Below are positions 1 through 42,712 of a DNA stretch of 42,712 nucleotides, one piece after another. Every line of letters begins with the position of its first letter. Position 1 is the stretch's first letter. The notes below the pieces were generated by a model that saw only the letters and a list, made by a program, of their open reading frames with translations, was not told the DNA's origin and did no database searches. The stretch is taken from IMG/VR virus record IMGVR_UViG_3300037504_000559, positions 1 to 42,712 of that record. One strand, 5' to 3'. Source of the stretch: a virus. The translations under genes and the position numbers were made by a program.

Positions 1-362
1 ATTTCTCTACCAATACAAACAGCACAGGCTCCGTTATTTATTGCCGATTCTATTTGATTATAATTTGAATACCCGCCCTCCGCTATCACTTTTTGTCCCA
101 TGTCAATACTCTTAATCTCAGCAACAAATTCTGGATTGCAAGGGCGATCAAAAACGCTAAAAGTAGTGGCAACGTAATCAGGAACACAACCACACTTAAT
201 AAGATTTTCATAATCTTTTGCATTACGGATATCACCAACAATTTTCAATCCCTTCATTTTCGCCAATCGATATAATGGCTTTATGTTATTATTACACATT
301 CTTGAGTCAATTGCAATGTAAGATGAATCACAAGATGCGATATCTTTTTCATACACAGATAT
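1..362. repeat. Direct terminal repeat, left copy (circle overlap)
   Basis: Bases 1-362 are repeated at 42351-42712 with three substitutions (128, 256 and 339 against 42478, 42606 and 42689). The nanE-like gene reads through the joint in frame when the ends are overlapped, so this is the overlap of a circular or circularly permuted genome. It is not a separate repeat family. Confidence 0.9.
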
Positions 363-539
363 ATACGGCATGTCCTTCCTGTTTTTTACATTTGTTTTTT
401 TCAGATAGATTACATTTACATCCGGTATATTGTGATCTGACCGTACCGCACAAGCTCCGTTGTTTGCTGCTATTTTTGCCAGCTCTCTAGTTGTGCCAAA
501 AGTGTATCCCTGTATTGAAACAATCAATCCTCTAAGCAT
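1..539 (-). CDS. nanE: NanE-like N-acylmannosamine-6-phosphate 2-epimerase, N-terminal part (gene cut by the window ends)
   Basis: The gene starts with an ATG at 539 that overlaps the neuB stop (TATGCTTAG) and continues across the circle joint to 42290, giving 199 residues. NanE interconverts GlcNAc-6-P and ManNAc-6-P on a TIM barrel. The start reads MLRGLIVSIQGYT, like the family's opening 'KLIVSCQ'. Further on are the late-barrel VIAEGGYS, which carries the family's catalytic Glu, and GACAVCIGREITG, a phosphate-binding-type loop. At 199 residues it is slightly shorter than the usual 220-230. Sitting between neuB and a HAD phosphatase, it would supply the ManNAc-6-P substrate for NeuB. An inactive or altered-specificity barrel is possible, since the lysine region is divergent. 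Confidence 0.75.
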   Translation of the reverse strand, partial: MLRGLIVSIQGYTFGTTRELAKIAANNGACAVRSDHNIPDVNVIYLKKTNVKNRKDMPYISVYEKDIASCDSSYIAIDSRMCNNNIKPLYRLAKMKGLKIVGDIRNAKDYENLIKCGCVPDYVATTFSVFDRPCNPEFVAEIKSIDMGQKVIAEGGYSNYNQIESAINNGACAVCIGRE

Positions 540-1374
540 AATTCCAGCACCACTTGTATTTTTCTCTTATGACAGATTCCGGCTCCTGCAGTATGTTTTT
601 CATTTCACCAAGCACACCCTCCACTTCGTTGATCTCTGTAATTATTCGCTCCATCTCTGCAAAATCGCTGCTTGCAGCGTGGTCATGACCGCGCATATTC
701 TTGTCAAGCGTGTAGTGCCGCTCTATGTATTTTGCACCGATTGCAACGGCATACTTGATAGCCTGTCCGTCCACCTCATGGGAAGAAAAACCAAGACGCG
801 GACCAAGTCTGGAAGACATGTAACGCATCGTTTCAAAGTTCATCTGCTGCATCATAGCCGGATACAAAGAAACGCAGTAATATACAATATCTGCATAATT
901 CATCCATGAATTATCACATATCTCATCAACCGTGTGCATTCCTGTGCTGACCGCCACATGGATCCCTTTGTCTTCCTTTTCGTTCATTATGAGCTCTTTG
1001 AAATACTGATTAGAGTAATACTGACTTGCCAGTTTGATATTACGTATCCCGTATTCAATCAGTTCGTCATAGGATTTTTTGTCAAAAGGTGTACATTGAA
1101 AAATCAATCCTAAAGATTCCGCATGATCGCACAATTCCCGTATTTGCTTTATGTCGAACTCAAGAGTTTTTTTGTGCTCATAATAATTATCTGAAAAATA
1201 ATTTTGACCAGACACTTTCCGATTTTTCATTTCATCCGGAAGATTGTCAATATCTCGTTTCTGAAACTTAACTCCTGCCACACCGAGACTTGCAGCCTGA
1301 TTGATCATTTTGCGCGCAGTTTCAATATCTCCATTATGATTAGCACACATCTCAAGTATAATATTTGTTTTCAC
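532..1374 (-). CDS. neuB: NeuB-like N-acylneuraminate(-9-phosphate) synthase, catalytic domain only
   Basis: This 280-residue protein belongs to the family that condenses PEP with ManNAc, ManNAc-6-P or related sugars to give a nonulosonic acid. The barrel motifs are in order: E8 with ANHNGD, KFQ near 36, QCTPFD near 94, KLAS near 115, VSTGM near 143, GFSSHEVDG near 196, and IERHYTLDK followed by GHDHAASS near 220-235. The usual C-terminal SAF/antifreeze-like domain (about 60 residues) is absent: the protein stops soon after the barrel. It overlaps the neuA end (1352) and the nanE start (539), so the three are translationally coupled. A homologue such as PseI/LegI or a KDN-type synthase is equally possible. 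Confidence 0.85.
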   Translation of the reverse strand: MKTNIILEMCANHNGDIETARKMINQAASLGVAGVKFQKRDIDNLPDEMKNRKVSGQNYFSDNYYEHKKTLEFDIKQIRELCDHAESLGLIFQCTPFDKKSYDELIEYGIRNIKLASQYYSNQYFKELIMNEKEDKGIHVAVSTGMHTVDEICDNSWMNYADIVYYCVSLYPAMMQQMNFETMRYMSSRLGPRLGFSSHEVDGQAIKYAVAIGAKYIERHYTLDKNMRGHDHAASSDFAEMERIITEINEVEGVLGEMKNILQEPESVIREKYKWCWNYA

Positions 1375-1906
1375 TCATCCACCTTTCTACCTCTGCAAAA
1401 TCCTCGGCAGTGTCGATATCAAAGCCGTATGAATCTTGAAAGTATAATGTATTTTTATCTGTAATTTTATTTTTTGTCTCTATATATTCTCTGCTGACCA
1501 TGAAAAATCCGCCATTCAACCTGTCCTTATATTTTGAGGCTGCGGATTGTATTTCATATTCAACAACATGATTGATCCAGTATTCATACTGATCGATATC
1601 CCTGATCGGTGAGGTAGCCTGTAGATCAACAAGATAATCACAATCTGTTATTGAGTTGACATACCGGAGCTTGTCCATTATGTTGCCTTCTATGTCATAC
1701 AACTCAATAGGCTCGAATATAATATACGCGCCACTGCAGTTATTCATTATTGCAGGATCACGCGTAAGAACGTTAACCTGATATCCAAGAAGATTTCCAA
1801 AATCTATGGACCATCTGATCAGCGGCTTTCCACACAACTCGAGTATATTTTTTTTTGGCAACCTCTTTGAGTCTATCCTCGCACAAATTATTATACCTAT
1901 TTTCAC
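1352..1906 (-). CDS. neuA: NeuA-like CMP-nonulosonate cytidylyltransferase (short form)
   Basis: The protein activates a nonulosonic or related sugar with CTP. It shows the nucleotide-binding opening IIICARIDSKRLPKKN and CGKPLI, then DLQATSPIR near 95, a GGFFMV region, and DIDTAEDF close to the C terminus. These are the order and spacing of the NeuA/KdsB fold. At 184 residues it is shorter than typical NeuA (about 220-230). I chose a GTG start at 1906 because it follows GGGGGTACT and overlaps the upstream stop as GTGA. It is embedded between the glycosyltransferase and neuB. Exact sugar specificity cannot be read from sequence. Confidence 0.8.
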   Translation of the reverse strand: MKIGIIICARIDSKRLPKKNILELCGKPLIRWSIDFGNLLGYQVNVLTRDPAIMNNCSGAYIIFEPIELYDIEGNIMDKLRYVNSITDCDYLVDLQATSPIRDIDQYEYWINHVVEYEIQSAASKYKDRLNGGFFMVSREYIETKNKITDKNTLYFQDSYGFDIDTAEDFAEVERWMSENKYYT

Positions 1907-3570
1907 AGTACCCCCATACAAATCGTCTCAAAGTTCTGTTGCATTTTACCAAGCGAAAACTGCTCGGCTCTTATCTTTGCCATTCGTCCAAGTTCTTTTT
2001 TTCGCTCTGTATCTGGTAGGAGTTCTTTTAATTTATATTCAAGCTCTTCAATATTTTTGCATATTATCTGGTTGCGTCCAATAAGTTCGTCCATAGAAGG
2101 CTGAGACAGAGCAACTATAGGAAGTCCAGCTGCCATACATTCAAGAACAGCCATCGGGAATATCTCAACAAAATCACCATGAGCAAAAACCGCCACAGAT
2201 AATTCTGACAACGCCTCGATTTTGTCTATCCCATGATTTATTTTTATGTCGGTTTTTATATTCCCTTCAAGACCGCCCTCCTTGTCCAAAAACAAAATAC
2301 ATTCTGAACATTCAATATCTTTGCTAACGTTGCTCACAAGATTATTCCATCCATCGTGAAACTTTCCCGGAGCGTTCCGGCTTATACGTCCCCACTTCAA
2401 AGATTCATAATCTGCATATATATTATTTTTCCGGATTGCACCATACATTACTTTTGATTTGATACCGTAATTTTCCTGTAGCCGGTTTTTCCAGTACTCT
2501 GTCAAGGTGATCACCTGATCTGAGCATTTTGCCGGCATGCAAGGTTCTGAGCTGTGAACAATAGAAATAACTTTCGATCCTTTTGGTTTTCTGAAATTGA
2601 CAAACCGTTCATACTCTGCCTTGAAGCACTCAAGAAGATATATGTCAGCCTTCGGAAGCATCTCTTTTCTAATATCAGCATAGATATGTTTTCCAGATGT
2701 GTAGTAGTACAGATTCCGGGTAATATCGCCCATTCTGTCAATCGGCAATGTACCAACATGACAAATAGTGCTTTCTTTCAGTTTCTGTCTTCTTTTCTCT
2801 GATACTATCTTTATATCAGAAAAATGTTTTTTTGGAAAACAAGGTATATCTCCGTATGGGTCAACATTGTATATCTTCCTCTTGAAATGCAAATACTTAT
2901 GGCACAATTTTGGTATGGTTTCAACATATTTCCTTGCCCAATTCGGATGCCCACGAACCTCGTGAGGATAATCTTTCTTGTAGTGCGCTCCGTTTTTGCT
3001 ATTATATTTACCGCCGTTGTCGCACCCTATCATGTATATCGGTTCTGCTCCGGATATAATCGCAAGATGAAGTGCAAGCATACCAGTTGCCATGTAGGAA
3101 AACAATCCGTCATGTATATCGCCGGTCGGCATATCCTCCTGAGTGTAGTACACAGTATATTTTTTTGAAGGTTCAATCTGACATTTTGAGGAGACAAAAA
3201 CACGCCCCTTGTATTTGTCCATATCATAGGTTGTCCATTCGAAAAATCTTTTGTCCTGAACTATGAACCATTCAAACCCGTCATAGTCCTCAATTGCATG
3301 ATTGATTCCGATAGAATGAAATCCGTCCAAACTCTCAAAAGTAAAACCTTCGTCCATGGCGATTTTCAGGCCATAGCTACAACCAACAACAAAAGCAGGC
3401 TCGCCGGCCCATGCTCCCATTATCCCTTCATAAGGACCAAGCTTTGTGTCTTTCCCGTCAAGCAAGCCTTTCATTTGAATTGCAAGCCACCTCTGATCTA
3501 CCTGTGATTTCCCTGCCATGACTTTCTTGTCACGCATAGCAATTGCATCTGCTATAGTAAGAGCTTTCAT
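1903..3570 (-). CDS. Two-domain glycosyltransferase (DUF115/sialyltransferase-like N-half plus GT4-like C-half)
   Basis: The protein has 555 residues. The N-terminal half (about 50-250) has FVVGCSYGL, SIGINHAIEDY and FIVQDKRFFEW, followed by MIGCDNGGKYN. This layout is seen in DUF115/MAF-type and bacterial sialyltransferase-like proteins that bind CMP-sugars. The C-terminal half (about 290-555) looks like GT-B family 4: ISIVHSSEP, VITLTEYWK, FLDKEGG, then FVEIFPMAVLECMAAGLPIVA, the E-x7-E-like nucleotide-sugar site. It is the last step candidate of the sugar module, starting right after the minor head gene (ATGAAAGC overlap) and overlapping neuA. Two transferase domains suggest addition of two sugars or donor plus acceptor roles. 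Domain naming of the N-half is from memory of motif style and is uncertain. Confidence 0.65.
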   Translation of the reverse strand: MKALTIADAIAMRDKKVMAGKSQVDQRWLAIQMKGLLDGKDTKLGPYEGIMGAWAGEPAFVVGCSYGLKIAMDEGFTFESLDGFHSIGINHAIEDYDGFEWFIVQDKRFFEWTTYDMDKYKGRVFVSSKCQIEPSKKYTVYYTQEDMPTGDIHDGLFSYMATGMLALHLAIISGAEPIYMIGCDNGGKYNSKNGAHYKKDYPHEVRGHPNWARKYVETIPKLCHKYLHFKRKIYNVDPYGDIPCFPKKHFSDIKIVSEKRRQKLKESTICHVGTLPIDRMGDITRNLYYYTSGKHIYADIRKEMLPKADIYLLECFKAEYERFVNFRKPKGSKVISIVHSSEPCMPAKCSDQVITLTEYWKNRLQENYGIKSKVMYGAIRKNNIYADYESLKWGRISRNAPGKFHDGWNNLVSNVSKDIECSECILFLDKEGGLEGNIKTDIKINHGIDKIEALSELSVAVFAHGDFVEIFPMAVLECMAAGLPIVALSQPSMDELIGRNQIICKNIEELEYKLKELLPDTERKKELGRMAKIRAEQFSLGKMQQNFETICMGVL

Positions 3571-4523
3571 TTTTTCTTCCTTTTTCTGACAGGTATGTGG
3601 CTTTCTCTGGTCGGATGCGCCTCTGTCTTTCCTGTTGAAAAATCAATATAGGGCTGGATCCCCCTGCGCTCCAAAACCTCACGGAAAACAATTGTAATAG
3701 AATGCAAGCAGTTCGGGTGAAAAGGTGCCAACAGGGTAGCTTGAGGAAAATCCGGATCATCGCCAGACAGAGAAAATATTTTGCCCTCAAACTGCTGACA
3801 AATGGGAGTGAGCGTATTATGACTGCTGACCTGTATCAAGTCGGACCCAAGCTCCGCAGCAGTATTCACAACACCGGCAGTGGCCGCCTCTCTTAATTCG
3901 GTCCGGGCTACCATCTCAGTATATCCCTTAATGTTGTACATCCGTTTAACACCGTTTTTGTCTATTACGGCTATGTACTTACCATCCTCCGCTTTTTTCA
4001 ATATCTCATTACGTATCTGCTTATTGACATCGAATGTAGTTCCGTCCGGTAGTTCGCCGTCTGCAATTCTTTTGTCAATCTCATGCTGCCCAACATTGAT
4101 CTGCTGAGTAAGTGCTGTCAGCCGGATTATTTCTTTCTCACCGGTATTTAGACCCGCGGTATAAGCATTCAAAGCCGACTGTATTACAGCCTTCTTGCCC
4201 TGACCATGAATGTTCGATCTTATGAATCGATTAAAGGGAATGTGTTTACGGTCGCTGAAAGCGGTTGACCGGTTAACTTTTTTCAAAACAACTCTTACTG
4301 TCCGGTCATACCACTGTACAATCTCACGTTCTGCCCAGCCCTCAAACGCTCTTCTTGCCTCTGCGTAATGTTTTCTTATATCTCTTTGAAGCTTCACCCA
4401 GAACGTGGTTGTATGCTCTGTAGTTGTTGCAACCGTTGTGATTATTTTCTCAAGACCTCTTGTTATCAAGCGCATTCTCCGAGACAGTTTTCTTGCTTTT
4501 GAAATCTCCTGCGCCAGACTCAA
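3567..4523 (-). CDS. Minor head protein, SPP1 gp7 / Mu F-like (phage_min_cap2 type)
   Basis: This 318-residue head morphogenesis protein would act at the portal vertex. The C-terminal third has MVARTELREA, then SSHNTLTPICQQFEGKIFS and PFHPNCLHSITIV. That matches the conserved 'C-x-eGk ... P-x-HP-x-C' block of the F/gp7 family. The N-terminal part is long, charged and helical. The C terminus is very basic (RKRKKK). It overlaps the DnaT-like connector gene upstream and the glycosyltransferase gene downstream by 4 bases each, so it is inside one operon. The window's sugar module begins directly after it. Confidence 0.75.
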   Translation of the reverse strand: MSLAQEISKARKLSRRMRLITRGLEKIITTVATTTEHTTTFWVKLQRDIRKHYAEARRAFEGWAEREIVQWYDRTVRVVLKKVNRSTAFSDRKHIPFNRFIRSNIHGQGKKAVIQSALNAYTAGLNTGEKEIIRLTALTQQINVGQHEIDKRIADGELPDGTTFDVNKQIRNEILKKAEDGKYIAVIDKNGVKRMYNIKGYTEMVARTELREAATAGVVNTAAELGSDLIQVSSHNTLTPICQQFEGKIFSLSGDDPDFPQATLLAPFHPNCLHSITIVFREVLERRGIQPYIDFSTGKTEAHPTRESHIPVRKRKKK

Positions 4524-4942
4524 TTTTCGTTGAACTCCCTGCTCATAGTTGGGAAATAGTTTCCGGCTCCGGATAGCGCGTCATCAAGTAGATCTGAGAT
4601 ATTACCCGGGAACCTTGCCTTGTCCAGCTCTTCCTCCCACCGGCTCAAGGTGAAATTTCTTACTCCGCTATCATACAAAGCGCGGCGCTCTTCATATTCG
4701 TCAAAGTAGTTGTAGATCCACCATGCAAGCGCGATCTGTGCGTTTTTGACATAATCCTCTGTGGAGGATGCAGATATGGAAAACTGAGGCTGCGCCTGAA
4801 TCCATCGATATGCGGTTACAAGCAGCTGTTCTTTTTCTGTTGTTGTTCGATCACTCCAACCAGAGGCATTCCATCTATCTTCAAGGTAAGTATCAGCCTC
4901 GGCAACAGTGGCCCAGCTGTTTGTCCCAACTGTCAGACTCAT
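4520..4942 (-). CDS. DnaT-like head completion/connector protein
   Basis: The 140 residues open SLTVGTNSWATVAEADTYL, the typical start of the 'putative DnaT-like ssDNA-binding' family (gp6/gp15 class). Members of that family usually lie just after the major capsid gene as head-tail connector subunits. An AYRWI...AQIALAWWIY helix follows. Its ATG overlaps the stop of the 19-aa basic peptide (ATGA) and its end overlaps the minor head gene. Despite the family name, the position argues for a structural role. Confidence 0.7.
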   Translation of the reverse strand: MSLTVGTNSWATVAEADTYLEDRWNASGWSDRTTTEKEQLLVTAYRWIQAQPQFSISASSTEDYVKNAQIALAWWIYNYFDEYEERRALYDSGVRNFTLSRWEEELDKARFPGNISDLLDDALSGAGNYFPTMSREFNEN

Positions 4943-4998
4943 TTCTTGCGTCCTCCGGTGCCTTTTTTCTTCCTTTTGCTTTTATTTTTGCAAGGCAT
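4939..4998 (-). CDS. 19-aa highly basic micro-protein
   Basis: The ATG at 4998 follows AAGGGGGTAAT and opens a 19-codon frame that is mostly Lys, Arg, Gly and Cys (MPCKNKSKRKKK...), ending TGA inside the ATGA start of the connector gene. It lies immediately after the capsid terminator. It could be a true DNA/RNA-contacting peptide, or a translated leader that couples ribosomes into the next gene. I recognise no family. Confidence 0.45.
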   Translation of the reverse strand: MPCKNKSKRKKKGTGGRKK

Positions 4999-5009
4999 AT
5001 TACCCCCTT

Positions 5010-5032
5010 AAAAAGGGGCGGAATCCCGCCCC
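5010..5032 (-). terminator. Rho-independent terminator after the major capsid gene
   Basis: On the minus strand a perfect 7-bp GC stem (GGGGCGG/CCGCCCC) with a 4-base loop (GATT) is followed by five T. It lies 6 bases after the capsid stop. It probably trims the level of downstream mRNA relative to capsid mRNA. Confidence 0.85.
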
Positions 5033-5038
5033 GTTAAA

Positions 5039-6037
5039 TTAGCTCAAAGTGAACTTGTACACTTGATCGGTGTCGCCAACTGCGCCGCCGTAAATTGACC
5101 ATACTGCCTGAATCTCTGTCAGGGTAAGCGGGTCTTTCACTCCGCGGTAAGTAGTAGGGGCCATTACTTCTGCACGCTGTATTTTCTGTCCAGGCAATAC
5201 CATGAGTGGTGAACCACTTGAAATATTACTGTTGAACGTATACACGCGCTGAATCGGCCAGCCGATCATTTCACCATCCTGCCCGGCAGTAGCCATGGAC
5301 TGAGTGGTTGCTCTGAATGCTGCCTCTATGCGTTCTCGATCATTCGGGTTGGCATAGATTATCATTCGTGCGGATGCTGTGTCTCCGTATCCTTTGTCCT
5401 TGTTTGCGTTTGCGATATTGAAAGCCGTCTGATTGATAGTAAGTATATCTCTCTGAAGCCGGCCATTTGCAGCGGCACCCTGCCATGCAACTGTCGTATT
5501 AGAAGCAGAAGCAGTGTCAAGAAGCAAATAGAAATTATCCGCTTTGTCAACGAAAAACTTGTTACGGAACTGCAAAGCCAAGTCAATCATAGCCGGTATT
5601 TTTCTGAAACGGATCATCTGATCTGTCCATCCAAAGGCGCCGCCATAGTAATCAACATACGCTGTCTGTTTTGTTCCAGTCATTTTTCGAGTCTCGATAC
5701 GTCCGCCCTCCGGTATTTTGTCAAAAGTAATACCGTTTGAGACGTTGTATATTTCCCAAGAATCCTGACCACGAGCAATAGGTACAAGCCGGAAAGCCTG
5801 CTCCCATCCCATGTCAAAGTTGTCCTGTTCAATAGTGACGTTGAACGCATCTTTGGTCAGTACTGCAAAATCTGTTGAGACTCCTGCAGCCTGTACTTTT
5901 TTCCGATACAAGCGGTTCGGTTCGTTAATGAACGACTGAATAGCAGCCTTTACAAACTTTTCCGCGGTCGGGTCTTTGTCAAACTTCGCTTTTGCAAGAA
6001 GGTCAACAAACTGATCTGGTTTTGTAATTATACTCAA
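5039..6037 (-). CDS. Major capsid protein
   Basis: The 332 residues lie between a small decoration-like gene and head-completion genes, and have their own terminator directly after the stop. The sequence has features usual for HK97-fold coat proteins. There is a helical N-arm (first ~45 residues), a long central domain rich in Phe/Tyr/Asp (VPIARGQDSWEIYNV, YVDYYGGAFGWTDQMI), a 'LLLDTA' helix, and a C-terminal segment (MAPTTYRGVKDPLTL) ending in beta strands. I assign it mainly by position and composition, as I cannot name the exact coat family. Confidence 0.75.
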   Translation of the reverse strand: MSIITKPDQFVDLLAKAKFDKDPTAEKFVKAAIQSFINEPNRLYRKKVQAAGVSTDFAVLTKDAFNVTIEQDNFDMGWEQAFRLVPIARGQDSWEIYNVSNGITFDKIPEGGRIETRKMTGTKQTAYVDYYGGAFGWTDQMIRFRKIPAMIDLALQFRNKFFVDKADNFYLLLDTASASNTTVAWQGAAANGRLQRDILTINQTAFNIANANKDKGYGDTASARMIIYANPNDRERIEAAFRATTQSMATAGQDGEMIGWPIQRVYTFNSNISSGSPLMVLPGQKIQRAEVMAPTTYRGVKDPLTLTEIQAVWSIYGGAVGDTDQVYKFTLS

Positions 6038-6048
6038 GTTCTACCTCC

Positions 6049-6432
6049 TTACACGTTGTAGTCAATTCCGTCAAAATACATCAACACTGTGGTCGCTGCC
6101 GCGGTGACGGTTTCCTTTGCAACTCCACACTCGTAATAATCGGTTCCCTTGACTCCTGTTGCAGTCGCAGAAACTTTCTCGTCACTCGAGTAATAATACA
6201 ATTTATCCCCGGCGTTGATTGTCTCGCCAGTTCCAGTACGCTTGTTTGCGATAACCTGACGCATCTTGTATATTACAGTGACCTCTTCGCTTGTTCTTGT
6301 CGGTGTAACGGCATAGAAGCCGAATACATCCTGAACAACAACACCTTCTCCGGCAACAACGGTTGAAGCCGGGGTCTGGTCCCTTAATGTCAAATACTCC
6401 TGCCAGTCAGCAGGTTTGAATGTAAGTGCCAA
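6049..6432 (-). CDS. Small capsid decoration-type protein (DUF2190-like)
   Basis: The 127 residues are mostly beta, with GEGVVVQDVFGFYAVTP, NAGDKLYYYSSD and a final VLMYFDGIDYNV. They resemble the short trimeric head-decoration proteins that precede the coat gene in many siphoviruses. It lies 11 bases from the major capsid start. The family call rests on size, beta content and position. Confidence 0.5.
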   Translation of the reverse strand: MALTFKPADWQEYLTLRDQTPASTVVAGEGVVVQDVFGFYAVTPTRTSEEVTVIYKMRQVIANKRTGTGETINAGDKLYYYSSDEKVSATATGVKGTDYYECGVAKETVTAAATTVLMYFDGIDYNV

Positions 6433-6451
6433 TTCTGGTTCCTTTCAACCC

Positions 6452-7573
6452 CTATACGTCTTCTTCATCCAGTAGTGGGTTGACAGCTGGATCAAAAGGA
6501 TCATCAGGGTCGGTAAATTTCTTCTGTGGATTCTGCGGGTCATCGGTTGGCTGAAATAAGTTAGCAAGCTCTTTGTACTCCTCAAGATTGCTGTCAATAA
6601 GTCCTTGCAACGATTCGTCAGAAGCATCATCAAGATTCGTTTTCTCAAACTTTTTCAGGATGAAGGTTTTCTGCTTGTCTGTTGCTTTCTTATCATCAAG
6701 CAATTTTTCAAGACGCGGCTTTGCTGTCAATACAAGCTGCTCCGCCCGTATCTTTTCTTTTTCAGCCGTAACAGACTCAAGGGCTTTTGTCTGTTCTTCG
6801 TTTGTTTTTTTGAGCGTTTCGTTTTCACGAAAAATATTACTCAAAACTCTATCCTGCTTCATCTTCTCCAGATCAAAAAGCTGGTGCGGAAAAGTATTCC
6901 GTCTTTCAATTTCCTTTTTGAGATCATCAAAAGGAACAGTTGTTATATCCATGACATCTCCTGTCTTTGTTTTTTCCGGGGTTGTCCCGGTTGGTTCCGT
7001 GTCATCTGACATAGCCTGTACCATAGCAAGTCTCTTCGCTCCCTCAAAGGCCGGCGTAGCCATGTCACTATTCATTCCGGCTATACCGGTAAGTTTTTCA
7101 ATAGCGTTTGCAAAAATCATTCCGGCTTTCTCGAAAAAAGTCCACTCGCCTTCGTGAGAAACAATATCTATATTCTTTGCGGCCTGTACCTGTCTCTGGT
7201 TGTGATATAACACAACAACGTGGTGCAACTTGCCGTCAATTTCTTTCTGAGTATCTGCAACAACGATTCCAAGGGGGCGCCGGTTTTTTGTGCTGTTATC
7301 CTGATTGTGACCAAGAAACAATCTGACACCCTTTGTCACTACTTTCTTGAGGCTCTGTATTGCTCTCCTCGTCCAAGTAATCGGCTGCCTATTGGATTCG
7401 CCTATAAGTTTCGGAGAGCTTACACCCTCGTGTATCAAGGAAAATGCTTGGAAAAAAGGATGCTCGTCTTTCTCTTTGATTTTTTTCAAGGTTTTCCGCG
7501 GTACAAGGCCTAAGACTTCATCATGACTTAATGCCTGAACTTTCTTGATCCAGCACTCTACAATATTTTTCAT
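6452..7573 (-). CDS. Candidate prohead protease-scaffold protein
   Basis: The 373 residues have two clear parts. An N-terminal globular part (about 1-185) contains RLFLGHNQ, RPLGIVVADTQ and HHVVVLYHNQ strands like those of prohead-protease folds. A C-terminal part (about 215-373) is a long charged coiled coil (FRENETLKKTNEEQTKALES...) ending in a very acidic, Pro-rich tail, typical of scaffolds. It sits upstream of the decoration and coat genes, where protease-scaffold genes usually are. I cannot identify a certain catalytic Ser-His pair, so it may be scaffold only. Confidence 0.5.
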   Translation of the reverse strand: MKNIVECWIKKVQALSHDEVLGLVPRKTLKKIKEKDEHPFFQAFSLIHEGVSSPKLIGESNRQPITWTRRAIQSLKKVVTKGVRLFLGHNQDNSTKNRRPLGIVVADTQKEIDGKLHHVVVLYHNQRQVQAAKNIDIVSHEGEWTFFEKAGMIFANAIEKLTGIAGMNSDMATPAFEGAKRLAMVQAMSDDTEPTGTTPEKTKTGDVMDITTVPFDDLKKEIERRNTFPHQLFDLEKMKQDRVLSNIFRENETLKKTNEEQTKALESVTAEKEKIRAEQLVLTAKPRLEKLLDDKKATDKQKTFILKKFEKTNLDDASDESLQGLIDSNLEEYKELANLFQPTDDPQNPQKKFTDPDDPFDPAVNPLLDEEDV

Positions 7574-8220
7574 TATTTAAGCCTCCAATATCCTGCTTCT
7601 CTTGATCGACCCCTGTAGTTTTTTCTAACCTCTACAAGATCATACCGTTCAAGTTTTTCTGCCATATACTCAGTAGAAACAGAACAAGCTCTCGATATTT
7701 TCTTGCAATCAAAATCGTCATATGACTTTGAATCGAATCTTACTCCTTTTTTTCTCGGCTTATAATACAAAATAACCCATTCGTAATCTTGAGAATTAAG
7801 ACAATCCAACCATTCGTCAAGATAGTTTTGATCAGGGAAGTGGTGAATGCATTCACATGACATGAAAATATACTTTTCATCTTTGCCGGAGACAAACTGC
7901 ATACAATCAGTATCGCACAGAACAAACTCAGAATTGTAATCTTTCAGATAATGTTTTGCAGCTTCAATCGATCTTTCTGCGATGTCTATTGATATACTTT
8001 TTTTTATACCATACTTCTCGTGTAGGAGTCTCTCAAGCTGACCACCGCCGCATCCGTAATTTACTATCGTTTTTCCCTCAAAATGAACGAATCCCGGTAT
8101 CATGAAAAGCTCGTACATCTCATATAGCCGGTCTCTGCTTTTGTATCCAGATATATGGCAAGCCTCCGGGGTCGCATGATTATTCCAGAAATCTATTACG
8201 TTGTCGTATTTCTCACGCAT
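7573..8220 (-). CDS. Class I SAM-dependent methyltransferase inside the head operon
   Basis: The 215 residues start at the ATG at 8220, which overlaps the upstream stop by 8 bases and follows GAGGGCC. An open frame above this start is a shadow of the upstream gene. Motif I is IVNYGCGGGQLERLL near 50-64, the acidic end of strand 2 is SISIDIAERS near 78-88, CDTDCMQF gives motif II, and CECIHHFPDQ the motif IV region. It belongs to the Methyltransf_11/25 type, which acts on small molecules or sugars more often than DNA. Lying between virion genes, it may modify a virion sugar or protein. Substrate is unknown. Confidence 0.75.
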   Translation of the reverse strand: MREKYDNVIDFWNNHATPEACHISGYKSRDRLYEMYELFMIPGFVHFEGKTIVNYGCGGGQLERLLHEKYGIKKSISIDIAERSIEAAKHYLKDYNSEFVLCDTDCMQFVSGKDEKYIFMSCECIHHFPDQNYLDEWLDCLNSQDYEWVILYYKPRKKGVRFDSKSYDDFDCKKISRACSVSTEYMAEKLERYDLVEVRKNYRGRSREAGYWRLK

Positions 8221-8746
8221 AATAATGGCCCTCAAAACTGACACTGCATGTCGTTGCGCCGGCAACACTGCTTGATAGTCTGCATGATATCCTGTTACCG
8301 CTTGATTGCTGTGGTATTTGAATCCGATGAGCGCCTTCTTGAGACTGAACGGCGTTTCGTGCTGCTCGTGCAGAACCAACCAACACCTCGCTGCCTGCTC
8401 CGCCTGAATATATATCAATCTGTATTTCGGCGTTTTCTGATATATCAGAAATATTCAGCCAGTGAAGGTCAAATGTAGATACAGTCAGTGTGTCTGCCGG
8501 GATTATCTCTGTGATTGATCCTGACAAATCCCAAGCGCCAGCCCCTGCAGTCAAAACAACGTTGTCAGCGTGATTTGGATATACAAAAGACTGGCCGTGT
8601 ACATGGTAATAGCCAGTAGTCAGATAAGCAAGAACTGTGTTGTCAGCGTCCCCAAAACTGTAGGGAACTTTGATAAAATCATTTTCATCACCGACATTAG
8701 AGTTAATTATCTGCCATAGCCATTCAAGATTTTTGCTAAGGCTCAA
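8213..8746 (-). CDS. Probable virion protein, beta-rich (unrecognised)
   Basis: The 177 residues open with a short helix (NLEWLWQIINSN) followed by a predicted all-beta body: FVYPNHADNVVLTAGAGAWDLSG, IQIDIYSGGAGSEVLVGS, CSVSFEGHYYA. The body resembles the jelly-roll domain of small phage spike or decoration proteins. It overlaps its neighbours on both sides by 4-8 bases, so it is co-translated in the head operon. I recognise no named family. Confidence 0.6.
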   Translation of the reverse strand: MSLSKNLEWLWQIINSNVGDENDFIKVPYSFGDADNTVLAYLTTGYYHVHGQSFVYPNHADNVVLTAGAGAWDLSGSITEIIPADTLTVSTFDLHWLNISDISENAEIQIDIYSGGAGSEVLVGSARAARNAVQSQEGAHRIQIPQQSSGNRISCRLSSSVAGATTCSVSFEGHYYA

Positions 8747-9096
8747 TTGACCACCACCTCATATTTGACTGACGTTCCGGCCTCAAGGATAACACGTACA
8801 GCAGTTGGTGGGTGCAAAGAATCATCTGAATAAGATGTCACATTCCCGTTGTCCCATGGGTTCCACGAACCGCCCCCGGCGAGAACCTGAGAACGCGGAC
8901 TGTTTGAGTACTCAAATCTTGCGGATGCTCCGCCAACGAACTCTGACAGAGCAAGGTTCCAGTTGTCAGTTTTTCCGGTCTCATCCGGTAGCATAATAGC
9001 ATCTGTATTCGCGGTAATGGTTCCAGAAGCCTCATATACAGCCGATCCCTTCTCTTTGTTTGTCTGCGCGTTCGCAGTCATATAGATTATAGCCAT
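8743..9096 (-). CDS. Probable virion-associated small protein (unrecognised)
   Basis: The 117 residues have Gly/Ser/Asn-rich beta content (GTITANTDAIMLPDE, LAGGGSWNPWDNGNVTSYS, VRVILEAGTSVKYEVVVN). It overlaps the downstream gene by 4 bases and starts at the last base of the upstream stop. Its layout suggests a small head decoration or stabilisation subunit. Inference is from context only. Confidence 0.5.
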   Translation of the reverse strand: MAIIYMTANAQTNKEKGSAVYEASGTITANTDAIMLPDETGKTDNWNLALSEFVGGASARFEYSNSPRSQVLAGGGSWNPWDNGNVTSYSDDSLHPPTAVRVILEAGTSVKYEVVVN

Positions 9097-9260
9097 TATT
9101 TACTTCCCTTTTTTGACTTAACAGTCTTCTTTGTCGGCTTATCTTCCTGACTTTCTTCTGTCATTCCTTCACCCTTCACCCCTCCGGGCTTGACCAGATT
9201 ACGTGTTGATACCGGACAAGATACGTGCCGGAATCCGCTGTCATCGCTATTATTACTCAT
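9096..9260 (-). CDS. Small charged protein (54 aa), unrecognised
   Basis: I chose the ATG at 9260, preceded by AAGGAGTGAGC, over a longer in-frame start that would run back into the radical SAM gene. The N half is polar with SNNSDDSGFRH and one Cys. The C half is Lys/Thr-rich (KPTKKTVKSKKGSK), as in small nucleic-acid or capsid-binding tails. It sits 2 bases after the radical SAM stop. Confidence 0.55.
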   Translation of the reverse strand: MSNNSDDSGFRHVSCPVSTRNLVKPGGVKGEGMTEESQEDKPTKKTVKSKKGSK

Positions 9261-9262
9261 GC

Positions 9263-10039
9263 TCACTCCTTGCTGTATTCGCACCGTTTGCAAATGAACA
9301 TATCATCAGATTCATGTCCATTGACTTTTCCTATTATGTTTTTATACTGACCTGATTTTAACACAGACAGTATAGGTTTGTCAAAACAATTTCCGTATTT
9401 CGTCTCACGCTTCCAGTCCATGCAGCATAGTACCATGTCACCGTTGCTATGAATATTCAGCCATTCATCCCGGCCCCATTTACAACCAGATACATTTTCC
9501 TTTTTCTCATAGGTCTGGTTGTGCTCGCCCTGTACCATTCCGGCTCTTGTTGAAAAAGGGAAAACGCCGTTTTCACGCCATGCATCCCATACCCGAACAC
9601 GTGGTATGTTTTTCATCTTATCAACACACATTTTGAAAACAACATTATCAATCTTTTTCCCGGTAATCTGATAATACTTCTTTGCCGTGTCTCCGTAATT
9701 CGAAAAAATTATTTCGTCAAACGGATGGTCTTCTGGTATCATGTCGGCTTTTTTGCCGTTCGTATACAGATATAGATTCGGATCAATCCATCTGTCTTTG
9801 ACATACTGCCCTTTCTCGATTATCTCATTATCAAGAAACGGCTCATTTTCAAAACTCAAATACAGCTTGACATCTTTGCTGATTTTGTCAAAATTGATTC
9901 CCTCCTCAATCTGATCAATCACATCCTTGAACTGCTCCATGCTCATTTTGTGACCGGTTCGATACACATATTGAGACGGGCACATCTTGCATGACAGATT
10001 GCAGTTGTCTATTGTTTGAATCTGAATTGCCTTAATCAT
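9263..10039 (-). CDS. Radical SAM/SPASM-like enzyme
   Basis: The 258 residues carry the radical SAM cluster motif C13-x3-C17-x2-C20 (NCNLSCKMC) at the very N terminus. LSFENEPFLDNE and LYLYTNG follow, as in the barrel of this superfamily. Extra C-terminal cysteines (SGCKWG near 187, VLCCMDW near 208, FICKRCEY at the end) form a SPASM-like auxiliary cluster site, as in peptide- or protein-modifying and sugar-modifying radical SAM enzymes. It is inserted between the portal and small head genes with 1-4 base overlaps, so it is made with the virion. The substrate is unknown; a virion peptide or the phage-made sugar are candidates. Confidence 0.8.
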   Translation of the reverse strand: MIKAIQIQTIDNCNLSCKMCPSQYVYRTGHKMSMEQFKDVIDQIEEGINFDKISKDVKLYLSFENEPFLDNEIIEKGQYVKDRWIDPNLYLYTNGKKADMIPEDHPFDEIIFSNYGDTAKKYYQITGKKIDNVVFKMCVDKMKNIPRVRVWDAWRENGVFPFSTRAGMVQGEHNQTYEKKENVSGCKWGRDEWLNIHSNGDMVLCCMDWKRETKYGNCFDKPILSVLKSGQYKNIIGKVNGHESDDMFICKRCEYSKE

Positions 10040-10116
10040 ATGTTACCCCTAATTAGAAAAATTATTGTGAATATTATCATGTTGAACAATACCGCTAAAA
10101 TAAGATAGTACTTCAT
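10036..10116 (-). CDS. 26-aa single-membrane-span micro-protein
   Basis: An ATG at 10116 overlaps the portal stop (TAATG) and the frame ends with TGA inside the ATGA start of the radical SAM gene. The peptide is almost entirely a membrane segment (YYLILAVLFNMIIFTIIFLI) with a basic end. Coupling at both ends supports real translation. Its function is unknown; a membrane anchor or modulator is possible. Confidence 0.5.
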   Translation of the reverse strand: MKYYLILAVLFNMIIFTIIFLIRGNI

Positions 10117-11510
10117 TACCTTCCGTCTATCTCCCTTGCCTGCTGATCAAGATCGTCAAGGTTCCTGTTGTCCGGAAAGTCCGGCTGTGTTCCATGCTCT
10201 TCCTCAATTGCTTTTTTCTCTTTGATAGGATCGATGAACGGTATGCGGTTGCGTACTGTTCCCATGCTGATTACACCTGCAGCTTCAAGCATGATGTACA
10301 GTTCGCCAAGTGCTTTCAGCTGCGTTGCCGTGGTATTGCTAATATGAACCTGATAATCGCCTTTGATTGAATTGCTCTCAAAACCCGAATCAATAGCCAA
10401 ATCCATGGACTTGTCGATCAATTCTCTAATTGCTTCCTGACAGATTATGCGCTCTTTTTTGGTAGCAGCCTCGACCGCTTCCATCATGACTTCTGCAGTA
10501 GCCCGGTTGCTCAGCAATTCCGGGTATGCCAGCATGTGAAACGGTATACCGGTTGTCATAGATATAGCCCTGAACGCTGCTTTTTGATCCTCGCTTAACA
10601 GGTCAGCTGCGCCGCCCGAAGGCTCTGCATAGTAGTGCCTTCCGGTCCCTGCGTAACTTGACCCCGGCTTGAAGTTCCCGGCGTTAATATCCTGATTGAT
10701 TGACTTTGCTTCCTGCGGCGTCTGGACCTCAAAAGACGGAGTGGGCCTGCCAAACAGATGTCCGTTTGTCCTAAGATCGTATTTTGACCGTGACGCATTC
10801 TCTATATCAGTAAGTACACGATGAATACGGTTTGTTGTCCAGTTATCCAGGCGTCCGGAGCCTCCGGTTTCAAAGTATACCGTACGGTTCATGTTAGCAA
10901 ATATCGGATTACCTGCGTCATCCTCACCAAGTCTTATACGCTTCACCTTGCCATTTTCTTTTTCAACAGAATAAGCGCTATCAACCCAACGGAGTATACT
11001 CACTGATATGTTCTTTTTTGACCTATCCGGCTTGAGCTGCAGAAGGCAACGGCCCTCAAGCTCCATGGTTTCCAGTACACGAAAAAACAAGCTGCCGTGT
11101 AGTTTTGTTGACTCAAGCAATTTATCCACATATTTTGAGGTTGCTTTTTTTCCTGTCTGTATAGAGATTCCATCTCCACCGATGAACGCAACACGTATAT
11201 CAACAATACCTCCCAGATACTCTCCGCCATAAGTACTGCGATTATCATACATATCATAGGCCCCGAATACTTGCTTGCTGTAGGTCGGATAGTTGTTTTC
11301 ATTCACCACACCCGCAGTACTCTGCGCCTCAGTAATGGTTGTAGACTGAATATCACGCCCAGCCTCGTCAAGAGCCTGTACCTGTTTTTTGATCCTGCGA
11401 ACCTTGAAAAACCGCTCAATTGACGGTTTCTTTGAGATCCAATATATAAGTTCTTCTCTTTTTGAGTGTAACGCTTTGGCGTTTGCTCTTGCCGAGTCAA
11501 CAGCTTTCAA
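10116..11510 (-). CDS. Portal protein
   Basis: The 464 residues form the 12-subunit DNA entry ring. Portal features include the N-terminal helical clip and wing region, the central RPTPSFEVQTPQEAKSIN and GTGRHYYAEPSG segments, and the TTGIPFHMLAYPELLSNRATAEVMMEA block that is common to SPP1/HK97-type portals. The acidic tail is usual too. The start is TTG at 11510 with a strong AAGGAGATTATA upstream, overlapping terL by 4 bases. Position after terL supports the call. Confidence 0.88.
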   Translation of the reverse strand: MKAVDSARANAKALHSKREELIYWISKKPSIERFFKVRRIKKQVQALDEAGRDIQSTTITEAQSTAGVVNENNYPTYSKQVFGAYDMYDNRSTYGGEYLGGIVDIRVAFIGGDGISIQTGKKATSKYVDKLLESTKLHGSLFFRVLETMELEGRCLLQLKPDRSKKNISVSILRWVDSAYSVEKENGKVKRIRLGEDDAGNPIFANMNRTVYFETGGSGRLDNWTTNRIHRVLTDIENASRSKYDLRTNGHLFGRPTPSFEVQTPQEAKSINQDINAGNFKPGSSYAGTGRHYYAEPSGGAADLLSEDQKAAFRAISMTTGIPFHMLAYPELLSNRATAEVMMEAVEAATKKERIICQEAIRELIDKSMDLAIDSGFESNSIKGDYQVHISNTTATQLKALGELYIMLEAAGVISMGTVRNRIPFIDPIKEKKAIEEEHGTQPDFPDNRNLDDLDQQAREIDGR

Positions 11511-12772
11511 TATAATCTCCTTCCAAAAAAATGTGACGATCCCTTATCTTCTATGAAATCAGTCAATGCGTATCTGACCGCAGCCACCGGGTCATCATCT
11601 ATTTCAACAACTCGCTCACCAATAACGCCATTTTTGTATTGATTGTATTTCAGGTTTTGAAAAGACCGTACTGCATTCGGGCAATTCGTCTGATGTATAT
11701 GTATAGCTGGCAGTTGTTTCAGATAATTTATACCGCGCATTAGTGACCCTTTGTTTTTGATTGTAGGATACACTTCAAAACAATCGTCATTCCATTCAAC
11801 AATTCTGTCCGGCTCTGCGCTTTCAGCGGTGATATGATAGCCTGTAGGGAACTCCGGGGTGTCGCTGCTTTTTACCAAATCGATAAACTCCCTGTTTGTT
11901 TTTCTTTTTGCATACCACTCTTTGAAGATATACAACTCCCCGTCAATAAACCCGACCAGATATAAACAAGTCGCATGATTAAAGCCAAAATCCATGCCAG
12001 CCATAATGTTTTGATACTGATATTCAGGTATATCGAAACCATGTATTTTCAGGTTCGTGAAAACCGTTGTCTCAGAACGGCTTCCCCACTGATTCATACA
12101 ATATACACTATAATAATAATAGTCCATATCCTTATAAGATTCAAGCTCTTTTTTATATTCCGCGTCAATAAATCTGTTTTGTTTGTATGTAGTCTCGACA
12201 ATATAGCAATTATCCTGCTTTTTATCGAAAAATCTCTTTTTCAACCAATGACTCGAGTCAATCGGATTGAAAGAAAGGATTAAATGTTTTGGCACATAAC
12301 CAACACCGCGCAAGCGCAAGTTTAACTGGTTGAGCTCGTTTTCTTGTATCTCTGTCGCTTCCTCCACCCATATACAGGTCACATCACCGTTATCAAATGT
12401 GATAGATTTTATTTTCTCTTCATCGTCCAAACCCTTGAACGCAATTTTGTTGTTATTATGCAGACATCTTACTGCTTCATTTCCCCTTGATTCATTTATC
12501 TGGAATAACGCCTGCCAGTTGTCGAATGTTTGTGTTATGATTTTTTTTATCTGAGAAAACGTACTATCGTGGTTTGTTGCTCCAACTTTTCTTATTACCA
12601 ACACGTTGAAAACGTCATGTATTATTGTGTTGTATACAATTTTCTGTGCAATCCACCAGCTTTTACCGGCTCCAGCCCCGCCTTTGTATATACCGTACCG
12701 TTGATAGTTTTTCATGTACGGCTTATATACGTCATTTACCTTTTTGGCGTATCCGGACAGATCAACCGTCAA
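11507..12772 (-). CDS. terL: Terminase large subunit
   Basis: The 421 residues hold the packaging motor ATPase and headful/cos nuclease. Walker A is GIYKGGAGAGKSWW near 30-43, Walker B is TCIWVEEATE near 133-142, and the coupling region is LILSFNPID near 162. The nuclease domain has MAGMDFGFNHATCLYLV near 245 and a late acidic residue in PTIKNKGS...DD. This is the PBSX/terminase_3 type. The start is TTG at 12772, overlapping terS. It lies directly upstream of the portal. Confidence 0.93.
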   Translation of the reverse strand: MTVDLSGYAKKVNDVYKPYMKNYQRYGIYKGGAGAGKSWWIAQKIVYNTIIHDVFNVLVIRKVGATNHDSTFSQIKKIITQTFDNWQALFQINESRGNEAVRCLHNNNKIAFKGLDDEEKIKSITFDNGDVTCIWVEEATEIQENELNQLNLRLRGVGYVPKHLILSFNPIDSSHWLKKRFFDKKQDNCYIVETTYKQNRFIDAEYKKELESYKDMDYYYYSVYCMNQWGSRSETTVFTNLKIHGFDIPEYQYQNIMAGMDFGFNHATCLYLVGFIDGELYIFKEWYAKRKTNREFIDLVKSSDTPEFPTGYHITAESAEPDRIVEWNDDCFEVYPTIKNKGSLMRGINYLKQLPAIHIHQTNCPNAVRSFQNLKYNQYKNGVIGERVVEIDDDPVAAVRYALTDFIEDKGSSHFFGRRLY

Positions 12773-13157
12773 ACTCTGTGTCTTCCTTCACTGTTATAGA
12801 TATACCGCCATCATGGGTTATTCGGTCTTTGCGCCCAAACTCTTCCGGCCATTGACGCTCAAGCCTCCATGCAGAAGCTGTCCAATTTTTTTCAGCTGAT
12901 ATATTTATGTTTCTTATATGCCAGGCCTTATGTTTTATCCTGGCTTTTTTAATTGACTCAAAAAACTCGACCTTGAGTGTCTTCTTACCGCTCTTAATAT
13001 CATCTTCTGCGTCTGACATCCATCTGTAAAAAATTGCCTCGCTTACATCACATAGGACTGCAGCGTCTTTATTACTCAGACCATTGCTTATATATTTACT
13101 CATTTCTTTTATAAGCTCTTTATTTAACTTTTGTCGTCTTCCTGTTTTTTTTGCCAT
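12762..13157 (-). CDS. terS: Terminase small subunit (HTH)
   Basis: The 131 residues start at ATG 13157, since the open frame above is inside the ParB gene and AAGGATTGGAA precedes it. An N-terminal helix-turn-helix (ISNGLSNKDAAVLCDVSEAIFYRWM) matches DNA-recognition terminase small subunits. A long helix and a charged C terminus follow (WRLERQWPEEFGRKD). It is adjacent to terL with a short overlap. Confidence 0.75.
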   Translation of the reverse strand: MAKKTGRRQKLNKELIKEMSKYISNGLSNKDAAVLCDVSEAIFYRWMSDAEDDIKSGKKTLKVEFFESIKKARIKHKAWHIRNINISAEKNWTASAWRLERQWPEEFGRKDRITHDGGISITVKEDTEFDG

Positions 13158-13896
13158 TTCCAATCCTTATCCTGTGTGTTCCGTTTGCAATCTTATATAT
13201 TTCGTCAGAATGTATATACTTTTCATTTGCCGGCTTTTTTATATCGCGCATAAAATTAGATTTCTCTGTATTGTTTCTGAATATTACGGTTACAGAATAA
13301 TCATCATCTTTGCTATATATTGTTTCACCATTTTTATTCTTCTCCTTCATTTTATCACGGTATTTTTCTTTTGCCGCTTTCATCTTTTTTTTGCTTTCTT
13401 CTTCATATTCGGAATATATGTCTTTCTCTTCTTCATACATACTGTCAACAGATAATCCTATTTCTGCGGCAAACAAGTCAATTTCCTCTGGAGCAAAATC
13501 AAGGTCTTTTGACATGTCAAGATTAAACTTGTCGCTTAGCTCAAACAATTTATCTATTTCCCAATCACCTTGAAGATTGCTTGAGTTTAACTTTACATTT
13601 GCCTCTGCCTCGTCTTTTTGAGATAGTTTCACTACACTGACATTAAGATCATAATCAGACCCCTTAGCAATAGCATCCATAGCTTTCAGTCTTTGATGTC
13701 CTTGAACAAGATTTCCTGTTGTCTCATTCACTACTATTGCAGGAAATAATAAACCCTTCTTCCTGATATACTTTTTTAGATTCAACAAGCTCTTCTCGTC
13801 TATTGATCTTGGGTTGTATACAGCCTCTTTTATCTGGCTCCTTTTTATTTTTTCTATTTTGTATTTGTCAAAATTTATTGTCTTTTTCTTTGCCAT
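13120..13896 (-). CDS. ParB/Srx-superfamily protein, IbrB-like
   Basis: The 258 residues start with a ParB-type domain: IEKIKRSQIKEAVYNPRSI, LLNLKKYIRKKGLLFPAIVVN, then the nucleotide-loop-like VQGHQRLKAM (G-H-Q-R replacing the usual GE/GHRR) near 66-75. A variable charged linker follows. The C terminus is Lys-rich. It overlaps the PP-loop enzyme gene by 22 bases. The known pair IbrA (PAPS-reductase-like)/IbrB (ParB-like) of E. coli prophages has the same two partners. A regulatory or nuclease role is possible. It directly precedes terS. Confidence 0.7.
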   Translation of the reverse strand: MAKKKTINFDKYKIEKIKRSQIKEAVYNPRSIDEKSLLNLKKYIRKKGLLFPAIVVNETTGNLVQGHQRLKAMDAIAKGSDYDLNVSVVKLSQKDEAEANVKLNSSNLQGDWEIDKLFELSDKFNLDMSKDLDFAPEEIDLFAAEIGLSVDSMYEEEKDIYSEYEEESKKKMKAAKEKYRDKMKEKNKNGETIYSKDDDYSVTVIFRNNTEKSNFMRDIKKPANEKYIHSDEIYKIANGTHRIRIGNGKKNRKTTKVK

Positions 13897-14525
13897 ACAG
13901 CCTTCCTGTAGTCCTCCTCAATAAAAGGCCACTCTTCTTTTATCCTCAAATAATCTTCATAATGATTATTGAAAAGCCAAACAAGTGGGTCTCCTTTGAA
14001 AATATTGATATCACAATCAAAAAACTGGTAATCATCTGGTAGTATTAGCTTTTCTTTTTTAACATACCCCTTGATGTGATTTTTTTTGAAATACAAAACT
14101 GGATAAACCCTTCCTGTTTTAACATCGATTCCATCCTTAAATCTTTTGAGCATGGCCCTTCGAGTAAGGCTCTCTGCAAGTCTGTGACCATATGAAAGCC
14201 ACCTTGTGCCAAACTTCTTACACAAATACGGCTCTATATCGTTTATGACTGTATTTGTCTTTACGTCCTTACCCATTCTTTTATAAAACCATATCCTTTC
14301 AGGATGTGGAAGTCTATGGATAGTAACTCCATATCTCGATTCATAATATCTTAATACTGACTCTCTTATTGATATTTTCTTGTAAAAATATAGATGGACA
14401 ATATGTATTTCTTTAACGCGTTTTAACAATATATCCAAAGAAACAATACTGTCTTTTCCTGTAGAAAAAAAAGCAATAACTGGACATGATAATTCAGCTA
14501 TTGCTTTCGGTGGGATGTAAAGCAT
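13875..14525 (-). CDS. PAPS reductase-like PP-loop enzyme, IbrA-like
   Basis: The 216 residues have the PP-loop VIAFFSTGKDSIVSL (S-T-G-K-D-S for the family SGGKDS) near 17-31, then HIVHLYFYK and later GTRWLSYGHRLAES. This is the adenine-nucleotide alpha-hydrolase fold of PAPS reductase/DndC-type proteins. No Cys of the classical reductase C-terminal ECGLH is present, so sulfonucleotide reduction is unlikely. Its start overlaps the stop of a 26-aa peptide (TAATG), and its end overlaps the ParB-like gene. The IbrA label is by partner and fold only. Confidence 0.75.
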   Translation of the reverse strand: MLYIPPKAIAELSCPVIAFFSTGKDSIVSLDILLKRVKEIHIVHLYFYKKISIRESVLRYYESRYGVTIHRLPHPERIWFYKRMGKDVKTNTVINDIEPYLCKKFGTRWLSYGHRLAESLTRRAMLKRFKDGIDVKTGRVYPVLYFKKNHIKGYVKKEKLILPDDYQFFDCDINIFKGDPLVWLFNNHYEDYLRIKEEWPFIEEDYRKAVWQRKRQ

Positions 14526-14605
14526 TACCTAATCTGCGAAAATCTGAATCTAGTTGCAGTGGTTGCTCTTGACCCTCTCGTGCTTGTGCCTCCGCCTTCT
14601 GGCAT
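14525..14605 (-). CDS. 26-aa micro-protein rich in Gly, Thr, Arg
   Basis: The ATG at 14605 follows AAGGAGGGCATA and overlaps the ASCH stop (TAATG). The frame ends with TAA overlapping the next ATG (TAATG again). It encodes MPEGGGTSTRGSRATT and a basic end. The strong ribosome site and double coupling suggest it is translated. No family is recognised. Confidence 0.5.
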   Translation of the reverse strand: MPEGGGTSTRGSRATTATRFRFSQIR

Positions 14606-15075
14606 TATGCCCTCCTTATATTATAATCCCATAATTTTAATTTACCCTTAACGAACATTATGGGAACATCAAAAAGTTCGGCGTTTTCCAACACCCAATG
14701 ATACTGTCCTTCCATAGACCATTCACTTGTGCTATTTTCGACTATATCAACCAGATCAACTGAACCTATTATTGCTTGAGCTTTCATGTAATATTCTTTT
14801 TCTTTCCATTTCGTGTAATCTTTTGTGCCGTAGTACCGGTACAGCCCCTCATAGAAAGAGTCCAGCGCCTGTACATATCTTATATCTTTTTTCTTCTCGA
14901 ACTCTTCTTGCCAGTTTTTCGGGAAAAATGATATATCAATCTCATCACAATATGAGCCTGACGAGTGTATCAGCAACCGACCCCTGTGTTTTGTTCTCCA
15001 TGACCGATTTTCAACGTCTTTTATTCCGAGACATATTAAATATGCGTTCTGGCATTCGACTGACAGTGTTTTCAT
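14605..15075 (-). CDS. ASCH-domain protein
   Basis: The 156 residues show an ASCH (PUA-like, RNA-binding or RNA-modifying) fold: KDVENRSWRTKHRGRLLIHSSG near 19-40, AIIGSVDLVDIVE near 100, and YHWVLENAELFD near 124. It opens the 15.1-12.8 kb block directly behind a strong promoter. ASCH proteins bind RNA or act on N4-acetylcytidine; the specific job here is unknown. Confidence 0.75.
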   Translation of the reverse strand: MKTLSVECQNAYLICLGIKDVENRSWRTKHRGRLLIHSSGSYCDEIDISFFPKNWQEEFEKKKDIRYVQALDSFYEGLYRYYGTKDYTKWKEKEYYMKAQAIIGSVDLVDIVENSTSEWSMEGQYHWVLENAELFDVPIMFVKGKLKLWDYNIRRA

Positions 15076-15090
15076 TACACCTCCATGTAT

Positions 15091-15119
15091 ATTATATAAT
15101 AATTCGCTCTATATTTCAA
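15091..15119 (-). promoter_or_regulatory. Sigma-70 type promoter before the ASCH-terminase-head operon
   Basis: The minus strand has TTGAAA (15119-15114), 17 bases, then TATAAT (15096-15091), with GGAGGTGTA before the ATG at 15075. It is the only strong promoter I see between the early genes and terminase, so it may drive the whole late block. Confidence 0.75.
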
Positions 15120-15137
15120 TACTTAATTTCTGTTAAG

Positions 15138-15497
15138 TTACTTCGACTTCCTGTCCGCTTTGTGGTTCTCTTCCCGGTCTAGCAATTCTTTCTGCACCGA
15201 TTGCATTATGCCAATTTTATGTCCGAGCTCTTCCGCTGAGTTCTGATACAATGTATCGTGAATATCATAATGTCTGGCACCTGAAAAAGTCCATACCAAC
15301 ATACTGCATGCAAGGACCAGAATTGTGACTGCAAAAACAACCATGTCTCTGTAATTCGCTACTATAGCATTACTGAACAGATTGAAAAACGTTACCAGCC
15401 CGGCGATTGTAGCCGCTACCGATAGGATGGCAAATATTGTCATCCATTTGTTTTTCATGTTGTTTCGTCTCTTGTAGTATGATTCTCTTTTTTTCAT
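15138..15497 (-). CDS. Two-span membrane protein, unrecognised
   Basis: The 119 residues carry a basic N terminus, two hydrophobic segments (WMTIFAILSVAATIAGLVTF and MVVFAVTILVLACSMLVWTF), and a charged C-terminal tail (EELGHKIGIMQSVQKELLDREENHK). A shorter start at the Met near 15458 is possible. It overlaps the RuvC-like gene by 4 bases. No family is recognised; it sits at the end of the early transcription block. Confidence 0.6.
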   Translation of the reverse strand: MKKRESYYKRRNNMKNKWMTIFAILSVAATIAGLVTFFNLFSNAIVANYRDMVVFAVTILVLACSMLVWTFSGARHYDIHDTLYQNSAEELGHKIGIMQSVQKELLDREENHKADRKSK

Positions 15498-16060
15498 ATT
15501 ACCCCCTTTTGAAACAATTCGCCGTGCATTCGTATTTCCGGCATATATTGTTTCAGGTTCCTGAGTCTGTGTTCCATTTTTCTTTGTGACTCAGTTTTTC
15601 CGTACCCTGATAGTATATACTGAACTGCACGAAAAATCAAGTAAGAATCCACCTCGTCAACGTTCCGGAACTCTCTCGCCGTACACCGTCCCGCTGCCTC
15701 GATGTATTTTTTTGTTTTTTTCTTTGGCAGATATTCCCGGTAGAACGATTTCCAGACCTGTACCGGGATATCGTGTATCTGTTTCACTCCAGCAGAATAT
15801 AACGCCTCTGTGATCACCCCGCAGGCGTGCTGTATTTTCACCGCTCCGGCAAAATTGCTTTTGTGGAACATTATCTGCTCCATGAGCGCATATCTCACAC
15901 CGTTTGCGGTGCATGCTGATATTATTGACGCACGTATTCTCGATAGAACCTGAGAATCCGGATACCCTTTTGTATCGATTGTGTATAGTGAGTTGTTTTT
16001 TGCATTTTTGTATATGAAAATGCCAGTTGAACGATAGCTGGGATCAATTGATATTATCAT
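15494..16060 (-). CDS. RuvC-like Holliday junction resolvase
   Basis: The 188 residues have a RNase H-fold endonuclease pattern. The first strand MIISIDPSYRSTGIFIY holds the leading catalytic Asp (D6). ALMEQIMF near 59 carries the Glu, and NVDEVDSYLIFRAV near 132-145 provides the late Asp pair. It would resolve branched replication or recombination intermediates before packaging. It pairs functionally with the Bet annealase at 27-28 kb. Confidence 0.8.
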   Translation of the reverse strand: MIISIDPSYRSTGIFIYKNAKNNSLYTIDTKGYPDSQVLSRIRASIISACTANGVRYALMEQIMFHKSNFAGAVKIQHACGVITEALYSAGVKQIHDIPVQVWKSFYREYLPKKKTKKYIEAAGRCTAREFRNVDEVDSYLIFRAVQYILSGYGKTESQRKMEHRLRNLKQYMPEIRMHGELFQKGVI

Positions 16061-16096
16061 CAGTCCCCCTCCTTCTCTCCTTAATATTTTGTGTAA

Positions 16097-16267
16097 TCAA
16101 TCTTTCTTATTCTTATCGTTTTTACCTTTCTCATATCTACCCAAACCAAAACAACCTTTACACTTCTCACCGCCTTTTTTCGTGTAATAAGATTTGAAAT
16201 GTGGAGCATTACCCCATACCATATCATTCTTTCTTGCCTTGCCAAGTTTTCTTGCTTTATCTTTCAT
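16097..16267 (-). CDS. 56-aa basic CxxC protein, unrecognised
   Basis: The ATG at 16267 follows GGAGGAACG. The protein is rich in Lys and has one CKGC pair (EKCKGCFGLGRYEKG), like a small half zinc-ribbon or homing-type binding peptide. It overlaps the 34-aa gene upstream by 11 bases. Length and coupling support translation. Confidence 0.55.
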   Translation of the reverse strand: MKDKARKLGKARKNDMVWGNAPHFKSYYTKKGGEKCKGCFGLGRYEKGKNDKNKKD

Positions 16268-16361
16268 CGTTCCTCCATTTCTCTTTCAGCCAGCACTGAA
16301 CCAAACAATACTGGTCTGTATTGTTTTTCTTTTTTCCGCAGTGTGCGCACTTTGTCGGCAT
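16257..16361 (-). CDS. 34-aa zinc-ribbon micro-protein
   Basis: It starts with a TAATG overlap on the preceding stop. The peptide MPTKCAHCGKKK...QYCLVQCW has CxxC and CxxxC pairs about 11 residues apart, enough for one zinc site. Several small zinc-ribbon proteins occur in this phage. Function unknown. Confidence 0.5.
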   Translation of the reverse strand: MPTKCAHCGKKKNNTDQYCLVQCWLKEKWRNDER

Positions 16362-16567
16362 TATTCAGTCACTAATTCAAACTGATCACATAAAAGTATA
16401 TTTCCAAATTCTGTCACATAGAGTATCTTGTGGTAAGATACTATATAATCAGTCTTCTTTTTCCCGCATGCGATTATTTCTATCTTCGGATACCTGCCAG
16501 CCTGTAGCGCAATTGCCACCTCCGGGATACACCCGGAGTAATCTGCTTTTTTTGTTGTCAAAATCAT
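16361..16567 (-). CDS. Small unrecognised protein (68 aa)
   Basis: An alpha/beta protein of 68 residues (VAIALQAGRYPKIEIIACGKKKTDYIVSY, then ILYVTEFGNILLCDQF). It overlaps the upstream gene by 4 bases and the 34-aa micro-gene by one base, so it is part of the 18.2-15.1 kb operon. I recognise nothing further. Confidence 0.55.
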   Translation of the reverse strand: MILTTKKADYSGCIPEVAIALQAGRYPKIEIIACGKKKTDYIVSYHKILYVTEFGNILLCDQFELVTE

Positions 16568-16944
16568 TCGTCAGCCTCTTGCATTATATCCTCTTTTTTC
16601 AGCTCTTTCATGTTCAGCTCGACTTCATGATAACGAAGATCAACCAGATTTTTCTCAAAATCCTTTTCATACTGGCATTCGAGAATTATCCGCAGCTTGT
16701 CGCCGTTTTTCAACGTACGGCACTGAACGTTTGAAACATAAAAAGCTTCCTCTACACCATCACCGTAACCGTCATCTGTAATCGGGAACAGTTGCACCTC
16801 TACATTTTTCTTTCTGAAGTCAATCAGTTTTTTCTCTTCCTCAACAGTTTCCGGGCATTCAAGTATTACCCTTTGGATGCTGCTGCTCTGTGTTCGTCTG
16901 ACCTGCAGGTCAAACAATTCGAAGTTACCCTTGTAATTCTTCAT
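16564..16944 (-). CDS. Unrecognised protein (126 aa)
   Basis: I chose the ATG at 16944 because GGAGAATCAAAG precedes it; a start 18 bases upstream is possible. The protein is mixed alpha/beta and acidic, with two similar halves: 'RVILECPETVEEEKKLIDFRKKNVEVQLF' and 'RIILECQYEKDFEKNLVDLRYHEVELNM'. This points to an internal duplication of a roughly 60-residue unit. No family is recognised. Confidence 0.6.
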   Translation of the reverse strand: MKNYKGNFELFDLQVRRTQSSSIQRVILECPETVEEEKKLIDFRKKNVEVQLFPITDDGYGDGVEEAFYVSNVQCRTLKNGDKLRIILECQYEKDFEKNLVDLRYHEVELNMKELKKEDIMQEADE

Positions 16945-17197
16945 CTTTGATTCTCCTTCCAAATCTATGTTTTTTGCACGTGTGTTGAAAATCTACACAC
17001 GCCAGTTTTGAATCCATTACGCCAATCTCGTGACAGCATAGTTTTTTCCCGGATGAGAATTGAACCGGTTCAGCGTTCTTGCAGTACTGACAGCTTACCT
17101 CATCACCGGCTTTCTTGTACCCGTTTTGTCGTTTTATTACCAGATACGGGGATATTCCTTTGTCCTCTGCCTCTTTCAATATTTTTTTCACGCTCAT
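16925..17197 (-). CDS. Cys/His-rich small protein (90 aa)
   Basis: It has CQYCKNAEP near 36, CCHEIG near 54, then C67 and H72-x-C74: enough ligands for one or two zinc sites. The first helix is charged. It overlaps neighbours by 4-20 bases. It is probably a small nucleic-acid or protein-binding accessory protein; no family is recognised. Confidence 0.55.
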   Translation of the reverse strand: MSVKKILKEAEDKGISPYLVIKRQNGYKKAGDEVSCQYCKNAEPVQFSSGKKLCCHEIGVMDSKLACVDFQHTCKKHRFGRRIKDEELQG

Positions 17198-17439
17198 TTT
17201 GCCGCCTCATTCTGTCCGGAAATAATGTACCGTATACGATCCCAGGCTATTTCTATTTCATTAAGGCTATCAATTACAACCTGTTTTTCTTTGCGCAAAT
17301 CTCTGACCCTTTTGTTTCCGGTATCATCGCCCAAAGCAATATTTTTCACATCGTTTGAAAACAAATAACGGCCAACCCCGGGGAGAACCAGACCTTTAAT
17401 GTTGATATCATTCTTTATTTTAATATTATCTGATTCCAT
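17194..17439 (-). CDS. Unrecognised small protein (81 aa)
   Basis: A basic beta start (IKIKNDINIKGLVLPGVGRYLFSNDVKNIAL) is followed by a long helix (RDLRKEKQVVIDSLNEIEIAWDRIRYIISG). It lies between the DNA methyltransferase and a Cys-rich gene, overlapping the latter by 4 bases. Confidence 0.55.
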   Translation of the reverse strand: MESDNIKIKNDINIKGLVLPGVGRYLFSNDVKNIALGDDTGNKRVRDLRKEKQVVIDSLNEIEIAWDRIRYIISGQNEAAK

Positions 17440-17449
17440 TTTTACCCCT

Positions 17450-18202
17450 TCAAAACAGCCTTTTTTGAAAACAAGTCAATATTTTTTCTCTTGCCTCATT
17501 ATAAAATTCCTTTTTAATCTCAAACCCATACGCTTTTCTGTCAAGATTCGCAGCAGCTCTCAAAGTCACAGCGGAACCAGCAACCGGATCAATCACAACA
17601 TCGTCCTTATCTGTAAATATATCGATTAGATATTCAAGAAGTTGTATTGGTTTCTGTGTCGGGTGTATTTTTGGCGTTTCATTATCACGAGTCCAATCAA
17701 TTATGTTGAATACCATTTTCCCATTATTATTGAATTTCGGCAATTTGTTGCGATAAAACAACAGAGCATATTCTGCGTTACCGACAATCCGCATGTTTGC
17801 CTTTAATACTTGAGCGGAAAAGTTTTTCCTAAAAACCAAATTGATATAATTAGAAAACCCATATTTTTTTGCATATTCTATCAACTCAAACTGTTGCTCA
17901 AATGCACAGAAAACAATCATGCATCCGGCCTTCCCTTTTTGTTTCGGTTCTTTTTTTACCAGCTTGTTACAAAAATGAAAAAACTCAGCAATTCTAAAAT
18001 CTTTGTCAGTGTCGAAAAACTCTTTACCGGCCAATTCTGACTCACCGTTTTTGTTATCCCCATCGACATACCATGACGGATTACTGCCATACGCATTCTT
18101 TCCGATATTGTATGGAATGTCTGCGATTACAAGTTGAGCTCTCGGTATATTATACCTTTTGAAATTCTGAAAATGGTCGTTGTATAGTTCTATTCTTTTC
18201 AT
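17450..18202 (-). CDS. DNA adenine/cytosine-N4 methyltransferase (beta-type order)
   Basis: The 250 residues show the catalytic motif IV early (VIADIPYNIG near 26-35, i.e. D-I-P-Y for DPPY), the target region in the middle, IHPTQKPIQLLEYLID near 178-193, then motif I DPVAGSAVTLRAA near 205. That order is the beta class of N6/N4 amino-methyltransferases. Methylation of phage DNA against host restriction is the usual role. It follows the 36-bp repeat block, and starts a new gene run after it. Confidence 0.85.
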   Translation of the reverse strand: MKRIELYNDHFQNFKRYNIPRAQLVIADIPYNIGKNAYGSNPSWYVDGDNKNGESELAGKEFFDTDKDFRIAEFFHFCNKLVKKEPKQKGKAGCMIVFCAFEQQFELIEYAKKYGFSNYINLVFRKNFSAQVLKANMRIVGNAEYALLFYRNKLPKFNNNGKMVFNIIDWTRDNETPKIHPTQKPIQLLEYLIDIFTDKDDVVIDPVAGSAVTLRAAANLDRKAYGFEIKKEFYNEAREKILTCFQKRLF

Positions 18203-18230
18203 GTTACCCCTTCATTTTTATTAAGTCGCT

Positions 18231-18411
18231 CTCTGACTGTGGTTTACTCAAATTGAATGGCCCGCTCTGTCGCTCTGGTTTTCTCTAGTTTTATGGCCCG
18301 CTCGCTCTCGCTGGTTTACTCCGGTACACTGGCCCGCTCGCTCTTGCTGGTTTACTCAGGTACAATGGCCCGCTCTCGCGGTATGGTTTGCTCGCGATCC
18401 GTGGCCCGCTC
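18231..18411. repeat. Five direct repeats with an exact 36-bp period (iteron-like)
   Basis: TGGCCCGCTC begins at 18258, 18294, 18330, 18366 and 18402, exactly 36 bases apart. A second conserved part GGTTTACTC lies between copies (18241, 18313, 18349, with degenerate versions near 18277 and 18385). The minus strand is closed by stops in the repeats. The plus strand is open as a 12-residue repeat but has no ribosome site, so I treat it as noncoding. It fills the only sizeable gap between the IS110-like gene and the methyltransferase. Confidence 0.8.
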
Positions 18412-18412
18412 T

Positions 18413-19186
18413 TTATACTGCATGCTTGTGTCCGATGTACTCCTCTTGATACGGCTTCCGAACCGGTAGCCCTTCAAGTGTTCGCCACGCAACATACAAA
18501 TCTTTCAGAAACATTTTCACCATGTACCGCATGGCTGCTTTGTGTTGATGCATTTTACGCGGATTATTTCTGTCTGTGGGATTCTTTGCAGACTCGCCCC
18601 ATTCTTTTGACTGCAACCGGTTCCGCATGTTGTCATAGTATTCTCGATACGGACTATTTGCTTTAAGAAAGCCCGACCCAAGAACGCCGATCATTTTTGC
18701 CCGCAAAAACTGATTGTAAGGACAGAGATACCCTTTTGTTCTCCTGTCCTGTCGAATAAGCGTATCCGTCACCTTGTATTTATTTTTTCCCTTTGTTGCC
18801 TTTCTACCTCTGGTCATACCGGGACTCAGGCCGGTAAACGCCCATAGCTTTGAGACGGTAGTTGCTTTTTCTATATCATATTCAGTCAGAATGATTGCCG
18901 CCATCATTTCGCCGCAGCCCTTGACATCTTCAAGGAATCCCAGCCACAACGGGTGATCGTGTATTGTTTTCCTGATATCTTTTTCTATTGACTTCATAAG
19001 ATTTTTCAATGTCTGTACTCGGTCGGCCAAAGATATCAAAAAACTGTCATCACGATCAGGCGTGTTTTTTTTGAGTTCGTTGTTGCGCTTAATTCCCATT
19101 TGTCCTTCCAGACGACACAACTCCCGCTGGTAGTCGTAGTATACTCTGGTTATTATTTTCAGGCTGTTTTTTATATTATCTTTCAT
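18413..19186 (-). CDS. IS110/IS116-type transposase_20 domain protein without the DEDD half
   Basis: The 257 residues from the ATG at 19186 (GGGGGCTG before it) have a helical front (KIITRVYYDYQRELCRLEG). Then comes the IS116/110/902 core: GFLEDVKGCGEMMAAIILTEYD, SKLWAFTGLSPGMTRGRKATKGKNKY, and a long helical end (HKAAMRYMVKMFLKDLYVAWR). The RuvC-like DEDD N-terminal domain of IS110 transposases is not present, so ordinary IS110 transposition is unlikely. The gene follows the ParB-like gene with an 11-base overlap and is followed by the 36-bp repeats, which may be its sites. Confidence 0.75.
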   Translation of the reverse strand: MKDNIKNSLKIITRVYYDYQRELCRLEGQMGIKRNNELKKNTPDRDDSFLISLADRVQTLKNLMKSIEKDIRKTIHDHPLWLGFLEDVKGCGEMMAAIILTEYDIEKATTVSKLWAFTGLSPGMTRGRKATKGKNKYKVTDTLIRQDRRTKGYLCPYNQFLRAKMIGVLGSGFLKANSPYREYYDNMRNRLQSKEWGESAKNPTDRNNPRKMHQHKAAMRYMVKMFLKDLYVAWRTLEGLPVRKPYQEEYIGHKHAV

Positions 19187-19853
19187 TTTCAGCCCCCAAT
19201 ATTTCGTCAATGACATTTCTGAGTCTTATCATATTTTCAATAGTTTTTTCCGTCAGCTTGTAATTACCGGCCTCAAGCGCATATAGCAATATAGCAATAT
19301 TAGTTGCAGCCTTGCATCCGTTTGCAGTTCTGGCGTGTAATTCCTCAGACTTGTTAAGCGGTCGATCAAGTTCAGACAAATCGGAAGACCCGTTGCTCAG
19401 TATTACCGTTTCTCCACCCTCTGTTTTCGCGTGTCTTTTTTTGAAAAACTCTCGCAACACGTTAACATCACAACCAAGAGCAGAACCAAGAGCCGCCCAC
19501 GGAACTTTCATTTTACGCGCTTTGTATATTACATGAGCGCGATCCTGTGGTGATAGCGGTAAACCATGCGATGCATTAAGTCTTGCTGATTCGCAAAACA
19601 ACTCGCCGTCTTTTTTGAAATGTTTGACGATCACATCTGCTTCATAATCACCGCCAAACAAATCACGATATGCGCGCGTTCGGTGAAAACCGTCAATCAC
19701 TCTGTTATCATGATTGACAATAATTGGTGGCAGTTCAATCCCAGCTTTGACTGCCTCTTTCATTCTCCTTATATTTGTCGAATCTAATGACTCTGCCTTA
19801 TGCCTGGGCCATAGGTTCCAATCAAGTATAAGCTCATTGATTTTTAGTTTCAT
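19176..19853 (-). CDS. ParB-like DNA-binding protein behind a structured leader
   Basis: The 225 residues begin KINELILDWNLWPRH (ParB N-terminal), IELPPIIVNHDNRVIDGFHRTRAY near 37-60 (G-F-H-R-T for the family GxxRR). A helix-turn-helix follows (LSPQDRAHVIYKARKMKVPWAALGSALGCDVNVLREFF). C-terminal helices are typical of dimerisation. It has its own promoter and pseudoknot/terminator leader at 19904-20036. With the adjacent IS110-like protein and 36-bp repeats it could form a partition-like or replication-site complex. Confidence 0.75.
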   Translation of the reverse strand: MKLKINELILDWNLWPRHKAESLDSTNIRRMKEAVKAGIELPPIIVNHDNRVIDGFHRTRAYRDLFGGDYEADVIVKHFKKDGELFCESARLNASHGLPLSPQDRAHVIYKARKMKVPWAALGSALGCDVNVLREFFKKRHAKTEGGETVILSNGSSDLSELDRPLNKSEELHARTANGCKAATNIAILLYALEAGNYKLTEKTIENMIRLRNVIDEILGAENER

Positions 19854-19903
19854 TACTACCTCCGGTATGTTGTTTTTTACCCGCTACGCGGATATACTAA
19901 AAA

Positions 19904-19998
19904 AGCCCTGCTGCATCCGGTTGGCACGTGAGATCAGAAAACTCACACCGGAAGCAACAAGGCTTCTTATTGTCTCTGATTTTTTTTCCGGTGCCAAC
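19904..19998 (-). ncRNA. Structured leader element 3: pseudoknot/terminator attenuator before the ParB-like gene
   Basis: Minus-strand order: A GTTGGCAC (19998-19991), B ATCAGA (19980-19975), C arm (19965-19947), B' TCTGAT (19938-19933), A' GTGCCAAC (19927-19920), C' arm (19921-19904), then six T. A-A' (8 bp) and B-B' (6 bp) are perfect; C-C' is a long stem with G-U pairs. A-A'/B-B' crosses C-C', so the two are pseudoknotted or exclusive. Elements at 22296-22389 and 23061-23150 have the same plan with different sequence. Confidence 0.75.
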
Positions 19999-20007
19999 GG
20001 TGTATAT

Positions 20008-20036
20008 ATAATACAAAATATTGCAGCTCATGTCAA
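20008..20036 (-). promoter_or_regulatory. Sigma-70 type promoter for leader element 3
   Basis: TTGACA (20036-20031), 17 bases, TATTAT (20013-20008) on the minus strand. The -35 box overlaps the stop of the upstream gene. Transcription would start a few bases before the A segment of the leader. Confidence 0.85.
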
Positions 20037-20407
20037 TGTTTTTCCTTATTAATTTTCTTGTCCTCAGCCAATTTTTTCAGAAAATCGCCAAGAATCTTTG
20101 TGCCTTCATCCGCATATTTGTACGGCTCCTCTTTGTACTCGATTTGCTTTGTACGGATCCCTCGCTCTTGCACTATGTAGTCAATATTTTTCCGGTAGAT
20201 TTTACTCAGTACGTCTATCCGTGGTGCCGGTGCTTTGTCTACAGAAAAACTGCTTGTATCGTGCTGCTCTTTGATCAGGCCCAGGAACGTTTCGAGATCG
20301 GTCTCAAAAACGTTGTCTTGCAGCCAGTCAAATACGTCCTTCCTGACCGCTCGTGTATACTGGTTGTAGTACTGCTCCAGCTCGCTAATGAACTCAACCG
20401 TCTTCAT
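20033..20407 (-). CDS. Unrecognised replication-region protein (124 aa)
   Basis: An acidic, mostly helical protein (FISELEQYYNQYTRAVRKDVFDWLQDNVF, LETFLGLIKEQHD) with a basic, flexible C terminus. It overlaps the initiator-like gene by 4 bases, so it may be an accessory factor of replication such as a loader partner. I recognise no motif (no Walker A). Confidence 0.55.
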   Translation of the reverse strand: MKTVEFISELEQYYNQYTRAVRKDVFDWLQDNVFETDLETFLGLIKEQHDTSSFSVDKAPAPRIDVLSKIYRKNIDYIVQERGIRTKQIEYKEEPYKYADEGTKILGDFLKKLAEDKKINKEKH

Positions 20408-21276
20408 TTGTCAGACCTCCCATATATTAATTCTTGCTCCAGCTCCCTGATGCGTTCCTCTTTTGTTTTCGCCTCATTCACCATCCGCTTACCAGCAGCA
20501 GACTTCTTGAACTGCTCAAACTGTGCGCTTAACTTGTCGTATTGTTTCCGGAGCTTATCAGCACTGAGTATGTTGTGCCGCCAAAACTCCGACTGCTCAT
20601 ACACCCACCGGATCACCGCCTTAACTTGTTTTTCCCGGTCCTCAATCGTCCCCTGGCCGTGTAAATCTTTTTCTATCAACAGCCGTATTTGTTTTGGCCA
20701 TTCCTGTATAGCTTTTTCCCGGCTTTTACCCTTGAAGTTCCAGTAGTTTGAGTGATGGTATCTTTCTATGAACAGAGTCATTGCCTCTGCCCATCTGGTA
20801 TATTTTGAATCTTTTTTAGATAGAGCAGGTAAAGTGTCGTCAGCACGGAAAGTGCTGACATTATTATTTATATCAGTATTTACTTTATTCAGTACTTTGT
20901 TATTGTCAGTACTTAGTAGTGACGGGTTTTCCGTTTTCGCGTTTCCCGTTAACGGATTTTCCGTATCTGGTTTCCTGCAATCTTCAGGGACTTCACGTAT
21001 AGTATATTCATACCCGGTGAATTGATTTAACTCGTTTTTCACCTGTCTACGCGTTATATACCCATTATTTTCAAGCTCCTTTAATCCAGCAGCTGTTGAA
21101 TCTCTGCCGTCTGTAGATTGTTTTTTCAGATGTGATACATACACTTCCCAATCGTCAGGCTTGCTAAGCAAATATGCAAGCAGTCCCTTCGCTTTCCATG
21201 ACAGATCCTTGTCATTCAATCCTGTGTTGTTTATGACGCTATAATTTTTATTTTTTTGTACTCTAATTATTGACAT
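20404..21276 (-). CDS. Winged-helix replication initiator-like protein (DnaD/replisome organiser type)
   Basis: The 290 residues have an N-terminal winged helix (LSWKAKGLLAYLLSKPDDWEVYVSHL, STAAGLKELENNGYITRRQ). This is the phage 'helix-turn-helix/replisome organizer' start, KNYSVINNTGLNDKDLSWKAKGLLAYL. A polar linker (about 100-160) and a helical C domain with a coiled end follow. Position next to regulators and before packaging genes fits origin recognition and helicase loading. No helicase gene is seen nearby. Confidence 0.7.
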   Translation of the reverse strand: MSIIRVQKNKNYSVINNTGLNDKDLSWKAKGLLAYLLSKPDDWEVYVSHLKKQSTDGRDSTAAGLKELENNGYITRRQVKNELNQFTGYEYTIREVPEDCRKPDTENPLTGNAKTENPSLLSTDNNKVLNKVNTDINNNVSTFRADDTLPALSKKDSKYTRWAEAMTLFIERYHHSNYWNFKGKSREKAIQEWPKQIRLLIEKDLHGQGTIEDREKQVKAVIRWVYEQSEFWRHNILSADKLRKQYDKLSAQFEQFKKSAAGKRMVNEAKTKEERIRELEQELIYGRSDK

Positions 21277-21890
21277 TCTATTTCCTTTTTTGCTTTTTCA
21301 ATTGCAATATCAACAAGACTACCAACATCCCTCAAAACATCTGATAATATAAAAATGTATTCATGTATTTTGTCACGCAATTTCAATTGGTATTCTGTTG
21401 CTGTTTGCCAATCTTTTACATCACATTCTTTTTTTATTTTATTCGCAATTTTTGTTATAACCTTCGGGAATGTGCTCTTATTGCTAATTATTGTTATCAA
21501 AGCACCTGCCATTTTTTTGTAACTATCGCCAGAGTCGTTCCTGTATTTTAACAAATTGTCATAGATCCAAGAATAAACTTTTATTTTAAATTTAGGATCT
21601 AGAGCTAATGCCATGTCAATAAAAAGATATGGATGCACCCATGTATGCCGCCCCCTCCCCCTTGCTGTTATTTTTATTTTATCTCCAACAGCCTTTTCTA
21701 GCTCACTCATAAATTCTCTCACATTTTTTGTTCTAAAAAACTCGCTAATATCTATCAACCCAAGTCCTTTTGAAGCCCTGTATTTATTTCCTATCCTAAA
21801 AAGATCTGTGGCAGACAAATACCCGGTTTTACTGTTCTGACTCACCTCTCCATCATAAAATTTCCGTTTCATTATTACTGATGTTTTCAA
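21267..21890 (-). CDS. KilA-N domain DNA-binding protein
   Basis: The 207 residues contain KTGYLSATDLFRIGNKYR near 20-38 and ITARGRGRHTWVHPYLFIDMALALDPKFKIKVYSWIYDNLL near 72-115, the KilA-N pattern (T-W-VHP ... A.. .P.F...V..W). The C part is helical. Such proteins act as antirepressors or regulators of phage genes. The start is TTG at 21890 after AAAAGGAG; an ATG six codons later is the alternative. It has its own promoter. Confidence 0.85.
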   Translation of the reverse strand: MKTSVIMKRKFYDGEVSQNSKTGYLSATDLFRIGNKYRASKGLGLIDISEFFRTKNVREFMSELEKAVGDKIKITARGRGRHTWVHPYLFIDMALALDPKFKIKVYSWIYDNLLKYRNDSGDSYKKMAGALITIISNKSTFPKVITKIANKIKKECDVKDWQTATEYQLKLRDKIHEYIFILSDVLRDVGSLVDIAIEKAKKEIECQ

Positions 21891-21922
21891 AACAAATCTC
21901 CTTTTAGTGTGTTTTCACGATC

Positions 21923-21951
21923 ATTATAATACACCTTATTTAATTAGTCAA
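21923..21951 (-). promoter_or_regulatory. Sigma-70 type promoter for the KilA-N gene
   Basis: Minus strand TTGACT (21951-21946), 17 bases, TATAAT (21928-21923). Unlike the neighbouring promoters, no structured terminator follows before the gene start. Confidence 0.85.
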
Positions 21952-21998
21952 TTTTTTTTCTACAAATATTACATGTTTTTTCGCATATTATGTGTATT

Positions 21999-22274
21999 TT
22001 ATACGACCTGTGCCAGTTTGTAGCCGTTCGCAATTTCCATCATAATTTCAAGATCGGTTTTGACCTCGCAGGTACCCGCAAGGTTATGATGCGCTTCCAT
22101 CTCTTGCTTTACAATTGTTATTTCATATTCGTTAAGATACGTTGTTTTCCCGTTTTTTACTTTTTCGGGATAGAGTTTTTTTATGGTCTCTTGTACCGCG
22201 CGAAGAGAATACCCAGTCAATTTTGAAAACTCTCTTGCTGTTACCATTTTTTCTGTTGCTAATTGTTTGTTCAT
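21999..22274 (-). CDS. Small HTH regulator (91 aa) behind a structured leader
   Basis: The ATG at 22274 is chosen because GAGAGGAAAACAA precedes it. An N-terminal helix-turn-helix (VTAREFSKLTGYSLRAVQETIKKLYP) with a wing-like NGKTTYLNEYEITIVKQEME matches the N-terminal part of phage antirepressors (Rha/Ant type). It ends without a catalytic or long C-terminal domain. The gene lies behind leader element 2, so expression needs readthrough of its terminator. Confidence 0.7.
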   Translation of the reverse strand: MNKQLATEKMVTAREFSKLTGYSLRAVQETIKKLYPEKVKNGKTTYLNEYEITIVKQEMEAHHNLAGTCEVKTDLEIMMEIANGYKLAQVV

Positions 22275-22295
22275 TTGTTTTCCTCTCAAAAACAA

Positions 22296-22389
22296 AAAGC
22301 CTTTCTGGAACCGGTTGACCCGCGCCGAGTAGGTAGCGCACCGGAACCAAAAAGGCTTTTAATTTTTCCTACTCACAAAGCCGGGTCAA
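22296..22389 (-). ncRNA. Structured leader element 2: pseudoknot/terminator attenuator before the small HTH gene
   Basis: Minus-strand order: A TTGACCCG (22389-22382), B GAGTAGG (22374-22368), C arm (22359-22340), B' CCTACTC (22333-22327), A' CGGGTCAA (22322-22315), C' arm (22315-22296), then T5-G-T5. A-A' is 8 bp and B-B' is 7 bp, both perfect; C-C' is a near-perfect ~19-bp stem. A' abuts C' with one shared base, as in elements 1 and 3. Confidence 0.8.
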
Positions 22390-22399
22390 GGCTAATAAT

Positions 22400-22428
22400 A
22401 TAATAATCTATTCATGATCAATTGTCAA
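22400..22428 (-). promoter_or_regulatory. Sigma-70 type promoter for leader element 2
   Basis: Minus strand TTGACA (22428-22423), 17 bases, TATTAT (22405-22400). The spacer carries TGAATAG, which also occurs in the spacer of the element 1 promoter. Confidence 0.85.
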
Positions 22429-22471
22429 CCATGACTGTACGCCTCTTGCAAATGTAAACTGTATTGACATT

Positions 22472-23038
22472 CTACACCTGAAATACTTTTTTCAATATGT
22501 CGACATGATAACTATTCACATGACCAAATCTTTCGTCAGGTATTTTACGTATCTCGATACCAGTTATCCGGCTTTCACGCGCAGCATCACGACCTAACTT
22601 GATTGCATCGCTGAAGGCAATATCAGTTATTCCTATACTATTCGCGTATCCAATTACCGAGTAGTAATCCTGTTTGTATTCAATTTGTTTTGCCGGTTGT
22701 ATCTCAGTGAGAATTGATCTGACCATCTGCGGTATACTGACCACCAATTTTTCAACCATCGATTCCAGTCGGTCGAGCCTGTCTAATTGTTTGCTCTCAG
22801 GCGGGACAGTACTGTTTAGGTGCTCGGCATTTTGCCTGAATATTGCTGCCGCATTTTTTCCCATGCCGACCTCGATAATTTTGATTGTTTCATCCAAATC
22901 ATAATCAGCTGGGTTCATAGGAGAGCTTGCCGACATTTTGTCTTTAATTGACGACATTTTGTCGCTAAGCTTTTTGATCCAGCGTTGTACTGATCTTTCT
23001 GTTTTGCCTAATGTTCCTGCAATTTCTTTTATTGTCAT
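22472..23038 (-). CDS. HTH antirepressor-like protein behind a structured leader
   Basis: The 188 residues start with a helix-turn-helix (TIKEIAGTLGKTERSVQRWIKKL). A coiled region follows (LDRLDRLESMVEKLVVSIPQMV) and a C-terminal domain (YKQDYYSVIGYANSIGITDIAFSDAIKLGRDAARESRITGIEIRKIPDERFGHVNSYHVDILKKVF) like the C-terminal modules of phage antirepressors. The ATG follows CAAGGGGGAAAC. It sits behind leader element 1. Confidence 0.7.
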   Translation of the reverse strand: MTIKEIAGTLGKTERSVQRWIKKLSDKMSSIKDKMSASSPMNPADYDLDETIKIIEVGMGKNAAAIFRQNAEHLNSTVPPESKQLDRLDRLESMVEKLVVSIPQMVRSILTEIQPAKQIEYKQDYYSVIGYANSIGITDIAFSDAIKLGRDAARESRITGIEIRKIPDERFGHVNSYHVDILKKVFQV

Positions 23039-23060
23039 GTTTCCCCCTTGAAAAACAAAA

Positions 23061-23150
23061 GGCTATACTGCCAGTAGTGTTGACCTGCGGATGTGGCACC
23101 GCACACTACGGCAATATAGCCTCTAATTTTTGCCACATTTGCCCGGTCAA
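23061..23150 (-). ncRNA. Structured leader element 1: pseudoknot/terminator attenuator before the HTH protein
   Basis: Minus-strand order: A TTGACC (23150-23145), B ATGTGGCA (23138-23131), C arm (23121-23103), B' TGCCACAT (23098-23091), A' GGTCAA (23085-23080), C' arm (23080-23061), then TTTTGTTTTT. B-B' is a perfect 8-bp match. C-C' pairs 18-19 positions with one bulge. Segment order and spacers (A-B 6, B-C 9, C-B' 4, B'-A' 5, A'-C' 0) match the two other elements. Confidence 0.8.
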
Positions 23151-23161
23151 AGGCTGTCTAT

Positions 23162-23190
23162 ATAATACGCTATTCACAACTTTTTGTCAA
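23162..23190 (-). promoter_or_regulatory. Sigma-70 type promoter for leader element 1
   Basis: Minus strand TTGACA (23190-23185), 17 bases, TATTAT (23167-23162). The -35 box overlaps the end of the upstream Cys-rich gene by a few bases. Confidence 0.85.
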
Positions 23191-23498
23191 CTGTCTACAT
23201 ACCCCCGCTTTCTTGCTTCTCTCCGGATTCGTGAGGCTATCCAGGCACGTGCTGATTTGTGGCCAAATGCAGCTCGATCAAAAACAGAATCAGAATCAAT
23301 GGTACATTTTTTATCGTTATGAACCAAAGGACAACCTTCACAATGATTATATATTTCACACATACCACATTGCGCTTCGTAATTTTCTATTTTTTCACAT
23401 TCAGGATAGTTATATTTCCATTTATCAGGGTTCTGGAATAACCATATCCAGCATTTAAGCGTCTCAATGTACGCTGTTTTTATTTGTTGTTCTGTCAT
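23187..23498 (-). CDS. Cys-rich protein (103 aa), unrecognised
   Basis: Cysteines cluster in the middle (CGMCEIYNHCEGCPLV then C65), enough for a zinc or Fe-S site. The ends are helical, with Trp-rich WIWLFQNPDKW at the front and a basic tail (SRIRREARKRGY). It is the last gene of the 28-23 kb block. Confidence 0.6.
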   Translation of the reverse strand: MTEQQIKTAYIETLKCWIWLFQNPDKWKYNYPECEKIENYEAQCGMCEIYNHCEGCPLVHNDKKCTIDSDSVFDRAAFGHKSARAWIASRIRREARKRGYVDS

Positions 23499-23500
23499 TT

Positions 23501-23908
23501 TTACTCCTTTGTTCGACCATTATTGCACACAACGTCTGCGACTTGTGTGATGTAAGATAAAACTTCATTTGCTTCCTCTATGTTTTTTATATTTGCTGTG
23601 TGATATTCTTTACCTAAGTGGTCTCTTATATTTTTGTATAAGGTTCGTCTTTTAATTTTGCCACTTTTCCATAATGGATCTAATATCGCATGTATCTTTT
23701 TTCTAGCGCTTCTCATCCCCTCGTTAGGTATAACCCCAAGCGGACGAGTCCTGTTTTTTGTTTTATGATGTGTTCCAACATAGTTTAGACATGCATCACA
23801 TATCCAAAAAGGCAAACTATACAAATCTTTCCTGTGTGGATATATTTCCTTACCACTTGTTAGCCTTGCTTCAATATCTTTTTTACATTCACAGCAATAT
23901 ATAATCAT
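23501..23908 (-). CDS. Zinc-finger-containing protein (DUF3268-like)
   Basis: The 135 residues begin IYCCECKKDIEARLTSGKEIYPHRKDLYSLPFWICDACLNYVGTH. CxxC pairs flank a Y-x-R-x-D-L segment, followed by RPLGVIPNEGMRSARKKIHAILDPLWKSG. This is the recognisable pattern of the phage DUF3268 family, small proteins of unknown role common in early regions. It overlaps the upstream gene by 4 bases. Confidence 0.7.
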   Translation of the reverse strand: MIIYCCECKKDIEARLTSGKEIYPHRKDLYSLPFWICDACLNYVGTHHKTKNRTRPLGVIPNEGMRSARKKIHAILDPLWKSGKIKRRTLYKNIRDHLGKEYHTANIKNIEEANEVLSYITQVADVVCNNGRTKE

Positions 23909-24138
23909 AGTTTCTTATAGCATTTCTTACATCTGAGACCAGAAAAACCGGTCGTTGTTACATATTCAAGTTCATGGAAGCAATCGGGAACCTGTTGTGG
24001 AACGTCCAGTTTTTCCCGTTCGTCACATACGTTTTGTACCGCCTCTATCAAGGCGAACGGGAAGTCCGATGCTACACCTTCCTGCTCGCACATATGCAGG
24101 TGAATGAGACGGTCAACGGCTTTAATGAAGTTATTCAT
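23905..24138 (-). CDS. Small unrecognised protein (77 aa) with C-terminal CxxC
   Basis: A helical N part (VDRLIHLHMCEQEG, FALIEAVQNVCDERE) is followed by DCFHELEYVTTTGFSGLRCKKCYKKL. The last segment resembles a single zinc knuckle (C/H ... CxxC). It is coupled to neighbours by 4-base overlaps. Confidence 0.55.
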   Translation of the reverse strand: MNNFIKAVDRLIHLHMCEQEGVASDFPFALIEAVQNVCDEREKLDVPQQVPDCFHELEYVTTTGFSGLRCKKCYKKL

Positions 24139-24353
24139 GTTTTGTCCTCCCCGTATTTCTGAGTAGTACCAAAAATCGCATGTACGTCTCCACCATCAAT
24201 CCACACACCAGTGCCGGCTTTTTTGTATTGTTTTTGCAAATACTCATACATCCATCCTGCGCCAGCTAAAAAAACCGACTTAACCCCAGGATAGTTGTTT
24301 TTGTAAATATCTTTTGCGGCTGCCTCAAGATCTTTTTTTAGTTTGTCGTTCAT
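24135..24353 (-). CDS. Small unrecognised protein (72 aa)
   Basis: A helical start (LKKDLEAAAKDIYKNNYPGVKSVFLAGAGWMYEYLQKQY) and a short beta tail (GVWIDGGDVHAIFG). It lies in a chain of 4-base overlapping small genes. No family is recognised. Confidence 0.55.
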   Translation of the reverse strand: MNDKLKKDLEAAAKDIYKNNYPGVKSVFLAGAGWMYEYLQKQYKKAGTGVWIDGGDVHAIFGTTQKYGEDKT

Positions 24354-24538
24354 GTTTTCTCCTTGTTATTATACGTTGAAAAAAGTTCGTCAATATTGTC
24401 TATTTTCCGCCTCATAGGAATATAGTACTTTCTATACAATTCGCCAATAAGATAATGTGTAACTGATTCCCATCCATCACACACGTACGCCTCATCCCTT
24501 TCTTTTATTTCCATCCCCGGTTCTAATAAGATGTACAT
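24350..24538 (-). CDS. Small unrecognised protein (62 aa)
   Basis: The chosen start is the ATG at 24538. A longer frame above it would run through the upstream gene. The protein contains MEIKERDEAYVCDGWESVTHYLIGELYRKYYIPMRRKID, acidic with one Trp/Tyr-rich helix. It overlaps the next gene by 4 bases. Confidence 0.5.
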   Translation of the reverse strand: MYILLEPGMEIKERDEAYVCDGWESVTHYLIGELYRKYYIPMRRKIDNIDELFSTYNNKEKT

Positions 24539-24545
24539 TGCGTTA

Positions 24546-24773
24546 CTATATCTCCTTTTCTTCAAACTTAATAATATCATCACATATATCAGATAACACC
24601 CCCGGTGCTTGAATTATAGAATCATCATCTTGATGTATACCCTCACCAAACCAACAATTATCTGAATAATATTTTATTAGCCTATCTATAATTTTATCTT
24701 TCTTTTCATCTGTAATTTCATACGATATCTCTATATCATTATATTTTACAAACTTACCTTTTATAGTTGACAT
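24546..24773 (-). CDS. Small unrecognised acidic protein (75 aa)
   Basis: A beta start (KFVKYNDIEISYEITDEKK), one amphipathic helix and an acidic tail. It lies just after the small zinc-ribbon gene. Nothing further is recognisable. Confidence 0.55.
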   Translation of the reverse strand: MSTIKGKFVKYNDIEISYEITDEKKDKIIDRLIKYYSDNCWFGEGIHQDDDSIIQAPGVLSDICDDIIKFEEKEI

Positions 24774-24776
24774 AAT

Positions 24777-24959
24777 TTAACTCCTTTCCTCTCTACACCT
24801 ATTGCAATTCGTTTCATACAATATTATCATGCAGCCCTGTTGCTCATACACATCAATAATACCAGACCTATGCTTGCAGCCAGAGCAGTAAGCAGCCCCG
24901 CAATCACAATATACAAGCTGGTCTGGTTTTTTCTTGTCACCGCATCGTGTGCATTTCAT
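24777..24959 (-). CDS. Zinc-ribbon protein (60 aa)
   Basis: It has three Cys pairs: CTRC at 3-6, CDC and CSGC at 19-27, and C43, C52, C55, enough for two zinc sites in 60 residues. It overlaps the upstream gene by 4 bases. Possibly a nucleic-acid or protein-binding adaptor. Confidence 0.6.
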   Translation of the reverse strand: MKCTRCGDKKKPDQLVYCDCGAAYCSGCKHRSGIIDVYEQQGCMIILYETNCNRCREERS

Positions 24960-25477
24960 CTACCATACCTCCCGATCCACATGTCAAGCACATTCCTTGT
25001 CTCTCCGTCCGGGAACGGGTATGACTTGAGTTTTGGGATTATGTCTTCGTTTTTCTCTTTCAGGTATAATTCATCTGGAAGTTCTTTAGTGAAAATTGCG
25101 GAGCAAATATAATATTCTTCACTATTACAATCATTCGCAATATAGAATTTCACTTCATTAAGATCACTCCAGCTCGGCGCCCAGCCGCCGTTGATTTTCT
25201 CGAACTCAAAAGCCATTATGCGTTCAGCCCAAAACCGAAGTACGTGCGGTTCTGCGTTCTTCCAGTACTGATTCAAGATAAAATAAGCTGGAATATTACC
25301 GTTAAGTCCTATACTATTAATAAAGTAAGCATCGATAAAACTTTCGCTTATATTTTCCCTATACCAATCCCAGTAGGTCTGGTCAAGATCGTCTGTCTCT
25401 GATTTCAATTCGTCAATTTGTTTCTGAACCGCATCTAATTGTTGTTGAAGTTTGTCAATTTTATCTTCATGTTTCAT
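24956..25477 (-). CDS. Coiled-coil plus globular protein, unrecognised (173 aa)
   Basis: I chose the ATG at 25477, which follows GGAGGATGTGTAAC and overlaps the upstream stop. The first 35 residues are a coiled coil (IDKLQQQLDAVQKQIDELKSETDDL). The rest is Trp/Tyr-rich (YWDWYRENISESFIDAYFINS, WKNAEPHVLRFWAERIMAFEF). No family is recognised. Confidence 0.6.
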   Translation of the reverse strand: MKHEDKIDKLQQQLDAVQKQIDELKSETDDLDQTYWDWYRENISESFIDAYFINSIGLNGNIPAYFILNQYWKNAEPHVLRFWAERIMAFEFEKINGGWAPSWSDLNEVKFYIANDCNSEEYYICSAIFTKELPDELYLKEKNEDIIPKLKSYPFPDGETRNVLDMWIGRYGR

Positions 25478-25478
25478 G

Positions 25479-25712
25479 TTACACATCCTCCATCGGCAGT
25501 CCAAAAGACGCCAGATATTTCTGAAAGTTCTCCCGTTTCATGACCAACATGTCACCCGCTTCTGTCTCGGCACAGTATACATACTCGCCGATCTCGAACA
25601 GATCCTGCATCCTTCCGGATATCTGCATGCGCATCCGAACTTTTTTGTCTTTCTGCTGAACTCCACCGATCTTCCTTTTTTTCGTGTCGATGTATTTGAT
25701 TTTAATTTCCAT
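25479..25712 (-). CDS. Small basic beta protein (77 aa), unrecognised
   Basis: The ATG at 25712 follows GGCGGAAAGA. The protein starts with Lys-rich beta strands (IKIKYIDTKKRKIGGVQQKDKKVRMRM). It continues with LFEIGEYVYCAETEAGDMLVMKRE, like a small OB or SH3-like barrel. It lies between the HNH-type protein and a coiled-coil gene. Confidence 0.5.
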   Translation of the reverse strand: MEIKIKYIDTKKRKIGGVQQKDKKVRMRMQISGRMQDLFEIGEYVYCAETEAGDMLVMKRENFQKYLASFGLPMEDV

Positions 25713-25726
25713 TCTTTCCGCCTTTC

Positions 25727-26644
25727 TCAATATAAATTTAATGCTGTCTTTATTTTGTGCGACAGGTGGTGATAAGTTTCAAGAAACTTACCCAGATTAT
25801 TATGGATACTTTCACTGCTTCCGGCCGCTATGTGCAGATCACTGCGCAGATGCAACCAGTTTGACGCAACATCTTTCTCCGTCTCTGGATTTCCCCCCAT
25901 CCCGATCGCCTTGATATGATGAACGTGTCCGCCCTGCCCCAGCCAGTCACCGGACGCTTCGCACCTCGGTACCAGTTCTTTGTATCTCTGCTTGTCAACA
26001 ATAGTCTGATGCAATACTATCTTGTGCCGGTTCAGATAATCCATGTGGTCCAGCCAGATTTTTTTCCCGGCAAGAGCCTGTGCATGTGTCGGGGACTGTT
26101 CGCTCAATTCGTTAAGGACAACTTCAATCATCATTGCCGTGAACTCCTTGTCCCATCCGCTCATACCCTCCCATATCCGGTACAGGGTTTTGTCATCACG
26201 TTTTTTCGGGTTCCCGTCCTGATCCCGGACTATTTCATAGTGACTGTGACTTGTCAAAATAATGCGCTTGTGTTCCTCGGGAACAACAGCCAAATAGTTG
26301 GGCGCGTATTCCCGGACATAGTCCTTGTATAGCTGCTCCTTTGTCACCATGTCTTTTCCGATCTTCCCCGCATTCAGAACATCAGCAAGAAGCTGCAGAG
26401 ATTTCCAGAAATACCTCGTCTGCTTTCCGGTTTTTGACTGGCTCTTATCAAACGTAACCATGTAGGTATTTTCCTTGTCCTGCTCTTTTTGCGCTTTGTT
26501 GAATGCAGCGTACCATTTCGCCAGCTCCCGGTGCTGTCTCGGATCGTACTGAATAATGAACCGATACTGGCCTTTTTGTATGTTGTGATCCAAAAACATC
26601 GAGTCATAGGTTTTTGCTTCAACTGTAATTTTGTCTCCAGTCAT
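25727..26644 (-). CDS. Two-domain protein: NinB-like front and HNH-type zinc/nuclease end
   Basis: The start is the ATG at 26644, with GGGG 7 bases before; the frame above it is inside the Gam gene. Residues 25-85 (GQYRFIIQYDPRQHRELAKWYAAFNKAQKE, KQTRYFWKSLQLLADVL) resemble NinB/recombination accessory proteins. The end (about 235-300) has CEASGDWLGQGGHVHHIKAIGMGGNPET, NWLHLRSDLHIA, an HNH-like arrangement (VHHI ... N ... H). It follows the Bet and Gam genes, so a recombination or packaging nuclease role is plausible. Confidence 0.6.
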   Translation of the reverse strand: MTGDKITVEAKTYDSMFLDHNIQKGQYRFIIQYDPRQHRELAKWYAAFNKAQKEQDKENTYMVTFDKSQSKTGKQTRYFWKSLQLLADVLNAGKIGKDMVTKEQLYKDYVREYAPNYLAVVPEEHKRIILTSHSHYEIVRDQDGNPKKRDDKTLYRIWEGMSGWDKEFTAMMIEVVLNELSEQSPTHAQALAGKKIWLDHMDYLNRHKIVLHQTIVDKQRYKELVPRCEASGDWLGQGGHVHHIKAIGMGGNPETEKDVASNWLHLRSDLHIAAGSSESIHNNLGKFLETYHHLSHKIKTALNLY

Positions 26645-26645
26645 A

Positions 26646-27170
26646 TTAAAACCCCGGTTTGACCACTTCAATAGAAGGCAACCCCTCTTTGCAATCGATA
26701 TACCACTTATTGTCACCGGACCGCATTCGGGCAAATGGAATATTTTCGCCTGAATTCAAAGCGTTTTTCAAAGCCTCCTTGCTTATGCTTTTTTTGGTTA
26801 TTATCAAGTCAGGGTTGTTTTCCTCTGCGTATTCAAGTAGTTGCTCCTCGTCAAATATCTCAACCGTATCTGGATTTTTCCTATATCCTACACGGCCATA
26901 TATAAGATCAATATGTTTTGTTTTTCCTCCGTCAAGCTCAACCTCAGTCCAGCTTTTCAAAGAATCTCTGAGATATGAAATATCGGACTCATGTTTTTTG
27001 TCGGCAGACTCACGTAGTTTACGGATTCTGTCCAGAAACTTTCTTTTCATATCGTCCAGATATTCAACATAATCCATATACTGATGTTCTGCCTCAGATA
27101 TTTTTTTTATTGCCCAGTCAGCAGAAGATTTGTCAGTTACAGACCATTTCCTTTTCTTCTCAATATCCAT
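26646..27170 (-). CDS. Gam-like host-nuclease inhibitor (phage Mu Gam family)
   Basis: The 174 residues are a long helical hairpin (WAIKKISEAEHQYMDYVEYLDDMKRKFLDRIRKLRE) with the domain ending 'GRVGYRKNPDTVEIFDEEQLLEYAEENNPDLI', typical of Mu Gam relatives. Gam binds DNA ends and blocks RecBCD. It lies 2 bases downstream of bet. Confidence 0.8.
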   Translation of the reverse strand: MDIEKKRKWSVTDKSSADWAIKKISEAEHQYMDYVEYLDDMKRKFLDRIRKLRESADKKHESDISYLRDSLKSWTEVELDGGKTKHIDLIYGRVGYRKNPDTVEIFDEEQLLEYAEENNPDLIITKKSISKEALKNALNSGENIPFARMRSGDNKWYIDCKEGLPSIEVVKPGF

Positions 27171-27172
27171 GA

Positions 27173-28141
27173 CTACCAGCTCACTTTCTCATCAAGAAGC
27201 GCCTCATCCTCATGGCTCGGCGATTCTGGAATATTACTTTCCGGCTGCTTCCCAGCTCCGGCAAATCGAACCCATACCCACTTGTCTCCCTGTTTTTTGC
27301 AGCCATACCCAGCAGACCGATATTCTGACTTCCGGTCACGGTAATCCTGCGGTATATCGGACCCGATTACCTCATATTCAGAATAATTGATATTCCCGGT
27401 AGGTGCATTGTTCGCTGGAGTTGAAGCATCATCGGCAACCTTCTTGATGAACATATCAACAGCATCCTGAGTATCAAGGCTGTCAAGTATGTCAATCAAT
27501 TTTTCGTGATCCTCCTTTGTCCTGGATACAGATTTCAGGAACTCGGCAGCTTCCTGCTTGTATTCTTTCAGTTCTGATTGCATCTGACTCTGCAAGTCGT
27601 TTTTTTTCGGTGTTACGTTTCGCGTCATTTCGTCCGGTAATTCATCCGGAGTATATGGCATGCCTCCGAGTTCGTCAGGGAATGCAAGCCTAAACCCTTG
27701 TGCTATCGCAACTTTGCGCAGCATGGTAATTGGTTTGCTTTTCCATATATGGGTATTCTGGTTGTACTCAACAAAATACACATCATGAACAAGCGGCTGG
27801 TCCCAATCCTTCCGGTGGATCGTGATTGTTGCCTTGAACGTTCCGTCAGCACGTTTCCCGGACATATCGACATTCCATCCGTTCAACTTTCCGGTGCGCT
27901 CTGCTCGTTTCAGATACACCTCATATCCGGTTATTATTGATACTGTTGTTTTACCAGTTTTTTTGTTGTAGTAAGGTATGCAGTATATTTCCCGTTTGAA
28001 CGGATTCAACTGAAGCGCCTCAGCTATTTGTAGAAATTGGTTTTTCTGTTTTTCGTTCAGATTGTTTGATATACCGAACGAGTCCAAGTACTCCGTCAGT
28101 AGCGTTTCTGTTACTACTGCAACCTGTTTTTCATCATTCAT
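27173..28141 (-). CDS. bet: Bet/RecT-like single-strand annealing protein
   Basis: The 322 residues show the Bet core: LNPFKREIYCIPYYNKKTGKTTVSIITGYEVYLKRAERTG near 46-85, IHRKDW, and KPITMLRKVAIAQGFRLAFPDELGGMPYTPDEL near 136-170. The longer C-terminal region (about 180-322) is variable, with GYGCKKQGDKWVWVRFAG. No 5'-3' exonuclease gene is seen nearby, which is unusual for a Bet system. Confidence 0.88.
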   Translation of the reverse strand: MNDEKQVAVVTETLLTEYLDSFGISNNLNEKQKNQFLQIAEALQLNPFKREIYCIPYYNKKTGKTTVSIITGYEVYLKRAERTGKLNGWNVDMSGKRADGTFKATITIHRKDWDQPLVHDVYFVEYNQNTHIWKSKPITMLRKVAIAQGFRLAFPDELGGMPYTPDELPDEMTRNVTPKKNDLQSQMQSELKEYKQEAAEFLKSVSRTKEDHEKLIDILDSLDTQDAVDMFIKKVADDASTPANNAPTGNINYSEYEVIGSDIPQDYRDRKSEYRSAGYGCKKQGDKWVWVRFAGAGKQPESNIPESPSHEDEALLDEKVSW

Positions 28142-28350
28142 TTTTTGCCCCTTTCTCTGATTCGTTTTTTCACATCTTCCCGTAGACTTTCATAATCACC
28201 GGGAAAATCATACTGCTCTGTTCCGGACCTGTACTCGATATCTACCTGATAGGTACCGTCAGTCTGTCCGAAAATCCGCACCTGCACACCGTCAATCATA
28301 GTGCAGATCATGATCGCCCCTTTCTGTCTGAAAACTGATTTACATATCAT
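28138..28350 (-). CDS. Small unrecognised protein (70 aa) opening the recombination operon
   Basis: I chose the ATG at 28350, with GGAGG about 11 bases before; a TTG two codons upstream is also possible. The peptide has two beta-rich parts (CTMIDGVQVRIFGQTDGTYQVDIEYRSG) and a basic helical end. It overlaps bet by 4 bases. Confidence 0.55.
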   Translation of the reverse strand: MICKSVFRQKGAIMICTMIDGVQVRIFGQTDGTYQVDIEYRSGTEQYDFPGDYESLREDVKKRIRERGKK

Positions 28351-28389
28351 CTTCAAACGCTCCTCCAATTGTTTTTACTGTACTTCTAT

Positions 28390-28418
28390 ATATTACTGTA
28401 TTTTTTTACATTTTTCAA
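28390..28418 (-). promoter_or_regulatory. Sigma-70 type promoter for the recombination operon, with operator-like upstream site
   Basis: Minus strand TTGAAA (28418-28413), 17 bases, TAATAT (28395-28390). Directly upstream and through the -35 lies TGTTACAAACTATTGA preceded by an A-run (28438-28415). The same block with one change is at the promoter near 30051. Confidence 0.75.
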
Positions 28419-28471
28419 TAGTTTGTAACATTTTTTTTCACTATTTTTACATATTATTTTTAATTTCAGAC

Positions 28472-28497
28472 AAAAAAAGCCGGGCGAAAACCCGGCT
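28472..28497 (-). terminator. Rho-independent terminator ending the small early operon
   Basis: Minus strand stem AGCCGGG/CCCGGCT with loop TTTTCG region, followed by TTTTTTT. It lies 57 bases after the end of the 28554 gene. Confidence 0.85.
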
Positions 28498-28553
28498 AAC
28501 AATTGGAGCCTGAAACTAATCAGGTAGTGGATATCTGTAATATACACACTTTC

Positions 28554-28721
28554 TTACCGGTTGTCAATCTTGTCTTTCCAGACAAAATTGATTTTGTATT
28601 TTCTATTGCACCGTACGTTCTTGTACCCGTACTGCGCCAGATCGTCCGGAACACTGCTAACGCATATGCCGGACCAAATTACATACCCGATCATCAGAAT
28701 CAGAAACACTACAAGTATCAT
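28554..28721 (-). CDS. Single-span membrane protein (55 aa)
   Basis: The ATG at 28721 follows AGGAGGCATT. A leading hydrophobic helix (ILVVFLILMIGYVIWSGICV) is followed by a basic, Tyr/Asn-rich tail. It is the last gene of the early operon, just before its terminator. Confidence 0.55.
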   Translation of the reverse strand: MILVVFLILMIGYVIWSGICVSSVPDDLAQYGYKNVRCNRKYKINFVWKDKIDNR

Positions 28722-29035
28722 AATGCCTCCTGAAAGGTGAAATATACGTCCGTTCCGACTACTGAACAATTTATATATTCAGCGTCCCTCGGAACATCTG
28801 ACCATCCGTTTTTTAACTCGGTGGCGATGTCCTCAGCGTTTTTTTTCAAATACGCAACCAATTGACGTTCCGGTATGTCATCGATTCTGTATACCGCTGT
28901 GATCTCGTTCCAACGGCCCAAATCCTCTACCAGACCAGGACCGTGCCATGTTTTGCCACCGCCCTGTGTTTCGTTCTGAACCTCCTGTGGATCACTGAAA
29001 AATATATTGTTAAGTTTTTCTTTGTAATCAATCAT
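28718..29035 (-). CDS. Unrecognised early protein (105 aa)
   Basis: Mixed alpha/beta protein with a Gly-rich segment (ETQGGGKTWHGPGLVEDLGRW) and a Cys near the end. It overlaps the upstream gene by 8 bases and the downstream one by 4. No family is recognised. Confidence 0.55.
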   Translation of the reverse strand: MIDYKEKLNNIFFSDPQEVQNETQGGGKTWHGPGLVEDLGRWNEITAVYRIDDIPERQLVAYLKKNAEDIATELKNGWSDVPRDAEYINCSVVGTDVYFTFQEAL

Positions 29036-29267
29036 TATCAGCCCCCGATCTTATTCCCACCGCATTAAATTGTTTTTCAGCCAGACTATCTGGCATTATT
29101 TCTTTTAACCGCTCGACATCGTCCTGATAGCAGTCAACGCAACCTTGCAGATGACCGTACCGAGCCGCTAACCTCAGCGCCTCAACGATGTTTACCTGTT
29201 TGTGCTGTATCATCAGATACAGCTCATGAGAGTATTGTGTTATACTCTCGCTCGCTCGTTTTGTCAT
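29028..29267 (-). CDS. Small helical early protein (79 aa)
   Basis: Two helices (ESITQYSHELYLMIQHKQVNIVEALRLAARYG; DDVERLKEIMPDSLAEKQF) with CVDC between them. The ribosome site region (GGGGAGAGAAAAGGGG) directly follows the GC-rich hairpin at 29291-29330. Confidence 0.55.
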   Translation of the reverse strand: MTKRASESITQYSHELYLMIQHKQVNIVEALRLAARYGHLQGCVDCYQDDVERLKEIMPDSLAEKQFNAVGIRSGADND

Positions 29268-29290
29268 GATTCCCCTTTTCTCTCCCCTTT

Positions 29291-29330
29291 CCCGCGTTTT
29301 GCCCGATGGAGGGAGGCCACCGGGCGCGGG
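29291..29330 (-). other. GC-rich two-tier hairpin with a CCTCCCT loop before a ribosome site
   Basis: Minus strand CCCGCG pairs with CGCGGG, and inside it CCCG-GTGG pairs with CCAT-CGGG, leaving loop CCTCCCT. The loop is complementary to GGGGAG/GGGAG ribosome sites, one of which follows about 10 bases downstream. It may regulate the next gene. Confidence 0.55.
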
Positions 29331-29334
29331 TTAT

Positions 29335-29377
29335 GCATAGCCGGGGAGTTGAACCCCGGCTTGTCACCGGACTATGC
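29335..29377 (-). other. tRNA-like minihelix (acceptor stem plus T-arm only)
   Basis: Minus strand: GCATAGT (29377-29371) pairs with GCTATGC (29341-29335). Between them are an 11-base linker and CGGGG-TTCAACT-CCCCG, a 5-bp arm with a T-loop consensus (TTCRANN). No D-arm, anticodon arm or CCA. The stop codon of the 29372 gene lies in the first strand. Confidence 0.5.
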
Positions 29378-29626
29378 TTGAAGTTCTGCCTGCTCCTGAA
29401 GGAGTTCTGCAAACAATTCCTCCGGCAGAGCCCACTCAAGGTGATTGAGCGGCACCCATTCCCACGTGCCAGCGAACCCATGAATTGGGTTCCGGCGGTG
29501 GAGGCGCAGCCACAACTGCTCTTCTCGAAAGTCTGTTGCTCCGAAAAACTGCAACTCTTCGTCCAGCCACAGTCCTTCTCTGACTTGTTCCCACAATCCT
29601 GCTTGTTCCCACAATCCTGTATTCAT
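29372..29626 (-). CDS. Trp/Glu/Leu-rich early protein (84 aa) with short internal repeat
   Basis: It opens with a repeat of GLWEQ (GLWEQAGLWEQVREGLW) and continues with many Trp, Glu and Leu residues (EEQLWLRLHRRNPIHGF, EWALPEELFAELLQEQAELQA). Its base composition is richer in GC than neighbours. It stands behind a structured leader (29629-29734). No family is recognised. Confidence 0.5.
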   Translation of the reverse strand: MNTGLWEQAGLWEQVREGLWLDEELQFFGATDFREEQLWLRLHRRNPIHGFAGTWEWVPLNHLEWALPEELFAELLQEQAELQA

Positions 29627-29628
29627 AA

Positions 29629-29734
29629 TCTTTCTCCCTTGCGTATCCCCGCCGGGTTTTGTTTCGCATCAACGATGCGCAGCCTATCTCATCAGTGCGG
29701 GTAGGCTATCTCCCGCAGACCGGCCGCAGCCGGT
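29629..29734 (-). ncRNA. Structured leader L2: hairpin, H-type pseudoknot, conserved hairpin block, ribosome site
   Basis: Minus order: ACCGGC-TGCG-GCCGGT hairpin (29734-29719); TGCGGG (29717-29712), AGAT, AGCCTA (29707-29702), CCCGCA (29701-29696), CTGATGAGA, TAGGCT (29686-29681), a textbook H-type pseudoknot with 6-bp stems; hairpin CGCATC-GTT-GATGCG (29679-29665); then a block shared with leader L1, with CCCGGCGGGG, ACGCAAGGGAG and AAAGA before the ATG. Confidence 0.65.
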
Positions 29735-29742
29735 TTCGATTT

Positions 29743-29949
29743 TTACCATTCCTCTTCGCCAGAATAAATCAGCAGGTCCTCAATTGCTTCATGCATGGTT
29801 TTTGCATCGTCCATATAGCGTTCTTCAAGATTATTATACACTGACCATTTGCTGCTTGTTTTCTTGATCTCGAAAAACATACCGTTTGTCTCAAGTTCGT
29901 AAACTGCTGACTGGTTGTTTTCTTTTGCTGCTGTCTTTGTTATCTTCAT
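29743..29949 (-). CDS. Small early protein (68 aa), unrecognised
   Basis: Beta-rich front (SAVYELETNGMFFEIKKTSSKWSVYN) with a short helical acidic end (ERYMDDAKTMHEAIEDLLIYSGEEEW). First gene behind the early promoter at 30028-30056 and leader L1. Function unknown. Confidence 0.6.
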   Translation of the reverse strand: MKITKTAAKENNQSAVYELETNGMFFEIKKTSSKWSVYNNLEERYMDDAKTMHEAIEDLLIYSGEEEW

Positions 29950-29951
29950 GT

Positions 29952-30018
29952 TCTTTCTCCCTTGCGTGTCCCCGCCGGGTTTTGATGATTAACAATCAAC
30001 GATTGTTTTTTATCATCT
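29952..30018 (-). ncRNA. Structured leader L1: paralogue of leader L2
   Basis: Minus strand: GATGAT pairs with ATCATC around hairpin CAATC-GTT-GATTG (30005-29993). The block 29984-29952 is identical to 29661-29629 apart from one base. The hairpin keeps the GTT loop while its stem bases change in pairs relative to L2 (CGCATC/GATGCG). Confidence 0.65.
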
Positions 30019-30027
30019 TATATATAC

Positions 30028-30056
30028 AATATAATGAATTTTGAACCGTTTGTCAA
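30028..30056 (-). promoter_or_regulatory. Sigma-70 type promoter of the early operon, with shared operator-like site
   Basis: Minus strand TTGACA (30056-30051), 17 bases, TATATT (30033-30028). TGTCACAAACTATTGA with an A-run before it (30076-30053) overlaps the -35 and recurs at the 28413 promoter. Confidence 0.8.
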
Positions 30057-30163
30057 TAGTTTGTGACATTTTTTTTCTTTTTTTTTACATTTTTTTCTTA
30101 AATTGTGGTACATGCTGCACGTTTTGTTACAAATCTTCTATTATATAGGGCATGTGTGAATAC

Positions 30164-30211
30164 AAAAAGCCCTGTTTCCAGGGCTTATGAAATAATTGAA
30201 GGAGATTGAAT
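30164..30211 (-). ncRNA. Candidate ~48-nt small RNA with anti-Shine-Dalgarno stretch and terminator
   Basis: Downstream of the 30217-30245 promoter the minus strand reads ATTCAATCTCCTTC, then a terminator hairpin AGCCCTG/CAGGGCT with loop GAAA and five T. TCTCCTTC is complementary to GAAGGAGA-type ribosome sites. The opposite strand has GAAGGAGATTG followed by ATG and 25 codons, which I take as the mirror of this motif. Confidence 0.5.
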
Positions 30212-30216
30212 GTTTG

Positions 30217-30245
30217 ATCGTAACACACTCAGAACACCTTGTCAA
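30217..30245 (-). promoter_or_regulatory. Sigma-70 type promoter for the candidate small RNA
   Basis: Minus strand TTGACA (30245-30240), 17 bases, TACGAT (30222-30217). The -10 is weaker than in the other promoters, but -35 and spacing are identical to them. Confidence 0.55.
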
Positions 30246-30303
30246 TTCGCTGAGAATCGCCGTCAGTGCGTTTTCTCAGTGTTTTGATACCTGTACACCT
30301 GAC

Positions 30304-30327
30304 AAAAAAAGCCGGGTTTCCCCGGCT
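30304..30327 (-). terminator. Rho-independent terminator after the endolysin gene
   Basis: Minus strand AGCCGGG-GAAA-CCCGGCT then TTTTTT. It lies 16 bases after the stop of the endolysin candidate and closes the late transcript. Confidence 0.85.
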
Positions 30328-30343
30328 CAGAGAAAAGGGGTAT

Positions 30344-30856
30344 TTAAGAATATGCGTACAGTCGATACGGTCTGTCGCCAAAAGCCCATCTACTGTCAAT
30401 ATCAAATATGCCGTTTTTCGCTCCGGCCTGAGCTACCTGTAATTTTTTCAGGTTCGGGAAAACTACTGCAACATGACCGCTGCCGGTAAGATTCTCCCAT
30501 GCTGCAATAGCTATCTGAGCCTGCCAGGCCTTTTGTTTTGCATCATGTTCATCAAGACGAATGATTGATCCGGCTTTGACGCCATCCTCAAGCCGGTTGC
30601 AAAGTGTATTTGCACTGCCCCATATTTTCACCCCGAGATCGGGCGCATACGTGTGCAGTATTTCAGTGTCATAGCCGTATCGCAAAAGCATACGTTCAAG
30701 GAAACGATTGCACCATGTCACCCCGCCCTGGACTCCGGGCTTTTGAGGTAGTTGAAGTTTGTGTATGCCGTGCCAATCAGGATACCCCGGCTGAACGTCC
30801 TTTTTTGTCAACTCAATTATCATATTCTTTATCAGCTCAATACGTTTGAAAAACAT
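30344..30856 (-). CDS. CHAP/NlpC-type endolysin candidate
   Basis: The 170 residues carry a catalytic-type Cys (GGVTWCNRFLERML near C49), a mid region, and GSGHVAVVFPN near 128 with a following Asn/Asp (AQAGAKNGIFDID). This Cys-His-Asn order is typical of CHAP or NlpC/P60 peptidoglycan amidases/endopeptidases. It is the last gene of the lysis block, after holin- and spanin-like genes. The ATG at 30856 overlaps the upstream stop (TGATG). No signal peptide, so it would depend on a holin. Confidence 0.7.
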   Translation of the reverse strand: MFFKRIELIKNMIIELTKKDVQPGYPDWHGIHKLQLPQKPGVQGGVTWCNRFLERMLLRYGYDTEILHTYAPDLGVKIWGSANTLCNRLEDGVKAGSIIRLDEHDAKQKAWQAQIAIAAWENLTGSGHVAVVFPNLKKLQVAQAGAKNGIFDIDSRWAFGDRPYRLYAYS

Positions 30857-31203
30857 CAATTACCCCCTGCTATTATTCCGACAATCAGGCCGGTTATTAC
30901 TCCCGCAGCTCCGGCACCGATTGAAAAATATATCAAATCGTTTTTTGTTTTCTCAAGCTCACCAAGAAGTTTCATTGTAGCGATCTGAACAGATTCATGA
31001 ATCAGGCGATCCTGCTCCGCTTCCATCTCCTCTATCACTATCCGGCTGATGTCCAGTATGAGATCCCTCGTTTCTTCTGCGGAATAGGTCTCTGATACGA
31101 TTTCTGATTGTAGTATTTCGTCTATCTCTTGAATCAGCTCTGAGTCGCTCCAGCTCTGAATCGACATCAATATCATCAAGATCAATATAATGTTTCTTTT
31201 CAC
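30856..31203 (-). CDS. Secreted/anchored lysis protein (spanin-like candidate)
   Basis: The 115 residues start with a signal-like hydrophobic helix (NIILILMILMSIQS), then a long acidic helical body (SELIQEIDEILQSE...RLIHESVQIATMKLLGELEKTK), and a Gly-rich C-terminal membrane segment (GAGAAGVITGLIVGIIAGG). It overlaps the preceding membrane gene in another frame by 209 bases. This is like nested spanin genes, but no lipobox Cys is visible. It could also be an antiholin or a tail-fibre lysis accessory. Confidence 0.5.
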   Translation of the reverse strand: MKRNIILILMILMSIQSWSDSELIQEIDEILQSEIVSETYSAEETRDLILDISRIVIEEMEAEQDRLIHESVQIATMKLLGELEKTKNDLIYFSIGAGAAGVITGLIVGIIAGGN

Positions 31204-31276
31204 GTTTCCCCCTCAGCAAAAAAATAATATACCCGGATAGTAATACAAATGTAATTATACACGCTATCTCAAGCAT
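30995..31276 (-). CDS. N-anchored membrane protein overlapping the next gene in another frame
   Basis: From the ATG at 31276 (93 aa) it has one N-terminal membrane helix (EIACIITFVLLSGYIIFLL) and a highly charged cytoplasmic or periplasmic part (RGKREKKHYIDLDD, then Arg-rich). 209 bases are shared with the 30856-31203 gene in a different frame. Long dual coding suggests selection, as for Rz/Rz1. Confidence 0.5.
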   Translation of the reverse strand: MLEIACIITFVLLSGYIIFLLRGKREKKHYIDLDDIDVDSELERLRADSRDRRNTTIRNRIRDLFRRRNEGSHTGHQPDSDRGDGSGAGSPDS

Positions 31277-31499
31277 TTTTACCGCCCAGATTTTCAAGTA
31301 CTCCAACTCCAAGCAAGGCTGCTCCGGTACCAATCATCATGTTTGCCGTGCTGCTTGCAGTTGCCGGATCAGCAATTTTTGTTGCAATAGAAAATGCAAA
31401 CAAAACGACATGCATGGCAACTCCTATACTCGCTATAACAATACCTGCAATTCTTTTGCTTGACTCTTTTCCATTTTTGTCTTTCAATACGTTGTTCAT
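31269..31499 (-). CDS. Holin-like two-span membrane protein
   Basis: The 76 residues have a charged start (NNVLKDKNGKESSKR), two hydrophobic segments (AGIVIASIGVAMHVVLFAFSI and ASSTANMMIGTGAALLGVGVL) and a short tail. Size and place between a coiled-coil membrane protein and the endolysin point to a class II-like holin. It overlaps its neighbours by 4-8 bases. Confidence 0.6.
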   Translation of the reverse strand: MNNVLKDKNGKESSKRIAGIVIASIGVAMHVVLFAFSIATKIADPATASSTANMMIGTGAALLGVGVLENLGGKNA

Positions 31500-31825
31500 T
31501 TTGTACCCCCGATTATTGAATCTACAGCGTTTTTGATATGTTTCAAATCGCTCTTAATGTCTGTTAGTTGCAGCAGAAGATCATTATGATTTTTTTCAAC
31601 TACCTCAATCTTGCCCTGTAACCTTTCCTCTACTGTTCTGATTTTTCTGAAAGCATCGTCAATATCCTCACGCATATTGCACAGCTTCTCTTCAAGACCG
31701 CCCTCACGCTTGCCTTGTTCAGTTGCACGGTACTTTGCGCCGTTGTATTGTTTCGCGATGCTAAGTATCTGTAGTATAACAACTAAGGCTGCTCCTATTA
31801 CAATCGATACTGTTTGAAAATCCAT
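31496..31825 (-). CDS. XhlA-like membrane-anchored coiled-coil lysis protein
   Basis: An N-terminal membrane segment (VSIVIGAALVVILQILSIA) is followed by a long coiled coil (EEKLCNMREDIDDAFRKIRTVEERLQGKIEVVEKNHNDLLLQLTDIKSDLKHIKNAVD). The layout resembles hemolysin XhlA or holin-partner proteins, though these usually have the span at the C terminus. Position beside the holin candidate supports a lysis role. Confidence 0.5.
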   Translation of the reverse strand: MDFQTVSIVIGAALVVILQILSIAKQYNGAKYRATEQGKREGGLEEKLCNMREDIDDAFRKIRTVEERLQGKIEVVEKNHNDLLLQLTDIKSDLKHIKNAVDSIIGGTK

Positions 31826-31826
31826 A

Positions 31827-32330
31827 TCAAACCCCGTCTCGTTTTTTCTGTACTTCTATCAGGAAGTCAGCCCATGACCACCTGTTTTCAATCGCCTGGT
31901 TTATTAGTTTGTAGAAAGCAACATTTATCTTTCTCAGTTTTTCGTTTTCTGACTGTAGTTCAAAATATTCCTGTTTCGCTGTAGCATCCTCCGACCACTC
32001 CGAACCTGACCAGTTGTAATACGGCTCTGGAGGCGGTTGTATCTCTGTTTCGTTTGAGCCCGGCTCATCGTCAATCTGTGTGATTTTTCTGCCTTCACGT
32101 GTCGCCGTGTTGTAGACCGTTACACCCCGATAGTCCGATTTGACAATCCATTTTCCGTCCTGAAAAACAGGTACCTGTCGATCCAGAGTCGGTGCCGGTT
32201 TTTCTTTTGTTGCAAAAGCCGGTATTAGATACACGTCACGTCCAAGTCTCTTGCTTTCAAGTGGGTCAAGTTTTGCGTCTGTCGTTCCGGCGTATTCACC
32301 ATTATTTTTTTTGTAGTGATATAGTTTCAT
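31827..32330 (-). CDS. Tail fibre assembly chaperone (Caudo_TAP type)
   Basis: The 167 residues have LIPAFATKEKPAP, VPVFQDGKWIVKSDYRGVTVYNTATREGRKITQIDDE, typical of the fibre chaperone family, then PPPEPYYNWSGSEW and a C-terminal helix. The family helps trimerise tail fibre tips of its upstream neighbour. It follows the collar-domain fibre gene by 8 bases. Confidence 0.8.
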   Translation of the reverse strand: MKLYHYKKNNGEYAGTTDAKLDPLESKRLGRDVYLIPAFATKEKPAPTLDRQVPVFQDGKWIVKSDYRGVTVYNTATREGRKITQIDDEPGSNETEIQPPPEPYYNWSGSEWSEDATAKQEYFELQSENEKLRKINVAFYKLINQAIENRWSWADFLIEVQKKRDGV

Positions 32331-32338
32331 TACTCCCC

Positions 32339-33403
32339 CTAATATCTGATTATGAACATTACTGACACGTTAAGCGGGCGTGTTTCATTATCTGAAGTTT
32401 TCGCTGTGTTCGGGCTGGTTGAATTGCTATTATCGAAACTTAGATTATCTCTTGGCGAAGTAGACCCAAGTCTATCTATCTCCGATATCGAAGCGCCGGA
32501 ATTTGCCGTGAAACCAACAGCGCCAGATGCTGCGCTGAATATCGACCCGCCGCCGTCAGACGATCCAACGTCTATATCACCGGTGATTTTCTGCATAGCA
32601 TCGGTCTGCTCAGAGCCAACATTATCGCCGGTATTCCCGCCAGTCGCCTGTGCTGTTCTACTCGCTGAATCCGGATCGTTCCCCGCACCATCGTCAAAGC
32701 CACGCAAGAAAGAACCACGGTAATCGGGTAGGTTGAATGTAGTTGACCCGTCACCCTCACCATGCGTGATCCCGATTACCGAAAACAGACTGGCGTAAGT
32801 TGTTCTACTTACCGCAGAGCCGTCACATTGCAAAAATCCATCCGGGACCGAATCTGTTGCAACGGCGGCTACCTCTCCGATTGGAGTAGCAAGACTTACT
32901 CCGGCAATATTCTGAAAGCTCGCACTTTCTGATGTTCCTGAATAGCCCTCTATGTCTGAAAGAGTATTGACTATTCCGTTGAGGCTACCTCCCGAATCTA
33001 TCCAGGCCAAAGCAAGACAGCGTTTTGTGCTGTTGATATAGTATCCGCCTTTTTCATAGTCAAAAGCGGAGGTAAACTCGCTCGGCAAGGTTGTGGCATC
33101 ACTGCCAGCTGCAATTGAGGTTATTGTCAGGTTGTTTGACGTATCGAGTTCGATCTGCGCCCATCTTGAAGCTGTTAATCCGGACAGACTTATTGTCTGA
33201 ATAGAAGATATCACAGATACTCCGTATCTCGAATCGTTGTATATTCCAACCCGACCTTTGGTCAGCTTCAGAGTGCCAGAATCGTCATAGCAGACGGCTG
33301 TCTTGTTTCCGATAGATAGTCGGTTCTGTTTAAGCTCTTTGGATCCCCAAACTGCATTATCTCCGCCGTCAATTGGTTCTCTTTGAAATGTTATACCTGC
33401 CAT
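32339..33403 (-). CDS. Tail fibre with collar-type tip domain
   Basis: The 354 residues consist of an N-terminal virion-anchor domain (first ~170), a collar domain near 170-245 (TPIGEVAAVATDSVPDGFLQCDGSAVSRTTYASLFSVIGITHGEGDGSTTFNLPDYRGSFLRG), and a Gly/Ser/Asn-rich end. The N domain resembles that of the 33615 fibre. The tip would recognise the host surface. Confidence 0.88.
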   Translation of the reverse strand: MAGITFQREPIDGGDNAVWGSKELKQNRLSIGNKTAVCYDDSGTLKLTKGRVGIYNDSRYGVSVISSIQTISLSGLTASRWAQIELDTSNNLTITSIAAGSDATTLPSEFTSAFDYEKGGYYINSTKRCLALAWIDSGGSLNGIVNTLSDIEGYSGTSESASFQNIAGVSLATPIGEVAAVATDSVPDGFLQCDGSAVSRTTYASLFSVIGITHGEGDGSTTFNLPDYRGSFLRGFDDGAGNDPDSASRTAQATGGNTGDNVGSEQTDAMQKITGDIDVGSSDGGGSIFSAASGAVGFTANSGASISEIDRLGSTSPRDNLSFDNSNSTSPNTAKTSDNETRPLNVSVMFIIRY

Positions 33404-33404
33404 G

Positions 33405-33605
33405 TCAATCCCATTTCATGTTATATTCATATTCAGCAACCTTATACAAGACAAATCCAACAAAGAAAAATGCAGTATAAGAAAGTATTGCTGAAAAATA
33501 ATACTCTGTGCTCTCTGTGTCATATTCAAAATGAATTGTTTCTATTTCAGAATAAGCAAAAAAACAGACAGATAAAAGTAAAATCGTTAAAATTATTCTT
33601 TTCAT
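33405..33605 (-). CDS. Small membrane protein (66 aa) between the two fibre genes
   Basis: A signal-like start (RIILTILLLSVCFFAYSE) with a Cys near residue 14, acidic body and a C-terminal hydrophobic segment (AILSYTAFFFVGFVLYKV). It may change the host envelope, e.g. in superinfection exclusion. No family is recognised. Confidence 0.5.
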   Translation of the reverse strand: MKRIILTILLLSVCFFAYSEIETIHFEYDTESTEYYFSAILSYTAFFFVGFVLYKVAEYEYNMKWD

Positions 33606-33614
33606 GAAAACTCC

Positions 33615-34574
33615 TTAAGGTACAAGTGTATTGCTTTCAGATACCATAAAAGATACCCAGCCTCTATTTATATTTGTATCTGCATATTCAAATCCATTAT
33701 CATAAGCGCCACCAGCCACCCTCCTTAAAGCTATAATAGATAGATTAACTGTCGATAGAGTTAACGCGACATTGTCTGCAACTAACTCATACCCTATTTT
33801 TGTTCCATCGTCACTTCTGATTGCAACACTTATGTTGAATATTTGGTCCCTTGTTATTCCTGCTGGTAGCGAGACAGACTTAGTAGTAAGAGTATCCATA
33901 TTCCAAGAACCTATTTCCATTACATAAATTCTTATTCTGTCAGTGCTTGAAACTGCGCTATCATCAATATATGTTATATCTTTAAGCTGTGATATGCTTG
34001 TTGTTGTATTTATGCTATCATTCGGGCTACCGCTTGATTTATTTTCTTTATATTTCTCAAAAAGATAAGGCTTGTCGTCTGTATCATCTGATTGACAGTA
34101 TCCAATATATCCGTCAATCATGCCAATCGTATTGACAACGCCCTCAAGTGTTCCGCTTGCATTTTTCCAGTACAACCCAATACAGCGCTTGCTTGAGGAA
34201 ATATAGAATCCTCCTTTTTTGCCGTTATAGGCATCCGTAAAGTTTGATGGCAGTGAATCTGCGCTTGTCGCTCCTGAAATATCACTTATCGCAATAGTAG
34301 CGGTGTCACCCGATACTGAAATCTCAACTTTTCCCCAGTTGCTATTTGATCCAGCACTGATATCAATCGACTGATCTGAAATGTCAATTACCGTCCCAAT
34401 GTTTGTCCCATCATCAATACCAATTCTACCATCACTCAACCTCAGCGTGCCCGATGAGTCATACAACCGGCAAGACAAAAGCCCAATTGTATTGTAGTTC
34501 AATTCATCGTTATACTGCGCCCATGTATCCAGATCGCCGTTCTCAATAGGTTTTCTCTGAAAAGTTTCTGACAT
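33615..34574 (-). CDS. Second tail fibre, paralogous N-terminal anchor with another tip
   Basis: From the ATG at 34574 (319 aa) the first ~170 residues align by eye with the collar fibre at 32339: FQRKPIENGD with FQREPIDGGD, YDSSGTLRLSDGRIGI with YDDSGTLKLTKGRVGI, LPSNFTDAYNGKKGGFYISSSKRCIGL with LPSEFTSAFDYEKGGYYINSTKRCLAL. The C-terminal half lacks the collar domain and is beta-rich. It is likely an alternative or accessory receptor binder. Confidence 0.75.
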   Translation of the reverse strand: MSETFQRKPIENGDLDTWAQYNDELNYNTIGLLSCRLYDSSGTLRLSDGRIGIDDGTNIGTVIDISDQSIDISAGSNSNWGKVEISVSGDTATIAISDISGATSADSLPSNFTDAYNGKKGGFYISSSKRCIGLYWKNASGTLEGVVNTIGMIDGYIGYCQSDDTDDKPYLFEKYKENKSSGSPNDSINTTTSISQLKDITYIDDSAVSSTDRIRIYVMEIGSWNMDTLTTKSVSLPAGITRDQIFNISVAIRSDDGTKIGYELVADNVALTLSTVNLSIIALRRVAGGAYDNGFEYADTNINRGWVSFMVSESNTLVP

Positions 34575-34575
34575 G

Positions 34576-35802
34576 CTACCTCCCAAGCGATACACGCAAA
34601 TCTTGAAGATCGGCGTTAACGTCAATTATTTGTTCGTCAAGTCGTACTTGTTTTTCACCAAGCGTGATGTTTCTTACTGATTCATTTCCAGACAAAACAT
34701 ACTGTACTTCCTTGACATCCAGTGTATCATCAATATCCTGACCTGTATAGGCCGACCCGCCATATAGCCCTGAACCGTAAGTGCCGGAACCATAAGTACT
34801 TGTACTTGAAACTGTTTTTACGGTTGGCGGTATATTGCTGATAACTCTTATACGTCCATCTGCTACAAGAGGGACCGGGTCTGATTTTTCAATTTCCCAG
34901 ACAATAGAAGCCGACCTTTTTTCTGTCTCTCGTTCAGACAATATACCCTGAGCCCAGAGTCCAATCGAAGTGTTGTCAATATCTGGCGCTGTCAGTTTTT
35001 CCTCATATACATCGATATCAAGCAGCGTGCTTTCTGTTGTTACAAAAGAACCGTCTTTGTCCAGGACAAAAAACTTGCTGCGCGCCTCGGTTTCAACGGT
35101 CGGAGCATATTCGGTGATTCCGTAACGTCCTTTTTTCCCGACAACAAGCGTTGCCTTTGTCTCTGTGTCTCTTGCACGGAAAAAAAACTCTCCATCTTCG
35201 TCAACACCATACACATAAGTATTCCCGTCCGAGTCGGCTATTTTTTTGAGATTTTCCAAAACTTTGTCCATCTGCACATAATTAATATCAAAAGAAGTAA
35301 CGGTGATAGATATAGTATCCAGCTTGCTTGAGTTTTTCACAATCGGAGTTTTTGAGACAATCTGATTGTCAAGAAGGTCCTCTACTATGAAAGAAACTGT
35401 TTTGCTGGAATAACTTTGACTCTCAGCGTTAATCCTCAAAATATAATCATTAAGGCCGAACCCGCGGTATACATAGTTCTGCTCGGTGCTGCCCTCAATC
35501 GGAACATCACGGACAACCCCGGTAAAAAAAGTATCATCCGAACCATACAGCCTGATTTTGATTGTGTCCTGTTTGATTATTGATTGAGATTTCCCGAATT
35601 GTAAAGAAAAATCCTTGCAACCGCCTTCATTAAATGAAAACTCACAACCAAGAAAATCTCCTGACCCTGATTGAAAAGCTCCTTTTCGTGCGCCTGTTGC
35701 ATCGAACTGTTCAACAATTACCGGGATTACAAGTTTTTGAAATGGATTTTGATAGCCTCCATAAAGACCGTCACCATATATCCCGGAACCAAAAGTGCTC
35801 AT
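34576..35802 (-). CDS. Tail tip/baseplate hub protein with YGSG repeats
   Basis: The 408 residues start FGSGIYGDGLYGGY and carry a near copy YGSGTYGSGLYGG near 338-350. The body is a hub-like series of beta domains (LIPVIVEQFD..., GVVRDVPIEG, VYRGFGLNDYILRI) like the phage tail-tip Tal/gp27-type hubs. It lies between Dit-like and fibre genes. Repeats may anchor fibres. Confidence 0.65.
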   Translation of the reverse strand: MSTFGSGIYGDGLYGGYQNPFQKLVIPVIVEQFDATGARKGAFQSGSGDFLGCEFSFNEGGCKDFSLQFGKSQSIIKQDTIKIRLYGSDDTFFTGVVRDVPIEGSTEQNYVYRGFGLNDYILRINAESQSYSSKTVSFIVEDLLDNQIVSKTPIVKNSSKLDTISITVTSFDINYVQMDKVLENLKKIADSDGNTYVYGVDEDGEFFFRARDTETKATLVVGKKGRYGITEYAPTVETEARSKFFVLDKDGSFVTTESTLLDIDVYEEKLTAPDIDNTSIGLWAQGILSERETEKRSASIVWEIEKSDPVPLVADGRIRVISNIPPTVKTVSSTSTYGSGTYGSGLYGGSAYTGQDIDDTLDVKEVQYVLSGNESVRNITLGEKQVRLDEQIIDVNADLQDLRVSLGR

Positions 35803-36563
35803 AAATATAATTTCCTATATTTCACCTTGATTGTGCATGCGGCACCCTCATAAGAGAAATTATTCACAATATTCTGCAACCTCAAGAATCTTGCTGTAGT
35901 CAAATTGCTAATTGCATTATTATTGTTTTTCTGGACCGTGCCTTCCTCGCTGTTAATGATCAAAGTATCTCCGGCCAGAAAGTTGGTATCAGAATAAGTG
36001 AAGGACGCTCCGCCGTCATTTGTATTTGTCAACTTAACCAGAGGCACATCATTACCCTGGTCGGCATCGATCTGTATGGTCGGTTGCATAAGAAAGATCG
36101 ATCCAGACCCATCAACAGTAAAGCTGCCATCACCGGACAAAACATTAGTATCAACAGTCTCTGTTGAATCTTTCCAAAAAGGAAACTCCGCCAAAAAAGT
36201 CACAGATACAGAAAATCTTGCCTGCTGGCCTTGCTCCTGACTTGTGCTTATATCAGGATCAGAAACATCAATATACCGGGTAGCACCATCAACGGACTTT
36301 GAGAGTTTCCCGCCCTTCAATACGGCAATAAGAAAATTGTTATATGCTGTTTCATACTCTGCAAGAGAATCTGCATATATTGATCCGGTAATACTTATTG
36401 AACGTGCTGTAATGAATCCGTCAGATACCTGTCTGCCTCCAGCCGCATAGAATTGATTAAGAACAGTTTTTGCCGTTTCAATATCGTCTCCAGTGATCCA
36501 AAAAGATCGATCAAAATTATATACATTACCGTCTGTATCCTCTATCTTAAGAAAAGCGGACAT
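35799..36563 (-). CDS. Distal tail (Dit-like) protein
   Basis: The 254 residues begin with a beta-rich N domain (KIEDTDGNVYNFDRSF, ITGSIYADSLAEYETAYNNFLIAVLKGGKL) matching the Dit front, with a later domain (ETVDTNVLSGDGSFTVDGSGSIFLMQPTIQI). It lies directly after the tape measure gene, the standard place of Dit. It overlaps the tape measure stop. Confidence 0.75.
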   Translation of the reverse strand: MSAFLKIEDTDGNVYNFDRSFWITGDDIETAKTVLNQFYAAGGRQVSDGFITARSISITGSIYADSLAEYETAYNNFLIAVLKGGKLSKSVDGATRYIDVSDPDISTSQEQGQQARFSVSVTFLAEFPFWKDSTETVDTNVLSGDGSFTVDGSGSIFLMQPTIQIDADQGNDVPLVKLTNTNDGGASFTYSDTNFLAGDTLIINSEEGTVQKNNNNAISNLTTARFLRLQNIVNNFSYEGAACTIKVKYRKLYL

Positions 36564-39022
36564 CAGAACCCCCTCCGTGCAGACCGGACTTTCTGCCCGA
36601 TACGCTCAATTATTCTATCAATATTTCCAGCGTTATTTATCGGCGCGTTGAAATTATTCTCAATTCTCATACCCGACATCATAGCCCTTGAATCCTCATT
36701 ACTAAATATTCTCATATTGCTTTCAGGGATAACAAGCTCCGGGCCTCTCTCTCCAACAAGTGATAATTGCCCGGCCTGCATAACGCCACCTTCTGCAAAT
36801 TCGGGTATTGGTTGACTTGCAATCAAAGCCGTCTGCGCTGCTCCAAGGCCACCTATAATCCCAGCCGCAACAAGGTTTGCCGGAAAAGGAACGCTTGATA
36901 ACGTTTTGACCACAGCAACACCAGTATCAATTATAGATTGAATTATTGCAGCAGCTTTTTGAGCCTCTGCCTGCTGTTTGTTTATTTCTGCGATTTTGTC
37001 AGCCTTTTCCTGCTCTAACTCTGCTATTTTCTCTGCCTTTTCTTCTTCTGACAGCGTTGATTGTTCGATTATTTCTTTTTGCCGTTCAAACTCGTTTTCA
37101 GCCTCAATCGTCTGGTTCTTGAATACCTGAGTTGCTATTGATTGTATTTGCCCAAATATTGTAGAGGCAGCACCGCCAAAACTGCTCATTGCATTCTGCA
37201 TTTCATTAGCAGCGTTTTTGATTGAATCCGCCATTTTCAAAGATTCAAGTTCTGCCTTTGCGGCAACGTTACCAAGAGCCTTTGAGGTTTTCGTTTCAAG
37301 CTCTTCACCAAGACCCATAGCGGCTTCTGTCGCTTTGTTGTACAAGATTACGCTGTTTGCAATCGCAGCGTTTGATTGCTCAAGACTACTTTTGAATGTC
37401 CGATTCGCCTCTGTGAGTTGATTCTGTTCTTCCCATGCTTTTGAGATCTCCCAGATGTAATCACCCATTGATATTGTCTCGTACTGTATAGCCTCGGCAT
37501 TATTTTCGTGAGATTCTGTGTTCTCTTCTGTGCTCTCAGTGTTTTTGTCAGTCTCTTCTGAAACATCTGAAAGTAATCCAGCCGATTCAAGAAGCGCACG
37601 ATCCGAACTTGACAGAGCCCCGGGTATGTTTTTGAGAGATACCAAAAGATTAAGATAATCAGAATTGAGTGTATCAATTTTATTACTTGCCGTGTCGATC
37701 AAAGCAAGGGAAGTCCTGCTTAGAACACCAAGCGGGTCTTGAGTCTCTCCAGCCCGGATACTTTCAACAATTCTTTGATTCGATTCAATCAACTCCTCAG
37801 CTGCTCTTATATTACCGCGAAGCATTTGTATTTCATTTTTTGCAAGTTCAAGCCGTTGCTGCTGTATCGCAGCTGTGTTGTTTTCAATCGATTTTGTATA
37901 ATCCTCTGTGAATCCCGCGCTTTCAGGAAGAATCTTATTGAGCCTGTTGATTGTATCAATATATTCAATCTGTTCCTCATCTGTCCGGTTGGCTTTTTGG
38001 CCCAACTCCTCGTACCTATCAAGAAGCGGATCAAGGTCTTTTCTCTGATCTCTCATAGCCTCATTCAGAGCAAGCACACCTGCAGTAAGACCTACAACAG
38101 CGGCAACAACAGGATTTGCAATTAGAAAACCAAGTGCAGCCGTAACAGGTCCAGCAGCAGCGGCTAAAACACCAAGACCAACTGCAAGCTCTTTTGTTGA
38201 ATCGTCAAGACTATCAAGAAAATCGATTGCGTCATTCACTCCGGACATGAACCGAGAGACAATTGGTATCAATTTTTCACCGAACGAGGTAGCAAGGTCG
38301 ATTGCGTTCGCCTGGGTACCGCGCAGTTGATTTGCAAAAGAGTCAGCGGTCCGGATAGCATCACCCTGCGCGTCCGTGGTTCCTTTGATAAGCAACTGAT
38401 ATATAGCCTGAGCTTTTGAGGTCGCGTCAAGCTCGTTCTTATTTTCAATCAGACCCGTATTAAGAGCCTCCTGTATGATAGCAGACTGACTTGCTACTAC
38501 ACCGTACTTTCTAAGAGTTTCCGTGTTTCCTACTATCGCTGACTGGATATCTCTGACAACCTGTTCAGTTGGAAGGTTATTGAAAGATGCAAGGTCTGTT
38601 GCAAGTTCAACAACCGATTTTGACATTTCCCCAGCAGCGTCACGCGCAAACCCCAGCGGAACAAGTGTGTCCTGAATCGTTGCAAGAAATCCGATATTGT
38701 CAATCGTTGCTCTGTTGACTGATTCGGAAAAATCCTCCGCCCATTCTCTGACCGTGTCTGATTGATCCCGGAATACCGCGTTAAACTTTGAGTTTGTCTC
38801 TTCTGCATCTGAGGCCGTTTTGACAAGTAGGGTCCCGATACCAACCAGCGGCAAAGTAACAGCTGCCGACAATTGTCCGCCGATCCGCTGCATGCTCTGG
38901 CCCACTTTTTTCATTTTGGACTGAAAAGTTTCAGCTTCTTTTGTCGCGGTATTGAGTCCAGCTTTCCATTCTTTTGGATCAATTACAAGTCGGCCAACCG
39001 CCGACCCAGCATCAAACGCCAA
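36563..39022 (-). CDS. Tape measure protein
   Basis: With 819 residues it is the longest gene, as expected for the ruler of tail length. The N part has a coiled coil (NTATKEAETFQSKMKKVGQSMQRIGGQ). The middle has a TMP-like core (ATIQDTLVPLGFARDAAGEMSKSVVELATDLASFNN) and membrane-like segments (AVGLGVLAAAAGPVTAALGFLIANPVVAAVVGL). It ends with a long helical region and SIIDTGVAVVKTLSSVPFPANLVAAGI. It follows the tail chaperone genes. Confidence 0.93.
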   Translation of the reverse strand: MAFDAGSAVGRLVIDPKEWKAGLNTATKEAETFQSKMKKVGQSMQRIGGQLSAAVTLPLVGIGTLLVKTASDAEETNSKFNAVFRDQSDTVREWAEDFSESVNRATIDNIGFLATIQDTLVPLGFARDAAGEMSKSVVELATDLASFNNLPTEQVVRDIQSAIVGNTETLRKYGVVASQSAIIQEALNTGLIENKNELDATSKAQAIYQLLIKGTTDAQGDAIRTADSFANQLRGTQANAIDLATSFGEKLIPIVSRFMSGVNDAIDFLDSLDDSTKELAVGLGVLAAAAGPVTAALGFLIANPVVAAVVGLTAGVLALNEAMRDQRKDLDPLLDRYEELGQKANRTDEEQIEYIDTINRLNKILPESAGFTEDYTKSIENNTAAIQQQRLELAKNEIQMLRGNIRAAEELIESNQRIVESIRAGETQDPLGVLSRTSLALIDTASNKIDTLNSDYLNLLVSLKNIPGALSSSDRALLESAGLLSDVSEETDKNTESTEENTESHENNAEAIQYETISMGDYIWEISKAWEEQNQLTEANRTFKSSLEQSNAAIANSVILYNKATEAAMGLGEELETKTSKALGNVAAKAELESLKMADSIKNAANEMQNAMSSFGGAASTIFGQIQSIATQVFKNQTIEAENEFERQKEIIEQSTLSEEEKAEKIAELEQEKADKIAEINKQQAEAQKAAAIIQSIIDTGVAVVKTLSSVPFPANLVAAGIIGGLGAAQTALIASQPIPEFAEGGVMQAGQLSLVGERGPELVIPESNMRIFSNEDSRAMMSGMRIENNFNAPINNAGNIDRIIERIGQKVRSARRGF

Positions 39023-39328
39023 TCAGAACCTCTTTGATTTTCCGAGTCGGTCCCATAGGGTTTTCTGCTCAATACCCAGCAACCGCTCGATTTTTCTGTG
39101 CAGACTTCTTATATACCGTCTCATAGTCTGCAAGTTACGTCCACGCTTATCAGGCGTGGATCCTATATTACCGACCTGAACAGCGCACGTTTCGTCAGAC
39201 AACCTCATCAAACGCGCCCGGTCCAAATATGCGGCGACCTCGGACAGAATTGCATCACGGAAGTTCGGAGCCAGCCCCAGTATTTCTTGTACTGCATCCG
39301 AATCCATCCCAAGGTAATAACAATTCAA
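39023..39328 (-). CDS. Tail assembly chaperone T-type, probably made by -1 frameshift
   Basis: The 101-codon frame lacks an ATG start near 39328 (TTG only, no clear ribosome site). It is open from the slip site at 39361-39367. It encodes helices with LGLAPNFRDAILSEVAAYLDRARLMRL and a basic end. The expected product is a 201-residue G-T fusion, as for lambda gpGT and other siphovirus chaperones. Confidence 0.65.
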   Translation of the reverse strand: MNCYYLGMDSDAVQEILGLAPNFRDAILSEVAAYLDRARLMRLSDETCAVQVGNIGSTPDKRGRNLQTMRRYIRSLHRKIERLLGIEQKTLWDRLGKSKRF

Positions 39329-39336
39329 TATCGGCC

Positions 39337-39627
39337 TTATCCTTCCGATGTCGCCTTGATAGGGTTTTTCATTTCATTCACAAAATCTGTGAGTATCGCC
39401 CCTATCGTTCTTATATCATAGTGCTTCCATTTTTTCTCACTGCCGCCAAATAGTAGCACCATCCGTTTCATAGCAGATTCATACGCATCCTTCTCTTTTG
39501 TGAATATCTTGTCGTGCTCTTTCAGAATATCCGCAGTGAGCGGAACACTCTCGATTATTTCCTCATTACCCTGATTGTCAATGATCTTGAACCGCGGACA
39601 ATCATAAAACTTTTGATAAACTTTCAT
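39337..39627 (-). CDS. Tail assembly chaperone G-type
   Basis: The 96 residues precede the tape measure gene as usual for G. Sequence: FKIIDNQGNEEIIESVPLTADILKEHDKIFTKEKDAYESAMKRMVLLFGGSEKKW, an alpha-rich chaperone fold. The end carries the slippery AAACCCT (A-AAC-CCT in frame). RBS is AAAGGAAAAAA before the ATG. Confidence 0.65.
   Translation of the reverse strand: MKVYQKFYDCPRFKIIDNQGNEEIIESVPLTADILKEHDKIFTKEKDAYESAMKRMVLLFGGSEKKWKHYDIRTIGAILTDFVNEMKNPIKATSEG
39361..39367 (-). other. Slippery heptamer for -1 frameshifting, A AAC CCT
   Basis: On the minus strand the G frame reads ATG AAA AAC CCT ATC. AAACCCT fits X-XXY-YYZ (AAA, CCC, T) in the correct phase. The -1 frame has no stop before the T-type gene and continues for 112 codons. 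Confidence 0.6.
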
Positions 39628-39639
39628 TTTTTTCCTTTC

Positions 39640-39664
39640 AAAAAAGGAGCGGTCTCACCGCCCC
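39640..39664 (-). terminator. Rho-independent terminator after the major tail protein gene
   Basis: Minus strand GGGGCGGT-GAG-ACCGCTCC (one G-T pair) followed by six T, 7 bases after the stop at 39672. It parallels the terminator after the major capsid gene. Confidence 0.8.
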
Positions 39665-39671
39665 ATTTTTA

Positions 39672-40229
39672 TTAAGCTGGTGTTAATCCGACACTTGAGG
39701 CAATACCGGAATATCCAAACGCTCCCTTTGCATCTGAATAGAAGCAATAGAAGGTTACGGACAGATTCCGCTGGACGTCTGCTCCCCAATTGATCTCACC
39801 AAAGTTTGTTGGCATCGCAAGATAATATGTGATCCAAAAGTTCTGGTCACTCGATGCGTTGCCGTCACTGTCAACACGTTTTAGAATGAGCTTCTTTGAA
39901 AAGTTATCTTTACCAGATCGGTAAATGTCCCGTCCCAATTTTACGCTGTTAGAGTTTGCATCGTCTGATTTGTCAAACCCTCTCATCAGCTGCTCTAATC
40001 GTGTCGTGGTGAGTTGGGCAAAAGTACAGCTTACCTCATAGGCCTGGCCTGTTGGGATCTTGTCACTCGGTTGTGTTCCATCCTGCTGGAAAAAAATATC
40101 CTGAACATCCTCTACTTTCTGAATAGAGGTCTGATCATTCGTTTTTCCCATGTCGATGTCGTTGAAAGTTACCGTTACAACTCCGAGAACGCCTTCCCAA
40201 ACATTATTACCAATAGGAGGATTTGCCAT
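39672..40229 (-). CDS. Major tail (tube) protein
   Basis: The 185 residues are beta-rich: GVLGVVTVTFNDIDMGKT, EDIFFQQ-like early strand, IPTGQAYEVSCTFAQLTTTRLEQLMRG, ADVQRNLSVTFYCF. These are features of tube subunits forming hexameric rings. It has its own terminator and lies before the chaperones, as in siphovirus order. Confidence 0.8.
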   Translation of the reverse strand: MANPPIGNNVWEGVLGVVTVTFNDIDMGKTNDQTSIQKVEDVQDIFFQQDGTQPSDKIPTGQAYEVSCTFAQLTTTRLEQLMRGFDKSDDANSNSVKLGRDIYRSGKDNFSKKLILKRVDSDGNASSDQNFWITYYLAMPTNFGEINWGADVQRNLSVTFYCFYSDAKGAFGYSGIASSVGLTPA

Positions 40230-40231
40230 TT

Positions 40232-40651
40232 TTACTCCTCTTCATAGATAATCTGATAATTGACTACCCATTGCGACCGTCCCTCCGCGTCAACCCCTAA
40301 CGATTGAGGTACGGTCAATCCCTTTATTTGTGCCGTTGTCACCGCAGAATATATTACACTGTCCACCGCAACGGATGGCAGTTGTAACCCATATTTATTA
40401 TGAAGCAGATCGTATATTGACATGCTCAGCGTTTTTGCTGACGGAGCGTCAACAGCTCTGCTCATTATCTGTACTGATAATTGAGTATATTGCGATACCG
40501 GCTGTTCAACTCCTCCGGTATCAGTAATTATAGACATTTTGTCCGGTATCTGTGTTTGTGTCGAACTCTGCAATTTCAAATTGACATAGAACGTCTCTGC
40601 CGGTAATTGATTGTCAAGATATTGTTTCAGATTGTATATTACCGACTTCAT
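40232..40651 (-). CDS. Tail terminator/minor capsid-type connector
   Basis: The 139 residues (VIYNLKQYLDNQLPAETFYVNL, SVQIMSRAVDAPSAKTLSMSIYDLLHNKYGLQL, VVNYQIIYEEE) have the alpha/beta order of tail terminator proteins between gp10-like and tube genes. It overlaps the gp10-like gene by 4 bases. Confidence 0.65.
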   Translation of the reverse strand: MKSVIYNLKQYLDNQLPAETFYVNLKLQSSTQTQIPDKMSIITDTGGVEQPVSQYTQLSVQIMSRAVDAPSAKTLSMSIYDLLHNKYGLQLPSVAVDSVIYSAVTTAQIKGLTVPQSLGVDAEGRSQWVVNYQIIYEEE

Positions 40652-41139
40652 ACTGACCGCCCAAGAACAGACGCAAACAGCGCCATCAATTCGGGTCCAT
40701 CAGACCTCAGGTGTTTCTCAATGTATTTATTCCCAACGTCTCCAGACTGTTCAGAAAACGGTCCGGGATTAAAAACCTCCTCATGCCACCGCGCAGCGTA
40801 AGGCGTGTTAAATCCTACAGTTACAATATTGTCACTATCTGAATGACTTGTCGCAGGAGTAGAAGATCCCTCGGTGACCGGCCTGTCCTCTGTTGTATCC
40901 TCAAGTTTTGATCCAACAAAAACCGAACCGGAAGCCCGCAAGCGACCGGTCAAAATTGGAGGCACAACCGGCTCTTTTGGCGATCCATTCACAATATTGT
41001 TGATCAACTGTAATCCGGCAACTCTCGCAGCTTTCTTGAAAGCTGAGCCTCCCGGTAGGGTCGCTTTTGCATATAATCTGAGACGATCATCAATATTGTT
41101 TTTGACCAATTTGAAGTCTATCAAATTATTATCTCCCAC
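40648..41139 (-). CDS. HK97 gp10-like head-tail connector protein
   Basis: The 163 residues include VAGLQLINNIVNGSP, PPILTGRLRASGSVFVGSK, NIVTVGFNTPYAARWHEEVFNPGPFS and KYIEKHLRSDG, the recognisable gp10-like pattern (LTGRLR...Y..HE). It joins neck and tail. It overlaps the upstream gene by 19 bases. Confidence 0.8.
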   Translation of the reverse strand: MGDNNLIDFKLVKNNIDDRLRLYAKATLPGGSAFKKAARVAGLQLINNIVNGSPKEPVVPPILTGRLRASGSVFVGSKLEDTTEDRPVTEGSSTPATSHSDSDNIVTVGFNTPYAARWHEEVFNPGPFSEQSGDVGNKYIEKHLRSDGPELMALFASVLGRSV

Positions 41140-41444
41140 ATGCGCCGTTTCTTGAACGTATGCAAACCTGACATTTTTTTGATTGAATACCTCTTGTCAG
41201 GATTCTGTACAGCGGAACCGTTCCGCTTCAATATCTGTATAGTATTATTATACTCCAAAGAAATGCTGCCGTCAATGTGTATTATAGATTCCCCATAAAC
41301 TTCTTTACCCATGTTATCCAGTATAACCTTCTGGTAATCATCAACACGTGCTGATACAGTTTGAGTGCTTTCATCAGATACGCCCCATTCATCACGTCCG
41401 GAGTCTATTATTTTTATCTGATCAGTGAAATATATTTTGCTCAT
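41121..41444 (-). CDS. Head-tail joining/adaptor protein
   Basis: The 107 residues are beta-rich (TDQIKIIDSGRDEWGVSDES, ESIIHIDGSISLEYNNTIQI, KRYSIKKMSGLHTFKKRRMWEIII), like small stopper/adaptor proteins (phage_H_T_join style). It follows the sulfotransferase with a 4-base overlap. The sugar module thus separates minor head genes from this neck gene. Confidence 0.55.
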   Translation of the reverse strand: MSKIYFTDQIKIIDSGRDEWGVSDESTQTVSARVDDYQKVILDNMGKEVYGESIIHIDGSISLEYNNTIQILKRNGSAVQNPDKRYSIKKMSGLHTFKKRRMWEIII

Positions 41445-41983
41445 AGTTTCTCATACCCGAATGTTTCAAAATCATCCGCAAAATGCTTGTTGATTATCTG
41501 TATTGTTTTCTTTGTGTGTTTTGCAGAAAGATTTTTTGATCCCTGATTCAAATGCTCAACCGGAAGTATTATGCCAATTTTTTCTTGAACCTCTTTTAAT
41601 CCTCTTTCAAGTTCCTCATACTTGATTATCAGATCAAGCTCGTCAACACCGGTCCAGTACGTCTGAGGATACAAAACAGGATCATTGTTTTCTTCCAGCG
41701 CAGAGAGCCACCTGTAAAATGAACGGTATGTCTTTCCCTCATATTTTGATTTTCTGCGAAAAGATGATAAAGTTTTTTCATAGGGATTCCTGACAACCGC
41801 AAACTTGAAATACCTCGCCCATGCTTTTTGGAAATTATCTTTGTAGAAATCGTAAGGCACGTGGGAGTAATGATTGTTCTGTCCTTTCTCAACATCCGGA
41901 AAAGAGGACAAGGCGGCGCGTATTGAGGTCCCAGCGGTACGTGGAACATGTATGAATATTGTCTTTAGGTTGTGGTGTATCAA
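41441..41983 (-). CDS. Sulfotransferase (PAPS-dependent)
   Basis: The 180 residues have the PAPS 5'-phosphosulfate-binding loop TIFIHVPRTAGTSIRAAL near 9-26 and the 3'-phosphate-binding segment VVRNPYEKTLSSFR near 62-75. These are the two diagnostic sites of carbohydrate sulfotransferases (Sulfotransfer_2 type). The rest is short. It sits between the HAD phosphatase and the neck genes, so it may sulfate the sugar added by the phage glycosyltransferase or host glycans. Confidence 0.85.
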   Translation of the reverse strand: MIHHNLKTIFIHVPRTAGTSIRAALSSFPDVEKGQNNHYSHVPYDFYKDNFQKAWARYFKFAVVRNPYEKTLSSFRRKSKYEGKTYRSFYRWLSALEENNDPVLYPQTYWTGVDELDLIIKYEELERGLKEVQEKIGIILPVEHLNQGSKNLSAKHTKKTIQIINKHFADDFETFGYEKL

Positions 41984-41985
41984 GG

Positions 41986-42306
41986 CTACTCCTTCACAAG
42001 ATCAAGCGCGTCAATCGCGCTGTTCAAATTATTTGTTTTGTCTATATAGATGCCAACCGGCTTTCCCATTATCAGTTCATGATACATTACATCAAAACTC
42101 GCCAGTTGTTTTTTTGTTACATCATAGCAATCCCAGCCCCTCCCGGTGTGCAGTATTATAGAATGGCCTTTTTTATACAGCAAGTTTACCGCTGCAATCT
42201 CGGATTCTATCTGCACAGGGTCTGAATACTGAAAACGACCGCACCGACTGCATATCTCTTTTTTTGATATCAATATCGTGTCGTCAATGTCAATTATGAA
42301 CTGCAT
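41986..42306 (-). CDS. HAD-superfamily phosphatase (sugar-phosphate type)
   Basis: The 106 residues from the ATG at 42306 have motif I FIIDIDDTI (D-x-D), motif II IILHTGRGWD, and the late motif GKPVGIYIDKTNNL. A small cap-like insert with CSRCGRF lies early. It resembles capsule-biosynthesis HADs. In this module it could dephosphorylate the C9-phosphate sugar product of NeuB or the sugar-6-phosphate. It overlaps the nanE end by 17 bases. Confidence 0.75.
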   Translation of the reverse strand: MQFIIDIDDTILISKKEICSRCGRFQYSDPVQIESEIAAVNLLYKKGHSIILHTGRGWDCYDVTKKQLASFDVMYHELIMGKPVGIYIDKTNNLNSAIDALDLVKE

Positions 42307-42712
42307 CAATAATCCCCTTATAGCCTATCGTTTTAAGATCAATACCGGTTATTTCTCTACCAATACAAACAGCACAGGCTCCGTTATTTATTGCCGATTC
42401 TATTTGATTATAATTTGAATACCCGCCCTCCGCTATCACTTTTTGTCCCATGTCAATACTCTTAATCTCAGCAACAAGTTCTGGATTGCAAGGGCGATCA
42501 AAAACGCTAAAAGTAGTGGCAACGTAATCAGGAACACAACCACACTTAATAAGATTTTCATAATCTTTTGCATTACGGATATCACCAACAATTTTCAATC
42601 CCTTCCTTTTCGCCAATCGATATAATGGCTTTATGTTATTATTACACATTCTTGAGTCAATTGCAATGTAAGATGAATCACAAGATGCAATATCTTTTTC
42701 ATACACAGATAT
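42290..42712 (-). CDS. nanE: NanE-like epimerase, C-terminal part (continues across the window ends from 539)
   Basis: This is the second half of the gene described at 1-539. Residues include MCNNNIKPLYRLAKRKG, VATTFSVF and VIAEGGYSNYNQIE, ending TIGYKGIIDAVHN. Compared with the left copy, two of three substitutions change the protein: Leu against Phe at 42478/128 and Arg against Met at 42606/256. The third is silent. Confidence 0.75.
   Translation of the reverse strand: MSVYEKDIASCDSSYIAIDSRMCNNNIKPLYRLAKRKGLKIVGDIRNAKDYENLIKCGCVPDYVATTFSVFDRPCNPELVAEIKSIDMGQKVIAEGGYSNYNQIESAINNGACAVCIGREITGIDLKTIGYKGIIDAVHN
42351..42712. repeat. Direct terminal repeat, right copy (circle overlap)
   Basis: Matches 1-362 except at 42478, 42606 and 42689. 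See left copy. Joining the ends here restores one uninterrupted nanE-like frame. Confidence 0.9.

Follow-up and report, generated by a model that had tools for sequence, protein, structure and literature searches.

What do three leaders of one layout do in front of three different genes of the same phage? The window analysed here, that is the whole 42,712-nucleotide stretch of viral DNA, carries three cassettes on its minus strand, in each of which a promoter is followed by the segments A, B, C, B', A' and C' and by a T-run. The first-pass annotation had placed these cassettes and described TTGACA-17-TATTAT promoters, perfect A-A' pairing of 6, 8 and 8 bp and perfect B-B' pairing of 8, 7 and 6 bp in cassettes 1, 2 and 3, and a gap of 0 nt between A' and C' in all three; all of this was borne out, with the promoters lying at 23190-23162, 22428-22400 and 20036-20008. 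The C-C' terminator stem is also present, but the length of 18-19 bp given for it was slightly overstated. The stems are broken: cassette 1 pairs over 12+7 bp around a 1-nt bulge, cassette 2 over 12+4 bp around a 2x2 internal loop, and cassette 3, which has one mismatch, over 12+1+4 bp. The features are as follows.

23162..23190, minus strand: cassette 1 promoter, TTGACA-17-TATTAT, consensus match 11/12
23141..23154, minus strand: cassette 1 hairpin H1, GCC[TTTGACCG]GGC, loop holding A (TTGACC, 23150-23145)
23131..23138, minus strand: cassette 1 B (ATGTGGCA), perfect 8-bp complement to B'
23103..23121, minus strand: cassette 1 C, 5' arm of the terminator (GGCTATATTGCCGTAGTGT)
23087..23102, minus strand: cassette 1 inner hairpin D, GCGG[TGCCACAT]CCGC, its loop being B' (23098-23091)
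23080..23085, minus strand: cassette 1 A' (GGTCAA)
23056..23080, minus strand: cassette 1 C' (ACACTACTGGCAGTATAGCC) and T-run
22472..23038, minus strand: gene behind cassette 1, 188 aa, HTH-like in its N-terminal part, C-terminal part resembling phage antirepressors/regulators
22400..22428, minus strand: cassette 2 promoter, TTGACA-17-TATTAT
22379..22393, minus strand: cassette 2 hairpin H1, AGCC[TTGACCC]GGCT, carrying A (TTGACCCG, 22389-22382)
22368..22374, minus strand: cassette 2 B (GAGTAGG)
22341..22358, minus strand: cassette 2 C, 5' arm of the terminator
22322..22340, minus strand: cassette 2 inner hairpin D, TGCGC[..CCTACTC..]GCGCG, loop holding B' (CCTACTC, 22333-22327)
22315..22322, minus strand: cassette 2 A' (CGGGTCAA)
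22289..22314, minus strand: cassette 2 C' and T-run
21999..22274, minus strand: gene behind cassette 2, 91 aa, weak excisionase/HTH-like match (phrog_575, 0.0035)
20008..20036, minus strand: cassette 3 promoter, TTGACA-17-TATTAT
19988..20000, minus strand: cassette 3 hairpin H1, CCG[TTGGCAC]CGG, carrying A (GTTGGCAC, 19998-19991)
19975..19980, minus strand: cassette 3 B (ATCAGA)
19948..19965, minus strand: cassette 3 C, 5' arm of the terminator
19928..19946, minus strand: cassette 3 inner hairpin D, GTGAG[TTTTCTGAT]CTCAC, loop holding B' (19938-19933)
19920..19927, minus strand: cassette 3 A' (GTGCCAAC)
19898..19920, minus strand: cassette 3 C' and T-run
19176..19853, minus strand: gene behind cassette 3, 225 aa, ParB-like (phrog_1033, 5.6e-8)

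Two elements were added to this description. In all three cassettes, a small 5' hairpin, H1, presents A in its loop, and a small inner hairpin, D, nested in the terminator loop, does the same for B'. C and C' enclose a loop of 22-27 nt containing only D and A', while B and C are 7-9 nt apart. The leader comprises about 105 nt between promoter and terminator, and the gene starts about 20-50 nt past the T-run, with no separate promoter visible. The three cassettes are mutually homologous, with a mean column identity of 75%, and six C-C' pairs are changed on both sides among them. Cassettes 1 and 2 have interchangeable A segments; the B sequences differ among the cassettes. The three genes are most likely regulatory. 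The product of the gene behind cassette 1 gave a match to HTH_23 below the cut-off and a match to phrog_4936 (1.1e-7), and resembles the antirepressors of Kamaru and Chenonceau (E 2e-3 to 5e-3). Protein searches of viral and genome collections returned no close relatives of the genes behind cassettes 1 and 2, of the replication gene or of the terminase.

The layout is found in excess over chance. A strict descriptor matched exactly the three cassettes in the window, and only twice in 871 dinucleotide-shuffled windows (37.2 Mb; A and B at least 6). The real cassettes scored 39, 37 and 31, against a best shuffled score of 31. Duplex energy calculated without position constraints is weaker evidence than the descriptor: 38, 8 and 100 per 5000 arm shuffles were equally good for cassettes 1, 2 and 3, respectively, and two cassettes from other phages (L008 and L017, below), taken singly, were not significant by this measure.

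The pairing is conserved in other phages. The same layout, in unrelated sequence, precedes a Rha/T5orf172 gene in the metagenomic phage L017, and a ParB_N gene in the metagenomic phage L008/L011. In Vibrio phages, cultured ones included, it stands before tRNA or other genes; BT-1011, Seahorse and 1.240.O are among the carriers. Across six Vibrio phages, two A-A' pairs are changed on both sides and 97% of cells are paired; for H1 and A-A' together, 98% of cells pair, and sliding the 3' side lowers this to 57% or less. Formal counting of B-B' pairs on the MAFFT alignment was abandoned because indels put B out of register, and B-B' was judged instead by comparing cognate with swapped partners. 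None of 100,000 permutations was as good as the cognate arrangement for 15 cassettes, nor for the 10 Vibrio cassettes; with whole arms, none of 200,000 was as good for 16 cassettes including that of P1. Covariation had been claimed from the three window copies, which alone are thin evidence; the claim stands on the Vibrio homologues, with their compensatory changes in A-A' and preserved B-B' complementarity. In phiV208 and NF, a CTCTCAC in the D loop is a better partner for A than the site adjoining C', and A' therefore appears to have been relocated into the D loop.

A covariance model (R1), the check proposed in the first-pass annotation, recovered the window copies and missed L008 and L017, because sequence is not conserved. 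A weak R1 match in L009/L012 was left out as it offered a single clear crossing pairing. A C-derived pattern matched an unrelated contig (L007), and the weak descriptor matches in L018, L019 and L038 scored 20-25; these were judged to be due to chance. No cassette accompanies the second Rha-like gene of the L017 phage, nor the relatives of the cassette 3 ParB-like gene in L002-L006.

The suggested likeness to C4 RNA holds well in anatomy. In P1/P7 (RF01695, RF03163), as here, a1 or A lies inside a hairpin loop and is followed by b1 or B; a long stem then encloses an inner hairpin whose loop is b' or B', and a' or A' directly adjoins the 3' strand of the stem. Indeed, a1, b1, b' and a' are annotated or visible in P1, where a1 is TTGACAG and a', CTGTCAA, abuts C'. 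The elements are promoter-proximal, and genes of antirepressor type accompany them in P1 and mEp460, as they do behind cassette 1 and in L017. In contrast, the C4-like stem of the window doubles as an intrinsic terminator with a T-run, unlike C4 of P1, mEp460 and Acinetobacter; the UUCG-type second hairpin is absent; B and C are separated by 7-9 nt instead of 66 in the P1 type; and several cassettes with distinct B specificity occur per genome. The window cassettes are not members of the Rfam C4 family. RF01695 gave no window match at its gathering threshold (45 bits) nor at E<=10 over 4.6 kb, and no match in a 111-nt search of cassette 3, whereas the controls from P1, mEp460, ECO95 and Acinetobacter scored 58-84 bits. 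Likewise, c4-a1b1 (RF03163) gave no window match above gathering nor at E<=10 over 4.6 kb, although the cassettes do have A in the H1 loop with B after it. A two-site scan recovered a1b1 and a2b2 in the P1 control and found no a2/b2 target sites downstream of the window cassettes; for cassettes 1 and 2, their own A/B is the only clear same-strand two-site match.

Other antisense leaders share parts of this design. IsrK of the Gifsy-1 prophage (RF01394) is a short terminated leader that has complementary segments in common with a readthrough mRNA, and this readthrough reaches an antirepressor gene (PMC4825925). The short terminated leader is common to both, but in IsrK the terminator and the C4-like part are distinct elements, and the RNA controls translation, in trans. 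An isrK match lies upstream of C4 and Rha in mEp460; the window has none at gathering. In phage P4, the leader-derived CI RNA pairs with leader segments (seqA/CI/seqC) and causes premature termination upstream of the replication genes (PMC4825925). Pairing of a leader antisense RNA with complementary leader segments would be alike, whereas the P4 RNA is processed and has pairing sites on both sides. Termination in P4 is Rho-dependent rather than intrinsic. RNase P processes C4 RNA to about 77 nt, cutting at a GG motif, and the Group 1 C4-like sRNAs of A. baumannii are many per genome with variable a' specificity (PMC5320573). They resemble the window cassettes in that several C4-type RNAs occur within one genome, but have the canonical three-stem C4 fold and RNase P-type processing and are reported without terminator fusion. 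No description of a terminator-fused C4 was found in the open-licence literature.

Four other explanations were weighed. The cassettes could encode stable pseudoknotted small RNAs that act elsewhere, the terminator being their 3' end and the gene being reached by leaky readthrough. A strong promoter and a terminator do flank the leader, the element stands beside tRNA genes in Vibrio phages, and the loop segments A (of H1) and B' (of D) are able to pair while H1, D and C stay intact. We nevertheless regard this explanation as unlikely, since the window genes closely follow the T-run with no visible promoter of their own, and the complementarity of A and B is kept while their sequences are not, which argues against an external target. 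A canonical C4 function, in which the processed C4-like part would repress downstream translation in trans through a2/b2 near the ribosome-binding site, would account for the fold, the two-site logic and the antirepressor-type genes behind cassette 1 and in L017. It appears distinctly improbable given the lack of downstream a2/b2, of a UUCG hairpin and of an Rfam C4 match even in the short search, and a stem that ends in a T-run.

The DNA-binding-like genes behind all three window cassettes would fit a protein-controlled attenuator, in which the pseudoknot would be bound by the HTH or ParB-like protein encoded behind it, or by a phage antiterminator, and readthrough of the leader tuned in this way. 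The products, however, differ and are unrelated between cassettes, tRNAs and enzymes follow in Vibrio phages, and ParB relatives occur without a cassette. We hold such control to be very improbable, and the earlier proposal of autoregulation, in the sense of each gene acting through its product, is not supported as stated. That these are ordinary intrinsic terminators with chance complementarity is barely credible: the duplex energies of L008 and L017 would allow it, but the descriptor statistics, the cognate tests and the compensatory changes contradict it.

We consider it probable that every cassette works as a compact attenuator that targets itself. It would have the P1 a1b1 and C4 design, with the C4-like hairpin also ending its own leader as an intrinsic terminator. 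The promoter, constitutive in appearance, would yield the leader, whose 5' arm, with A in a hairpin loop and B single-stranded, complements B' and A', the two segments exposed on the terminator hairpin. The frequency of readthrough into the gene behind would be set by this two-site pairing, either in cis or in trans, between a released leader and a nascent one. The direction that we favour follows P4-type and C4-type immunity: accumulated leader would occupy A and B of new transcripts, letting the terminator fold freely and shutting down the gene, while before the leader builds up, A-A' and B-B' pairing in cis would delay the terminator and the gene would be expressed. As B differs, the cassettes should be largely specific.

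Folding of nested prefixes agrees with this order of events in part. Before C' is made, the predicted minimum-energy fold of cassettes 1 and 2 contains A-A' and B-B' (-28.3 and -29.3 kcal/mol); once C' is made, the terminator fold (about -42 to -44 kcal/mol) is the better one. The A/B form was preferred before C' in these two cassettes only, partly in cassette 3 and L008, and not in L017 and the Vibrio cassettes. The idea that A/B pairing is always the first to form was thus dropped, and kinetic competition may not be general. It may also be that A-A' and B-B' do not oppose the terminator but form together with it, as a pseudoknot.

The genes found downstream of the cassettes comprise regulators, ParB-like genes, tRNAs, a methylase and a phosphatase, and given this heterogeneity one immunity role does not account for all of them. 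There is about an even chance that the cassettes represent an undescribed and widespread class of phage leaders, each joining a C4-type two-site module to an intrinsic terminator that has itself as sole target, and each reused within a genome as an RNA switch for timing or immunity, every copy with its own specificity. This is directly testable, since one phage has three partly orthogonal copies and cultured Vibrio phages have relatives. If true, antisense immunity of the P1/P4 type would have a minimal form that needs no second target and no protein, one leader of about 105 nt being target, antisense and terminator together. It would also suggest that many phage terminator leaders, now unannotated or labelled as plain terminators, are regulated RNAs.

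The three minus-strand leaders of the window share one order of parts: a TTGACA-17-TATTAT promoter, the segments A, B, C, B', A' and C', a T-run and a gene.

Leader cassettes of the window and the gene behind each
23190-23056, minus strand: cassette 1, gene for a 188-aa protein
22428-22289, minus strand: cassette 2, gene for a 91-aa protein
20036-19898, minus strand: cassette 3, gene for a 225-aa ParB-like protein

In cassettes 1, 2 and 3, A pairs with A' over 6, 8 and 8 bp and B with B' over 8, 7 and 6 bp, without mismatches, as the first-pass annotation had read them. The C-C' terminator stem that it described is also present, with a 12-bp lower helix common to all three cassettes and a variable upper part, but its proposed length of 18-19 bp is slightly high for cassettes 2 and 3. 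Two features go beyond that description: a small 5' hairpin (H1) has A in its loop, and B' occupies the loop of an inner hairpin (D) within the terminator loop. Weak family matches give tentative roles to the genes behind cassettes 1 and 2, and a search for close relatives of these genes found none. Relatives of the ParB-like gene (loci L002-L006) lack the cassette; several have a short hairpin just upstream, e.g. ACTACGGCGAAGTCGTAG, ACCCCGATGGGGT and CCCCCGTTGGGGG. Upstream of the ParB-like gene of the window, at about 19870-19895, lies CCGCGTAGCGG.

The three cassettes can be aligned to one another, and RNAalifold on these copies gave a 24-pair terminator stem with both-side changes in 6 pairs. 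We described the element as A of at least 6 in the H1 loop and B of at least 6 with B' in the D loop, with no more than 2 nt between A' and C', together with a T-run and a long C-C' stem. On both strands of the window, this descriptor matched exactly the three cassettes and nothing else, while 871 dinucleotide shuffles of the window yielded 2 matches in total (top score 31, versus 39, 37 and 31 in the cassettes). Duplex energy alone is weaker evidence, being equalled in 38, 8 and 100 of 5000 shuffles for cassettes 1, 2 and 3; much of the evidence is therefore carried by the positions of the segments.

Other features were noted in the window. A Type II hammerhead ribozyme (29678-29741, minus strand; 38.1 bits, above the Rfam gathering score) occupies a gap with a small ORF just downstream. 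Two copies of a 40-nt leader repeat (29622-29661 and 29945-29984; 93% identical, 323 nt apart) each lie directly upstream of a small ORF, the first immediately behind the ribozyme. Promoter-like sites with strong terminators shortly behind, at 28567-28478 and 30245-30167 (minus strand), are possible small RNAs and do not satisfy the cassette descriptor. Genes of the NeuB family (532-1374), for a cytidylyltransferase (1352-1921), NanE-like (42290-42706) and for a sulfotransferase (41441-41983) look like a phage-borne set for sialic or nonulosonic acid synthesis.

The anatomy of the cassettes is like that of P1 C4 RNA, as the first-pass annotation had proposed. The annotated a1 of P1 (TTGACAG) is found in a hairpin loop and is followed by b1; the C4 RNA forms a long stem, with b' in an inner-hairpin loop and a' (CTGTCAA) immediately next to the 3' strand. 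Similar a1/a' words occur in the window cassettes (TTGACC, TTGGCAC; GTCAACC, GCCAACC). Rfam scored the P1 region as C4 and c4-a1b1, and found C4 in mEp460, ECO95 and an Acinetobacter record, with isrK in front in the first two. Membership in the family did not follow from this likeness: the C4, c4-a1b1 and isrK profiles gave no match in the window cassettes, loci L011-L012 and L014-L018 or the cultured Vibrio phage vB_VpP_BT-1011. Unlike C4, the window cassettes have no UUCG hairpin and no a2/b2, but have a T-run at the end of the stem. They are thus C4-like in working plan, but a variant rather than members of the family.

The KilA-N protein of the window (21267-21890) was the query that led to other phages. 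In one metagenomic phage locus (L008/L011), a ParB_N gene is preceded by a cassette whose B is GCATGTAG/CTACATGC and in which C' follows after a gap of a few nt. In another (L017), it directly precedes a Rha/T5orf172 gene; A (TTCAGAC) is in a hairpin loop, A' (GTCTGAA) abuts C', and the inner hairpin is GATGC[TTTAAGTGT]GCATC. Both are without sequence likeness to the window cassettes, and for neither does duplex energy alone reach significance. At KilA-N promoters (L017:2065-2090, upstream of the L009 gene, and at about 21970 in the window) there are palindromic TACATGTATTATAATACATGTA and ACATGT words, which the KilA-N protein may use as operators. After the KilA-N gene of L009, a weak covariance-model match (L009:8739-8839 = L012:9739-9839) comprises a promoter, two stems and a terminator, with a single short pairing that crosses; it may be an attenuator of another type.

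The descriptor also matched BT-1011, and blastn from its cassette found homologues in at least 10 other Vibrio phages, 77-93% identical where they match. Most of them lie where no gene is annotated, and several adjoin tRNA genes. Among these loci (L041-L050), several cassettes stand just behind a TTGCAA-17-TATAAT promoter; an inverted repeat (CCCACC..GGTGGG) overlaps it, which suggests that this promoter may itself be repressible. In phiV208 and NF, the element seems rearranged, the A partner CTCTCAC having apparently moved into the D loop.

Across six Vibrio phages, two A-A' pairs show both-side changes (GAGAG/CTCTC versus GGAAG/CTTCC); in BT-1011 and H2 the pairing is GAAAG/CTTTC. For H1 plus A-A' in the six phages, 98% of cells pair; shifting the partner by 1-3 columns lowers this to 38-57%. 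B and B' differ in sequence in nearly every clade and keep their complementarity: when B and B' were swapped among 10 Vibrio cassettes, 0 of 100,000 permutations reached the cognate sum. For 5' arm/loop duplexes in 16 cassettes including P1, the cognate sum was -338 kcal/mol versus -254 (sd 12) when permuted (0 of 200,000). The window copies with L008 and L017 alone gave weaker results (2493 and 841 of 100,000). Related rows inflate the significance of these permutation tests somewhat, but leave their direction clear.

Each leader carries two facing elements: its 5' end holds A/B, and its terminator presents B'/A'. The search for two-site partners gave no other clear one, so the leader RNA would most simply target itself. 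In nested folding of cassettes 1 and 2 prior to transcription of C', A-A' and B-B' form together (-28.3 and -29.3 kcal/mol), and in the finished leader the terminator is preferred. This suggests that pairing in cis may delay termination. The same prefix folding did not give the A/B form in L017 and the Vibrio cassettes. A pseudoknot, with A and B paired while the terminator is left intact, is another possibility. If pairing in cis does delay termination, leader RNA that binds A and B in trans could relieve the delay; this would agree with P4 and C4 immunity, in which the operon is switched off by antisense RNA that has built up (PMC4825925). A is interchangeable between cassettes 1 and 2. B differs among the window cassettes and finds its best partner in its own B', so crosstalk between these leaders should be limited.
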